Notes under the pieces: model-generated
The model's database searches: none
What the model was told of the DNA's origin: nothing
Seen by the model: the letters and a program-made list of their open reading frames with translations, nothing else
Position numbers and translations under genes: made by a program
DNA from: Kappaphycus alvarezii
Lineage: Eukaryota; Rhodophyta; Florideophyceae; Gigartinales; Solieriaceae
NCBI GenBank assembly: GCA_002205965.3
Contig: NADL03000091.1
Span: forward strand, 186,001-250,000
Reading direction: 5' to 3'
Length of the DNA: 64,000 bases
Part shown: positions 1-64,000 of the stretch, piece by piece
Layout: each line of letters starts with the position of its first letter
How positions within the stretch are numbered: the stretch's first letter is position 1

Positions 1-1373
1 AGAGAGGCTTGGAGCCAGGCTCGCTCTGGACAGGGCAGCTGCAATTGGTGGAACGCTTCCCTCTGTTTTGATCGAAGCTAGCGGCGAGAACCGCAGATTG
101 AGTGGAGGGAAGCGTACGTAGCAAGTGCATGACCTTGGAGGCGTTCGCGCAGAAGCGGTGTAAGTGGAAAGCCAATTGAGCATCATTCAAGTGTCGGAGG
201 GATTGGAAGTTGCGGTCAACTGCGTTTTGGCGGTCTGCGAAAAACTGGGAAACAAAAGTGTCCGAGCCAATCGGGGATCCCAGCACGATGAAACCAGGGG
301 GGTTGAAAAGGGGCAAGGAAGTGCCAAAGTGGAGTGGGAAGGGGAGAAGCCGTAAACTTGGGTCTTGGCAAGGTTCAGCTGGAACCCTAGTGGACCTCCT
401 TCAAGCTAGATGAAACGGATGGCAGCAGCGGCTTGGACCGAGGAAGAACAATGTTACCGTCATCTCGTACCAAGCGTTCAGGGCAGTGAGAACTTCTCCT
501 GTAACGATAGCAAGAGGGGACGGAGACCTAGGGCAAAGAGCAATGGACCGAGGGAACACGTTACTGAGTGCCCTCTGAACTACGGACATAGTAGGGTCCG
601 AAAGCAAGCTCTGTAGAGCATCGTAACAGGAGATTGTACCCACCGTGCGAGGCCTGGGGCATGTGTCTGTACGGCTTCCAGAATGCGCTGGCGGGAGATG
701 CAATCGACAGCGTTGCGAGCATCGATCTGGACCAAGACGTGATCGTGGAACTCGGATCTCTGGGAAAGAGGGGAACGTTTGGGTATTTTACTCTTGGAAG
801 ATATATCCGATCTGGGAAAGACGACGCACAGAATGAATTATTGCATCGGTGCCGTTCTTGACGCCTACCCCGACCTGATGGGGCAGAATGTAGGAGCGGA
901 TGGCGGGTGTGGCTTTGTGTGCCGCGACCCTAGAAATAAGGCGTTCGTAGAGAAGCCCAACCGCGATCGGACGGATTCCCCCGTTTGGCTTCGGCAGCGC
1001 AGTAAGACGGCCTCCGCAGAAATACGGGCGGCACGCGGCGGGCAGATCGCTGTTCAAACAGAGGTTGAGGGAATTTTGTCAGGGCACGTAGGCAATCCCT
1101 CCCGGGCGTGACTCCACCTGCCGGGCGAAGCAGCATTCGCAGGACCACTGGGGATAGACCATCGGCCCCCGGAGCGGTTGAAGGATCCAGGCTGTGAATG
1201 GCACGGCGGACATCCGAGACCGAGAACTTTAGCGCCGGAGGCAAACCGTGAGGGGGGCATGGGAGTGATTGGAATGGGGGCGGGGGATTGAAGTGAAGCA
1301 AGGATTGAAAGGTAGGCTTCGCTGGGGGAGAGTGGGGATCGACTTGGGAGAAGGGCTGCTGTGGCCTGGGAAG
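1..1373 (-). mobile_element. LINE family A, partial ORF2 (reverse transcriptase), runs off the left edge
   Basis: The minus strand matches the better family A copy at 37,750-39,070, so this is the same RLE-type non-LTR retrotransposon. The piece covers ORF2 from upstream of the fingers through the palm: LDPSTAPGADGLSP, LPKPNGGIRPIAVGLLY and LNAWY at the start of the YADD region. It is interrupted at 769-810 by a short family E 3'-tail insertion. The 5' side stops abruptly near 1,373, where similarity to the 39,070 region ends, which is typical of 5' truncation. Frames are broken, so it is a dead copy. The 3' half lies outside the window. Confidence 0.85.
769..810 (-). mobile_element. 42-bp E-type LINE 3' tail inserted in family A
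   Basis: Against the intact A copy near 38,520 there is an extra segment reading GGGGAACGTTTGGGTATTTT on the plus strand. It is flanked by a 10-bp direct repeat TCTGGGAAAG (759-768 and 811-820). The insert matches the last about 40 bp of the longer insertions at 22,676 and 48,325. It is best read as an extreme 5' truncation from target-primed reverse transcription, with the 3' end at the G-rich side on the plus strand. Confidence 0.85.
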
Positions 1374-1406
1374 AGTTCACCGTGCCCAAATTCATTCATT
1401 GTACTG

Positions 1407-1520
1407 TTGGTGGTAAATCTTTATTGGTTGTACAATGTTGCACAGAAGCGTGCGGAGGGTATTCATTAATTAACTACGGGATGCGGGCGGGCGGGTAAAA
1501 ACCTGTGGCGCCTGCATTAT
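1407..1520 (-). mobile_element. LINE family A 3' end, short truncated copy
   Basis: TGGTGGTAAATCTTTATT on the plus strand, followed by the GCACAGAAGCGTGCGGAGGG motif and the CGGGCGGGCGGGTA block, matches the 3' terminus of family A at 36,593-36,700. On the minus strand it ends in an AATAAAG-like signal followed by a TACCACCA terminus. It abuts the 5' truncation point of the larger A copy to its left, giving two A pieces in tandem and in the same orientation. Confidence 0.85.
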
Positions 1521-1530
1521 GTACTGTACT

Positions 1531-2459
1531 GTACTATCCCAGGTGCCAAGGAATGGGTCCATTGCCCTCCCACAACAGGCTTGAAGACCGCAATAGGCAC
1601 ACGACATTTCTCGGGTGTGGTTCAAATACTATTGCCAAGCCCCGCTCTTCGAGCCAGGAACCCCTTGTCCAAGAGTCGGCTGCCCGGAAACCGTGGACGT
1701 CCACGGCGACCACTTGATCCACTGCAGGTACGGAGCGCAACGGATCGTCCGCCACGATGACCAAGTCACCCTACTAAGTAACGACCTGAGCCTAGGCGCA
1801 AGGCATCCTGCTGTCGAGCCCCGGTCGCACGGGGAACACAAAACAAGGCCGGACATCAGGGCGACGGGCGCCACCGGCGGCACCGATTACATCGATGTGA
1901 CCTTCGTGAACCCGCTGGCCCCTTCTCACCTCAGAATGAGAACCTTCAGCCCCCTCACCAGCTTGAACGCAGCCCATGCGGACAAGCTACGAAAATACCA
2001 GGGATTCTTAGCCAGCTTACCTGGCAGGAACAGACTCGTGCCCGTTCCTATCTCCACACTCTGAGGGTGGCATCCCGAAGCGTTCCGCCACATCACGGAG
2101 GTAGCCCGAGCGGTCGCCAACCGAGCCCTGGACCAATACTCCAGGGAGAGGACAATTCTCCTCCAACGACACGCGGCGTTGATGGTCACCTCCAATGCAG
2201 CCTGCTTGTCAACCGGTCTACCAGCTACTTTCTAGTTGGTACACACGCTTAAGCACTTGCAATATAGGTCCTGCCAATGGTTTCATTACAAGTACAGAGG
2301 ACTCCTAACCTCTCCATTACTCACAGTAAACCAACCCAAGTCCAGAATTAAGTATACCAACCCATTCAAGTAAACCCATTAGGCTCAAGTAAACCCAATT
2401 CACCCAAGTCCAGAATAACGCCAGTTGTTTGTTGGAAGGAGTTTTGAGCGACACTTAGG
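1531..2459 (+). mobile_element. LINE family E, C-terminal ORF2 (zinc motif and RLE endonuclease) and 3' UTR
   Basis: The coding part runs to the TAG at 2,233-2,235. The 1,615-2,064 stretch has CPRVGC...GDHLIHC, the Cys/His motif that precedes the endonuclease in RLE-type LINEs. RPDI then GGTDYIDVTFVNP follow, giving the RPD...D-V-T pattern of the restriction-like endonuclease. A TGA at 2,062 interrupts the frame, which continues unchanged afterwards through GWHPEAF to RHAALMVTSNAACLSTGL before the true stop. The 3' UTR carries an insertion and ends near GAGCGACACTTAGG. The same end is found on the minus strand at 48,463. The reverse transcriptase half is missing (5' truncated). Confidence 0.85.
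2358..2414 (+). mobile_element. Short insertion in the family E 3' UTR
   Basis: The E copy at 48.5 kb lacks about 57 bp found here. The extra bases are bracketed by AAGTCCAGAAT on each side, an 11-bp direct repeat. The insert contains GTATACCAACCCATTCAAGT and ends CCCAATTCACCC. A near copy of the insert, ending in a longer C run, lies at 2,583-2,620. This resembles another LINE 3'-tail insertion of a subfamily not otherwise seen here. Boundaries are approximate. Confidence 0.5.
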
Positions 2460-3069
2460 CCGCAACTTGAAATTGTGTATACAGTGTATTCCAGAAACCT
2501 CCGTTCTGAGGGTATGTACAGTAAGTGGTTACCCTACTTACAGTAGTCCTAGTCTGTGATTGCTCTTAGCAGGAAAATTACGTATACCAACCCATTCAAG
2601 TAAACCCAATTCCCCCCCTGTACTGTATTCAATTCTCAATGTAGTACAGTATACAGTTCCGTATCGAAATTGAAAATTAATATCTATTTCGGTCTAGTAG
2701 GGAGCTAGAAACAAGACGACAGTTCCAAGAACATTACAGTACAATACTGTACAGTGCTTGCTGGTAGAGTAAAACAACAAACAAACGCTTTTATTACATG
2801 TTCACTAAACCGAGCAGGGTCACTCACGCAGGTGATACGAGAGACAGAGCACGGGTTAAGCTTTTACCCACATCACGCCATCCCTCAGGGGGGGAATCTT
2901 TTAATGTGTTCAAAAACCTGAACCGTTCAGGTATAGTGGTTACACTAGAAGACAGAACATCTCCAGGCGACGGCTGAACCATCACCCACTCCAACAAGGA
3001 CAAAAGGGGGGACTAGAAGAAAATTCCACCATCTAAATGCGGATCCAGACAGCTTCAAAAACTTCAAGG
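2460..3069. other. No gene seen; dispersed repeat pieces
   Basis: This stretch has no long open frame. The part from about 2,480 to 2,580 is the inverted counterpart of 32,800-32,885 plus 33,165-33,180 (the GTAAGTGGTTACCCTACTTA block), so it is a dispersed repeat. The remainder is AT-rich DNA with TACTGTAC strings. Confidence 0.6.
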
Positions 3070-3117
3070 AACAGCTGACCACATTTTTCATGGATTAAAT
3101 ACACCCCAATTTTCCCC
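3070..3117 (+). mobile_element. E-type LINE 3' tail
   Basis: GGAACAGCTGACCACATTTT is followed by a TTAAATACACCCC tail ending in TTTTCCCC. It belongs to the same subfamily as the tails at 25,708, 31,549 and 49,253. No target-site duplication was identified. Confidence 0.7.
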
Positions 3118-3794
3118 GTTCGTATGTACTACCGGACGAGTTGATCAGGTATAAGCTAGCACATCTGTTGCGGGAAATCAACCCGCCGTGTTTCTTCTTT
3201 TTTTTGCTAGTTTTGCTCGTTCCTTACTGCTGTGATTCTCCCTCATGTGGAACCGCGATTATTCTTTTTATCGTAATAAGTTGTTTATCAAGCTAGCAAC
3301 TCCCGCAAACAGAAACCGATCATACCTTTCAAGCGATAAACCACCCGACTGTTTTCTCATACACCAGCGAATGAAGGGAAAACGGCATGCAAATTCTTGT
3401 ACAGTATATAGACGTGTAGAGGAGGGATATTGCTGCCGTCATCTTAGACCAAATCGCGGAACAAAGTCTCTGATGGAGCTCATGAAGGCGAGGAAACTGG
3501 GACCTTTATTTTAATATGGAAGTTGGACGGATGGCGGCAGACCTCGATCCAAAGCAGGTTGAAAGACGCTTTGCATTCCTACAGTCTCACCCTGATCTGA
3601 TCTTTTGGGGGACGCTGCATATGGCCGATATAGATATCGGTTAGCCCCCTCTGTATTCCAAAATCCCTGACAGCAGACAGCATACCCTTAAACCTAAACC
3701 ATGAAAAATTCCCCTGATTTCCACAGTCGCCTGTATTATAGACTAGCCGAAGCGCACCTTTCAAATATCGCAGGACCAAATCGATTGACGTAAG

Positions 3795-3876
3795 CACTAA
3801 CGGCGTGGAGTACAACCGACCACATCTTCCAAACATTAAACTAACCCAAAATTCCCATAACCCAAAATTCCCACTG
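3795..3876 (+). mobile_element. E-type LINE 3' tail (variant)
   Basis: GGAGTACAACCGACCACATC, then AAACATTAAACTAACCCAAA and a TTCCCA ending that is duplicated once. It is the same subfamily as the 22,130 tail and looks decayed. Confidence 0.55.
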
Positions 3877-4095
3877 TATTATACTGTACTGTACAGGGGG
3901 GGGTTGGGGATGTTTTACTGATTGCAGATGTACATACGACTGCTATTCTTTATACTCAATGAAGTGAAGTTTCGTTCATTTCCTGAGAGGGGGCACAGAA
4001 CTGTATTAAACAGTGCAAGCATTTAGCATTCAGACCCGTCTTCTGGAGGACCAAGGTTATGCTCTAGAGAGAGTTAATCAAGTTTACCCTCCACG

Positions 4096-4157
4096 ATATT
4101 CCCGGCCACAGCCGACCATATCTATCAAACATTAAAGCACCCCACATTCCCCCGCCA
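4096..4157 (+). mobile_element. E-type LINE 3' tail
   Basis: GATATTCCCGGCCACAGCCG then ATTAAAGCACCCCACATTCC. It belongs to the subfamily of the full-length tail at 27,368-27,556. Confidence 0.65.
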
Positions 4158-4526
4158 TTCGTCAATAAAGCGCAACACTGCATTCAAGCGTGTGGATGAG
4201 TTGAGAATTTCTGTAAATGTCTACAGTTGATGAGCCAACTGCGCAAAGAATTACTTTCCTCTTTCTCTACTAAAGTACCATTCTGTAACAGTTGAGGGCA
4301 AGAAGCTACCAACATAACTGCAGTCACTAGGGCGATGTAGCGGTCTTTTTATCTCTAACAATTGCAGTAGGCTGTTGAATCAGCCCATTTTGACGTTATC
4401 ACTAGCCAATATGGCCGCTCAAGAGGATTTCAAAACGGGGAAATGATTGGGTGTTTTATTCTCGGAAGTGCATTCCATAGTGAGATTAATTTTAGAGCGC
4501 ATACTCTTTGCGACTCATCTCTTCCC

Positions 4527-4534
4527 TATATAAG
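4527..4534 (+). promoter_or_regulatory. TATA box upstream of the 4,649 gene
   Basis: TATATAAG lies about 120 bp before the proposed ATG at 4,649, in the same orientation. There is no other strong TATA match between the upstream LINE tail and the ORF. It is assigned by position and consensus only. Confidence 0.5.
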
Positions 4535-4648
4535 CGAGTGAATATCCCAGGTGTTCACGACCACGGGCTATAGAACTACAGCACGAACTCTTGAAGATAT
4601 CATCAAACCAAGACAATACCCAGACGATCTGCTACAACCACTGCAAGT

Positions 4649-5853
4649 ATGGCCACCAAGTATTGCTCAAATGAATGTTCAGAGCTGGAAACAGGAAATA
4701 CTCGACACCATCATCCCGTCCCTGAGTCCGAAAAGCCTCGTTCAAATGTTATCAAGTACCTTGCAACTCTCTCCTGGTCCTCGTCGGGGCAATAATTGGT
4801 CTTTGTGTCAAGCTGGCCCATGTGGAAAATGAGCGCAGTGAGTACCTTCTTCGCTTGAACGAGGTCGTTTTAGAAAGGGACACCGCTCACTACATCCACG
4901 TTGTCCGCAGCTTGCAAGGTGGTGTCATCAATAAGATAGTTTACTCCAAATGCCAGGTGAACGCCGCTTGTCATGTTTCTCGTCACCATTACCTCTGTTT
5001 CTGTGAAGGGCGCACCTTTGAAGGCGAAATGCAACTCGAACCGCTCGTAGAAAATGAGCTTTCTACTGACGGCCAGAACAGCTCTGTCAAAATTTCCAGA
5101 ATTTTCAAGAAAAGCTGCATAGTCCAGAATCTCGTGAGGCTCCGAGAAGATATATGCAAACACAGGAGATGCCCCCATTCTGTCCGCGATGGGTGGTATG
5201 TACCGGTGCGTCAACGGTTAAAGATGACCGGGGCGTTGAATACGGTGCTCGAAATGCTTCAAAACGAAGACGCCCTGCTTCTCCCTTACTCAGCCTATTC
5301 GCGTCGCTATTGTGTCCATACGTCAGCGGACAATTCAAAGTGGAAATGGACCGTTGGTGGTCCATCATGGCTACTTCCATGGTTTTGTTTCTCTCCGAGA
5401 AACACAGAGGTCGAGCATGTGATTTATATCAAGGCTGGCTTCATGCTTGAGGTGGATTTGCTACTGAAAGGGCGAGGGTTCCGCGTGAAGCCAACTTTGA
5501 AATCGCTACAGTACAGGGGCTACGACGTGGCGCACGTGTTTAACAAAGTGTTAGATACGTGGGAAATTGCTAGCGCAGACACTTGGCGTGAAGTGGCTCA
5601 GAGCGGAGTTGGGGCCACGTTACTTGAAATTTCGCTCAAAATACGGTATTGCACCGCATTTGATGGTAAAGGAATGTTGAGGGTAGATCCGCATTGTACT
5701 GTGCTACCAGTTAACAGAAGGAATGCTCTTGCAAGTCGGTTTCAAGACTATTCTCATTGCACTACAAATATCGAGGCATGTATAGAGACGGTGAATGGGC
5801 AGTGTCTTCCCTACGAGGTAACAGACAATTCAAGTTATGACATCGAATTATAG
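4649..5853 (+). CDS. Putative type II single-pass membrane protein, unrecognised family, one frame change near the TM segment
   Basis: The main open frame runs from about 4,726 to the stop at 5,853, more than 370 codons, far longer than chance at this base composition. Its first part encodes a hydrophobic stretch (LLVLVGAIIGLCVKL) followed by VENERSEYLLRLNEV and a roughly 330-residue, Cys-containing region. This is the layout of an N-terminal signal anchor with a luminal or extracellular domain. The frame has no ATG before the hydrophobic stretch. An overlapping frame starts with ATG at 4,649 (MATKYCSNECSEL...), a polar Cys/His-containing head, and stops near 4,793 within the TM coding overlap. 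A single frame change or a tiny unrecognised intron would separate head from body. I recognise no family. A TATA box lies 120 bp upstream. It may be a host gene or a recent pseudogene. Confidence 0.5.
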
Positions 5854-5859
5854 CAACCT

Positions 5860-6515
5860 TGATCGATCCAGAGGGAAACTTTTTTGTGGTTCTTTTCTTT
5901 GAAAGGAATGGATACTTTGTGCTGTTGAAATTATCTGTTGTTACTGATGAAGTACTGTACGTACACTTGGGCTGCTAGAAATTTGAAAACATTACAGTAC
6001 TGTGTGTGGGACTGTCTATGCACTGCTCTGCAGCGCATAAGTGACAAAAAGTGGCCATGTCCTGAATGAGATCCGGATCTGCGAGGTCCATGCTTGCATG
6101 CAAAAGAGCCTGTTCTTTTCAAGACGTGAATGCGTATTCTGTCCAGTATATTTCACCTGTACATGTCCTTCCTGTTGTATGCGCAGTGTCAGTAGGGGGA
6201 GCGATGTAAGTAGGCGCATGCAGATGCCATCGCAGTCCGAATGTGAGTAGTTCGATATGAAAAGGAGGGAAAGGAGGGGGTTTGTTAACTGTGGCAGGTT
6301 TTTTGGCTGCAACCCAGCCACATGATAAACGACTTATACGATAAGTTCAAGCGTGTAGCAAGTCGTTCAAATCCTATCCCCGTTTCCATTTTTCGCTCGG
6401 GTGGAGGTGACTGCTAAATACTGTACAGTATTGTACAGTGTAGCTGCTTAGATAGCCACATATTGTACATTATAATAAGCCTTCGGCTCTAATGACAGGC
6501 GTGCTGTGCAAAAGC
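5860..6515. other. No gene seen
   Basis: Only short overlapping open frames on both strands with no recognisable motifs. There are TACTGTAC strings near 5,960, 6,000 and 6,420. I found nothing to annotate. Confidence 0.5.
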
Positions 6516-6628
6516 TGTACCTCCTGGCATTATAGGCCACATTACAGTGCATCTTACAAAGTCAGCTTAGTCGTGGTCCGTGATTGAGGTCGACTGTTAG
6601 TATAGTATTCACTGTACCTCGAGGACAC
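6516..6628 (+). repeat. Dispersed repeat, copy 1 (pair with 8,869-9,052)
   Basis: GTACCTCCTGGCATTA, then CATCTTACAAAGTCAGCTTA, then TCCGTGATTGAGGTCGA and TTAGTATAGTATTCACTGTA. The same order recurs at 8,869-9,052, where a family C LINE tail interrupts it and where the Tc1 element ends at its left border. Function is unknown. Confidence 0.6.
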
Positions 6629-7343
6629 GCAGATGTCTCTCCAGCTGTTGCGTAACTGTTTCGGTGTTTGCAAGATAGGCGTCGCGCAGTGCCACCGCCA
6701 TGCATGGCAGAGGGCATTGCAAAATTTGATGACAATAGAGAGCTTACGCACAAAGAATTCAGAAATAAAACTTCCAAATTTCAGCAATAGAATTACAGTC
6801 TGTAATTCAATTGCAGAATTCTGGAATGAAGTCGTGAGGTACGGTAAATTGCTGAAATGTGACCAGTTAGTAAAGACCCGTGAGAAATGGTTGTGAGGTA
6901 TAAACATGGTGCATTCCCATTTGTCCACGCGTAAACACGTTTTCAAATTTCAGAAAATAATTTCAGAAATACTTTCCAGAAATTTATCATACCACGTCTT
7001 CCTGAAGACCTTTCAGAATTCTGTTTTTGTGTAAGCTCACTATTCTTGGAATATTCGTACGTACAGGGGAAGAGATGGCCTTTTATTTGTACGTACGGTA
7101 GCTCACCGAAAAGCCAAATTTAGGCAGCCCAGTCAGGATCTATTTTATTATTGATCAGCACCTTCCTGGAAAGCACCTCTGGACAAGAGTATGGTAGTCA
7201 GTCGGAACGCTCACTGCTTCTCAGGTATCAAAAGTCTCTAGCAGGCCTCGACAATATTTTTTCCGTATTATGGACAACTCAGGAGTCTTTACGACTGACT
7301 TGACCAACAACAACAAGCCCAACAATTCAAAAGTTTCTTAATA

Positions 7344-8870
7344 CACTGCCAGCGGAAATTATAATACCAACCTCTTATTTGCAGCCTCGCCGGTAACAAG
7401 ACATTAATTAAAAATTTCTGATTGCCGAATTTTTTGTATTTTAAAACATAAAAGCCAAATATTGTTATATAACTTTACTCGACAATGTTTAAATACCCCT
7501 TGCCGCCAAAATTGAGGGAGTTGGTAATTATAGTACCAGTACAGTAAAAAATGGGGTGGTCGAATAGAACACTTCACGGCAACATTTCATTATCTCTGGG
7601 ATAGCTTTGAACCCTTTCAGTGACATACCTCGAGGAAAAAAGCTTTTCGCGAAGGAAAAGGCTCAAATTTCAGCCTGCAGTGAGTCAGAAAGATGCTATT
7701 GATGCATCGCTCAACAACTTAACCGAACTCACCCGTGATCTCCAGATGCCTTAAGAACCCAGCCGTATACTGCACCAATAATCGCAGTGGAAGAAAGACA
7801 TCTTTAACTACCGGGTAAGAACGCCAAATGTACTGAGAAGCCGCAAATGGTTCCCAAAAAACCAGAGGCAAAGCCACCAAGGTAGGTGTCACACTGCTAA
7901 TTCGACGCGTAAGGAAGAATATTCATTGTAACGCGAGTATTTGTTTCAAAAAAGCCAAAACTTTTCCACTTTATATAAAGTTTCTCCGGGAATGCCGTAT
8001 AAAATAGGCCAAATATTATATTAAATGGGGTTAAGAACACCTTTCTAACTTTTTCTTCGCCCCATTTGAAGAAAAATCTAGATGGACCTTATGTACTTCA
8101 GTATTAATGGTCTGATTTGAAAATGAGTTGATACTTTCGAAAAGGCAAAAAGGAGGTGGGGGTGTTATGGTGTGGGGAGCATTTAGTGGAAATGGACGCT
8201 GTGATCTTTTAATAATCCATGTTCGTCAAACGTCTGCAACTTATATTCAAGTAATGAAGAACGTCATCCTCCCTCATGCTGAAGAAATTCTGCCTCTTTC
8301 GTGGATTTACCAGCAAGAAAATGCACAAAAGTATAGAAACAATGCAGTGTTCAGCGATAATAATGTGAAACTTATGAAGTGGCTAGCACGCTCGCCGGAT
8401 CTAAATCCGATGGAAAACGTTTGGGGATGGCTGTCACTCTCTATACACTGTACGCGAACATCAAACAGATTAAAGATGCAATGGAGCTTGAGAACTGCAT
8501 TCTGAAAACTTGGGGAGTACTGTCCCTCCGTCTTTAATCTCAAAGCTGGTTCTATCAATGCACAATCCTGTAGTAGAGGTTCTAAAGGGACAGGCTAGGG
8601 GCAATAAACATTAGGGAGGGTTAGCAACCCGTAGAAATTCCTTCAGTCTGCTGTAAATTATGTCTTAGTTAAGTAGTTATGGAATTATCGAGCCCCTTTT
8701 TCACATTCTACAGCCCCTGTGTCAACACTGAGGTTGATATAAACTGAAGGTGTTTCACTAATGTATTTTTTGAAATCGGGATTCAACCAATCAGATTTGT
8801 TTTATTTTAGAGTTTAAGCCTTTACGTAAATAATAAAGGCTGGGTGTTAATATAATTTCTGCCGGCAGTG
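7344..8870 (+). mobile_element. Tc1/mariner DNA transposon with TIRs and TA duplications
   Basis: The terminal inverted repeats are CACTGCCAGCGGAAATTATA on the left and CACTGCCGGCAGAAATTATA as the complement of the right end, extending imperfectly to about 35 bp. TA sits on both outer sides (7,342-7,343 and 8,871-8,872). Length is about 1.53 kb, normal for the superfamily. The inside holds transposase remnants: a GRK-type helix-turn-helix stretch around 7,770-7,900 and the C-terminal catalytic part at 8,128-8,505. Several stops and frame changes make it non-autonomous. Confidence 0.85.
8128..8505 (+). pseudogene. Tc1/mariner transposase, C-terminal catalytic fragment
   Basis: The translation has GGVMVWGAFSGNG, the strand around the second catalytic Asp region. 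QQENAQKYRN follows, where DNA.H is usual. ARSPDLNPMENVWGWL is the hallmark C-terminal motif with the third acidic residue. The usual D in QQDNA reads E here, and upstream frames are interrupted. This is a dead transposase inside the TIR-bounded element. Confidence 0.85.
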
Positions 8871-8885
8871 TACCTCCCGGCATTT

Positions 8886-8976
8886 CAGTATACGTGGAAC
8901 ATCCGGTTAATTCTTAGCCGAATAGTCAGACCTACATTGCACACGATCGATACTCTATGAAGTCAATTTTCTTCAT
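8886..8976 (+). mobile_element. LINE family C 3' end, short truncated insertion
   Basis: GTGGAACATCCGGTTAATTC and then GATCGATACTCTATGAAGTC match the complement of 39,885-39,970, the 3' UTR of family C. It splits the dispersed repeat whose uninterrupted copy is at 6,516. The flanks show a weak CATTTCAG / CATTCCAG direct repeat. It is a 5'-truncated retroposition event. Confidence 0.7.
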
Positions 8977-9052
8977 TCCAGTGTATCTTACGAAGTCAGC
9001 TAAGTCAGAGTCCGTGATTTGGTTCGAGCGTTAGTACAGTATTCACTGTATC
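8977..9052 (+). repeat. Dispersed repeat, copy 2
   Basis: CAGTGTATCTTACGAAGTCA through CAGTATTCACTGTATCATGG is similar to 6,545-6,628 with scattered differences. It is the right part of the repeat split by the family C tail. Confidence 0.6.
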
Positions 9053-9055
9053 ATG

Positions 9056-9112
9056 GATATATCGAATATATAGTACCTTCTGACAGTAAAAACACCCAAA
9101 ACTTTCCCAGTA
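9056..9112 (+). mobile_element. E-type LINE 3' tail
   Basis: GGATATATCGAATATATAGT then CAGTAAAAACACCCAAAACT and TTCCC. It is a diverged member of the 48,325-type tail. Confidence 0.6.
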
Positions 9113-9154
9113 CCTTGACGGTGGGAATATCTTCACGGCGGTGCGAACAAGCTC

Positions 9155-10806
9155 TCAGAGGCGCCGGGAAGGAGTAGAATAAAAACTAATAGGAGAGACG
9201 TCGGGAGGGGACCTGGCCGGCTTGCGTGACGTGCAGGCAAGAGGTGAAACGGGAATTGAAATCGTGAAAATATTCACGGGGAGAGGAATTACGGCGCCTA
9301 GCGGCGTGGGCGCCAAGAAGGCGGAAGAACTGTACACCCTTGGACTCGAGTGCAACATACATTTCGATGCAGATTGGAATAATAAGGTAATCGGAGGAAC
9401 GGAAAACGACCCTGTTGTGTTAAGGTTTGGACCGTTCGGCGAGAGCTGCGGCAGCGGTTCCGCACAGGGTGCCCTGTTGGACTAGAGTCTGGACGAAGGG
9501 ATGCGCGACAGTAACATCCAAGGCTAGATCGCGGTGATCGAGGCCGCACGCCCCCTGGAATGTAAACAGCACCACGAAGCGCCGAGGGAGAAGCGACAGA
9601 GGTGGAGCTAGATGGAAGGGTGTGTTCGACTAGACCGGTAATGCCAACATACTTGCAAAGGCGGTGAGGAGCATTGCGGAGGACATTGTGACGGCGGCTC
9701 TGACCCTCTCGTATTTACAAGTAAGAGCGTGCTTACCATCAAAATCGAAAAGCGGGCCACCTCAATAGAGCGCCTTGAGCAGAAGGGACGGCGTGTGTTG
9801 CCAGGAAAGAGTGAAAATCAGAGACGGAGGGATAAAGCAACAAATCATGATTGCGTGGGGAGGTATGTGCCACGGTGGGGGTGAGGAAGAGTGGAAAACA
9901 CAGAGCAAGAAGGGGGTTCGCAGGAAGAGAGCAAGCGGGCCTGTTGGCGGCAAATGAAGACTGGAAAAGGCGATCAAACTTAGCAGAAAGCAGGTCAGAT
10001 GTGATAGTGAATTGGAGGCGTTCACTAGGGACCGGAGCACTGCAGCGCTCAAAAAGACCATAGCTGGTCAGGGCAGAGGAAAGTGATGGATGACGGGATT
10101 TGAGTAGAGAAATAGCCTACCTGGGCACTTCTTGAACTTGAACATCGGCGAAAAACGTGAGGAGGCCAGAGCAAATGCGAAAATAATTGATCACAGAGGC
10201 AGCATAGATAGCTTCTGCGAGATCAGTAGCCAGAATTGAACAAGGGCAGAACTCGGAGATCGAGAGGGAAGCTTGGTACCATGCCTGCTCCGAGCAAGGG
10301 CCGTGAATCTGTGTGAACAGTTCCTGCTGCTTCCTGTCGAATCTAAATGCTAGACCCGTAGATTGATTGGATTAAAGAGTTCATAACCGATAGAAGACCT
10401 TGCAGGTACTGGCGCGAAAACGAAGCAGATGATAAGCCAGCTGAACGTCATCGAGAGCCAACAAGCGGGAGATAGCGTGATGGATATAAGCTTGAAAGTA
10501 TGCGAAGAAGTCCGAGATAAAAGCATTAGAAGCAACAATTGAGCCCAGGACAGTAAATACATGGGGCGCCAAGTAATGAAAGGGTAAGGAAATGGCTGGG
10601 AAGGCAAGGTAAAGGCCATAAACTTGTTTTTGGGTGAGTTTTAGAGAGAAAAAATCTCTACTTCACGGTCTTGGAAAAAATAGAGGGCAGCGGTAGCAAA
10701 AGAGCGAGTGACAACCAAATTACCGTCATTGGCATACCAGGCATTCAAAGAAGGACGGAAAAGCTCCTGAAACAAGGAGACTAGAGGGTAAAGAGCGTAC
10801 CTTGAG
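9155..10806 (-). mobile_element. Old LINE related to family A (partial ORF2: RT end, thumb, RLE)
   Basis: On the minus strand, around 10,700-10,800, LNAWYANDGN aligns with LNAWYADDGN of family A, so the catalytic YADD reads YAND. Then VLGSIVASNAFISDFF and LLALDDVQLAYHLLRF (10,381-10,572) match VLGSPIGSDAFVSQFF and LRDLDDAQLAFHLHRF of family A. Further down are LDHRDLALDVTVAHPF, the endonuclease core, and a C-terminal end near 9,160. The frame is heavily broken. This is a much older relative than the A copies at 36.6 and 48 kb. It is 5' truncated within the palm domain. Confidence 0.75.
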
Positions 10807-11099
10807 AACTCTTAGATCTCTTTCTAGCTTTTGATAGCATCGCATGGTTGGATGTAGCTGTGTGGGATGTTTCAAGTTTTTTCTAATTTTGTCAAATTAC
10901 TGTGTTGTTTCCTTTGTCTACTGATTGACCGTCTTCGATTTAATTTGAAGTTTGAGTCAAAGATGATTACGTTGAAGTTGAACAAGCTGTCCTTCTTTGA
11001 TTTTACAAGAGACTTCTTTGCAGTGAATTCTTTTTTATACTAAATTTCGGGAGTATCTAGCTCTGGTTCAAATTGACAAGCGGCAGGCTCTTCGGATAA

Positions 11100-14000
11100 T
11101 GTGAATATATCTTATGCTTCATCTTTTTTGTGGGAATGGCTTCTAGCTGGTGGTATATCAAGGTTGCGAGTAACCATGTGCCGGGGAAGTATCAAAAAGT
11201 TGAGGAACTAGTGAGAGCAGAGTTCAATCACAGTGACAGTGTGAGACGTAACACGGATAAAATCAAGGGTGAGGCGGAAAATTTCTGTTGCTGCTTATGT
11301 AACGGAATTCCGAAGTGTGATGATGAAGATCCCTGACATGACCGAAAGGGGAGAAGATTGATCGTTTCTGTGAATTATTTAAGCAGTATTTAAAACTCGA
11401 AGTAATGAAGAGCGGTACGGAGAGTCTAGAGAGGGCAGTCAAGATTGCTATGAATGTGAATAATGCATACTATAGAGCAGGGATGTTTTTGAGCACTGGA
11501 AGTTCTGGTATTTTAGGAAGTTTCGGAGGGAGTGGTCCGACGTATATGGAGATGGGAAATGTTAAAGGTCTGAAAATTAGAAGAGAAGATGAAATAAAAG
11601 GAACGCCTGTTTTGAAAAGAACGAGTAATAAATCTTAGTATTGAAGAGTTGTTTGAAAAGTTCCTCGAATAGAGTAATGAAAAGTAAAACTAAGTCTTCC
11701 AACGAAAGAAAAGTGTGCTCAGGTTGGACCTGAAAAGAAGAGTGCCTGTAAGATGCTGTATTCTGCGGTGCAGGACTATAAAGAAAAGGAAGGAGTCCCA
11801 TGGCCGGAGAGGAATGTTTCTGAACATAGGAATGGTCATTGAAGCGGTGTTGAACAGAAGGTTAAGCTTGGCTCCACTGAGATGAATAATACAGAAGGTG
11901 ATCATGATGAATGCATCCAAGCTGTTAATTATATTCCATTCAAGTATTTGATTGTTCTCAGAGCAACTTTTAATGCAAGTTGGAGCGTTGAAGGATGAAG
12001 GATGCAATACCAATTTGGTATCACGGTAGTTCTCGGATAAGAACCGGGATAAATTTCATATTATCAAAGACATCATTTACTGCGAGGCATTCAGAAGAGA
12101 AGACAGTGTAAGAATCCTCTGAAGCCAATATTGAGGAACTTTTCGTATCGAATAGTACGAGTACACTGCAAAGTGGGCCGTTGCAAGCTGCCGACACGAC
12201 GGTCTTCTGATGATTCCATCGCATGTTGCCCACAACCCTAAGACAGAATATCGCCAATGGATTGTGAAGTTTGTTACTGAGGAACTACCGCTAAGATCTT
12301 ATATTTATGATTCTGATGCGAATGAAAAAGCATTAGATGATGATGATACGGTCAAGGTAAATGTGACTAACCTTGGTGTGAAGAACTTTAGGAGACTTCT
12401 GAAAAAAAAGAGAGGTAGAGAGGACTTCCAGGTATATCAAGCTGTTCAAGTAAATAAATTATTGAGATTTGAGAAGAAAAAAGGAAGGAAAGGGATTTTT
12501 TTTGAGTCACCTAAACCTAAGACTAAAAATAATATTGAGAAAGTTCTAGTCTGTTTTACAGGAGCAGTTACTGGAAGGCCTATCTCTGGAATGTGAATTT
12601 GACAATGAAATTGAGACCGATGAAGGATTAAAGCATTCTCATCGACTACTGTTTCAATTGTCCTCGACAGAGTTGGAAGCGGCATGGGACTATGTGAAAG
12701 ATCTGTTAAAGAGGGGGAAATCTGACCTAGTAAGTCATCTTACGGAGCCTCCTTGTTCTTCCTCAAAAAAATAGATACGTTGAGAGAAGTTGTTACCTAT
12801 AGATATCTGAATAGAGTCACTAAGAGAAACAATCTGCCGTTGCCAGGGTGTGATGAGAAGTTTGACCGACTTGGGGTATCAGCTGTCTTTTTGAAGCTGG
12901 ACCTCAGAACCGAGTTTCACCAGATTTGCGTGAAGCCTGAAGATGTAGAGAAGACTGCTTCCAACACTAAATGTGGCCAGTCTGAGTACTTTGTGATGCC
13001 AATGGGGCTCTATAATGCGCCGGCCACCTTTTAGACCTTGACGAACAGTATTTTCCATGATTTCATCGACATCCTCATGGTAGTATACATCGAAGAATTA
13101 CTAATATTTAGCAAAGATGAAGCGTCGCATCTAGAACATATCGAGATTGTACTGTCAAGGCTGAAGTAGTACAGCATATAAGTTTCACCAAGGAATTGTG
13201 ACTTTTTAAGGACGAATAGTGATTTTCTTGAACTAACCGTGGAAGAAAGTGGAATTCGGGTAAATAAAGAAAAGGTAGAGGTGCTGAAATCATAGCAGCA
13301 TCCGAAGACGTTGACAGAACTTTTAAGTTTTCTTGGTCCACTATAGTTCTTTCGAATTTTTATCAAGAACTTTTCCGGAAATGCGGATTCTTTGACAAAC
13401 GTAACTAAGTAAGAGTAAAGGATTAGAAAATAGGATGAAAAGTGAGATGTCCCATTTCAGAGAATTAAGAATTTGATAGCTAGTGCTCCTATCCTGCTCG
13501 TCCTGATTGGGAGAAGTCGTCTAAAGGAAACATGGATGCATCCGAAACAGCAGTTGGTGGAAATTTTACCCAGCTAGATGAGAATGGGAAATAAACGCTT
13601 GATTGGATTATTCTCCAAGAAGCTCACAGAAGCAGAGTGGGACTAAACTGCAAATAATCAAGAACCATTTGGACTGGCCTATTTCTCCAAGAGATTTCGA
13701 TGCTAATTGGACGGATGGAGTTTCGATATCTTTGTAGAAAATCAATTCTTCAAGAGCTTCTCCACGAAGCCGAAACTCAGTCGAAGAAATGCCAGGTGGC
13801 TGGAGAATCTTCGGAACTTCGGAATATTTCCGGTCACAATTAAGCCTGGGAAGATTCATGTTTTTGGGGATGCCTTGTCAGAAGCACCTCATGTTGCAAA
13901 AAGGACATATTCGGTTCTGAATCTTAATTGTATCGAGATTCCCCAGGTTGAGTTTGAGAATGTGATGGGTAACTATGAGAACGACCATTTCTTTAGGCCA

Positions 14001-14770
14001 ATTGTTAAGGCCATGAAAGGGGGAAGAAATGAGAATGAGATAAAACGTAAACAAGTTCAGAACCTTTTGCCTCTTTTCAAGAGATATGGGAAGAAATTGT
14101 TGTATTACGGGGAGCTCTGAATTCTTCGTAAATCTGTTTCCAAAATACTGGAGATGGCTCATGACCCCAAGCTTGCAGGACATTTTGCAATTTCGAAAAA
14201 CATGTCAAGATTGAAAAATGTTTATTGGAAGAATAAAGAAAACTATCAAGAGATATATAGAGGGATGTTTGTCTTTTCAACGAAAAAGGACTATGTTGGC
14301 AAGAAGCTTTCTGATTCAACCGCTCTTCAAACATCGAAGAAAAGATGAGGTTCGCATGAAAATGATTTTATAGTTGACCTTTCTATGACGTAGAGAGGAT
14401 CTGATAGTACCACTAAATGGGTTGATCGTTTATCGCGAAGATTACATTTTATTCCATCCAAAGGAATGGATAATGCATTTGATGTCACCGACGACCTCTT
14501 CAGAAACTTTTTCAAGCACGATGGCATATTTGAGGACATAGTTTCTGACAGGGACCCAAAATTTACTTCAAAAATTTTGGGGTTTTCTGATGGAACTCTG
14601 TGGAGTCAAGTTGGAGACGTCAAGCACCCAAAATACTCAGATGGATAGAGCTTAGGAAATATGAATTGCATGGTGTAAAACTACTCAGAGATGTTATTGC
14701 AACTATAATCAGAATGACTGGGATGACTTGCTTCCATGAGCCGAGTTTTAGTGCAATTCCGCAGTAGTTG
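11100..14770 (+). mobile_element. Ty3/Gypsy LTR retrotransposon, decayed internal region (fossil)
   Basis: Plus-strand pieces occur in Gypsy order. There is a possible gag-like stretch at 11,130-11,640. Reverse transcriptase is at 12,753-13,034, with VTYRYLNRVTKRNNLPLP and YFVMPMGLYNAPATF. Further RT/RNase H remnants lie near 13,080-13,860. An integrase zinc-region remnant is at 14,154-14,348, and integrase core remnants are at 14,400-14,650 with a DGIFEDIVSDRDPKF stretch. I could not find LTRs at either side. It is clearly broken, with many interruptions, and looks old. It belongs to a different subfamily from the 16.2-22.1 kb element. Confidence 0.8.
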
Positions 14771-14788
14771 AGGACATTCAGTTTCAGT

Positions 14789-15406
14789 TTAGTGTTTGCA
14801 ATATCGGCTTCGAGTTACACGTGATGCTACAGTCATGCAAATTGGAGGGAGCCTCGAAATTTGATGACAAGATGGAGAGCTGCGCGCGGACACAAGACGT
14901 TGGAGTACTCCACTCCGACATATTTCGATTACTGCAGGTACAAGGCAGGAGGACGCCATGATAACCTTTACAAGAGGTGGGATTTTTACATCCGCAAAGT
15001 CAATCGCAGCCGCTTCCTTCCTCACTCCCAGTTCGGCGTCATACAAGTTGTGCGCGGCCTTTCTGTCCCCTTCCATCAAAGATTTGGCAACATACCGAGA
15101 CACCTTGGACGGCCACCAAGGTTTGCCACTTTCATGCACGCAGTCTAGGATTCTCCTGTTCAGTGCTTTACAAAACACTATCGCAGAGTTGAAGAGAGGA
15201 AAAAGGCCTCGGTGTTTTACTCTCAGGAGGTATATCCGATCCATCCCATGGCTTTCCGTTGAGGATAGTGCTTCTCTCGTGAGTGTCAAATGGCGTCTTG
15301 CTCGAGAAATTTCGCTGTCGTTCATTACTTGTTTATTCTTCAAATTGATTGAGTTTCGTTCAATACCTGATTTTTTATGAGGCAAGGAGGTGTAGCTGTT
15401 CTCCAA
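14789..15406 (-). CDS. Hypothetical 205-residue open frame, doubtful
   Basis: A continuous minus-strand frame with a mixed, protein-like composition (for example SGKPWWPSKVSRYVAKSLM and GDRKAAHNLYDAELGVRK) and no recognised domain. It reads straight through an E-type LINE tail at about 15,208-15,265. At least part of it is therefore repeat-derived, and the frame may be accidental or the worn coding end of an unrecognised LINE. No TATA box or intron signals support a host gene. Confidence 0.25.
   Translation of the reverse strand: MENSYTSLPHKKSGIERNSINLKNKQVMNDSEISRARRHLTLTREALSSTESHGMDRIYLLRVKHRGLFPLFNSAIVFCKALNRRILDCVHESGKPWWPSKVSRYVAKSLMEGDRKAAHNLYDAELGVRKEAAAIDFADVKIPPLVKVIMASSCLVPAVIEICRSGVLQRLVSARSSPSCHQISRLPPICMTVASRVTRSRYCKH
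15208..15265 (-). mobile_element. E-type LINE 3' tail (diverged)
   Basis: The plus strand reads GGTGTTTTACTCTCAGGAGG then TATATCCGATCCATCCCATG, parallel to GGTGTTTTACTCTTGGAAGA and the following bases of the 48,325 insertion. The G-rich terminus is degraded. No duplication was found. Confidence 0.6.
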
Positions 15407-16166
15407 ATGTTAGATATATAGAAGTGCAAATGAGGACGTGGAAATATCAGGATGGGCGTACTCTTTAGGCTCGATATCTGCCGCTTGGTACTAGAAGTAT
15501 TACGACAAGTAGTCGCATGAAGATCGAAGTAGACAAAAAAGTCAAGAAAGAAGATCATCATACATTAAAGGTTTATGTGCGCAGTCTAAACCCTTCAGTG
15601 TCTTTCTTTGTTATTAAACCTACAGTATCGTTACTGCGTTCTCACCTACCGAATACTTGCTATTTAATTTCACATTGGTTACGTCGAGGATGACTAAGTG
15701 CCATGGAGGAAGGTATGAAATTTCACAAATTCTGCGGCAACATTGGGAAGGACTTTCAGTTTTGGATCGCCCGTTCAGAACCAGCACTCGCAGCAAAGAA
15801 TGTTCTGTCTGTCGTAGAATCGGATATCTTAAAGGGAAACGATGATCAGAAATCCACATTGATTGCGGAAAAAATGAGATAGGTAGCCACTGATAGGGTC
15901 TTAAATGTAGAATTTTACAAATTAACGATCCTAGGAAGGGGGAAGGGTTCTTTCATGTCGCCTTCTGTCTCACCGTTCCACCAACGACCTGAACCGTTTG
16001 TATGAAAATCGCGGTGTGGCTGACAGTTCCGGAGACAAACACCGCGAGGCCCAAAATAACTAAAATAAACTAAAACACTGTAGAAAATAATAAAAAACAA
16101 CTCTAGAGTACAGTAGCTGACAAATAAGAGAACCGAGAATAAAAAGCACTATGCAAGTGTAGTGTT
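15407..16166. other. No gene seen
   Basis: Mixed short frames without motifs between the doubtful ORF and the LTR at 16,167. The last six bases, AGTGTT, are the left copy of a candidate target-site duplication of the Gypsy element. Confidence 0.5.
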
Positions 16167-16404
16167 TGTTGGTGTCGGTCGTTGTGTTGTTACTTTTACT
16201 CGCGCTCCCCCCAACGCTTTGCCTACCTATATAGGCAAGCGCCGGGAATGCATGTGGCCAAAGGGCGGCCGGCGGTTCCTAGAAAACAAATAAATTTCAA
16301 GACTGTAGCCTAAAATATAAAAATAACTCGTACAGCACAGTATTGTACAGTACTGTACATAAAAAATAATTAAAATATTCCGGAATCCAACATTTGTCCC
16401 CATT
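16167..16404 (-). repeat. 3' LTR of the 16.2-22.1 kb Gypsy element
   Basis: On the plus strand it begins TGTTGGTGTCGGTCGTTG and reaches CCAACA at 16,392. TTTGTCCC-like bases follow and are also present beside the other LTR. It contains a palindromic CCTATATAGG at about 16,228-16,237, a TATA box readable on both strands, and GTACAGTACTGTAC near 16,350. Purine-rich minus-strand sequence just inside is the likely polypurine tract. Confidence 0.85.
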
Positions 16405-16813
16405 ACCACCCCGCCTCCAAAATGGACTACGGGGCCGCATACTGTACTGTACGTTTTAGTATTTCAAATATCAGCCCGGCCATCCCTTCCAACCCGAGCC
16501 TTGACACCACCACCCTCGTTTCCCAGGTCTTGCTCTCAGCTTCCGTGCCTGTGTTTCTCCTCGGCTTGTGCGCCTCGTGCTGGCTCGCTCCGTGGGCATG
16601 TGCGCCTCTTGTTTATCCTTGGCTTGTATGCCCCGTGCTGGCTCGCCTTCTTTTCTCGAGCGCCTTGTAGGCCCATGCTTCTCCTCGCCATCTTATTCCT
16701 CTCATCTTGCGGTGGCACAACGACGGGGCGCAGAAGCTGAGAAGTACGGAGGTGCAGTTTCAACTGCCTGTATAATCGTGGAAGCTGATCTTTAGTTGTG
16801 CAGTAACACCGCA

Positions 16814-17002
16814 ATGGCGAGGACAAAGCAGTTGGCTAGGTTGAGCACGGGTGGAAAAGCGCCTCGGGAGAAGAGCGCTACGAAGGCCGCGCGGATGTCA
16901 AGAGAAGCGGACGCCGAAGATTGGTCGGACATTGAAGGTTATTCCAAGTTTTTTTTCATAAAAGGGCATCTCACTACTGCGATAGGGCGCAATCGAAGGT
17001 GA
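16814..17002 (+). CDS. Antisense ORF with histone H3-like N-terminal tail inside the Gypsy element
   Basis: 62 residues starting MARTKQLARLSTGGKAPR. Over the first 29 positions, counting the Met, 23 match the canonical histone H3 tail. With H3 numbering, K4, S10, K14, K23 and S28 are kept, K9 is Leu, K18 is Glu and K27 is Met. After about residue 29 the similarity ends in an acidic stretch (SREADAEDWSDIEGYSKFF), and no histone fold follows. The ORF lies about 410 bp inside the LTR on the strand opposite to gag-pol, between integrase and the 3' LTR. The LTR's palindromic TATA could fire toward it. A second H3-like ORF sits in the same relative place at 63,340. An incidental captured histone fragment is possible but does not explain both. 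Confidence 0.7.
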   Translation: MARTKQLARLSTGGKAPREKSATKAARMSREADAEDWSDIEGYSKFFFIKGHLTTAIGRNRR

Positions 17003-17648
17003 CGGGTAATGTGAGTGGTTTCAAGCGGGAGGGTTTACGTTGATTCAACATTTATCATCATTTGATTGCCTTCTATGTTGTGTACTTCATTTCTTCTTGT
17101 TATTTCGGGCGATCTCGATACTTCGTAGAAGGTTATCCATCAATAATGGGAAGTTGATTAATGAAGATCTTGTAGACATGTGTCTTGAACTAACAAAACA
17201 ATTGTATTTCTCATCGACAAGAGGAAATAATTTCAAACAAACAGGAGAAAAGTTCTGCTAAACGGTACACTGCAACCACTATGATAGGCGAGAATGGAGG
17301 GCACTACTTTTGCAGGCTTCTGGGGCGGACCACAAAAGGAACCAAACGCCTTGCATGCATAGCACGTCGGGAGTAACGTCCACCATACGAGGTCAGCCAA
17401 TACCTCGGGTGATCCCCTTTCCATATCTGGAACGGCCCGAAGTATCTTGATTTGAAAGCTGGCCACTTAACTGTTGTCTGCAAGGCCGCTCCATGTGCGA
17501 CAAGGACCCAGTCGCCTACGTTGAACCCTAAGGTCCCGAGAATGCCTTGTTATCAATACTCGATCTTGCTCCTTCCTTCTTCGCGCCCGGGTGCCACGTT
17601 TGCTAGCAACTCCAATCGTCGATGACTCTCCGAGGCGTTGGAAATAAG

Positions 17649-18533
17649 CTATCGCGTCTGATGATTCCATGCGGGCACAATCCGTACATCAACTCGAACG
17701 GGGATGCTCCGGAGGCGAACGACGACGACGGTATCCATACAAAACGTTCGGCAAGCTCTCCTCCCAATCCATCCCTGACCTAGAACCATCTTTGACGGCG
17801 TCTTGATGGTGCGTACCATCCTCTCGGCCCTACCATTCGACATAGGGGCGTAGCCAGAACAGTGCTCCAAGAGATTCCGTGTTCCCCAAAAAGGGATGAG
17901 AGAAGCAGCGGTGAAGCATCCAGCATTGTCGGATACAATGGTCTTAGGGGGACCAAAGTGGAACAAAATTTCCTTCTCTATGAACTGAGTAACAGTCCTG
18001 GCCGACGAATCTTCTGTGGCCAAAGCGGTTGGCCAACCCGTTAAATGCTCTACCGCAATGAGCAAAAACTTCTTCCCGCCCTTCGACTTCTGAACGGCCC
18101 GGCGAAATCGATAAATAAGTCTCGAAATGTTTGAGAGCGGCAATTTCAGTTGTACGGTAAGGTGGGATCGGTTTGGTCTTCTGACATCCCTCTTTTCACG
18201 TAGTTTGGATGTCCTTATGCATATACGGCCACCAGTAGCGGTCAGAGATGAACTTCTTCGTTGTTTCGGTGTCCAGTGTCCAATATCGTCGTGGAAGCTG
18301 TGGAGTATCGACGCCCTATCCTCAGGAAGGGAACAGTCTTGAGTCCCATTTTCGTGCGTCGTAGTAGCTTCCCCTCCCAAACCATGAAAGCTTCGCCATA
18401 CGCTTGATTGCACGCCTCTTGGTTTCGTCTTCTTCTTCGATCTTAAACTCCTGCAAATGGCGAGCGACCTCATAAGATGGGATTCCAATGAGAGGCCCTC
18501 CACGGCAGCGACTGAACCAACTGTTGCAACCAA
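17649..18533 (-). pseudogene. Gypsy integrase region (fossil part of the 16.2-22.1 kb element)
   Basis: Shows the retroviral-type integrase core: GGKKFLLIAVEHLTGWPTAL with the first catalytic-region Asp replaced, IVSDNAGCFTAASL around the second Asp, and SNGRAERMVRTIK around the Glu. It is part of a broken polyprotein. Confidence 0.85.
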
Positions 18534-21500
18534 GTCTCCTTCGTCGACCCCTGTGGTGGTGTGGAACCAGTAGGGACGGCTCGCGACAAGTAGTCCGGGC
18601 GCCGTTATTTGCGCCCGGCCTATACTCTACTTCGAACTCGTACTCAGAAAGAAAGTCCATCCACCGCGCCAACCTTCCATGGATGTCGTTCTTTTAAAAG
18701 CGTAGCGGAGGGCTTGATGATCGGTAACCAACCTGAATGGCTTTGTCGACAACAGGTATACCCGAAACTTCCGCAAGGCGAAGATTACCGCTAGAGCTTC
18801 CCTTTCACATGCGTAATAGTTCTTCTCAGCCGAATTCATAGTGCTGTGCATACTGACGGGGTTTATCTTCCCGTCTTCCTTTTTCTGGGCGAGACTGCCC
18901 CTACCGCGACGCTTGAAGCGTCAGTTTCCACTAAATGGGGAATCGAAGTCGGGAAATGCCAGAACCGGTGGAGTGGTGAGCTTTTCTTTCAAGGTCTCGA
19001 ATGCCTCCATCATTCATCTCTCCAGTTGAATTTCTTATTTCAGACGTATAGGCATTAATGCGGCTGAAATCTCGGAAGCCACGAATAAAACGGCGTAATA
19101 ACCGCAAGGCCAAGGAAACCGCGCAACTCAGTCGTATCCTTCGGAACTGGTGATTCTTGATGCCTTAATCTTCTCTTCGTCGACATGAACTCCGTTTTTG
19201 TCCACCTGTGCCCAGTAACTTCACAGCTGGTTTTGCAAAGTCACACTTGGTGATCTTGAGTTCAGACCCGCCTTTCCGATAGCGTCAAAAATTAATTTAA
19301 GTGACAATGTGCTCCTCGACGGAGTTAGAAAAGACGACAACATCGTCCAGATAAACGCGAGCAAAGGGAATGTCCCGTAAAACGTAGTCCATCATACGCT
19401 GAAAAGTTGACGGCGCATTCATGAGACCAAAGGGCATAACCTCAAACTTGAACGTCCCGTAGCGGCAAATAAATTCATCATTCCTTGCAATCTTCGCTCA
19501 TGCGAACCTGCCAGTATCCTGCGAACAAGTCGAGGGTAGTGAATACCGAACTACCCTTTAGGTCGTCGAATATTTCTTCTACTTGGGCAGAGGCCAACGA
19601 TCAGCCTTCATCTTATGGTTCAAAGTGCGGTAGTCCACACAGAATCTGGGCTTCCCGTCCTTCTTGGAGGCGATCACTACAGGAAAGGACCATGCCGAAG
19701 ACGCTGGGGTAATATTCCTGCTTCCAGCATCTTATCAACTTCTTGTCGGACCGTATCGTTGTGACGCGGAGCCAGGCGACGAGCTCTGTGGTATACTGGG
19801 TTTTGGTCTTTAGCTCAAACTTGTGTTCCACTGGAACTGCGGCGGGACGAGCTCTCAATCTTCCAAGCGACTATGCATTGTTCGGAGGGAATCGTTTTTC
19901 GCGCTTGGTCTTCTTCTCGAAGGTGCGCTAGACGAGCCCTCAGAGCGCCACGAACTTCGTTTCTTCTTCATCGGTGGTGCTTTCTCCGTCGGGATGCTTC
20001 TCATCTTCTTGTTCCACGACGTCTCGCGGATGAACAAAACAAGTTCTTCTTCGGATGAATCCGATGACTCCGGTCCAGCGTTCGAATCGGATGTGAAATC
20101 TCCTGGGAGTACCGATATCTTCGCCTTCGACGAGCTCTTCTCGGTCGCTTTTGCGTCAGGTTCGAGCGGTAGCACGACTTCTTCGGACCCGATGTACAGG
20201 CGCACACTCTGTGCTCCAAAGTCTAGGCTCGCGCGCATAGATGCGAGTGCAGGAAGTCCAATGATAATGTCAAATGGAGACTTCTCGACAACAAGGTAGT
20301 CCAGCTTGACCCTTGCTCTCCAAAGTAGTAGGAACATTCAGAAACGAGCCGACACAAGATGAACTTTCTCATTGCCACTGTATCTTCCTTGACGTAAAAT
20401 TCGGTGATAGATACAATCGTTGAGAAAGACGGCAGACATCACGTTGGGAACTGCCCCAGAGTCTAGCAATGCCCAAACGTCAGTGCCATAAACCAAGTTG
20501 TACGACTCGTAATAGGCGAGATTCCGGGTTAGATACGACCGCGACGCGGGGTAATGACTGCTTCCCAGCAAACGGCGCATTATCTTGGTAGCTCCATCTG
20601 CATCCCCACGAAGGAGCTGGCCAAATGTCAGACCGCAGTTGGCATTTGCAAGTTCCGACACGACGTCGTATTTGCCAACGTACTCTTGGATCTTGTTCGA
20701 GTTCTTTTTGCGCGTTGTTCTTCTTCGGTTTCCTCGTGCTGTTCAAATTACGTAATTTTTCTACCGGAGGGACTGAGGGAATAACTCGGGCTTGGTGCGG
20801 GTTATTCACTAGACGGGATATCGGAATCCTTCGTAGCTTCCTTGGGAGGCTGTTTCGGTAAGGCCTCGCCCTCGGCTGTTCTTTTCGTTGCATTAACTAC
20901 TTCTTGGATACCATTCTTGGTGTCTGAATCGCTTTCACAGACTACATTAACTTGGCCTGCTTTTCCATCTTCCTCCTTCTCGTTTTTATCGTGAGACACC
21001 GAAGATTTATCCTTAGCGAAGACCAACAAGTGGTTTCTGAATGACCGGTCTTGCCGCAATAAGATCTGTGCGTATTGCGGTGGGGTTTCTCTCGCATTTC
21101 ATGGAATTGTGACCTAGTTCGTTGCAATAAGAGCACGAACGATTTTTGTTGCCCTCTGTTGGCTGAAGAAGGTCCTGCACCGTTATCTCCCTTCTATTTT
21201 AAAAACAATGTCAGTCTGGAGAATCCTCAGCGAGAGCGTCCACCTTGTTCTCGATGTTTCCGGAACGGGAGTCTGGACGACCTAACAACTTGGCCGGTGG
21301 AACGTCTGAAACTCGGCTTGAAGGGCTAATAAACGTGAGGCGATTAGATTGAAAGCCTCGGAGAGCTTGTCTGATGCTTGAGTAGTCTCGAGGCCCACGG
21401 AACACTAAGAAATGCTGTAGCTCCTCGTGACGACAGGCAGCTGTGCGTAAAAGTCCAAATCTTGTAACGTTGCCAATCCGCTTTCTCGTAAAGGCGATCC

Positions 21501-21847
21501 ATTTCCTTGAGGGAGCCAGCAATGTCTTCAATGTCGAGTCCAACTTCTAAAGCTTGTCGGATAACGTCTTAGGGGTCTTCTTTCTTGACGAATTGCTCGA
21601 ATAAATTTGCTTGACGGAGGAATAGTCTTTTGCCTCATCTACGAGTTCGCCATTCGAGGAGAATGTCCAGTAGTAGAAATCGAAAGCCTGGCCGTCTAGA
21701 TGTCCCAGGAGAGTAAGAACTTTCTCCGATCGGGTCTAGAGGCCATAACGACGTTTTCGTAGAAAAAGAAGAATTTGCGTACATCGCTAGTGCCGTCGAA
21801 CACTGCCGCGCTGGCGCCGGGTGTTTCGGTCCTTCGCAAAAGTACCA

Positions 21848-22085
21848 TGTTGGTGTCGGTCGTTGTGTTGTTGCTTTTACTCGCGCCCCCCCCCGACGCT
21901 TTGCCTACCTATATAGGCAAGCGCCGGGAATGCATGTGGCCAAAGGGCGGCCGGCGGTTCCTAGAAAACAAATAAATTTCAGCACTGTGGCCTAAAATAT
22001 AAAAATAACTCGTACAGCACAGTATTGTACAGTACTGTACATAAAAAATAATTAAAATATTCCAGAATCCAACATTTGTCCCATC
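21848..22085 (-). repeat. 5' LTR of the 16.2-22.1 kb Gypsy element
   Basis: It is nearly identical to 16,167-16,404, differing at about eight positions. On the minus strand the internal side starts TGGTAC directly after the LTR end, fitting a primer-binding site that begins with TGG, but I could not assign the tRNA. Outside the LTR is AGTGTT, matching the left flank. Confidence 0.85.
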
Positions 22086-22129
22086 AGTGTTACAAATCAG
22101 CGAGGACTTATCCCGCATAACGTATAAGC

Positions 22130-22190
22130 CTCGTGGATATAACCGACCACATCTTCCATGCATTAAAATAACCAAAAAATCCCCCTGTGC
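22130..22190 (+). mobile_element. E-type LINE 3' tail
   Basis: CTCGTGGATATAACCGACCA then GCATTAAAATAACCAAAA and ATCCCCC. It is the same subfamily as the 3,795 tail, lies just outside the 5' LTR of the Gypsy element, and shows no clear duplication. Confidence 0.65.
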
Positions 22191-22199
22191 AAGTAGTCA

Positions 22200-23108
22200 A
22201 AACGGCAGATTTTCGATCTCCCTTCAAGAGCCGCCAACAGCCGCTGCTCGATCCATCATCATTCAGGGCATAGGTAACCACACTCTTCGGCTCTGTTTGC
22301 CAGTCAAGAACAGTCCTTCCTAGATGTGGTGCAAACTGCGGGATCGGTACTATTGATCCAGGTGGTCAACACGTGTTGATCTGCAAATACGAAGACGGAA
22401 TGACTCGTCGTCACCACATCCTCCGCAACGTTCTTGCCCGCTACTGCAAGGAAGTTGGGATCGTCGACCCCGTCGAACATCCGCTCCTCTACCAGGTTCA
22501 CAACTAATCTGGGCATTCGGAGTCCCCCGCGCTACGAATGGACATTTACATACCCGCTGCATACGGGCTTCACAGTACCGATATCGCCGTCGACGTTACT
22601 GTTGCCCACCCCTCCGCACGCCGCCACATTTCGCCAAGTAGAGTTCCCGCAGGCTCTGCCGCAACACTCGCAGAGGGAGGGGAACATTTGGGTGTTTTAC
22701 TCTTGGAAGATAGGAAGATATATCCGATCTATCCCCTGGTTTCAAAGACAACCACAATCGACTCAAAAAGGGTATACCGACACTCGCAGAGCGCATGAAA
22801 GATCTTCATTACGGCACTTACTGCAACCAAAACGATATCCTCCTCTCTCCCGTCGGGATTGATATCTATGGCGCCTTGGGCGAGGACGGCAAGGGTTTTC
22901 TCCGCTGCCTTGCTTCCTTCGCTGCTTCCCGTCGCGGTTCCTCCCCTCAACAGGAGCTCCGCGACGTCGTTACCCGTTTTGCGTTTAGTCTCCAAATAAT
23001 GCTGGCGCGACAGGTTTCTACCCGCCGCCCGCATCCGTGGTTAATTTATGAATACCCTCCACATGCTTTTGTGTAACATTGTGCAACCCATAAAGATTCA
23101 ACACCACA
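22200..23108 (+). mobile_element. LINE family A, C-terminal RLE part and 3' end
   Basis: Matches the complement of 36,593-37,340. It holds the zinc motif region (GGQHVLICKYEDGMTRRHH), MDIYIPAAYGLHSTDIAVDV (the endonuclease core with D-V) and the C-terminal ELRD.VTRFAFSLQIM region. The end is ACCCATAAAGATTCAACACC, the family A terminus. It is interrupted at 22,676-22,779 by an E-type tail. Frames are broken. Confidence 0.85.
22676..22779 (-). mobile_element. 104-bp E-type LINE 3' tail inserted in family A
   Basis: The flanking 12-bp direct repeat ACACTCGCAGAG (22,664-22,675 and 22,780-22,791) occurs once at the matching place of the A copy near 36,910. The insert carries GGGTGTTTTACTCTTGGAAG and ends, on its 5' side, CGACTCAAAAAGGGTATACC. 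It is the same sequence as 48,325-48,438 but shorter at the 5' side. Confidence 0.9.
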
Positions 23109-23227
23109 GCACAGCTTGATATACTAAATGCAACTTCTGAAACTCGCACAGAAAAACTGCCGTAAGGTCAAAAAATGTACTTCGCCTTGAAACTGGCCTC
23201 ACACAAGAAAATGACACTAACTTTCCA

Positions 23228-23277
23228 AACGTTAAACTATTACAACCCATAAAGATTTACCACCACCCACCAAACTA
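23228..23277 (+). mobile_element. Family A-like 3' terminus fragment
   Basis: TTACAACCCATAAAGATTTACC followed by ACCACC repeats the A-type LINE terminus. Nothing upstream is recognisable, so this is either an extreme truncation or a different element sharing the tail. Confidence 0.45.
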
Positions 23278-23426
23278 TCGCAACTTTTTCTTCCCTGTAC
23301 GCACTTCCGATTCCTCTCTTTTTCGGAATTCCGCATCCGATGCTCAGAACCACTTGAGTTGATCATACGGTTTGCTCACTAATTTCCGATACTGCAACTT
23401 GATTCCCGAATCATACAGACCGTGCA

Positions 23427-25516
23427 TTAGCAAATTATCAAAAAGTGCCTCCCGACCCCCGACTCATCCACCCATGGCCAGTTCCAAACGAACGGCCACC
23501 GCCCAGACGCACAACAAATAACCACCAGAATACCAATCCACACCACCAGCTCAGTAATCAGCAGTATAAACGACCTCATCCCTGCCACAATCGCGCCAAT
23601 ATCCCCACCAAAATCCATACCAAACTCAAAATCCATGTCCACCGATTCACCACTGCCATCCCCTCATAAGTAAACACCACACCCGCATCATCGTCAATCT
23701 CTGCTTTTTGGTCCACATCAGGATTCGGTTCGAATTTCAACCATTTCGGTAACACGGATCCGTTCCAAAGCCCGGTCGCCTCCGCCACCGCAATCACCTG
23801 CCCATTCTCAGCTGACGAATATCTCGTCAAATCCACCACAAGCGTTCTCTTATGGCTCCCGAATCCCGTCCTCAACGACAGCATCGACGCCACATGCCCC
23901 GCCGCCGCGTACAATTCACCACCACGTGCTGCGCAAGAAAACGTCGAATGTCCTCCCGCTCGCGAATCACGCAGCTACGCGGCATCATCCCCACCCATTC
24001 CACCACCCCATCCCACAACGAGCTTTTCGCATATTCCCGCGACCGCAGCAGCGACATGTCCATGTAGCTCTTTCCCGTCAAGTGGCCACTCCGCTCACCA
24101 ACGACTCCCACAGCGCTATCAACTGAAAGTTACGCAAGTTGATCTCCATCGGCTTTTCTTTCAGCATCAATAACGAGTGGTTCGCGCTATACGCCCCTCC
24201 GCGATCGTCCGTAACGCCCACGCCTTCCACCCATAGATACTCCTCACTGTCCGCAGGTCTTCGTTTGCCTGTCGCACCGTTACCGCATCGCTGAGCACAG
24301 CAGTTGCCACTGCAAGCGTCACGCCGCGCACGTATACACCCCCGCCGCCGATAACACACAACCCGTTCAGATGCCGCGAGTATAATTCCGAGCCGAAGAA
24401 GATCGACTTGTCGAACTGTCGCAGCATGTAGTCGTCCACCACCAGCCCCCTTCCAGCTACTCCCATCACTGTTTCGAGCTTGCGCCAAAAGTCGGTCCCG
24501 AATTCCACCTCCGAGCGGTCGTACACGCGTACCACAGGGCACACGACATATGCAAACAGCCCAAAGTCCTCCCAATCCACCAAGTTGTAGATCCGCCTTC
24601 GCTCCTCCTTGTCCGTCCCCATCATTACCAACCGGTCAGCCAAATGCGCACCGTTCGCCTCCCATGCTCCGCTGCTATAGTCATACAAGACCTCACGATC
24701 TGGCTCCAGCGAAAGTCGTTCAATATATCACTCGTGAGCCTGTTGGTCTCCTGCACAAAGGCTTGCTTCCGAATCCTCCTCCCCTTCCTCAGTCAGCAGC
24801 ACCATCCGCCGGGTGATCTTCACGCTAGTCCCTTTTGTAAGAGATAGCGAACAACATCGCCCCGTCATCATCCATCCTCCCCTCCTCGGCCCCCACATGT
24901 CTACCCTCTATCAACTCGTCCGAAATGCCTGCCAGTCTGTCGGATCCGCAGCGACGATGGTTCGACTGAACCCCGCATGTACCTCTCCTTGGCCAAATTC
25001 GCCACCTTCGGCCCCTTTACCTTGAGCAACTGCAAGTGCAAGTATTCCCCGGACGAATGCAGCGTACCTACCCCATCCAAGCGCTGTAGATCAGGCGCGT
25101 GGTTGAACGGCACCGCATCCCCCGTTACCTCCGACCCTAGGGCGTGGTAAAACGCCGCATTTCCATTGCTAGCAATCTGCGTCGCCAGTGCGTCTACGAC
25201 ATCGAATTTCCGCACGCTGTTCTCGTACTGCTGCAGTTCGTGGTACTTGAATTGCCCCGAGTAGCGGCCGTAGATTTTGAAAAATTTGGCCCTGGGCCAG
25301 TTGCGATGCAAACTGAAATGCATCGCGATGGATGCTCGCGAATTTGAAGTTCGACTTGTGGATGTTGTACTTTGTGCGGAACCAAAAGTTCAACAGCGAA
25401 ATCAAAAAGTCAAGGCCGGTGCGCGGTTCCGTGCCCCGCGCAAAACCAGTGTCCAATCTTGGGTTGCCAGGCCAGGTTTGCTTTCCCACCGCAGGCAGAG
25501 TAGGCACATGCCGCAT
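23427..25516 (-). pseudogene. Decayed gene block, unrecognised, with C-terminal hydrophobic segments
   Basis: Consecutive minus-strand open stretches look like one protein broken across frames. 24,901-25,516 includes FKIYGRYSGQFKYHELQQYE. 24,167-24,688 includes RRIYNLVDWEDFGLFAYVVC and FGTDFWRKLETVMGVAGRGL. 23,576-24,111 includes SYMDMSLLRSREYAKSSLWD. The C-terminal part of the 23,576-23,914 frame has RWTWILSLVWILVGILA, and an overlapping frame has FILLITELVVWIGILVVICC; either is a good membrane span. Composition differs from the neighbouring LINEs. I recognise no family. It could be a host membrane-protein pseudogene or the worn gene of an unrecognised element. Confidence 0.4.
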
Positions 25517-25707
25517 GATACGTAAGACAGTTCAAGTGATTGCTCTGCAGTAACAGCTACACACCATCGACTGCAAGGTGGAAGGCAATCGAGGTGCGCC
25601 CTGAGGCAGTGTGTGCTGCTTTATGTAGTGCTCTTCGCGCCGTGCAAGAAAGAGATCAAGTTGCTGTTTGCACTGCAGAGGATGATCGTGAGATACTGTT
25701 GATAACC

Positions 25708-25775
25708 ATCACGACATCCCTCGGGGAACAGCTGACCTTATTTTTCATGCATTAAAAACACCCCAAGTTTCCCCC
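25708..25775 (+). mobile_element. 68-bp E-type LINE 3' tail with target duplication
   Basis: The insert runs from ATCACGACATCCCTCGGGGA to ACACCCCAAGTTTCCCCC. It is flanked by the 11-bp repeat TGTTGATAACC (25,697-25,707 and 25,776-25,786). Same subfamily as 3,070, 31,549 and 49,253. Confidence 0.85.
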
Positions 25776-25964
25776 TGTTGATAACCGTAAGCTTGCCGTA
25801 CACTCTACGCATCCCGCTTCATTGCTGTATGCGTGTGTGTATGACCTGATTTATCACACGGCCGGCTCAGGCCCCCACCAGGTGGCAGTGTGCACAAGTT
25901 GCGCCCTACAGCATGGTCCGTAATCAGTTGTTGTGACTAGGCTGACCACATCGTATTGTATGTT

Positions 25965-26014
25965 GTGTACAACTGCAACATTGTGCAAGCCATAAGGATT
26001 TACCACCACGCGTA
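25965..26014 (+). mobile_element. Family A-like 3' terminus fragment
   Basis: ACAACATTGTGCAAGCCATA then AGGATTTACCACCACG matches the last 40 bp of family A. It is heavily 5' truncated. Confidence 0.6.
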
Positions 26015-27333
26015 GAACGGTCTGGCAAAGGCGGTGAGGGGCAGGTGGGCATAGCATAGTTAATGAGGTTTGAACTACTCATTTAAATGAAACGCGTTTG
26101 TGGTTCAGTGAACAAACTTAAGTGAGGCGTGACTTGGTTGCTGAAAAGGGTGCATTGTTGCCAGATTGGGATTGGGGAGCGGGTAGTCATAACTCCAGCG
26201 CCGAAGTTGGATCATCTAGTCGTCCACCGCTATGTGTAATAATCTTTACTCCATGTATTATACAATATTATATCGCTATGGCTAACCGCTCCGGCACGCC
26301 GCTGCACGTAGCCGACTTGGACCATCTGTTTAGTTTCTAGCCCTGTAGTCGGTGTACTCCATAGAAATTATTTGCTGTAAATGAGTAAAGTTTGTCTGAT
26401 AATTTTGAATATTTTGAATGGCGTAGTGTTTTAATATTTGAAATAAGTATGTACTGTACGGTATACACTCGGCAAAATTCCGGCGTGTCCAAGTTAAGAT
26501 AAATGGGTTCCATGTATGCTTTTGGGGCCTTGTACTGTATCAATTGATTTGCTGTCAGATTCCCGCTGCTAGTAGAAGTATCAGACAACGTAAATTACCC
26601 CATCATTCCCCCTATTTGCGTGAATTTTTGACAAAGTCAAGCATTTCAGGCAACGTACATTTAAACTCGCAACGATTTACCGCCGCGTCATACATTGCAA
26701 TGATCTAGAGGGGAATGAGCGCGCTTTAATATTTGAAAGATATTTAGCGGCCTTTTTTTCTCTCGCACCGCGGAAGGGGGTAAAGTCTCAAAGCAGGAGG
26801 CACTTTACGCAAAATAATGACTACTCTCCTCCCGGTGGTGCGGTCGCAGTGTGTACTTGACCAAGTAGACGGCCCACGCCACGTACAGTACTGGACTAGA
26901 ATCATCCTGCAGTACAAAGAATGAATTGTAACTAAAAATAGACGTGCCTTGTGGTCCCCGGTGCGACCCCATGGTCGGTTGTGGCCTCGAATATCTTACG
27001 CGGTGCTTCCGCAAGGTAATTTGCTATGACGATGCATTTATATTTTATTACTCTTAAGAGCGAGAATATAACTCTAAAGAGTCGATATTTCTTCCAAGAA
27101 TAAAACACCCAAACCTTCCCCCGAAAACCACAGGATATACTGTACAGCATATCGTACTGTACATATATCGGATGTACTGTATGGATACTTAATGCAATAA
27201 AATTTGAAATGGTACTGTACAGAACTCGAAAGAAGCCGACTCCAGGCGCTCCATACAGTAGTGCAAGTACTGTGTACAGTGTACTGCACTGTACACTGTA
27301 CGGGCCCACTTGCTGCTCGTACAGTGTACAGTA
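26015..27333. other. No gene seen; tail fragments and TACTG strings
   Basis: E-type tail pieces lie at 26,575-26,612 (plus), 26,712-26,752 (minus, GGGGAATGAGCGCG...AATATTTGAAAGATAT) and 27,080-27,121 (plus, AAGAATAAAACACCCAAACC). About 27,130-27,330 is rich in TACTGTAC/GTACAGTA strings. No supported coding region was found. Confidence 0.5.
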
Positions 27334-29574
27334 CAGTGGTTTCTCGATAACTGCTCCCTACGATAACATATGGTAAGGTCCGTACGGTACTTAGAGGCAC
27401 GCTGCCGCGGCAGTAATGTCCAACGCAGCCTGTCTGCTGGGGGGCCTTGAGCCGCCTTTTTAGGGTAATTTTAGAGGTATTACTGGGCACCCTGTGGGAT
27501 ATTCCGGGCCACAGCCGACCATTTTTCAAATATTAAATCACCCCACATTTTCCCCCTACGATAACTGCACCATTGGGCTAATTGCACCAAGTTTTGATCC
27601 ACCATCCTCGTACCCCAAAATGTAGCTATTTTTAATGATTGGTGCAAATCTGGTTAATTGCACCGCGATTTGACTGCCAAGGCCTTTTGTTCTTGCGAAA
27701 ATTTTGTACCAGCGGACAAGGTTTGAATTTTTCAAACGGATAAAAGGCTCCAGCAGGCCCAATGAGAGTGCTGTCCTTTTTTTAACATGGTGCAGAACAA
27801 TAACAAGTTTAATTTCAACTTGTTTGAAACTTAAGTGCGAGGGTGCTTCCATAACACCCCCCCACGTTCCCCAAACATCTCCAAGACTGCTTCATCAACC
27901 ACCAAATGCATCAACATGGCATATATCTCTCTCAACTTTCGACAGAAGCGCCAGATTGGTGCCGATGCTGAGAGACGGCCCTTGGCACATGAGCCTGCAA
28001 CTGGTGAAAATTTAGCCAACTGGGTGCAGGAGACGTTTCACCTTCTGCAGAAGTCGAGCTAATCTACAATCACACGCATCCTTTGCAATCCACCTTCTAC
28101 CACTCCAAAAATTTCACAGCGACGAGCTGACATGAAGGTGCAAGCTAGAAATAAGAGAAATCACGCACTCGAAACAGCGCGTTATCAATGGGTTTTTGAT
28201 ATGTACGGAAGCCGTGTTAACATTTTTAATTTCTTGATTCACCGAAAAGCAACTCGTCTGCAGAATAAATCCAATGAACAGGTGGCAGAGGATCGTCGGG
28301 TGGACTTGAAGTTTTCTGATGGATGGGTATCGAACTTTTAGCGCCGCTGGAATCTTCGCACCGCACGATCCAGCGGAGAGAATGGAGATGCCGATGACAA
28401 CGCAGCAACTCTTATTTTTTCATTAAGAGAAAATCTCTCACCGTATTCGAGGTAAAACAGGTTCTATGCAGATAAATTTGGAACTACAGTATGCCACCGG
28501 ACAAAACTGTGGCGCGTCAGCCTCTTACAGGCGCAAGAAGGCGAAAGAGAGATAAGCAGTCCTCTTTTGCTATAATGCGGATGGATCTGAAAAGATTGAG
28601 CCGATGTTTACCGGCACTGCTGCGCCTCCACGTGCAGTCAAGAAGAAGAGCAGCCGAGAACTTAGGCTCGATTATCACCACAATAAGAAGGTATGGATGA
28701 CGTGTGATTTGTTCTTGAACAGGTTGCGACGGTTTCAACGCATACATTTCAGCTACATCATGTAGAAAAGCAATCCTGCTCATCGAAGACTGTAGCGCCC
28801 ATGGAAGTGTTTCCAACATTCCAGATTTGTCTAATGTTAAGGTCGAGTTTATACCTCCGAACACCAATTCCAAAATCCAGTCGTTGGACGCTGGCATCAT
28901 CGCGGCCATGAAGCTTTGTCACCGTTCATTTCAGATGTAGCGTGCTCTGTACCTGCTTGATGAAAACGTTCGTACAATATGCAAGTTGGACATCCTGTCT
29001 GCTATTCAAACGGTTAAGATGCAGTGAAAAGAGCTGAAGGCGGCCATCATAAGCAATGATTAGAAGCACACGAAACAGGAATATGACCAAGCAAGTACGG
29101 ACGGCAACGTATAACGTGCCGATGAGCAACGTGCACAGAAAGCAATGGAGGATTAAATTCCGGTTCATTCGCGAATGTAGGAGCTGTGCTCCTGAGTATG
29201 CCAGATGAGAAGGACCACAATAAAATCGTTCCGCTCGACACAATGGTTGATGAAATGGTAGACAAGCACATTAACGGCGACAGCAGCGATGAGGAGGAAA
29301 CGATTGAATCTACATAGGTGCTTCCCCGCAAGGAGACTCTACGTGCAATTGCAATGGTCAAGTGGTATGCTTTAGCGCACCACTGAACAGGGCGCTCTGT
29401 TCCCTTCAGAGCGAGATTCGCGAGGAGATCGGCAGTGCCTGTAGGCAGCTGACGCTGGATGAGATGATACGAGGAGATGGTAGTTAAATTAAATGAATCA
29501 TACGACACTTGTAGTCATACAGTCTTTGTAATTGCACCAATACATTAATTGCACCAAGTGGAGGGCCACCACCA
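27334..29574 (+). mobile_element. Pogo/Tigger-type DNA transposon, decayed
   Basis: The left end CAGTGGTTTCTCGATAACTG is typical of pogo-group termini. The right end near 29,565-29,574 is only a weak inverted match (GTGGTGGCCCTC on the complement). Inside are a CENP-B-type DNA-binding remnant (28,132-28,341, with KATRLQNKSNEQ and FSDGWVSNF) and a DDE_1 catalytic remnant (28,491-28,930). The latter has MPPDKTVARQPLTGA, then YNADGSEKIEPM in another frame, then LLIEDCSAHG and EFIPPNTNSKIQSLDAGII. The consensus LLxDNCSAH reads LLIEDCSAH here. A 189-bp LINE tail is inserted at 27,368. Several frame changes make it inactive. Confidence 0.85.
27368..27556 (+). mobile_element. 189-bp E-type LINE 3' end inserted in the Tigger TIR region
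   Basis: The flanking 9-bp direct repeat TACGATAAC (27,359-27,367 and 27,557-27,565) marks the insertion. The insert starts with the coding end RHAAAAVMSNAACLLGGLE followed by a stop (about 27,395-27,462), then a 95-bp 3' UTR ending TCACCCCACATTTTCCCCC. It therefore links the short tails in the window to a LINE ORF: they are its 3' UTR. The coding end parallels RHAALMVTSNAACLSTGL of family E at 2.2 kb. Confidence 0.9.
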
Positions 29575-30759
29575 GTTTTTGACTGCGATATTTAGATAGG
29601 ACCAACATGTTCAGTTATCAACTGGGACAATAATTTAATTGAAAAAGTAGACTTCATAGTCTGTTTTTGCTCCTTGCCTCTCTAGCACTTGCGCATAGGG
29701 CTTACACATGCAAACAAGGAGCTTTTTTATCAACTTTTAATCTAACTTTTTCGATTCATTGAGAACAGTACTTTTCAGCTCTTCAATTGTGTAAGATTTC
29801 CAATTATTCGCATATACTGCCCTCGCCAGAATCCTCCAGACTTGTTAAATCTCATTACGGTCTGAAGACCGTGCAGGCCAGGCCATGGCATGGTTCAAAT
29901 TGTTCTGCCTCCATGTAGAAGAAACGTGAAACACGTGAAATGAAGCATTATCTTGCATATAAGTCCACCTTAGGAGCATTTTCTCATCAGTGCAAGGAAT
30001 CAAATTGACCTTCAGAGTAGGGCTTAAGCGAGTCTTGATTACCCCTAATTATTGCCAGATCTGAAAATCCATAGACAGGAAAACAGCCTTACAACACCAT
30101 CCCTCCACCACCGACCGTTCTTCTGAGAAAAACAACTTTTTCCTTGCAAATATCATGCCAATAGTCGTAAAACCCGTCTGGTCCATCGATATTCAACTTT
30201 TGCTCAGCAGATCAGACAATTAAAACACATTCATGTGCGGGCTTGTGGTGTAAACGAGCCCATTTTAATCTCCCTTTTTTGTGTTCCTTGGTAAATAGTG
30301 GTTCTCGTTTCACATTAGAGAAAACAATGTTCTTGGACCTGGATAAAATTTGCTGCACGCGACGCTTTCCAATTGGCAGGTTATGGTCAGCTTTCAATTT
30401 TGATGAGGAGGCCCCAGTACTCGATGTATCTCTCATCAATGCACGAGGTCCCGTCGGAGCCAGTTACGTGTTTTTTTGTGTTAAAACTTTTTCCATAATT
30501 TTTGTGGTCATTACAAAACCTCACAATGACATTTTTGTCCCTCTTAATGCCCTTTGAGATTGCGCGTAGCTCAAACTATCCTCTATTAAAGCAACTACCG
30601 CCCATTCCTATTGTTCTGTGAGCTGCTTTCCTCTTTTCATATTGGTGACTCTCTGTTGTTGCATTAGCGCTTTTACTTGCCTAGATACGTAGGACAATAC
30701 ATTTAAATTGATATAAGGACTGCAATTTCTGTTGCAAAGTCGAGAAGGACTGGTGGTGC
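29566..30759 (-). mobile_element. Second Tc1/mariner-type DNA transposon
   Basis: The minus-strand transposase starts with a helix-turn-helix region (30,212-30,439: LPIGKRRVQQILSRSK and EHKKGRLKWARLHHK). It continues in broken frames through LNIDGPDGFYDYWHD, QDNASFHVF and WPARSSDRNEI to VYANNWKSYTIEELKS near 29,760. Candidate TIRs are CCACCACCAGTTTTTGACTG on the left and CACCACCAGTCCTTCTCGAC as the complement of the right end. TA follows the right end. Length is about 1.2 kb. It abuts the Tigger element directly. Confidence 0.8.
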
Positions 30760-30945
30760 TATTCTAATTTCGCGAGCTTGTTTTTTGTTTTTATCGTAAC
30801 GTCTTGGCCAATTGCGTTGATGTTTTTCTCTTTTACACGACTTGATATGGCCTACATTGAGTCGTTCGAATTATCGAGAACGACCATATCTTTCCACCTG
30901 AACGGCAATTTTTAGGGGTGGTGCTATTTTAATTTCGCGCACTGT
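30753..30945 (+). repeat. Pair of 25-bp direct repeats beside the Tc1-type element
   Basis: GTGGTGCTATTCTAATTTCG (30,754) and GTGGTGCTATTTTAATTTCG (30,915) are near-identical, about 160 bp apart. The first contains the candidate right TIR edge, so the second may be the end of a neighbouring or nested copy. Confidence 0.5.
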
Positions 30946-31084
30946 ACTGTACGAGCGCACCGGGCCAATCAACTAGCGACGCTGACTGTCGCGCGACACA
31001 AAACTCGCGCGATAGACCGTCTGCGATTTTCATCATTACACAAGGCCTATCTGAAAACCCCCCCGGGTTTCAGTCCTACATGAT

Positions 31085-31150
31085 ACACACTATGTACCGG
31101 TGGATAGCCGAACCGCACTTTTCGAACATTATAGAAGCAAATCGAGTCCT
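31085..31150 (+). repeat. LINE 3' UTR-like fragment, subfamily shared with 32,610
   Basis: GGTGGATAGCCGAACCGCAC then TTCGAACATTATAGAAGC is the complement-type partner of 32,612-32,672. The layout (GATA...CCGAACCGCA...TTAAAG) parallels the E-type tails. Confidence 0.45.
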
Positions 31151-31548
31151 ACGAGGTCTCGCAGAAAAAAGCATACTATGGTTTCATTCCTCTCTACAAC
31201 TCGTCGATTGGACTTCAGTTCCACGGCCGTCATCGTTGGGCCGGTTACTGCAGTCAGATCTCCACTCTTGGTCTAGTCATCGTGGCTTTGCTACACTCAA
31301 GGTTGTATTGGTGGTAAGCTGGGTCACCCCAACACAAGCACGTTATGTCACACGCATTGCTGCGGAGAAAGCGTTTGTTGTTGCATTGTTTTAAAAATGA
31401 GACCACTTGAATCGCAAGGCATTTTGCGGGTACAGGCTTTTAAACTGAAAGATAGACAAGGCGCCACGAATCTCGCAAAATACAGGTTCTGGGCCAGCCG
31501 ACAGTGAAGTTACAGTACATTGGGCATGTGTTCCTGTGTTTGTAAAGG

Positions 31549-31619
31549 GGGGGGAGTTTTGGTGGTTTGAATCCATGAAAAGTATGGTCAGCTGTTCCCT
31601 GTGGGATGTCGTGATGTGG
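31549..31619 (-). mobile_element. 71-bp E-type LINE 3' tail with target duplication
   Basis: Plus strand GGGGGGAGTTTTGGTGGTTT...ATGGTCAGCTGTTCCC is flanked by the 7-bp repeat GTAAAGG (31,542-31,548 and 31,620-31,626). Confidence 0.75.
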
Positions 31620-31675
31620 GTAAAGGCTTACAGTGTAAAAGATTGGCGGGAAGCCGTCAAAAAGCAAGAAAACTG

Positions 31676-31741
31676 TTAATTTATGAATACTCTCCGCACG
31701 CTTCTTTGCAACATTGTATAACCCATGAAGATTTAAAACCG
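31676..31741 (+). mobile_element. 66-bp family A 3' end with target duplication
   Basis: TTAATTTATGAATACTCTCC ... CCCATGAAGATTTAAAACC is the A terminus. It is flanked by the 8-bp repeat GAAAACTG (31,668-31,675 and 31,742-31,749). This is an extreme 5' truncation. Confidence 0.8.
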
Positions 31742-31849
31742 GAAAACTGGCTCGAGACCGGCCAACAGGCACGCCGCATTGGACATCGCTGCCGCTGCGG
31801 CATGACGCTGTGTTTGTAAAGGTGCACGTGTAGTTGTCGCCATTAGGGG

Positions 31850-32194
31850 CCAGTGCCTACAAAGAAAATTTGTTACACAGCGCCTTTCTTCACTCTTGGA
31901 GGTTGGCACCCGGATGCATGTGCAGTGCTAAATGACGTGGCAAGGCACGTCGCTGTGAGGCCACTGGAGACGTACGGAAAGGTTCGGAGGGTTTTGATGC
32001 AAAGGCACGCTGCAGCAGCCGTCATGTCCAATGCGGCCTGCTTGATGGCTGGCCTGAAGATAGCATTTTAGGGAGCGTAGTTCCTTCCCCATTACTGTGT
32101 CGGTATACCCTTTTTGAGTCGATTGTGGTTGTCTGGAAAATCATGGAATAGATTGGATATATCTTCCAAGAGTAAAACACCCAAACGTTCCCCC
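31850..32194 (+). mobile_element. E-type LINE, C-terminal coding end and 3' UTR
   Basis: The frame ends at the TAG at 32,069-32,071. It holds PFFTLGGWHPDACAVLNDVA then RRVLMQRHAAAAVMSNAACL, matching family E (GWHPEAFRHITEVARAV, RHAALMVTSNAACL). The 3' UTR (TTCCTTCCCCATTACTGTGT...AAACGTTCCCCC) is the complete form of the inserts at 769, 22,676 and 48,325. It identifies those inserts as 3' ends of this subfamily. Upstream coding sequence is missing. Confidence 0.85.
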
Positions 32195-32611
32195 TTCCTC
32201 ACAAACCCCTCCGGTTCTGGGTCTTCCGGGGTCTCGCAGTAACCACAGCATCTATTCCCCCAAAGAAAATTTGCCACTGATGTCAACAGAAATTGTCGTA
32301 AAAGCCATGGAAGTTTCATTAGCTGAGCTTCTACAAACATGCAATTACCTGAATTTCCAGCCCCTACCTAATGAGAAGGGCCGCAGACGGTAAGAATAGC
32401 TTCAGGGGATTGAACTGTTTTTGCAATTGATTGCAAAGGGGCATAGGATTGATTGATTTCAGTGTTGTTTAAAACTTTCAAAACATTGGCAACAATGCAC
32501 CTTTCTTCGCTTTGCACCGTGCGTCCTGTACGGTAACAACGTCCCATCCCTCTCCGCTCTTCATGCATAGGGAAACCCCTTTCGGTTAGTAACCGCTACT
32601 ACTTCTAAATT

Positions 32612-32672
32612 AAGGTGAATTGATTTGGTTCTTTAATTTTTGAAAAATGCGGTTCGGCTATCCCCCGTGTAT
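32612..32672 (-). repeat. LINE 3' UTR-like fragment
   Basis: On the plus strand, GGTTCTTTAATTTTTGAAAA then ATGCGGTTCGGCTATCCCCC. It is inverted relative to 31,085-31,150. Confidence 0.45.
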
Positions 32673-32689
32673 GCTTAACCTTTGCCGTA

Positions 32690-32815
32690 GTATCAGTTCG
32701 TGATGCTGGCATGCGAAGGGTGTTCGAAGATACGCATGTGAGACTCTCGGATGACGCCTGGCATTCAGCGCAATTTCCCTTCCTCAAGGGTGGTATACAG
32801 TAGGACTTTCTTAAT
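32690..32815 (+). mobile_element. LINE ORF2 fragment (post-RT region)
   Basis: The frame reads VRDAGMRRVFEDTHVRLSDD then AWHSAQFPFLKGG. It parallels the AW..A.LP...GG.G motif just after the RT in families A (AWLQASLPFSMGGLG), B and C. This is a short orphan fragment. Confidence 0.5.
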
Positions 32816-32887
32816 TCTGCTGCTAAGAGCAATTGCAGACTAGGACTACTGTAAGTAGGGTAACCACTTACTGTACATACCCTCAGA

Positions 32888-33093
32888 ACTGGTGGTGGTA
32901 GATCTTTATTTGTCATACAATGTCGCACAGAGGCGTGCGGAGGGTATTTATAAATTAACTACGGATGCGGGCGGCGGGTAGAAACTTGTCGCGCCTGCAT
33001 TATTTGGAGACTAAATGCAAAACGGGTAACGAAGTCGCGGAGCTCCTGTTGAGGGGAGGAACCGCGACGGGAAGCAGCGAAGGAAGCAAGGAA
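32888..33093 (-). mobile_element. Family A 3' end, recent 205-bp copy
   Basis: Differs from 36,597-36,800 at about one position. It is bounded by a repeat of GAACTGGTGGT on both sides, as if inserted into the 3' end of the older A fragment at 33,097. Minus orientation, 5' truncated. Confidence 0.85.
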
Positions 33094-33096
33094 CTG

Positions 33097-33164
33097 GTGG
33101 TACCGTAAATCTTTATGGGTTTTACAATGTCGCACAGAGGCGTGCGGAGGGTATTCATAAATTC
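33097..33164 (-). mobile_element. Family A 3' end, older 68-bp copy
   Basis: TGGTGGTACCGTAAATCTTT ... GGTATTCATAAATT. The pair of A fragments is flanked by CTCAGAAC on the left (ending about 32,886) and right (33,165). The same CTCAGAAC-containing block occurs uninterrupted, inverted, near 2,500. Confidence 0.8.
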
Positions 33165-33198
33165 TCAGAACGGAGGTTCTCTGGATGAAGATGATGAA

Positions 33199-33564
33199 AT
33201 GCCACCCGTGACAGGCAAAACCTCCAATCCCGACACAACTGCTGACCCAACGCCTGTCAAGACAGCCAACAGGGTCGCATCACAACAGAAGGGATCTGTC
33301 GCCCAACGGCCAAAGGACATTCACTCTAATCGTCCCGGGAACCCCTCTTCCTCCGCGAAGACGACGGAACTGCGTGCAAACCGCACTCGCGCCCCTTCCC
33401 AACGCATGCAGGACATGCAAACGAAGAAGGCAAAGCTCTCCGTGGTCCTACTGCAGGAGACTAGGGAACTAAAGCATCTCGCAACTAGTCCCTCCTCCAG
33501 CTTCGCTTCCCCCCCCCTACCCCTGTACATATGCCCACCCACAACCAAGAGAGCTCCCCGTTGA
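33199..33564 (+). CDS. Family B ORF1 (LINE accessory protein), possibly 5' incomplete
   Basis: About 120 residues from MPPVTGKTSNPDTTADPTPV to the TGA at 33,562. It is rich in Pro, Ser, Thr and basic residues with no zinc knuckle, as in ORF1 of families A and C. The frame is also open upstream through the A fragment, so the native start is uncertain. It overlaps the ORF2 start (33,531) by 34 bp in another frame. Confidence 0.5.
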   Translation: MPPVTGKTSNPDTTADPTPVKTANRVASQQKGSVAQRPKDIHSNRPGNPSSSAKTTELRANRTRAPSQRMQDMQTKKAKLSVVLLQETRELKHLATSPSSSFASPPLPLYICPPTTKRAPR

Positions 33565-34924
33565 ATATTCTCCTTCCGTCAGTACATGATGCGCTGTACA
33601 GCCCGCTGCGGCCTCCTGACATCTTTGACCGCATCCCCGGGACCGGCTTGCATAGCCTCGCGATCTTACTGATCTCACTTTTTCGCGCCGCAGCCAATGC
33701 TCGAAATCCCGATGTCGTCCACTCTGCCTTCCTCAGGATTCACCTACTTCCCACTGCAGTCTTACGGCGGTTAATGCGGGGGGAAGCCGGGTGGCAATCC
33801 AAGACAAGACAAAGCCAAGCACTCCGCGAGCGAATACGCCGCGCTTCTGCAGGTGAATGGCCGATTTGTGGACAGAGGCGATTCAAGCACACCACGTCAA
33901 AGAAGAACGAGTGGTCCGACCACGTCCTCAACAGAACAACGCAATGCGCGAAGCAAAATTCCGCAGGGCAGCCCATCTTGCTGCAGATGCGCAATATGGG
34001 CGTGCAATGCGCACCCTGCACCAGTCGCACATTGCTGATGTGCGTGACCCGCAAGTCATCGAAAGCCTGCGAAAACTGCACCCAGCACCGCAGTCTCCAG
34101 TGAGAGCCATAGAAGCGAGAGACTTGCCGCTCCCGGCGGACATTTCGGAGGAAACGGATCTACGCGCGGTCCGACGCCTGAACCCTAACTCCGCACCTGG
34201 CCCCGACAGAATGTTACCGCGACTCTTGCACCTGCTGGCCAACACACGGATGAGCCCTGAAGCTGGGGTGACGGGTATCTCGGTACTAACAGCTGTTGTG
34301 TCGAGACTAGCTCAAGGAGACCTCCCAAATGAGACAATCCCCCTTATCTCCTCTGCGACACTGTTGCCGATCCAACCCCGGCCAGACAAGATCCGCCCTA
34401 TTGCAATTGGGACGGCCTTGCGGCGACTGGTGACGAAAGTGCTCTTACCCCAGGCATTGGAAGACACGAGGGAATACCTCGCTCCACTACAGGTGGCCAA
34501 CGGAGTGCACTGTGGACTGGATTCTATCGTAGACGAAGCCCGAAGACTGGTCTCCACCCAAGGTGAAGATGAGGACTACGCGCTGGTTTCAGTGGATGCA
34601 CATAATGCGTTCAACCGCTTTTCGAGACAGAAAATGTTCGACCTCCTGCCGACCAAAGTGCCGTCGTTATGCCGTTTTCTGAACATGGTGTATGCCCGTC
34701 AAATGCAGTCCCTAATCTTGCCTACAGCATCGACACAAGACATCCCCAGCCAAGAAGGGATGCAACAAGGGGACCCAGCAAGTATGTTGATGTTCTCCCT
34801 TGTCATACCCCCACTGGCAAGAGAAATTTCCGATCAGACCCAACTCCATTTACACAGATGGTATGCGGATGACTGCACCCTGGTAGCAATCACACTGAGC
34901 TCGACAAGGCTGTCGAGATCCTGA
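33531..34924 (+). pseudogene. Family B ORF2, N-terminal part and reverse transcriptase
   Basis: The first frame, 33,531-33,850, has DIFDRIPGTGLHSLAILLIS and AFLRIHLLPTAVLRRLMRGE. A frame change follows near 33,850. Then 33,857-34,924 holds the RT: NPNSAPGPDRM, RPDKIRPIAIGTALRRLVTK, ALVSVDAHNAFNRFSRQ (palm Asp), GMQQGDPASMLMFSL, then HRWYADDCTLV with the YADD box. The frame changes again near 34,905 and continues into the 35,092 ORF. Normal length for the RT part of RLE LINEs. Confidence 0.85.
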
Positions 34925-35091
34925 GGTCTAAGGGACCTGATCATGGCCTGTATCTAAACCCGGCGAAGACACGCCTATTCTGGCCGCGCCACCCTGCCAC
35001 TGAGACACCCCTACTGCACCGCTTTCCAAATGAGAACTTCTCAAATCACGGCATTGACCTCCTCGGCGCCCCGATCGGTTCGCCTGAATTC

Positions 35092-36525
35092 ATGGAGAAC
35101 TTTCTCAATGAAAAAATTGCAGGATGCAAAAACACGCTATCGCTGATCGATGGGATTGGGGATGCTCGCATCCGGTTCCACCTCCACCGCGTTTGTGCCT
35201 CGGCATGCAAGCTACATCATGTGATGAAGCTAACACCGCCGAGTGCAACAAGCGTCCTGGCAATGAGATTTGACCAAGAACAGATGGAATATTACGCGCG
35301 GTCAAACAACGTGCCGATGACAAGTGCGGTCCGTCAGCAAGTGGCTCTTCCGCTGCGCCTCGGAGGCCACGGATTCACACCCGTGGCAACGCTGAATCTA
35401 GCGTCGTATGCGGCCAGCGTCATCGACTCCGAACAAGTGACATGCCCCGATGATCCTAGCGTAGCGCACCACCGTGCACAAAGCTATGCACATGCTGATA
35501 CCCACCTTCTCGAGTTTGTCCGACGACTCCACCCAAGCTTCTCCGACGGACATGGTGGTCTCCCAGAAACGCTGACAGCGGCCAATCTTGCAAACAAGCC
35601 CGATAATACACACAGTATTTTATATCGAGCCTGGTGCAAGTCGGCAGCAAAGGTATTCTGGAAAGAAGACGAATGGGAGAGGTACCCAAGCACTACGCTG
35701 CATACGGAAGCTGATATTCGGCGAAGGATCCGCCGCCAGGCATACTTAGAGACGCCTGCTGCAGCCTTTCTCACCGCACATCCGTCTGTGGTCAGCCGGA
35801 CCTATAATAAGATGTGGTCAGTGATGCTACGCCGCCACCTGGGAGTTCACGTGTTTGACGACACTGTGCCGCTGCAATGCGCGGAGTGCAACAGGCCCAT
35901 GGACAACCGAGGTGACCATGCCGCGGATTTTTGCAAAAAAGGCCTGGGATGGACTAACCGGCACAATGCCGTGGTGAAGGTATTTGGCCGACAACTGTTC
36001 AAAGCAGCAGGAGTCGGCGTCCAATATGAGGTGAAATACTTACTTCCCGGACTGAATGCACGGCCTGCCGACATTCTAGTGTACCCGAGATCGGAAGAGA
36101 TCAACACCTTGCCGCCCCTCCCGGTGGCGTACGACGTCACAGTAACATCGCCATTCCAAGAGGGGTTCATGTCCATTGGAGCGCGTGAGGCGCGCGCCGT
36201 TGCCAATGCAGCGGAAAGACGGAAAAATAGGGAGCTTGCCAGCAAAGTAGCAGCCATCCCCGGTGAAGCCCTCCCAGGACGATCAAAACTGGGATGGAAG
36301 TTTGTGCCGCTAGCCTTCGACTCACTTGGATCGCCGTCTGCGACGACGTCGAAGGTAATCGACGAATACGCGGCCGCTGTCGCAACCCGCAGCGCATGCT
36401 CGGCGGGAGGAGTGAAGACTCGGCTTTATCAGCAGCTTAGTTATGCGATTTGGTCCACGTGTGCGGCGTCTGTATTATGTCGCGCCCCACAACATGCAGA
36501 GTTTAGCCACCCTATTCAAACCTAA
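35092..36525 (+). CDS. Family B ORF2, thumb, zinc motif and restriction-like endonuclease
   Basis: 477 open codons. RT-distal and thumb region: FHLHRVCASACKLHHVMKLT and VALPLRLGGHGF. Zinc motif: LQCAECNRPMDNRGDHAADF then C. Endonuclease: NARPADILVYP, then VAYDVTVTSPFQEGFM, with RPAD and D-V-T as the PD-(D/E)xK-like core. The C-terminal tail has LAFDSLG and ends YQQLSYAIWST...HPIQT. It acts in target cleavage and priming in this LINE group. The open frame suggests fairly recent activity of the copy. Confidence 0.85.
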   Translation: MENFLNEKIAGCKNTLSLIDGIGDARIRFHLHRVCASACKLHHVMKLTPPSATSVLAMRFDQEQMEYYARSNNVPMTSAVRQQVALPLRLGGHGFTPVATLNLASYAASVIDSEQVTCPDDPSVAHHRAQSYAHADTHLLEFVRRLHPSFSDGHGGLPETLTAANLANKPDNTHSILYRAWCKSAAKVFWKEDEWERYPSTTLHTEADIRRRIRRQAYLETPAAAFLTAHPSVVSRTYNKMWSVMLRRHLGVHVFDDTVPLQCAECNRPMDNRGDHAADFCKKGLGWTNRHNAVVKVFGRQLFKAAGVGVQYEVKYLLPGLNARPADILVYPRSEEINTLPPLPVAYDVTVTSPFQEGFMSIGAREARAVANAAERRKNRELASKVAAIPGEALPGRSKLGWKFVPLAFDSLGSPSATTSKVIDEYAAAVATRSACSAGGVKTRLYQQLSYAIWSTCAASVLCRAPQHAEFSHPIQT

Positions 36526-36660
36526 TTGTTTTTAGGTTTGTTACAGTGGGGTATTCAAGACTATGCATGTTGCACCTGCATATGTCTGTGATGGTGGTGG
36601 TAGATCTTTATTTGTCGTACAATGTCGCACAGAGGCGTGCGGAGGGTATTTATAAATTAA

Positions 36661-38067
36661 CTACGGATGCGGGCGGCGGGTAGAAACTTGTCGCGCCTGC
36701 ATTATTTGGAGACTAAATGCAAAACGGGTAACGAAGTCGCGGAGCTCCTGTTGAGGGGAGGAACCGCGACGGGAAGCAGCGAAGGAAGCAAGGCGGCGGA
36801 GAAAAGCCTTACCGTCGTCGCCCAAGGCGCCATAGATATCAATCCCGACGGGGGAGAGGAGGATATCGTTTCGGTTGCAGTAAGTGCCGTAATGACGATG
36901 TTTCTCGCGCTCTGCGAGTGTCGCGGCGGCGCCGGCAGTAACCGTACTTGGCGAAATGTGGCGGCGTGCGGAGGGGTGGGCAACAGTAACGTCGACGGCT
37001 ATATCGGTACTGTGAAGCCCGTATGCAGCGGGTATGTAAATATCCATTCGTAGCACGGGGGACTCCGAATGCCCAGATGAGTCGGGAACCTGGTGGAGGA
37101 GCGGATGTTCGACGAGGGCGACGATCCCAACTTCCTTGCAGTAGCGGGCAAGAACGTTGCGGAGGATGTGGTGACGACGAGTCATTCCGTCTTCGTATTT
37201 GCAGGTCAACGCGTGTTGACCACTTGGATCTAAGACGGGTGCGATGTCGGCCGAGCGGCGGGAGCAGACCGGACAGCGAGTAGATCCAGGGAATAGCGCG
37301 ATGCCGAGACGTAGAGCCAGAGCGACTTTCCAGGCGGAAGAGGACATGTACGTACCGCGGTGGGGTGAGGAAGCGAAGAGAAAACAGTCGATGCGGAGGA
37401 TGTGCGCACGGAGAGGAGCCGTGCTCGGTCGTGGGCTGCCGCGGACGAGAACAAGCTATCGGACTTCGATAGCATGAGTTCAGTTGTGATCGCAGACTGG
37501 AGCCTTTCGCCGGGGACCGGCGATGAACAACGCTCGAAAAGAGCCGTAGCTGTAAGCGACGAAGACCAGCTGCGGGTGGCGGGAGGATAAGAGCGAGATG
37601 GCAGACCGAGGGATCTCTTCCAAGTGGCGGTCCTGGGAAAGGGTAAGCAGGTCGGAGATAAGTCGAAAAGAATCAATTACAGATGCTGCGTATGCAGCCT
37701 CGGTAATGTCTGAAGTTTGCAGGAGACCTAGACCGCCCATTGAGAAGGGGAGAGAGGCTTGGAGCCAGGCTCGCTCTGGACAGGGCAGCTGCAATTGGTG
37801 GAACGCTTCCCTCTGCTTCTGATCGAAGCTAGCGGCGAGAACCGCAGATTGAGTGGAGGGAAGCGTACGCAGCAAGTGCATGACCTTGGAGGCGTTCGCG
37901 CAGAAGCGGTGTAAGTGGAAAGCCAATTGAGCATCATCCAAGTCTCGAAGGGATTGGAAGATGCGGTCAACTTCGTTTTGGCGGCCTGCGAAAAATTGGG
38001 AAACAAAAGCGTCCGAGCCAATCGGGGATCCCAGCACGATAAAACCAGGGGGGTTGAAAAGGGGCAA
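36661..38067 (-). pseudogene. Family A ORF2, thumb, zinc motif and restriction-like endonuclease
   Basis: 37,480-38,067 carries PGFIVLGSPIGSDAFVSQFF, DLDDAQLAFHLHRFCANASK and LQASLPFSMGGLGLLQ. After a further frame change, 36,661-37,347 has CPVCSRRSADIAPVL...GQHALTCKYEDGM (C-x2-C...H-x4-C). MDIYIPAAYGLHSTDIAVDV follows as the endonuclease core, then a tail to STRRPHP. It is the source model for the fragments at 22.2, 32.9, 48.0 and 48.9 kb. Confidence 0.85.
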
Positions 38068-39512
38068 GGAAGTGCCAAAGGGGAGTGGGAAGGGGAGAAG
38101 CCGTAAACTTGGGTCTTGGCAAGGTTGAGCTGGAACCCTAGTGGACCTCCTTCAAGCTGGATGAAACGGATGGCAGCAGCGGCTTGGGATCGAGGAAGAA
38201 CAATGTTACCGTCATCTGCGTACCAAGCGTTCAGGGCAGGTGAGAACTTCTCCTGTAACGATAGCAAGAGCGGATGGAGAGCCAGGGCAAAGAGCAAGGG
38301 ACCGAGGGGATCACCTTGCTGAGTGCCCTCTGAACTACGGACATAGTAGGGTCCGAAAGCAAGCTCTGTAGGAGCATCGTAACAAGAGTGTACCCACCGT
38401 GCGAGGCCTGGGGCATGTGTCTGTACGGCTTCCAGAATGCGCTGGCGGGAGATGCAATTGAAAGCGTTGCGAGCATCTATCTGGACCAAGACGTGATCGT
38501 GGAACTCGGGTCTCTGGGAAAGACGACGCACAGAATGAATTATTGCATCGATGCCGTTCTTGACGCCTACCCCGACCTGATGGGGCAGAAGGTAAGAGCG
38601 GATGGCGGGGGCGGCTTTGTGTGCCGCGAGCCTAGAAATTAGGCGCCGGTAGAGAAGCCCAACCGCAATCGGACGGATTCCCCCGTTTGGCTTCGGCAGC
38701 GCAATAAGACGGCCTCCGCAGAAATACGGGCGGCACGCGGCCGGCAGATCGCTGTTCAAACAGAGGTTGAGGAACTTTGTCAGGGCATGTAGGCAATCCC
38801 TCGCGGGCGTGACCCCACCTGCCGGGCGAAGCAGCATTCGCAGGAACACTGGGGATAGACCATCGGCCCCAGGAGCGGTTGAAGGATCCAGGCTGTGAAT
38901 GGCACGGCGGACATCCGAGACCGAGAACTTTAGCGCCGGAGGCAAACCGTGAGGGGGCATGGGAGTGATTGGGATGGGGGCAAGTGAAGCCAAGGATTGA
39001 AAGGTAGCTTCGCTGGGGGAGAGTGGGGGATCGACTTGGAGAAGGGCTGCTGTGGCCCGGGAAGGGCCCCGGGAGAGGAAGCGACGGCATCTGCGAAGGG
39101 CCGTGTCAGGGCGGGCGAGGGTGGGAGGGGATGGAATCGGAGAGGGGGTGGCGGAGATGAACAACGAGGAGGCCTCATCGAAGAGGTCATCATAGAGGCG
39201 GCTAGAGGCCATGCGGATGCGGTCGACAAGGCTGGAGCAATTTTCCCTGCGGCGGCGGCCAAGAGCGCGGGGGCGGTTGTGTCGGAAAACCAACTTCGGG
39301 ATGGCAAGAAGTTCCAGAAGGGCTCGAGTCCTGTGCTCTGGCGATGGAGCAGATATAACGCGGTACAAGGCAGCAAAGTATAAGTCGTAAGCCGCGGCTT
39401 GGACCGGGCGAGGAATGAAGGTGAGAACAGGGAAGGGGGCGGAGAGGAGGGAGCGGAAGGTGAGGGGTGACTGGGATGGTCCTGAAACTAGATTCACAGC
39501 TGGGAGATTCAT
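37728..39512 (-). pseudogene. Family A ORF2, N-terminal part and reverse transcriptase
   Basis: Starts MNLPAVNLVSG at the ATGA overlap. RT blocks in order: SLDPSTAPGADGLSPVFLRM, IALPKPNGGIRPIAVGLLYR, VLVQIDARNAFNCISRQRIL (palm Asp), EGTQQGDPLGPLLFALAL, LNAWYADDGNIVLPR (catalytic YADD), LGFQLNLAKTQVYGF. At about 38,060 the reading frame changes and the protein continues as in 37,480-38,067. The last about 110 codons of this frame are therefore not native. An apurinic endonuclease domain is absent upstream. Confidence 0.85.
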
Positions 39513-39865
39513 GCGTTAGGATCCATGTCGGCATCGGGGGCAGGAATGTGTTCGAGGAGACCATAGGGGTTGGTGTCTGCTGGTGTAGTAGGGAGCGGAG
39601 GGATGGGCGATTGGGCATTCGGGGCGCCGACTGTAATCCAGCCATCCGTTTGAGGCGGAACAGGGGCAGTCTGGGTACGGCGGCGTTTGAATCCACCTGC
39701 CGCTGCTGGTGGGGGAGGCAGAGGGACTGCTCCAGGGAAACCAGGGAGGTCCGACAGTTTGGCAAGTATTTTCGTATCGATATCCCGGAGAGCGGTGGCG
39801 AAGGATCGAGCCGGAGACCATTTGCAATTGTCGTCTTCCAAGCGAGAGATTTCAGAACGCAGACC
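39509..39865 (-). CDS. Family A ORF1, 5' truncated
   Basis: The frame reads GLRSEISRLEDDNCKWSPAR then DTKILAKLSDLPGFPGAVPL and ends HIPAPDADMDPNA. A short possible coiled stretch is followed by Pro-rich sequence. The stop TGA overlaps the ORF2 start in the tetranucleotide ATGA (39,509-39,512), so ORF2 could be made by termination and restart. The 5' end is missing because the copy is truncated at the target duplication. Confidence 0.7.
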   Translation of the reverse strand, partial: GLRSEISRLEDDNCKWSPARSFATALRDIDTKILAKLSDLPGFPGAVPLPPPPAAAGGFKRRRTQTAPVPPQTDGWITVGAPNAQSPIPPLPTTPADTNPYGLLEHIPAPDADMDPNA

Positions 39866-39946
39866 TCTGTGATAAAGTAATTCATATAAGAAGAAACTTT
39901 ACTTCATTGAGTATCTATCGTGTACACTGCAGGACTGACTATACGG

Positions 39947-40390
39947 CTAAGAACTAACCGGATGTTCCACGTCAGGCACGTGCAGTGGGGCTCGCGATAG
40001 AATCGCCATTGCAATAGAAGACCACAGTGTGCAACTAATGCGCTGATAAATACGTCTGCGGATCACTGCTGTGGTTGTGTTGAACTTCTCTGCGATGCGC
40101 GGGATGAAGTCTTCGATGAACAGGATAGAGGCGGGGGATGGGGCACCCAAGGAGTCGAAAGCCAGGGGCTGAAACTTGAAGTTCGGTTCCTGGAGGGTGT
40201 TGTGCGAAGGGGGCGGGATGCGGCGTACCAGTTTGCGCTCCAGGTCTGTGACTTTGTCTCGATGGGCAATGTCGGCGGCGCCGCCGGCCATTTGGGTGGC
40301 CCTTGTGCGCACACCTTGTTTGAACGGCGAGACAATGGTTAGGTCGCAGGCTATGGGGCGGACCTGTTGACCAGTGGGCAGGGGGGGGGT
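39947..40390 (-). pseudogene. Family C ORF2, endonuclease end and C-terminus
   Basis: Carries the second half of the restriction-like endonuclease (ACDLTIVSPFKQGVRTRATQ), then LAFDSLGAPSPASILFIEDF and CTLWSSIAMAILSRAPLHVP. This parallels LAFDSLGSPSATTSKVIDEY and the C-terminus of family B. Confidence 0.75.
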
Positions 40391-43233
40391 TGTATGAGAA
40401 TGTCCGCAGGACGGATATTCGTTCCCGGGACAAGGAGCGGGACTTCGTATTGGCAGTCCAGGCCCGCGGCGCGAGCAACGTGGTAGGCGAAAACGTTGCG
40501 CAGCGAGTTGTGGCGGTGCGGGCGGCCGAAGCCGGCAGGGCAGAGGTCAGCCGCGTGGTCCCCGAGTGCGTCCAAAGTTTGATTGCAGTGGGCACAGGTG
40601 AGCGGGCGGGAGTCGTCGTATACGGGGAGGCCTAGGTGCCGGCGGAGCATGGTCTGCCAGTGGGCCGAGGACACCACCGTAGCGGTTGTGGGGTGAGCGA
40701 TGAGAAAAGCGGCGGCGGGGCTGTTCCGGAACGCCAGGCCACGGATCCGATGTCGAACTTCTTGAGTGCTGTGCTGAGCCGGGTTGGGGTGTGTCAACCA
40801 TGAGTCGTCGCGCCAGTGGACCTTTGCCTGTGCCTCCTGCTGCACACCATTTAAGAAGGTTTGGAGGTTGGATGGTTTGGCAGCAAGCAGGCATGGGTCA
40901 AAGGGGCCGAGGTCGACGGAGTACGGGCGCCCAGGGATACATTGCAGGAAATCACGGATTCGCGGCAAGGCTTGTCGGACCAGGAACGCCCTGTCACCTC
41001 GGTATCGGTGACCAGAGACGGCGGCAGAACGTTGCGTGGTATACGATGCCGATCTCTCACGTGCCGGAACCGCGTCGATGATACTAGCTGCGACCGAGCC
41101 GTGTAGGAACGGAGAGATGAGGGTAAATCCCTGACCTCCCTGGCGGATGGGTAGCGTGACTTGGTCCCATGCAGTGTCTGTGAGGGCGATCCCGTGTAGC
41201 TCCGAGTACGACGACCTCTGCAGGGCGTCAAAGGCTTGTGCAGCGGGGGCCGAGTGTTGTGGGTCGGCGAGCCGGAACGCGTGGGTGACGAGGCATGCCG
41301 ACGCGCACAGCCGGTGCATGTGGAAACGGGCGCGGGGGTCACGAACGTGGGTCAGCAGTCGGAGGGTGCGGCGGCACCCATCGACCTTGTCCCGTAGGTA
41401 TGCATCGGTGAAGGCCCGGTTGCCCATCGGCGCTCCTAGGAGCTCGAAGCCGTCGCGCGAGCACTCGGACAGATGAAAAACCCGGAGGAATTCCGTGCGG
41501 TCCGGCGAGGAGCGTGTTCGGCCAGTAAATGCGCGTCTTCCTCGCGTTGACATAGAGGCCCACAGCCGGACCCTCAGCCTGCAGGAGGTGGAGAGCGCGG
41601 CGCAGACCCTGAAGTGTCCCTATGAGAGTCCCGTCATCCGCGTACCATTGATTAAGCACGATGTCGCTGTCCTCGGCGATTTTCCGAATTAATGGTTGGA
41701 TCGTGAGGGAAAACAGCAACATACTGGCCGGGTCGCCCTGCTGGGTGCCCTGAGCACTCGGATGACCGTGTTCTGGCGATTCGGTATAAGCAACGGTGGC
41801 TGAATACGACCGTATATCATATTCACGAAGCGGGCCAGAGAAGGAGCGAGTGCAGGAAGTTGAGACAGCATTGACTGGCGATCAACGCGGTTGAAAGCGT
41901 TGTGCGCGTCAATGAGGACCGTGGCAACATGCGGAGCACCAGTGAAACGGCGAAGCAGGGTGCGGTGTCATGGATGACCGCGTCCATCCCGGCCTTGATA
42001 CCGTTGGCCGTTTGGAATGGCGCGAGGAAGTCTCGAGAGTCATCGATGGCGCTCGGCAGCAGCGTCTTGGTGACGATGCGGCGGAGGACCGACCCCACAG
42101 CGATGGGACGAATTTTGTCCGGTCTCGGCCGTAGCGGGAGTAATGTTGCGGCAGCGAGCAGGGGCAGGACCGAGTCCGGCAGTTCCCCACGCGCGATCCG
42201 CATCACCAACTTCGTAAGCACACTTTTCCCTGTCACCCCGGCGGCCGGGCTGACCGATGTTTTGACTAGCAAGTGGAACCAGCGTGCCGGCGTGCGGTCC
42301 GGTCCCGCGGTCGTACCACGAGAAATACCTCGTACAGCCTGCTCTACGGCGTCTGCCGTGATTGATGGTGGAGGAGGAAGGCCATCTTCAGGAATGGGCG
42401 TGATCGGGCGCGGGGGCGCGGGGTGAAGATCACGCAGCGCTTGTATGGTGTGCGGGTCGTTCACATCGGCTAGCGGAGCGTTGTGCAGGGACCGCATGGC
42501 CTTGCCGTAGCGGGCGTCTGCACAGAGGGCTTCAGCGCGACGGGCGCGCCGAGCGTCGCTGGAGCCCGAGCCGTAGGCGGGGCGGTGCTGCTGGATCCAT
42601 TCAGAGCGTGCTTCATGGGCGCGAAGGGCTTCAAACCACAAGGTGTTCCACTCAGCTCCGGTATGGGCGCGTCGGATTCGGGCACTTAGTGCGGCCCGTT
42701 GACCTTTGTTATGCTGCCAGCCATCCTCCCCGCGCAAGCTGCGGCGGAGGACAGCGGTTGGCAGCATGTGGAGGTGCAGGAAGGCACGGTAGGTGGCCTC
42801 GTCCCCCTTGCGTTGGCGGCGGCTTGTACCAGCTTGATAAACAGGAGAGTGAAGGGCTTGAGACATGGGAATGGGATATCCTGGAAGATGTCCCTTTCCC
42901 GGTATGGGGTGCGGAGGATGTCTTCGGGGCTTGGTAAGGGAGAGGCAGCGGAGGAGGGAGGATGGGGTGGGGTGGAGATGTCCATGGGGAGGATGCTTAG
43001 GCGGAGGAGCCGTCACCCGACCGCACTCCTTCCATTGCGGACGCACCGACAGCTGGAGGAAGGGGGCAGCGGGGGTCTTGAGTGGGTCCCTGGGTCGGAG
43101 GTGGGACATCTTGCATGCCTATGGACGACGGCGGCATGGCGGCGTGTGTGGCGGACTCCCGACCCTGTGGCGCCGAGGAGGCGACAGTGGGCGGCAGAAC
43201 GGCCGGGAGCGTCGGGGTTGCGGTGGGCACCAT
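40351..43233 (-). pseudogene. Family C ORF2 (RT, zinc motif, RLE), broken
   Basis: Starts at the TGATG junction with MVPTATPTLPAVLPPTVASS. The pre-RT part has DIFQDIPFPCLKPFTLLFIK and HMLPTAVLRRSLRGEDG, like family B. RT: TTAGPDRTPARWFHLL, RPDKIRPIAVGSVLRRIVTK, then NQWYADDGTLIG with YADD (41,640). Post-RT: FHMHRLCASACLVTHAF and DQVTLPIRQGGQGFTL. Zinc motif LTCAHCNQTLDALGDHAADL then C, followed by RPADILIQP. The frame changes at a G-run and the endonuclease continues as IACDLTIVSPFKQGVRT below 40,351. Confidence 0.8.
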
Positions 43234-44298
43234 CAGGAACTCCGCCGCGGGGGCCTCTTCGGATGCAGCGCAGCGGCGTTTGGTCGCCGAGGGTGAAGAG
43301 CCCGGGGATTGCAGGGTGAGGTCGGGGGATTGTTGCGGGGCGTGCCCGGGGCGGGAGGGGCGGAGGAGGAGGCCGGTAGCGCGTTGGGGCGCTTGTTGCG
43401 GGCGGAGCCAGGAGAGGTCGGGGCGGTGGGGTGAGCGGGGCTCACAACGGGTGGGCGGGTGGGATTGGCGGGGGTCTTGGGTGGGACGGGGGTCTTGGGT
43501 TGGGCGGGTGAGGGGCGAGCTCGGGCGGCACGACGGGTGTCGATGACGTCGCCAGCATGGTGGCGCAGGGTCGTTGCGAGGGCCGTGCGGACGTAGGGAA
43601 GGACCCAGGAGCGAAGGGTTGGGTCGAGTAGGCGGTTGGCCTCTCGGCCAAGGCGTGTCACGACTCCTTGGGAAGCGGAGTCATCCAGGGCTGCGGCGGT
43701 GGCCGCGATGGTCGTCGTTGTGGTTTGCAGGTCCGGAAACATGCACTGGAGGTGGGCTAGGATGGAGAACATCTCCTGTCGGGCAGCATCGGGGAAGTAA
43801 ATGAACGTCCATTTTCCCACGTGAGGGATGAGGACGTGCGGGGGCAGCGCGGTGTTGGCGAGGGCGGCAGCCTCCCCGAGGAACTGTTGGGCAGCCTGGT
43901 AGGAGGCGAAGGAGCGGTCCGGGGTGGTGGCGATGCCCAAGTGGGCGAGTTGCGGGGCGGGAGGGGGCGTGTGGCTCAAGCTCCCCCGTGCGCGGATTGA
44001 GACGACCGGGGGCGGAGGCGCCGAGAGCGACGAGCTCCCGAGCACGGGCGAGGGCCTGGGGAGAGGCATTGGCCGGTTGGCCAATGAGCGCTTGAGCCTG
44101 CGGGAGGCTCATGACACGTGCGCCAATAGCAGGGTCGACGCGTGGAAGCTCGACCTTGGTGATGGGCACTAGTGTGGGGGCGGTTTGTGGGCGGCGGGGC
44201 GGGCGTGACGCAACGGCGGCATAGGATGTACCCATCCATGCCGAGCGCGGCGGGGCGCCGGGCGGGCGCGCGGAAGGCGCCGGGGGGGAAGGGGGCAT
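43233..44298 (-). pseudogene. Family C ORF1
   Basis: Starts MPPSPPAPSARPPGAPPRSA, continues with MSLPQAQALIGQPANASPQA, then after one frame change YQAAQQFLGEAAALANTALP and KWTFIYFPDAARQEMFSILA. It ends in a long Pro/Arg-rich basic tail. No zinc knuckle; the basic tail suggests RNA binding. Its stop TGA overlaps the next ATG as TGATG (43,231-43,235), matching a stop-restart junction to ORF2. Confidence 0.65.
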
Positions 44299-44481
44299 GA
44301 GGGTGGTGACGTTGATTGTTGGAAAAGTATTTGTTTTGGAGATATTTCGAAGAAAGGAGTCAGGAGGAAGTTTTATCATTATATAGGTTCTCTGGAATAC
44401 ACTGTACATATATATTGTACTGTAGTATTTTTTTCTTTTTAGTATACACTCCTGCTACCCACTTCTTCGCCTCCTCGGTGA

Positions 44482-45327
44482 TTGCTTCGACGTCTCGCCC
44501 TTGATCTCAACGCCTCTCGCTTCTATCCGGGCCAAATACAGCCTCCCCGACAGTTTCTCCCCCCCCGCCGTCCTTGCTGCCTCGGCGCCTCTTCTTCCCC
44601 CGGCCTGTCTGACTTCCAGACAACTGCTACTGCTGAGATCACAAAGGCGCTTCGCGCCAGACTTCTCTCTTCCGTCGACCTCTCCTCCTCCGAAGGCTCC
44701 CGGCTACTCCGCCGCCTAGCTTCCGTCGCTTCTTCCCACGCCTCCCGTCCCTTTCACAACCTCCCGCAGAGCCATCTCGGTATCCGGGCCGCTCCTGAAG
44801 TATGGCGAACCATGGTTTGCCTCCGTCTTGGTGTCCCCATCTTCTCTGGCACACAACCCTGCACCTATTGCACCGCCGCCCACTTCCGCACTGTCCCCAC
44901 CCTGGATCCATACGGACACCACGCCTCTGTCTGTCCCTGCGCCGACGGCTCCATTCGGCGCCACAATTGCGTTCGCGACCGCCTCATTTCCGAGGTATCA
45001 CGCTTATCAATTGGGATTCGCCCTGTCCGGGAATGGACCTTCCCGCAAGACTTGCCCCGACCCTCCAACTCCCGCCGCCGCCTCGACATCTACATCGATG
45101 ATTTCCAGTTCTCTCCCGTCCCGCAGGGCTACGACGTCACTTTCATCAGCCCCCACTCCGCTCCATACGCCCAACAGCGGATTCACACGCCCCTCGCTGC
45201 CCTTACTGCATCTGAGCGCGCGAAATCTCTCCGCTATGGCCACCTCTGCGCCGAACTACGTATCGACTTCCGCCCGATGGCTTTCGACATATACGGGTCT
45301 ACCGGTCCCGGTGCCGAACGAGGTCTG
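44482..45327 (+). CDS. Family D ORF2, zinc motif and restriction-like endonuclease (partial)
   Basis: Open frame with VWRTMVCLRLGVPIFSGTQP, then C-x2-C...H...C (CTYC...DPYGHHASVC), then RRLDIYIDDFQFSP and GYDVTFISPHSAPYAQQRIH as the endonuclease core. RPMAFDIYGSTGPG follows, after which the LTR interrupts. The 5' part and RT are missing. No frame change in this stretch, so this copy was young when interrupted. Confidence 0.8.
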
Positions 45328-45445
45328 TGTAATACAAAAAATGGTCCTCCCCTCATTTAATACAGGAAATGGTCCTCCCTTCACGTTATACAGGAAATGG
45401 TCCTCCCTTCACGTAATACAGGAAATGGTCCTCCCCTCGTGTAAT
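45328..45445 (+). repeat. Four tandem units of about 28 bp at the LTR start
   Basis: Units share TAATACAGGAAATGGTCCTC followed by a CCTTCACG-like spacer. The first is the most diverged. They may be enhancer-like or replication-slippage repeats at the LTR edge. Confidence 0.75.
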
Positions 45446-46790
45446 CCAGCAACCTACAACGATCCCGCCCCTAACTTCTCCAACCGTCATTTCCAAATTT
45501 ACTTCCATTTTATCTAGATATTTTTATACTGTATTTAACCCTCTGAATCGACCCCGAATCAAGTCCCTTTTCCCTTTTAGCTTACCTCCTCCTCCAAATT
45601 CGCCTTTTTTTGAGAAGAAGGGCGCAATTGCACTATTGCAAATTCCCTTGCAGATTTATTTTACCTATTCCTAATCTATAGAACCTGCCCCGGGAGCCTA
45701 TTTAAACCCCTTTATTCTAAGTTCCAAATGCCCCGATAATTTTACTCATCACCCTCTCCCCCCACACACCCAAAACACCCTACATTGCCTCCCGTTCCCC
45801 AACGTCTATCACAATGAGCAACCTTCGCCCCTCTGTCCCTATTTCCAAAAACCGCCCTTCCCGTTCCATCAATGGCCTTCGTCTCGCCGCCTACGGGCCA
45901 ACCGATGCCGACGACTACATCCGGCGGCAAACAAAGAAGCAAATCATCGAGTTCGTTCGCCGCCTCTTCATAGAAGAAGAAGCGAGGGGGGTAAGTGAGG
46001 GAGGGGCTGAGAAGGTCGAGGAGGAGAGCGGGGAGTCCTTCGAGGAATGGTTAGCCCCTGAGCTAGTGTACGAGGCTCGGAGAAGGAGGAGGAGGAGGAG
46101 GAGGAGGAGAAGGAGGAGGAAGAGGATGAGGGAAAAGGGGGCATGGAAAGTGTTGGACTGGTGAGGCCTGGATTGGAGAGTATGGATCAAGTTGGGCCCA
46201 CGATGGAACCGGATGGAGATATCTTTAGTAGTCCAGGTATCTCCCAGGGGGAATAGAGAGCTGTGAGCCATTCACAGATATTTGTGGGACTTCTTGGACA
46301 GCATGGATATTTTAGAGGAGTTGTTTGATCTGATTTAGAGAATGGGAAATAAGAGGACCAAATTAATTGTTAGTTTCTTAAGTATCTTTGCTTAGAGTAT
46401 ATTGTCCACACAAAGTATTTTTATGCATTTCTTGGTATCTTCTGTAGTTTTGTTCGGACTTTAGGGTAGCCAAAAGTCTATATAAGCTGAGTAACTGCTT
46501 CCTCATGGAGAGGTCAAGCAAGTTGGCAGACAACTTCAAGCCAAGTCCCGAGTAGTAGGAAGTTGAGAGTCAACTTCAGACCCAAGAAAACTTTTTCTTA
46601 CGCTAGTCGCAGAGCGTCGGTGGTAGACCCTGCCCCTTTTATACTTGCTTGTAGCTTCCTCAACTCTCTTCTATATACACTCCCTTTTGTTCGTTCAACA
46701 ATACCACGGCAGCACTTTTGTCGCTCGCAACACCTCCTTCTCAGTGTAATTGGTTCTGAGGATCTCCTCCCCGCCGATTTACCCCTATCA
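45328..46790 (+). mobile_element. Solo LTR, 1,463 bp, inserted in family D (fossil)
   Basis: Begins TGTAATAC, ends CCTATCA (TG...CA) and is flanked by the 5-bp repeat GTCTG (45,323-45,327 and 46,791-46,795). The uninterrupted D copy 2 shows the empty site. It holds a TATATAAGCTGAG box near 46,480, four tandem units of about 28 bp at its start (TAATACAGGAAATGGTCCTC type) and a short frame at 45,814-46,164 with a poly-Arg run. A diverged inverted copy lies at 52,253-53,050. No internal region remains. The parent family is unassigned. Confidence 0.85.
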
Positions 46791-47044
46791 GTCTGCCAGA
46801 ATTGCTGAGTACATCGCACTACGTAAAGGCAGTAGCCCTGCCTTCGAGCGCGATCGCTTGTTCACGATTATCAGATCGCTCGTACAACAACGAACTTCTG
46901 TCGCGATCAACCGACGACTACTCGACCGTTCCTGGCTCGGATAGATTTTTCCTCTTTTGAGGGCCGCTAGCCTCCCCTTTTCTGCTTGGTAAAAGTCTTC
47001 TTCTTCTTCTTTAGTATACAGTATATACATAATTTATGTACTAT

Positions 47045-47087
47045 ACAGTGTATTCGTATATACAGTGTATTCGTATATACAGTGTAT
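47045..47087 (+). repeat. Short tandem repeat, about 17-bp units
   Basis: CAGTGTATTCGTATATA is repeated two and a half times, ending at CAGTGTAT. That last unit is the target duplication of family D copy 2. Confidence 0.75.
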
Positions 47088-47600
47088 CCGGGAATGGACC
47101 TTCCCGCAAGACTTGCCCCGACCCTCCAACTCCCGCCGCCGCCTCGACATCTACATCGATGATGTCCAGCTCTCTCCCGTCCCGCAGGGCTACGACGTCA
47201 CTGTCATCAGCCCCACTCTGCTCCATACGCTCAGCAGCGGATTCACACGCCCCTCGCTGCCCTTACTGCATCTGAGCGCGCGAAATCTCTCCGCTATGGC
47301 CACCTCTGCGCCGAACTACGTATCGACTTCCGCCCGATGGCTTTCGATATATATGGGTCTACCGGTCCCGGTCCCGAACGAGGTCTGTCCAGAATTGCTG
47401 AGTACATCGCACTACGTAAAGGCAGTAGCCCTGCCTTCGAGCGCGATCGCTTGTTCACGATTATCAGATCGCTCGTACAACAACGAACTTCTGTCGCGAT
47501 CAACCGACGACTACTCGACCGTTCCTGGCTCGGATAGATTTTTCCCCTTTTGAGGGCCGCTAGCCCCCCCTTTTCTGCTTGGTGAAGTCTTCTTCTTCTT
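47088..47600 (+). mobile_element. LINE family D copy 2, 513-bp 3' end with target duplication
   Basis: Flanked by CAGTGTAT (47,080-47,087 and 47,601-47,608). It contains the endonuclease core (RRLDIYIDDVQLSP then GYDVTVISP) and the coding end DRSWLG, with a (TTC)n 3' terminus. It gives the empty-site sequence for the solo LTR in copy 1. One frame change occurs in the middle. Confidence 0.9.
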
Positions 47601-47639
47601 CAGTGTATACACAATTTCAAGTTGTAGGCGTGGTGGTGG

Positions 47640-48030
47640 TGTGGTGAAAATTTATTTAAAACTCCTGACTAATAAAAGCCGCCTAGAGGGCTATGTTGTC
47701 AGGGAAATCTTGCAAGAGAAATACTGTAATGCATGCGGAGAATCTTGTTGGGTTGGACTTTGGTGTGTATCATAGCCGACGTTTGGGACCAGCGACAGGA
47801 GAGAGATGCAATGAAATGGCCGCTAGCGATGAGTGAATAGTACATTGATGGCGTGTCGTAATCGTTTAAGGTGGGTGTCGGTGATTGCGTTGTTCCGGAG
47901 GAGTTCATGGTCCTGGTAGCAGTTCTGTGGGGCGTTGTCGTAGGTACTGGGTGATCCAGGAACAAGTGTAGAAACCATCGTATGGCGAGGCGACGTGGGT
48001 GCCCCTTGAGGATGGGGGAGGTGAGGAAGG
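47640..48030 (-). other. Unassigned, possibly worn LINE 3' region
   Basis: A minus-strand frame at 47,699-47,965 (MFLDHPVPTTTPHRTATRTM...) has no recognisable motif. The left border has GGTGGTGGTGTGG, which resembles a family A terminus. I see no other gene. Confidence 0.3.
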
Positions 48031-48032
48031 GT

Positions 48033-48462
48033 GGTGGTGGTAGATCTTTAAGGTCCTACAATGTCGCACAGAGGCGTGCGGAGGGTAATCATCAATTAAC
48101 TATGGATGCGGGCGGCGGGTAGAATCTTGTCGTGCTTGCATTATTTGGAGAGTAAATGCAAAACGGGTAACAAAGTCGCGGAGCTCCTGTTGGGGGGGAG
48201 GAAACGCGATGGGAAGCAGCGAAGGAAGCAAGGCGGCGGAAAAAATTTTTGCCGTCGTCGCCCAGGGCGCCATTAATACCAATCCCGACGGGGGAGAGGA
48301 GAATATCGTTTTGGTTGCAGTAAGGGGGAAACGTTTGGGTGTTTTACTCTTGGAAGATATATCCGATCTATCCCATGTTTTTCCAGACAACCACAATCGA
48401 CTCAAAAAGGGTATACCGACACCGTAATGGGGAAGGAACAGTAAGTGCCATACTGACGATGG
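48033..48462 (-). mobile_element. LINE family A 3' end, interrupted
   Basis: Matches 36,593-36,897 with moderate divergence. It carries a 114-bp E-type tail at 48,325 and is cut at 48,462 by a family E fragment. Confidence 0.85.
48325..48438 (-). mobile_element. 114-bp E-type LINE 3' tail inserted in family A
   Basis: Flanked by CAGTAAG (48,318-48,324 and 48,439-48,445), a sequence present once in the intact A at about 36,880. It contains GGGTGTTTTACTCTTGGAAG and reaches the GTAATGGGGAAGGAA block seen just after the ORF stop of the 31,850 copy. It is the longest of this subfamily's pure 3' UTR insertions. Confidence 0.9.
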
Positions 48463-48893
48463 TTATCCTAAGTGTCGCTCAAAACTCCTTCCAAAAATCA
48501 ACTGGCTTTATTCTGGACGAGTCTCGCCGCGTGACGAGCGAACAATGTTCGCTGCGCATCACCAATCGGAATGGCTGCCGGTGCGGCAATGCCAGTCGCA
48601 ACCCGGTTGGCGAAGTCCGAGCGGAAGGGTGCCAGCCCCCCAACGTGGAGAGTGGAAGGGCAATGAAGCGATGCCCAGGACCATTGCGAAAGGTTGGGAG
48701 TTCTCTGTACTTGTAATGAAACCATTGGCAGGACCTTTATTGCAAGTGCTTGACCGTGTGTACTAACTAGAAAGTAGCTTGTAGACTGGTTGACAAGCAG
48801 GCTGTGTTGGAGGTTACTATCAACGCTGCGTGTCGTTGGAGGGAGAATTGTCCTCACCCTGGAGTATTAGTCCAGGGCTCGGTTGGTGACAGC
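48463..48893 (-). mobile_element. LINE family E 3' end inside family A
   Basis: On the minus strand it has the ACGACACGCAGCGTTGATAG coding end, the TTTCTAG stop, TGGTTTCATTACAAGTACAG and the terminus GAGCGACACTTAGG, as in 2,150-2,459. It separates two pieces of family A that are about 970 bp apart in the intact element, so the join replaced or deleted that part. Confidence 0.85.
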
Positions 48894-48894
48894 A

Positions 48895-49246
48895 CGTAGC
48901 AAGTGCATGGCATTCAAGGCGTTCGCGCAGAAGCGGTGTGAGTGGAAAGCCAATTGAGCATCATCCAAGTCTCGAAGGGTTTGGAAGATGCGGTCAACTG
49001 CGTTTTGGCTGTCTGCGAAAAATTGGGAAACAAAACGGTCCGAGCCAATCGGGGATCCCAGCACGATGAAACCAGAGGGGGTTGAAAAGGGGCAAGGAAG
49101 TGCCAAAGTGGAGTGGGAAGGGGAGAGGACGTAAACTTGGGTCTTGGCAAGGTTGAGCTGGAACCCAGTGGATCTCCTTCAAGCTGGAACGGATGACAGC
49201 GTCGGCATGGACGAAAGCAAGGCCCACATGATGCTCGAGGGAACAA
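48895..49246 (-). mobile_element. LINE family A fragment, RT end and thumb
   Basis: Matches 37,870-38,170: VLGSPIGSDRFVSQFF and DLDDAQLAFHSHRFCANALN. It is the other side of the A copy interrupted by the E fragment. Broken frames. Confidence 0.85.
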
Positions 49247-49252
49247 GAAGAA

Positions 49253-49322
49253 GAGGGGGGGGAATTTGGGGTGTTTTTAATGCATGAAAAATATGGTCAG
49301 CTGTTCCCTGAGGGATAGCTTC
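49253..49322 (-). mobile_element. E-type LINE 3' tail
   Basis: GGGGGGGAATTTGGGGTGTT then AATGCATGAAAAATATGGTC and AGCTGTTCCCTGAGGGATAG. It is a close partner of the 25,708 insertion in the opposite orientation. It abuts the family A fragment. Confidence 0.75.
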
Positions 49323-51567
49323 TTTCGTATTTTTATTGGACAATAAAGGCACAAGGACACCTTTCTGACACTAAATTCGCTATTAACATAAACTTCTAAT
49401 GATTAAGGTGCAATTACGCTATTGAAAAGTTATGGCAATACCTGATTCAACAATTTACATTGAAATTGAAACGAAAAAGATATTAAATATGCATCGTAAA
49501 ATAATTTCAGTTTTTTTAGACTTGCTATAAAAATTTCAATTATGTTATATTTTTCGTTCGTACGTAGGCTAGAAACTGATAATAAAGACGCAGAAATATA
49601 AATAAAAGGCGTTTCTACCGGTTTCATATTCCACAATTGCAATGTATAATCTGTCGTCATTTCAGAATGTTGAATGGTTTGGGGAAAATGATTTTAAAAC
49701 TAATATTAAGTTCTCAATATGTTAATTCCTATCAAAACTAAAGGTTGGTAGCTTACACGAATAGTTTTGCATGTTTTAAATACATTTTTTTGAACAAAAG
49801 AGACTACTTGGTACGCAAAAAAGGTTGTAAGTATTTTTTTGTTTTGGTAAAGATAATTTGCTTTAACCAAAGCATCCACCGACTTACATCAGAGTTGTTA
49901 AATGTAATGTGGATCTATGCAAAAAATGTTTTTCGTTAAAATTTCAGTCATTAGTGCTTTTTTTAATTCACATCAGATTATGAATTGTATTTCTTACACA
50001 GAAATTACATTGAAGCATCATCTTAACAATTAGGGGTATAGTTTTTACTAATCTCGGAGTGCCCAGCTTTCGTTTCTAGTCCCAATAATAGAAAATAATG
50101 GGAGTACTATAAAATAATACATATATTTGTAATAGAGAAATAAAACAGAGTCATTTGAGTTTACCGTTCTTGCAAAAATATTGAATTTGAAGCGCACGTG
50201 TCATTTCAAAAAGGTCCGATATGGCTTAATAATACAAAAATAGGCCAGTCACTGCTGGATAAGTACTGTATTTAGTTTCATGTTGGTAGCGCCAATATAA
50301 AAGAAAATGGAAAAAACTTTGTTTAATTTAAACACTTTCTTTCATGAAGGTTACTAATATTACTCTTTCAATTGGCGTGAAGATCTTTCCCACCACTTTA
50401 TGGAAATACTTGGGAAGAGTAAGTCGAAAGAAAATTCGTCGATGAATCAAATCGTTAAACTCGAAACAACTTTTACGAAGCTGAATAATGTCGGTCAGAC
50501 TCTAAATGAAATTTTTAAAAATGGCTACGAGGATATTATTTATCAAGAATTATAGCGATTACGACTGTTAAGATTTTGTAGTAGAAATACGAGAATTGGA
50601 CGAAGATAAAATATCCTAGAAGGCATTCACTACCAGACTGGTTGATGAATATTAGCAGACGGTACAACCTCTGTAATTGCGATGAGAACGGGAATTTGAT
50701 CTACACATCAACCAGAGCAGCAGCCACAATGAAGAAGTCCATGAAGAAATTTGTATATTGTCATCAGAAAGGTTACTCAACTGACGAATGCTATAATGAA
50801 CTGAACGGATCCAATTATGAAAACAAGAAAATAATGTTTACTAACAAAAGAAAGCCAATAATTGCAGTTACAATCAAGAATGGCGCAGATCGTAAACAAG
50901 TTGGATCTAAGAGAGACCTCAATAAGACTGATCCAAAAATCATTCAAGTCTATGCCAGAGTCCCGTAAATTCTTAACACCGACGAAGAAAATAAATAAAA
51001 TCAGGGCAATAAATGAAAACTAGTCACTGACCAGAACCTTTATTGAGTGGATGAAAAAAATTCCCATCTAAAGAACATATAGACTACATACGTCCACTTA
51101 AAAACAAAAAACTATTCAGTGGACCACCTGATGAACCTATGAAGAATAAATCAATGTTATATATGACTAGAGTTATCATTAATATCAACAATTCAGGGGA
51201 ACAGAACAAGATATGCTTCGTTTTGACACAGGAGCGATACATTACATGCGTTCCACTCGAAAAATATTCAAAGAAATAAGACGGATAACTGAATACTCAG
51301 TCGTCCTCGGGGACAATATAAATGTCATAAGTAGCTTGGTTAGAGCAATGTATACGAAATCATATTAGGAAAACCGCAGTAAATGTTTGAGAGAGGCATG
51401 GGTCAGACTTGTAAACGTCCAATTAGTTGAATAAGTGTAACTAAACCTTCTTTTAATGAATTCTCTCGATTAAAAAGCATCTGAAAAACTTTGTGGTAGG
51501 TCTAGTATATCCCCCTCGCTAGAAGCGTCAGACGAAAAAGTAAACTACCTCACCATTCCCTCCCGAA

Positions 51568-51604
51568 TATATCTTCCAATAGTAAAAAACCAAAACCTTC
51601 CCCT
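51568..51604 (+). mobile_element. E-type LINE 3' tail (short)
   Basis: CGAATATATCTTCCAATAGT then AAAAAACCAAAACCTTCCCC. It is a diverged member of the 48,325 subfamily. Confidence 0.6.
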
Positions 51605-51639
51605 TTCATAACGAATACCAGCGTAACACTCACCTCAAC

Positions 51640-51915
51640 AGTAAGCTAACTCTGATAGGCAACGATCATGCACGTGCAGCTCGACGCCATTTCATCGAAA
51701 TGCGTTTGCATTATCAACACCCGGCAAGACCGCAGAGTAGAACTATCGGGGCTGCAGGTGGTACTGACTATTACAACGTAACATTCGTCAATCCACTCGA
51801 GTCATCTCATTACAGAGTACGGATACTAAACCCGTTGCCGGATGTCTACAAGACCAGGGTGGAACGCAGAGCAAATAAGGCTTTCTTTCGTATTTGCCTA
51901 GGAGTAAAAGTGTAG
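51640..51915 (+). mobile_element. LINE family E fragment, endonuclease core
   Basis: GAAGGTDYYNVTFVNPLESS parallels GATGGTDYIDVTFVNPLAPS at 1.9 kb, with Asn in place of the Asp before VTF. RVERRANKAFFRI follows. Coding similarity ends at about 51,915. Confidence 0.75.
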
Positions 51916-52252
51916 TTTCTGTCTCTCATCGACGCTAGAGGGTGGTACCCATAGGGTTACTTTATTGTAGCAGGGCTTGCGTCAACCGTGGGTTGTCGCG
52001 CAATGGAGCGGCTTTCGAAGGATCGAGGCATTCTTTTGCAGCGACATTCGAAGTCGGCAGTAACTTTCAAAGCGGCTTGCCAGCTGGCTGACTTCCCATC
52101 GACATTATAGTAAAAATGAGTAGAGTATAGATTGTCGATCGCGTAGTTTTCTACAGCAATGAATTTTTGCTGCCACTCTGTTTGTTTATCTAACGTCTCT
52201 TTTCCCGTAAATGAACCCCCCTCTCTCACACAGTCCTATTCTTATGATTCCT

Positions 52253-53050
52253 CTGATAGGGTTAAATCGTCAGGAGAAGAGATACTCAGAACCGATTACC
52301 CCAGAGAGTTATTGCAAGCGACAAACGTGCTACCGTGGTCTAATTGAACGAACAAAAAGGAGTAGATAAGGAAAAAAGTTGAGAGGGCCACAAGAAAGTA
52401 TGGAAGGGGCAGGGTCTACCACTGATGCCCTTTGAACAGCGTAGGAAAACTTTTTCTTAAGTCTGAAGTTGACTCTCAACTTCCTACTACTCGGGACTTG
52501 ATTTGAAGTTGTCTTAAAACTTGGTTGACCTCTACAAGAGGAAGCAGTTTACTCAGCTTATATAGAATTTTTTTCTAACCCTAAAGTCTCAAAGAAACAT
52601 AGTAAGAAACATAAATGAATCAAATGGAATCGTGTGAACGAGAAAGACTAACTGCAAAACTATCAGATAAATATCTAGATTCTTTCCTTAATATCTTCGT
52701 CCTCTAGATCGGAGCCAAACAGTTCCCCTAAAATATCCATTCCACCCAAGCAGTCCCACAAATATCCGCGAATGGCTTATAATTATCATTGCCTCTTGCG
52801 AAATATCCAGACCACTGAAGATGCCCCCATCCGGTTCCAAAGTCGGGACCACCTGTTCCATGCTTTTTGACCCCTTCCACGCTATTTCAGCACTTTCTAT
52901 GTCTTCTTCCCCCTCATACCCCTCGTCCTCCTCTTCATTCTTCTCTTCATCTTCGTCAGAAGAGTCAGAGATCACGATTACTTCCTCAGTCTCCCCTTCG
53001 TTCTTCATGGGAGCTCCCCCACCGCAGTACACTAGTGGATCCTACGGGCC
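52253..53050 (-). mobile_element. Diverged, inverted copy of the 1.46-kb LTR (fossil)
   Basis: The minus strand shares with 46,150-46,790 the ATATAAGCTGAGTAAACTGC box, GTCCCGAGTAGTAGGAAGTT and the CCTATCA terminus. Its short frame at 52,688-53,032 (acidic SDSSDEDEEKNEEEDE run, LEPDGGIFSGLDIS) corresponds to the 46,150-46,260 part of the solo LTR. The other end is not resolved. Confidence 0.75.
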
Positions 53051-53059
53051 CACCTAGTC

Positions 53060-54050
53060 CTCCTCTTCATTCTCCTCTGCCTCCTCTTCCTCAGTCTCAT
53101 CTTCTTCTTCCCCTTCCCCTCCTCTTCTGTCAGCTTGAAGCAGTTACGCCAGACACACTATCGAACGCGTTCCCGGTCCAATATCTACAGTAATCGTCGT
53201 AGTCAGTTGGACCATTTTCCATCAGGTCCAGAGCGTTAAGTGGACGACAGCCTCGGAATTACTCGGTGATGGTGAGGAAATGGCGGAGTTTGGTCATGTT
53301 AAGGGCCAAAAAAGGGGTGAGCCGATGGGGTAGTTGATAGCCGGAGGGTTGCCTCAACGACGTCGATTTCGAACTTTAAATACTGCGACGTGTTCGAAAA
53401 ATATGATGACTTTGGACGTGTAATGATATCCATTAATGAAACCGTGTCTTATAATAAAAAAATAAACTCACGATTTTTCCACACTCATCCAAATTAAAAT
53501 ATCCTGCAAATTCAGAAACTGTAGAATTATCTTGCAAATTTCGATACTGTATCAGATTTCGGTCCTCTTCTAGATTTTTTAGAGTGCACATTTTGCGCAC
53601 ATCAACTTCCTCTTACGATATATTTTAAACAATACATCTAAAAATTCCTTTAAACCCTCACCTTTAACACAACCGGACACGCTCGTATACCGTTGAGACT
53701 ACATCAGGTTTATTTTTTCCTGGTTACTCGCACAAGAGGTTAATTTTCCAAAAATTTACAGTAGAGTGATAAGCTTGAGTACTTTAATTCAATACAGTTT
53801 AAATTACACGATTTTATATTTTTCCCGTTAACGGAGCTCCATTGTTTTATTCCGAACAGCGGTTTGAAATCACAATTCGAATCTAAATTCGGGATCGAGC
53901 GCTGTGTGTCACGATTTACGTACAATGGACAATAGCATGTGTTAAATTGCGCTCCAGCAAAAGGCGCATGGAATACATGAGTCAGTCTCGACTGAAAATG
54001 TGGAAAGGGACTAACTGTGGGGTGTTGAGCGCACAAAAGGAAAAGGTAAT
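53060..54050. other. No gene seen
   Basis: Pyrimidine-rich DNA to about 53,140, then AT-rich sequence with short frames only. I recognise nothing. Confidence 0.5.
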
Positions 54051-55778
54051 CGATGTTTAAAGTGTTGGCTGATGTTTCCGGTAAACAGGCCGGAACATCA
54101 GACCAGGGTTTATGTACAAAAAGTACTCAACACCCAGAGATAAATTGGTAGCAAACGGTTCTGAATTCAAAGGTATTCTAGAAAAAGCGACCCCAGGGGT
54201 ATCAAACTACAAGGTTCTGAAGGCTCATGTGGCAGCCATCAGTGTAACCGACACCAATGAACATCATGTAAAAGTCCCATCGGTCCGTTTGGCAAGGAGA
54301 CATAAAGTGGTTGCTGATTGGTGGGTCCGAAATTTTTCGAGAGCCACGTGAGATAGCCACGATGGCCCAATGTCATTTGCTTATTACAAAGAGGTATGAT
54401 CTTATGTTTTACACTGGTGCGTAAGTACAGTGCACAAGTTGCACTGATGTCTTCTTACTGTGTAAATCCTTGGTACAGGTTACTAAAGGGACACTGTCAG
54501 GGTATTTGGTGATTTATGGCCATAATTGCAGCAGCTAATGGGGAAAGTAAGTACAGTTCTTATGCAAGCAAAAGTCGATACTCATTTCTGGCTGAAGAAC
54601 TTGACATGAAAGATGTATTAGTATATGAGAAAATTGATCAAGAGATCTGCATGGAACAACTTGAAGGATGTAAAGAAGCAGGAGAGGATAAATACGACTT
54701 CAACTACTAAAGAGCATTTATGGATTCAAACAAGCATCAAAAAATAAGGTACTTTCATCTCAAGAACTTTCCCTCGAAGTAAGGATTCCACCCATCTCCT
54801 CATTGCTACTGTGTTTTTGAAATCAAGCAAAGAAAATCAAGAGATCTACTTATAATTAATGTCGACAATATTCTACTGGTATGGAAGAACAAAACATTTT
54901 CTACACTCCGTGAAGAAGAAATTGATAATTTATTTAAAGCGCATGATCTCGGAAAAGCGCAGCATTTTTCGGAGTGAAAATCAATCGAGAAGAAGACAAA
55001 ATCAAACTTTTGCCATTGAATTTCACAGGAAATATCCTCAACTATTATGGTATAGTAGACTGAAACGCTACCCCAAATCTTTTATACCCAGTTCAATGCG
55101 AAGAAATGACGAAAATTTTGCCACTTACACATCAAGAAGCTTTTGAAATGAAAGCTGTTTGATATCGAAAAGCTATCGGACAACTTCTATACTTAAGTAC
55201 TCACAAAAGGCTAGACATATATTTAAATTTTTCAGTGTACTAAACCCACGTGTCGCCAATCCAAGATCTGTTCACAGTAAAAGAGTCAAAAGGATCTTAA
55301 TTTACCTCAAAGTTATTCTTCACTTCAACCTGATTGAGATATATACTCGTTGTATTTCACCCGTTTTACTTCACATACGTCTCCGATTGTTAATCTCCGA
55401 TCGTTAACGCAGAGACCTCGATAAATCGGTAAAAGGACTGGGCGGAAGCTGTTGAATTCGAAGGAACACCGAGCGTAAATAAAATGGAAGCGCAAGGATG
55501 ATGTTGATTCAATATCGGGGCGAGCTTACAGAACCAAGGTTGAAGAAGGTACGTGTAGATGGGGAAGGTACGATAGAAACCAAAGGCAGCTGTTACCAGG
55601 TCGAGTAACGATAATGACAAGGATAGGGGAGAATTGGATAAGATTGTGGTGATACTACTGATCGGAATGGTACTTACCTTGCTATTTGTCCAGTACCGCG
55701 AGAAATTGGCATTTAAATTCCAAAAAGGCTCGCGCGGGGCCCATCGGGGCATTTCCATAGACCCTAGTAGTCCTGTGC

Positions 55779-55961
55779 ATTCCAGTGCTAAATTACAGAA
55801 AACTAACTACTAATTACACAGAAACACAAAAAATCTGTTGTGCAGTTGAAATGCAATCTATTTTTACTGGATTCCAGTGCTAAATTACAGAAAACTAACT
55901 ACTTATTACACAGAAACACAAAAAATCTGTTGTGCAGTTGAAATGCAATCTTTTTTACTGG
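55779..55961. repeat. 92-bp tandem duplication
   Basis: ATTCCAGTGCTAAATTACAG begins both 55,779 and 55,871. The two units are nearly identical over 91-92 bp, differing at one base and by a couple of missing bases, which suggests a recent local duplication. Confidence 0.9.
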
Positions 55962-56471
55962 AAAATTTTAAAAATATTCTATCGAAACAAGCTTTTTTAA
56001 AAAGATAGATTGTCAAAAATTTGAATGGAAGTTGGGTAACATATCGACGCCTTGGAGTAATCCACGTGACGCTACTGCTACAAATCAACTCGACAGTTGT
56101 ACAAGCCAAAAGTTTTGTTCCAAACTTAAGCGGATCAAGTAGACCAGATTGTCTTTCATCAGCATGTAGTCTTGGAGCCAACTTCTCATTGATTGTGTAA
56201 TCTGCAGCTATCACATCTGCAATCGGCTTAGTAACATGCATGTTTTAAAAGAGTAGGACTACGCAAGTCTTTTTAGAGGTGGAGTGAAACTCACCATTTT
56301 TGGAATCGTTCCTGTTATTGTCTATTAAGGGGATCTAGAGATCAGAATTGCGAATAGAGATTTAAAGTCCTCTCCTCTCTCTACTTCCAAGGTCTAGAAC
56401 TGTGGACTGCGTTTAATCGGCTTTTGGAAAGCTATATAAAAGATACAGTACAGTAGACGGTAGCTATTGCA

Positions 56472-58075
56472 CAGTGGTGGACAAAGTTATGAGCTTTTCA
56501 AGACTTTGCATTATCTGGCCAAAATGTGCATGAAATTATGGAGCATATAGATCCAATTTATGTTGTACTCAATGCTGAACATAATGGAGAAAATTATTTC
56601 TAAAAAAACATTAGGATATCAACAAGTCAATTTCTGAATATGGACAGAAATATATAACTTCCTAGTAAGAACACAAAAACTGTCATTCTCAATCAAATAA
56701 ATTCTTTTCGATCTCTTGTTTCATACAAATCACCAATCTACACCTTTGAGAAGAAGAAGAACCGGTTCTTGGCGTACACTACTGCCAATGTGACTCAAGC
56801 AATAAAGTGGACTCAAAATGATTCCATGAATCGCTTTTGCAGTGACATCATCAGTGTGCGGCATCATTTCGGTAAAAATACATGTTGAATACCTACAAAA
56901 TAGCCCATTCGGCATTAAAGTGTTATCAATTTTCGACGGCGGCGTCAGAGGGATAACATGACTCCGATAGAAAATCATTTCTTTCACACAAACCATTCAA
57001 AATTACCAGATTGCTTTTTATTGTTCCGTAAAATGCTGCCCCAACCATTACCTCCGAAACCAGTGAAAGGCCTTTAAGAGATTCTGTTAAACTCTCTATA
57101 TTGTTGGCAACGCATAGCTAAACCATCTGAGCCACGGAGATTACATTTTTCAACTAACCAGGCATAAGAAAATCGCATCAGCAATGCCCAATTACCTCTT
57201 GCGAAATAACCCTTTATTCTACACCTTTTTTAATCAATTTTCATCGCTGGTTTGGTTGCAACTTTTTGTACATCAAAAGGTGCGACATTCAGATACTGTC
57301 GAATCGTTGGTTAGCTACAGTTCAATCCCAATATTTTCCTGATAATTATGGAGCCCTTCTTGTTATTTTAAGCCTCTTTAATGATGCAGCGTGGGTGCGT
57401 ACTTGTTAATTTCGGGGCTTTCGTTTTTGTAAAACATGGAGCTATGGCTTTCTTCAAGTTTTAGAAAGTAGCATACATCCGTGAAATTGCGCCCTAGTTC
57501 TTCTGCTGCATCTTTGTGTAAGTTCGCGTCATGAATTTAAGCTATAAATTTCTCTTCTCCTCTACGCTGGTTTTGGTCCCCCAGCCGTAATCTGGGGAGA
57601 GGAGGAACACTCATGAAAGGGCATTTAAATATCAGTATGGACTATTTAATTACCGACCAGTGCTGCTTTTTTTTCGTTCTTGCCTTATTTGCGGGAAGTT
57701 CTAATATAACTAAGTAGCTTTATATTTTTGTCCATATTCCGAAATTGACCTGTTCAAGTCTTCTAACCTATTCTCTAAAAAATATTTGCTGCATCGTGTT
57801 TAGCGCTGAGGACAATTTTAAAAGGGGACCAACTGTTTAATGCACTCCGCTACAGTATTTTGGCCAGAAACTGTAAGGAACAAAATGTGGGGTGATTTAA
57901 TATTTTGAAAGATATGGTCGGTTGTGGCCCGGAATATCTTACAGGGTGCCCAGTAATACCTCTCTGAAATTACCCTAAAAGCCAGCTCAAGCCCCTCCAG
58001 TAGACAGGCTACGTTGGAAATTACGGGAAACTGCAAGGTCTTGAAAAACCTACAGTATAATTTCGTCCACCACTG
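56472..58075 (-). mobile_element. Third Tc1/mariner-type transposon with long TIRs
   Basis: The left end CAGTGGTGGACAAAGTTATG matches the complement of the right end CAGTGGTGGACGAAATTATA. Inverted similarity resumes over GGCCAAAATGTG/GGCCAAAATACT and CAATTTCTGAATATGGACAG/CAATTTCGGAATATGGACAA, so the TIRs reach about 200 bp. TA follows the right end; the left TA is lost. The minus strand near 57,000 holds transposase remnants (GAAFYGTIKSNLVILNGLCE). The right TIR is split by an E-type LINE tail at 57,879. Inactive. Confidence 0.85.
57879..58027 (-). mobile_element. 149-bp E-type LINE 3' end inside the Tc1 TIR
   Basis: Flanked by AAACTGTAAGG / AAACTGCAAGG (57,868-57,878 and 58,028-58,038). On the minus strand it holds the coding end VISNVACLLEGLELAF and then TATTCCGGGCCACAACCGAC and a CACCCCACATTTTG end. 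Same subfamily as 27,368. Confidence 0.85.
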
Positions 58076-58129
58076 TATTATCCTTAATGAAACATGTGGC
58101 CTCACTTCAATACATGACATTGTAGTACT

Positions 58130-58165
58130 TTCCAAATAATAAAAACCCCAAACTTTCCCCCTGTA
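58130..58165 (+). mobile_element. E-type LINE 3' tail (short)
   Basis: TTTCCAAATAATAAAAACCC then CAAACTTTCCCCC. It is a truncated tail without a clear duplication. Confidence 0.6.
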
Positions 58166-58399
58166 CAGTAATTATCAGGGGCTCTTGTAGTTAGGATGTT
58201 CGCAGTCTCTAGTAGATACTGAATGCATTAAACTTCTTTCTTTTCACAATAGTACTTTTACTTTAAATTCGAAATGGCAGATGAGTAAATTGCTGGAGGG
58301 TGCGAGAACACCGAGGAAAAATCACGAATTGGCATTCGGACTAGGGCTTACAGTATCTAGGCCGGTCTATTCCAACCAGTATCAACCACGTACGATTCT

Positions 58400-59212
58400 C
58401 TCCTTTTAGAACAGCTACATGGCTTTATATAATACAAGAAAATACATCAGAAACCGAGTTTCCAGTCAGCGATTCATTGAAGGGAATCCTGAAACGCGCA
58501 TGATGTTCGATGAGAGACAGAGAATAAGAAAATTACAATACGTAGTACCTATTCAATGGAAAAATTGCAAACATAGAACATCACTTATAAACTATAATCC
58601 AAAACATTTGATCATAACCAGCAACTGTAGCTATACTACAAATCAAGCAAAGGAGTGCCACTTTAGAACATTAACTGGACCAAACATGCAACTGCGATAG
58701 AACAGTTTCGATGCAGGGACAACCCGTGCCTGAATGGAATCGACAACACCTTGAACTGCGCAATACGACTATTTGCGACATTTATGCCTGGCTCGGATCT
58801 TTCGAAACATCTCACTATCCATTTGCGGCGTTGACTCGCAGAGACATGTGAGATCATGATATTCTTTGTCTGCAACAACCACTTCACCATCCAATAAATG
58901 TCTTTCAGATTCATCCTATAAATGTTGACATCAGGATGAATTTCCCAAGGATATGATCTGTTGACCCATACAATATCTCCACCCACGATGCTCACCCCAA
59001 TTTCATACCTTAGTCCTGAAGAATGCAACTTATGCAATACCATCGGGAGTAGAACTCTCCAGGCTCAACGATAGGGCAATCAGTACATCAACAGAAGTGT
59101 AGCAGCGAGAAACAGCAGGGTTTGGAGTCGATTTGACCAGCGAACCTGTAGAAATGTTAGTTGAGATAAAAGTAAATATAGGAATCAAAGCGTTAATAAA
59201 CTTACCAATCAA
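58400..59212 (-). pseudogene. PIF/Harbinger-like DDE transposase remnant
   Basis: The minus strand has LHSSGLRYEIGVSIVGGDIV then WVNRSYPWEIHPDVNIYRMN, the conserved block of PIF/Harbinger DDE_4-type nucleases (…G.RYE..V.I..G.IVW..GP.P....D..IFR). RARHKCRK and the VVDSIQARVVPASKLFYRSC region follow in another frame and resemble the usual RxETVN...F.H end. Several stops. Element ends not found. A plus-strand frame at 59,301-59,618 on the other side may be the element's companion ORF. Confidence 0.65.
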
Positions 59213-59300
59213 TCTCTGCGAGACAATGAATCACTTTCCATGAACACTTACGAAACTTTTTTTCGTCAAAGCCAGCAAATGTGCAATTGCTGGATTCAGC

Positions 59301-59618
59301 TTGATATCATTTCAAGAAATAAAATGCCCAGAGAAGATGGAGAGGAACCATACCTCTCTGTGGTTTTTCAGAGATTCGAAGCCAAGCCTTGTACAAACCA
59401 AAGAAGTCACTCCGAAAATCCAAAATAATCGTCGGGTAGATGTTGAAGGGGAAATAGACCGACTTGAACCTTCCTTCATAAGGCGAAAGCCAGCGAAGGC
59501 AAACGGTTACACCGTAATATTTGATGATGAAGCCATTTCACAATTGCCGAGCGTTCAAAAGCGTAACATTATCAAGTTTACGACAATGAACCACCTTTTA
59601 TACCAATTTTTTCTCTGA
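59301..59618 (+). CDS. Hypothetical ORF next to the Harbinger-like transposase
   Basis: 105 codons on the opposite strand to the transposase, including NNRRVDVEGEIDRLEPSFIR and ANGYTVIFDDEAISQLPSVQ. Harbinger elements often carry a second, Myb-like ORF; I see no clear Myb motif here. The link is positional only. Confidence 0.25.
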   Translation: MISFQEIKCPEKMERNHTSLWFFRDSKPSLVQTKEVTPKIQNNRRVDVEGEIDRLEPSFIRRKPAKANGYTVIFDDEAISQLPSVQKRNIIKFTTMNHLLYQFFL

Positions 59619-59624
59619 AACTTT

Positions 59625-60688
59625 ATACTTGATTGCTTAACTAAACAAATAGATTTAATAAAAATAAAAGTTATATTTGAATTTACATTATTAATACAAG
59701 CCTATCCTATCACATCAAAACATTTGACAGGGAAAAAAGGTTCCGTGTCCTGAAAGATGGAGCTTTAAAACACCCATCGCATTTTTTCAACTGAAATTTA
59801 TCCTCTGAAGTTGAACTGATTCTACACATAACTTCAAATTGATTGCCATTTTAATTTTCCAGATAATGACCAATTTTTATTATAAATCACTTCACTGCAA
59901 AATGAGACTGATATGTAGAAATAGATTATCTTTTTAGACTGTTTTTTTGTAAAAATTACTGATATGTGATGTAGATGGCCTTTTGCAAATAATACTGATT
60001 AGTTTTTTTCATAAATAGATTACGTAGTCGTAAAATTACATACATTGGTAAATTTCAAAGACGTTGCATATAATGAGCCTTATAAATATAAACATCAAAT
60101 CAAGCAATATACAAACTTTGTAAAGTATAAGAAAGATTGACTATTGATTTTACTTTCATTTTTACATTTTAAAGCTTCAATATTACTTGTAATTGCACAT
60201 TGCCTACTCGAAACTTTCGGCGATACTTTCAGTCCGAAAGCATTACAAATAAATGGTATATTTTTTGGAAACAATATTTCGTGTACTATGTTTGGCATTT
60301 TTTTGCCAGTAACCAGGGGCTACGTTATGGACTGTATGTGTAACATTCATGGAAAGAATGTGTATTCACTACCTCTTTTTAATGCGAAAAATCGGCTTCG
60401 AGAGAATCCTAGTTGAGGGCGAAAATGAACCAAACCAGTTTTTTTATAACTTCCGGAATGGTGTTTCGGTTTGTGTAGTCTGTTTTATTTTAAAAAACAT
60501 ACTAGCATAGTTAGTGTTGTTCTGTACACTTGTCTCCAATTTTAGTGCACTCAAACAAACTTCAGGAAAAATTTAGTGCATTTCAATTATCAGACCCGAA
60601 ACCCCGTCTTCTATATAGGGCGAAACTTTTGTTGAGTTCAGTTTAAAAACATACAGTACAATACTGTACTGCACAATAACTATTACTG
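59625..60688. other. No gene seen; AT-rich
   Basis: Very AT-rich sequence with short frames (for example 60,144-60,416 plus) and no recognisable motif, tail or TIR. Confidence 0.5.
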
Positions 60689-60691
60689 ATA

Positions 60692-61009
60692 CTGGGTGGG
60701 GGCTCGATATAGTGCCACTTTGAGTAGTGCCTCCCTCTAATTAGTGCTACCCCAAAGCCGTGGCACACCTATAGGGGGTCTCGAAACCAGCCAACCAGTT
60801 CAAACCTCCTCAAACCACGACGACCGCTCCTGCGACAAACTATGGTAACGCAACTATCCAAACCGATCCAAAAGAGGACAAGGCTCACTCTTGGTCAGCA
60901 AATATAGATTGCTCGCATGCTCTGAAGGAACTTTGAATATTGCTTGATTCGATATAGTGCCAATTGTTTGCGTCTGGCACAGGGTGGCACTATATAGAGT
61001 ACCCACCTG
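60692..61009. mobile_element. MITE, 318 bp, with TA duplications
   Basis: The left end CTGGGTGGGGGCTCGATATAG and the complement of the right end CAGGTGGGTACTCTATATAG form TIRs that both continue TGCCAC. TA lies at 60,690-60,691 and 61,010-61,011. Inside, ATAGTGCC/AGTGCC motifs recur as sub-terminal repeats. There is no coding capacity. The pattern fits a pogo/Tc1-group non-autonomous element. Confidence 0.8.
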
Positions 61010-61440
61010 TACAGCATTGTAATTTGAGTTTCTGTACTACTGTACTGTACTGAAATGTCGTGTATGTACGGTACAGGACATTACAGTAGTATACTGAACA
61101 ATCCTAAATTACAGTACTGTATACTGTACTGTATTGTTCTGTACTCAATAACACATTCGATGAAACTGTTCAGCACTGTACCGTAAACTACAATATACAG
61201 TCCAATAACAAATGGAAATGAACAGTCCGATGTACGAAGTACTGTATTGTACTGTACATTACTGGTTAATACACCATGCAGTAATATTGCACTGTACTCA
61301 GTAATCCTGTATGGTGTACAAGATAGTTCTGTACAGTACATTATATACGACAATCTCCAAACTACTGTAGAATACAGTACTTCAATCAGACAATAAAAAA
61401 CTACATACAAAGGGCAAAATACAGTAAAAGCCATTGCAAA
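61010..61440. repeat. TACTG/CAGTA-rich simple region
   Basis: A dense run of TACTGTAC, GTACAGTA and related palindromic strings. The same strings are scattered through the window and in the Gypsy LTRs. No unit of fixed length and no gene seen. Confidence 0.6.
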
Positions 61441-61718
61441 AACTGCGTGTCAAACAGATCCAAAACAAGAGACAAATGCGACTCAAAAAAAGCATCCATT
61501 TGACTCACATACAGGTGATGCTGCATGCTTCAATTGCTGCACAAAACGAGCAAATAAATTTTTTTCCAACTTCTCTGAAGTAAGTAACAGTGAACAAAAA
61601 CCCAGTGGCGGCAAACCCTCACAATTTCGCGGTATATGGAGACAAAACATCTGTAGGCAAATAGAAACAACTGAGCGATCTCCGAGCAAATTGGCCAAGT
61701 AGCAAATACGAAAAAAGA

Positions 61719-61724
61719 TATAAA
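61719..61724 (+). promoter_or_regulatory. TATA-like box before the intron-bearing gene
   Basis: TATAAA about 60 bp upstream of the ATG at 61,783, same orientation. Assigned by consensus and spacing only. Confidence 0.4.
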
Positions 61725-61782
61725 GAGTAGCGTAGTCTACTTTTAAATTTCACGCAGAGTTGCGCACACATTCAATTACAAC

Positions 61783-62135
61783 ATGGTCTGCCTAACAAAA
61801 ATCCATCGCCCTGTGAAAGAAATTAGGGCAATGCTCGATAATGAGGTAATTTCAGGTCTGAAATGGCTGCTATGGTCAAAAAAGAATCTTTTTTTCCAGG
61901 AAATTGAAAGCGAAAACTTTAGGGTTTGCTACAAGCTGAAGACCTCGATGGGATTTGGAAAGAGTAAGTTTTTTTTCACTGTTACTACTACCTTTTACTA
62001 ACTACTTTTACAGCTCCACATTCCCAAATTGTATCTACACCGCTTGGTATTGAGAAAAAAGTGGAGGAAGAGGAGTTCTTGGATGAATCTTGCGATGACG
62101 AGGAGAAAGGGGGCTGGGGAAGGATGATGGTGTAG
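61783..62135 (+). CDS. Small two-exon gene, hypothetical acidic-tailed protein
   Basis: Exon 1 is 61,783-61,963 and exon 2 is 62,014-62,135; joined they give 100 codons without a stop. The 50-nt intron has GTAAGT at its 5' end, TACTAAC with the branch A 12 nt from the 3' end, and TTTTACAG. The protein starts MVCLTKIHRPVKEIRAMLDN, has ENFRVCYKLKTSMGFGK before the junction, and ends with an acidic stretch (KKVEEEEFLDESCDDEEKGG). A 54-nt in-frame segment (61,846-61,899, GTAATT...TTTTTTTCCAG) could be a second, optional intron. No family recognised. A minus-strand frame over 61,988-62,431 is judged a shadow. Confidence 0.5.
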
Positions 62136-62756
62136 TTTAGGGTCGGATTTTTGTCCCGTTTACGAGAACTCTGTGTGGTACGTGGAGCAGACTGCCATGG
62201 AGAAATTTTCCGCTGCAGTTGTATTACGGACTTGTGTCTGTTCCAAAGTCTACCAGCTTCGTGTTGGTGAATGGAGGAACGTGCTTGAGATAAAAGTTGC
62301 ATGACCCGCTGAATTATTGAGCCCAAAGCTACTGCACAAGTCCTGGGATAAATTTTAGGACCCTGTGGTGCGCCGTGACACTCATGTCTAATGTTTATGG
62401 TTTTACATGACTCTTTGGGAGCACCAGGCACAAGTACACGAAAAAAGTATGTCTATGGTAGAATTAAGTTAACTTTTAGATGCTATGATTTTTTAGAGAA
62501 ACAATGCCATTTAGGTTGGGCCAATCGTTCCACACCTACAGTGTACGTCGGATACGTGGGATTGGGGACCAGTCATATGCTGCTCAGAATCCTACTGTTT
62601 CATTGGCACAGTAAACTTGTTTTGTAACCAGTAATGAACACGAAGTTGATTGCTGCCGTATTTATATTTGCTTTCGGAAGTTACATACAGTAGGGCTTTT
62701 TGATAGGGGGAAAAAAGGGATTGTAGGGAAGAAGACAGGATAGAGTAGGTTTTAGG

Positions 62757-63024
62757 TGTAGGGAGGGGTCGATAGGTCGACGCTGCCCCCTCAGAGTTGC
62801 GCAACCGACTCGGGTGCTACCTATATAACAGACACCCGAGCGGCTATGGCTGAGATTTGTCCGTACAGTAGTGTACTTACTGTACACTACTGTACTGGAC
62901 CCTTAAAATGATTAAAAATAGTAGGTAAAAAGATAGAAAGTACAGTACATCAGTCACCCTGGAAAGTTGTCATAGATAGTACTAAAAACGCATAAAAATC
63001 ACCTTCCAGCCACTGCCATCAACA
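62757..63024 (-). repeat. Gypsy-type LTR, related to the 16.2 kb LTRs (fossil, boundaries approximate)
   Basis: Layout parallels the LTR at 16,167. It has TGTAGGGAGGGGTCGATAGG at the outer edge, GTGCTACCTATATAACAG in place of GCCTACCTATATAGGCAA, TACTG palindromes, and a CCATCAACA inner edge. ACCACCCCGTCCTCAAACTG follows, compared with ACCACCCCGCCTCCAAAATG at 16,403. Overall identity is low but the order is kept. The internal region would extend rightwards beyond the window. Confidence 0.5.
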
Positions 63025-63339
63025 CCACCCCGTCCTCAAACTGCAACCCGGGTGCAGTATACAGTGAGCTCGGCCAGCTCAGGATAGAGATCGGCCGACC
63101 CTTGCACAACACCCCCCCGACACACGTACACACCCCCGTGCACGGCCTTCAACAAAGCACCTAGCCAGAGGTCTTTCTCTCTCATAAGCCTTCATCACCC
63201 CCTGTGCACCGCCTTCGCCTTGAAGCTCAGTGTCGATTCAGGTCAGACAAAGCCTCCGCGACTGGCCCGTCTACTGAGCGTGTAGAGGCGAATGAATCCG
63301 GTGGTATCGTCGTCCCAAAATCCCTCGTGGATTAGTAGG

Positions 63340-63495
63340 ATGGCGCATACAAAAAAAAACGCCCACAGGTCAACCGGCGGGAGGGCTCCCGGCTGGAACT
63401 CGCCTGTAAGGCGGCCAGGAAGAGACCGTCCCAATTACCGATTACTACCCCACAGCCCCGACGCTACCTCAAGACCATGGTATACATGTCGCTAG
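63340..63495 (+). CDS. Second antisense ORF with H3-like tail next to a Gypsy-type LTR (fossil)
   Basis: 51 codons starting MAHTKKNAHRSTGGRAPG. Aligned to the H3 tail it keeps A1, T3, K4, A7, S10, T11, G12, G13, A15 and P16, with Arg at positions 9 and 14. It lies about 315 bp inside the LTR at 62,757-63,024, on the opposite strand to the inferred element, exactly as the 16,814 ORF lies to its LTR. Further open stretches follow to the window edge. This copy looks broken, with a few interruptions. Confidence 0.55.
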   Translation: MAHTKKNAHRSTGGRAPGWNSPVRRPGRDRPNYRLLPHSPDATSRPWYTCR

Positions 63496-64000
63496 ACCAA
63501 GGTCGACGCGGAACAAACAAGAGTAGGTTCGCTCGTCTCGCCGGTCGTCCGGATGTAACCAAGATTACAAGGTCTCGCAAGGTAGGCGACAATCTAGATG
63601 ATCTCTTCTTTCGGGTTTCATTTGGGGGTTACGAGAAGGAGAAGGCCACTTCGGTTGAACTGTCTTATTATGAAGCCACCCTCTTATTCGGAAAAAAACG
63701 GTCAACATTGACGCTTCTAGAGAGCTGACGAATAGTATTGACAGGGAGCTAGATTTAAGATTGAGCTTAACCGAGTTATAGATTCTGAAGGCCACGCGGA
63801 GTACCCGGAATTTCCTGATTGGACTAACAACTCCGTGGTTTGGAAGATACCGGAAGCCGTTCACGATTTTTTTATGGGGCAGTACTTTGCCGTCGACGTG
63901 GACACAGAGGAGGAGCACCCCATCGACTTGTACACCTTTTCATTCCACGAGGCGCCCCCCGGAGCCGGTCTTCATAATCCTCCTCACAGAAACGTGAAGC
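63496..64000 (+). other. Open stretches after the H3-like ORF, unrecognised, run off the right edge (fossil)
   Basis: Plus-strand frames at 63,477-63,728 (KVGDNLDDLFFRVSFGGYEK) and from about 63,750 to the edge (DWTNNSVVWKIPEAVHDFFM, TEEEHPIDLYTFSFHEAPPG) have a convincing protein-like composition. They match no family I know. By position they may be the globular part belonging to the H3-tail-like ORF of this element, but they lie in more than one frame. Confidence 0.35.

What the first reader, a model, noticed from the sequence alone, without database searches (positions are those of the whole stretch)
16814..17002. Gypsy retrotransposon with an antisense ORF that mimics the histone H3 tail, with Leu at K9 and Met at K27
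Seen: an ATG-led ORF whose first 29 positions match the H3 tail at 23, placed antisense to gag-pol between integrase and the 3' LTR. K4, K14 and K23 are kept, K9 is Leu, K27 is Met, and no histone fold follows. Established: H3 with Met at K27 (and some other hydrophobic replacements at K9 or K27) inhibits the matching lysine methyltransferases. Inference: a retrotransposon-made tail peptide could bind readers or writers of silencing marks and blunt silencing, or tether the element to chromatin. I know of no described LTR element with this arrangement.
Basis: partly seen in the sequence, partly recalled or inferred. Interest (0 to 1): 0.93.

Follow-up and report, generated by a model that had tools for sequence, protein, structure and literature searches.

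The report
Retrotransposon gene copying histone H3's tail
A large family of jumping genes in this eukaryotic genome carries, back to front, an extra gene whose protein begins with a copy of the histone H3 tail in which the two lysines used to mark DNA for silencing are replaced by other, mostly greasy, residues, which suggests that the element imitates chromatin to escape or redirect its host's silencing.

Summary
The ORF at 16814-17002 is a real H3-tail homologue, antisense to a gypsy-type element, between integrase and the 3' LTR. It is not a one-off. The window's own 336-Mb genome gave 133 matches (a lower bound). I read 76: 2 are host H3 genes with K9 and K27, 74 are tail-only. Of 60 loci with flanks, 50 have antisense pol downstream. 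At position 9 the 74 tails have Leu 71, Phe 2, Met 1; at 27 Met 32, Ile 11, Val 25, other 6; lysine at neither. K4 is kept in 70. The tail is under purifying selection: pN/pS 0.34 and 0.18 in two subfamilies, against 0.61-0.74 in a neutral simulation with a matching identity filter. Against: a more diverged tail at 63340, not among the 74, has Arg at 9 and Lys at 27. The window copy is a short form; long forms fuse the tail to about 300 residues of unknown fold. Antisense accessory ORFs in this slot are known from plant elements; I found no histone-tail one. Best reading: a selected H3-tail mimic engaging H3 readers or writers, most likely to blunt silencing. Function is untested.

The parts
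16814..17002 (+). 62-aa ORF beginning with the H3-tail mimic (T6L, K9L, K27M); the finding
16814..16915 (+). tail shared with the other copies (residues 1-34); 85% identical to P0002, which is identical to locus L030 of the same genome
16963..17034 (+). second stretch matching P0002 residues 45-68 in another frame (46%): the window ORF is shifted relative to that copy after the tail
16919..17171 (.). junction where long-form copies hold about 1 kb more antisense coding sequence; the window copy is a short form
16401..16813 (+). leader between LTR and ATG, shared with many other copies of subfamily A
16167..16400 (-). 3' LTR of the gypsy-type element (element runs on the minus strand)
21848..22082 (-). 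5' LTR, 96.6% identical to the 3' LTR over 235
17652..18626 (-). integrase-bearing frame (rve, E 3.4e-7, 30.9 bits, just below the curated cut-off of 32.6)
18630..18920 (-). RNase H of reverse transcriptase (E 1.2e-19)
19300..19497 (-). reverse transcriptase piece (RVT_1, E 2e-11); pol is broken into several frames
63340..63492 (+). second, more diverged H3-tail-like ORF (MAHTKKNAHRSTGGRAP...); KAARK follows in another frame; further frames run towards the window end
   Evidence: score 60; reached by 1 of 1000 nulls
62906..63315 (+). stretch upstream of the second tail that aligns with the LTR and leader of the first (16288-16699)

Best explanation
It is an antisense accessory gene of a Ty3/gypsy-type LTR retrotransposon family. 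Its product starts with a selected mimic of the host H3 tail, in long forms fused to about 300 residues of unknown fold. Shown: it is multicopy, sits in a fixed antisense position beside pol in two diverged subfamilies, keeps the tail under purifying selection, and in 74 read copies does not have lysine at the two silencing positions, 9 and 27, while K4, R8, S10, K14 (Arg in one subfamily) and K23 are mostly kept. Inferred: the protein offers an H3-like N-terminus to enzymes and readers that dock on H3. With mostly hydrophobic residues in place of K9 and K27 it cannot be methylated there and may hold SET-domain methyltransferases in a dead-end complex, as K9M and K27M do, so weakening silencing of the element. 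The C-terminal part would place or stabilise it. Also inferred: expression from an antisense promoter in or next to the 3' LTR.
For: 133 matches in the own genome (366 candidates, 150 scored); 3 of these are full-length H3 genes. Antisense pol in 50 of 60 flanked loci: 37 long forms with the first pol match at 1233-1483 nt, 13 short forms; window-type LTR upstream in 30 of 60, all subfamily A. Residues at 6, 9 and 27; R8 54, S10 53 and K23 59 of 61. pN/pS 0.343 (A, n=46, bootstrap 0.29-0.39), 0.180 (B, n=15, 0.11-0.25); wrong frames 1.16-2.79; identity-filtered neutral simulation 0.61-0.74 at pS about 0.35. Between A and B the tail has pN 0.22 at pS 0.76; the C-terminal part of the 10 B loci that match L012 has pN 0.41-0.49 at pS 0.74-0.91. 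Short forms keep the tail (0.365 and 0.186). Two host H3 tails read are canonical at K9 and K27. K9M peptide binds Clr4 and G9a SET domains more strongly with SAM, norleucine similarly (PMC5030085, passages); EZH2 prefers linear hydrophobic side chains (PMC6562757, passages).
Against: No expression, binding or silencing data. Leu is branched; the passages read concern Met and norleucine, and I have none on Leu at 9 or Val at 27. The more diverged tail at 63340, not among the 74, has Arg at 9 and, in the shifted frame, Lys at 27, and P0130 from another source keeps K27, so loss of both lysines is not universal among relatives. Four of 74 have Thr, Ala or Arg at 27. Most copies are broken: of 61 tails with flanks only 3 have open frames of 250 aa or more. 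Loci were found by protein similarity, which biases pN downward (simulated, with a star tree and an identity cut-off in place of the real search). Some loci are near-duplicates. Host methyltransferases were not shown: the Pre-SET search returned nothing, but its controls returned nothing either.
Confidence: 0.55

Rival explanations
1. Chromatin tether rather than silencing inhibitor: the tail lets the accessory protein (and perhaps the integration complex) dock on H3 readers, chaperones or importins. Loss of K9 and K27 only keeps it out of HP1- or Polycomb-type binding, and so away from heterochromatin.
For: Residues 2-18, around the K4/R8/S10/K14 reader sites, are somewhat more conserved than 19-31 (A x B pN 0.19 against 0.26). 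The long form adds a 300-residue domain that evolves as protein (pN/pS 0.56, wrong frames 0.99 and 1.06). H3K9M is not bound by Clr4, Swi6, Chp2 or Chp1 chromodomains (PMC5030085, passage).
Against: Does not by itself explain why the replacements at 9 and 27 are nearly always hydrophobic (70 of 74 Met/Ile/Val/Leu/Phe at 27; 74 of 74 Leu/Phe/Met at 9). Short forms lack most of the C-terminal part yet keep the tail.
Confidence: 0.25
2. Captured host H3 fragment without function, amplified passively with the element.
For: Some LTR elements do transduce host gene pieces (PMC7264820, passages). Most copies are broken.
Against: pN/pS well below a filtered neutral expectation; pS to host H3 0.68-0.87 and nucleotide identity at most 0.65, so old; same position in two diverged subfamilies; the tail outlasts the C-terminal part.
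Confidence: 0.05
3. The conserved thing is the antisense RNA or the promoter, not the protein.
For: Antisense transcripts of LTR elements can act as RNA (PMC7264820, passage). The leader is alike among many copies.
Against: Codon-level constraint in frame 0 only, in tail and C-terminal part.
Confidence: 0.05
4. Independent gene or second mobile element whose end was picked up by gypsy, that is, the gene belongs to something else.
For: 10 of 60 flanked loci show no antisense pol in the stretch fetched; two of them (L014, L025) had about 6 kb downstream. Other sources hold tails with other downstream parts (P0130, P0003, P0004).
Against: Fixed distance and orientation to pol in 50 of 60. Eight of the 10 exceptions were fetched with only 1.7 kb downstream; L014 has a window-type LTR on both sides of the tail, the second inverted.
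Confidence: 0.08

Closest known systems
Antisense accessory ORFs (aORF-3R) of plant Ty3/gypsy elements: maize Grande gene23, rice RIRE2, Silene Retand (TRP28 domain)
   Same: Antisense ORF between pol and the 3' LTR, present in most copies of a family, nuclear product in Grande (PMC7264820, PMC11963269; passages read)
   Different: None of the passages read mentions a histone tail ('histone' occurs 0 times in PMC7264820). This gene begins with an H3 tail, is about 330 residues in the longest open copy, and has no Pfam match
HTLV-1 HBZ and other retroviral antisense genes
   Same: Antisense gene under a promoter in the 3' LTR (start of abstract of PMC10186651)
   Different: Different protein; no antisense promoter or transcript was tested here
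H3 K9M and K27M oncohistones
   Same: H3 tail with a hydrophobic residue at 9 or 27; dominant inhibition of the matching methyltransferases (PMC5030085, PMC6562757; passages)
   Different: Those are whole histones in nucleosomes with one change; here both sites are changed, mostly to Leu and Met/Ile/Val, and there is no histone fold
EZHIP/CATACOMB and viral H3-tail mimics such as influenza NS1 (recalled, no passage read)
   Same: Non-histone proteins that imitate a piece of the H3 tail
   Different: Those mimic a short stretch (recalled); here about 30 residues from Met1, carried by a retrotransposon family

Membership tests
Ty3/gypsy LTR retrotransposon (the carrier) | paired LTRs around pol with RT, RNase H and then integrase | tested here: met
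   LTRs 96.6% identical; order RT, RNase H, integrase on the minus strand; rve just below its curated cut-off. gag was not identified by Pfam (two pieces tried)
aORF-3R antisense accessory gene of LTR elements | ORF antisense to gag-pol between pol and 3' LTR | tested here: met
   50 of 60 flanked loci have antisense pol downstream
aORF-3R antisense accessory gene of LTR elements | present in most copies of the element family | tested here: inconclusive
   the loci were found through the ORF, so the share of all elements that carry it is unknown; LTR search not answered
Plant Retand/Grande lineage | TRP28 (PF04195) or other conserved aORF domain | tested here: not met
   no Pfam family above chance for the accessory ORFs scanned
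Histone H3 | histone fold after the tail | tested here: not met
   frames after the tail are unrelated to H3; the matches that cover the end of the fold lie at C655, C460, C586, C695, C600, C660:372500 and C609:1093729, none of them a tail-only locus that I read
K-to-M type methyltransferase inhibitor | H3 tail context with Met or other linear hydrophobic residue at the target lysine | tested here: inconclusive
   Met 32 and Ile 11 of 74 at 27, no Lys; Leu 71 of 74 at 9; Leu and Val potency unknown to me
K-to-M type methyltransferase inhibitor | SAM-dependent binding and inhibition of the enzyme | not testable with these tools
   needs biochemistry
Retroviral-type antisense gene (HBZ-like) | transcription from an antisense promoter in the 3' LTR | not testable with these tools
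   no RNA data; only the leader is shared among copies

The most novel reading that the evidence does not exclude
A retrotransposon family has evolved its own anti-silencing histone: an antisense-encoded H3-tail protein, altered at both H3K9 and H3K27, that captures the host's heterochromatin and Polycomb-type methyltransferases. Relatives from other sources (P0130 with T6L/K9L, P0003 with K27M, P0004 with four tandem tails) would be parts of a wider, undescribed class of histone-tail mimics.
Probability: 0.4. Interest if true: 0.97.

Novelty: new variant of a known kind. Interest (0 to 1): 0.92.

Why it matters
Transposons are silenced through H3K9 and, in many lineages, H3K27 methylation (established knowledge; not tested in this host). 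A transposon gene that keeps an H3 tail but lacks just these two lysines looks like a counter-move to that silencing, and it comes with many natural variants (Met, Ile, Val, Leu at the key positions) that can be tested as peptides. It would extend histone mimicry, known from viruses and tumours, to retrotransposons, and give the antisense accessory ORFs of LTR elements, whose roles are undetermined (PMC7264820, passages), a concrete hypothesis.

Tried and rejected
Rejected: chance; recent capture of a host H3 piece; RNA-only conservation. The nucleotide likeness between the leaders of the two window loci was at first not significant on its own: 112 against a shuffle maximum of 121. With LTR and leader together it is (0 of 200 Markov, 0 of 254 genome windows; contribution of the LTR part 2 of 500 and 1 of 449). 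The leader alone is not the best match in the window (169 against 183 elsewhere), and tail plus downstream DNA is not alike above chance (6 of 200 and 27 of 267, or 152 of 200 and 212 of 278 with the other scoring).

Led nowhere: viral-contig scans with P0001, P0002, P0004, alignment A4 and the downstream part of the second locus; genome contigs with A4; phage records with P0001; Rfam and tRNA scans; Pfam for the accessory ORFs, and PDB, whose 60 matches shown are histone H3 chains or close variants on the tail stretch. Protein searches: 2 hits of 5 candidates, 4501 hits, 120 listed, of which I read 2 (P0004, P0061), 10 hits of 20 candidates, 9 with a histone domain and P0130 without. The profile comparison with P0130 aligns the tail only; that with P0003 runs a little past it with little likeness. 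P0003 against P0130 downstream of the tail: 7 of 500 shuffles reach the score, in 21 pairs tried, so not claimed. Pre-SET family search: nothing in G000 and nothing in the 14 controls, so uninformative. LTR-DNA, SUZ12-family and IN-DNA searches of the genome did not complete.

P0002 first looked like independent support. L030 encodes it letter for letter, so it counts as the same species.

Full report
What is there. The ORF at 16814-17002 (+) is MARTKQLARLSTGGKAPREKSATKAARMSREADA.... It matches histone H3 from residue 1 to about 32 (E 3.8e-7, score 109 against a maximum of 66 in 1000 random sequences with the window's second-order composition). Numbered as mature H3, it has Leu at 6 and 9, Met at 27 and Arg at 29, and keeps K4, R8, S10, K14 and K23. 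It lies inside a gypsy-type element whose pol runs on the minus strand between LTRs at 16167-16400 and 21848-22082, between integrase and the 3' LTR. Pol is broken into several frames.

It is a family. The window is part of a 336-Mb, 884-contig genome. Searching it with the ORF gave 133 matches at E 1e-3 or better, of 150 scored among 366 candidates, so a lower bound. Two of the 76 (L080, L081) are ordinary host H3 with K9 and K27. A search with full-length H3 shows these and a third (C586, in the list but not read) as full-length genes; the other matches that cover the end of the fold (C695, C600, C660:372500, C609:1093729) are not at tail-only loci that I read. That host H3 appears in the list shows that the search did not exclude lysine at 9 and 27.

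Place. Among the 60 flanked genome loci, 50 have pol antisense downstream: 36 of 45 of subfamily A (the window's) and 14 of 15 of subfamily B, whose pol was found by protein comparison only. In 37 the first pol match begins 1233-1483 nt from the start of the tail; in 13, and in the window copy, it is close by (short forms). A window-type LTR lies upstream in 30 of 60, all A. The 10 without antisense pol are L014, L025, L029, L032, L035, L043, L048, L051, L062 and L065; eight of them had only 1.7 kb downstream to search, L014 and L025 had about 6 kb, and L048 has an RNase H match on the other strand.

Gene. In long forms the tail continues into about 300 residues (open to 327 aa in L012). Against L012, 46 of the other loci match in this part by tblastn, 10 of them B (31-49% identical per matched piece). 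It evolves as protein (pN/pS 0.56 in frame, 0.99 and 1.06 in the wrong frames); a few overlapping pieces are counted twice, and the pieces were found by protein likeness. It has no Pfam family, and its PDB matches shown are to the tail. Most copies are decayed: of 61 tails with flanks, 3 open frames reach 250 aa; the first matched codon is ATG in 34 of 46 A and 13 of 15 B, matches that begin at residue 2 counting as without. The window copy and 13 genome loci lack most of this part but keep the tail. In these the tail is as constrained as elsewhere (pN/pS 0.365 in 9 A, window included, 0.186 in 5 B; long forms 0.353 and 0.183).

Tail residues. In 61 tails and a further 13 read by eye: position 9 is Leu 71, Phe 2, Met 1; position 27 is Met 32, Ile 11, Val 25, Thr 2, Leu 1, Phe 1, Ala 1, Arg 1; position 6 is Leu 69, Lys 4, Phe 1; K4 is kept in 70. 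Lysine is absent from 9 and 27 in all 74. Some rows are near-duplicates (L023/L024; L069/L070). B has Arg at 14 in 15 of 15 (Arg there, or its neighbours, is how B was told apart). Codon 9 is TTG in 56 of 61, codon 27 ATG in 32 of 61; the two host H3 genes have AAG or AAA there. The more diverged tail at 63340 in the window was not among the 133 matches and is not counted; it has Arg at 9 and, in the shifted frame, Lys at 27.

Selection. Tail pN/pS is 0.343 in A (bootstrap 0.29-0.39) and 0.180 in B (0.11-0.25); the same DNA in the two wrong frames gives 1.16-2.79. Because the loci were found by protein likeness, I simulated neutral copies on a star tree from an A tail and kept only those with at least 21 of 30 identities to the window tail (the lowest observed). 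The expected ratio is then 0.67 (0.61-0.74 in 25 runs) at the observed pS, so the observed value is lower than this filter explains. Between A and B, pS is near saturation (0.76) and the tail pN is 0.22, half the pN of the C-terminal part in the 10 matched B loci against L012 (0.41-0.49). Against host H3 the pS is 0.68-0.87 and nucleotide identity at most 0.65: an old acquisition, not a fresh capture.

Elsewhere. P0002 is L030 of the same genome. P0130 (JGI metagenome, 217 aa) has the same MARTKQLARLSTGGKAP start with K27 kept and a different continuation. P0003 has K9 but Met 27 and Arg 29. P0004 has four tail-like repeats. The same window holds the second tail at 63340, with an LTR-and-leader-like stretch before it.

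How it may work. Shown: gene, place, constraint, and the consistent absence of lysine at 9 and 27 in 74 copies. Inferred: the product is nuclear and presents an H3-like N-terminus. H3K9M binds the SET domains of Clr4 and G9a more tightly in the presence of SAM and is not bound by the chromodomains tested; norleucine acts alike (PMC5030085, passages). EZH2 prefers linear hydrophobic side chains (PMC6562757, passages). Met at 27 fits this; Ile at 27 is listed with Met among H3 mutations in leukaemia (same review). Leu at 9 and Val at 27 are less certain. So I rank a silencing antagonist first, a chromatin tether second.

Known or not. Antisense ORFs between pol and the 3' LTR are known in plants and have no proven role (PMC7264820, PMC11963269, passages). 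Retroviral antisense genes under the 3' LTR are known (PMC10186651, start of abstract only). In nine literature searches (open-access papers only; two returned none) I saw no retrotransposon-encoded histone tail in the listings. I therefore call it a new variant: the slot is known, the content is not, as far as those searches reach.

Noticed in passing
window 63340-64000 (+): Second H3-tail-like ORF (MAHTKKNAHRSTGGRAP, then KAARK in another frame) followed by further coding-looking frames that run off the window; Arg, not Leu, at position 9.
   Followed up: partly
P0004 (JGI metagenome, 193 aa): Protein built of four tandem H3-tail-like repeats (GRTKQTARKSTGG...) with no histone Pfam domain; lysine in three and methionine in one at the K9 place.
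   Followed up: no
P0003 (Logan contig, 101 aa): H3-like tail with K9 but Met at 27 and Arg at 29, followed by unrelated sequence: the same AARMSR as in the window.
   Followed up: partly
window 33531-36525, 37480-43109 (both strands): Several long ORFs that look like non-LTR (R2-like) reverse transcriptases; the name is my reading of the frames, no family search was run.
   Followed up: no
L009, L010 and the window (EDWSDIEGYSK-type); L057, L058, L061, L068 (NQTSLTMFT-type): Short forms that keep the tail but lack most of the C-terminal part seem to have multiplied as such, once in subfamily A and once in B.
   Followed up: partly
L069, L070, L074, L076: Further subfamilies with Lys at position 6 (MARTKQKAILSTGG, MARTKKKASLSTGG) but still Leu 9 and Val 27.
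   Followed up: no
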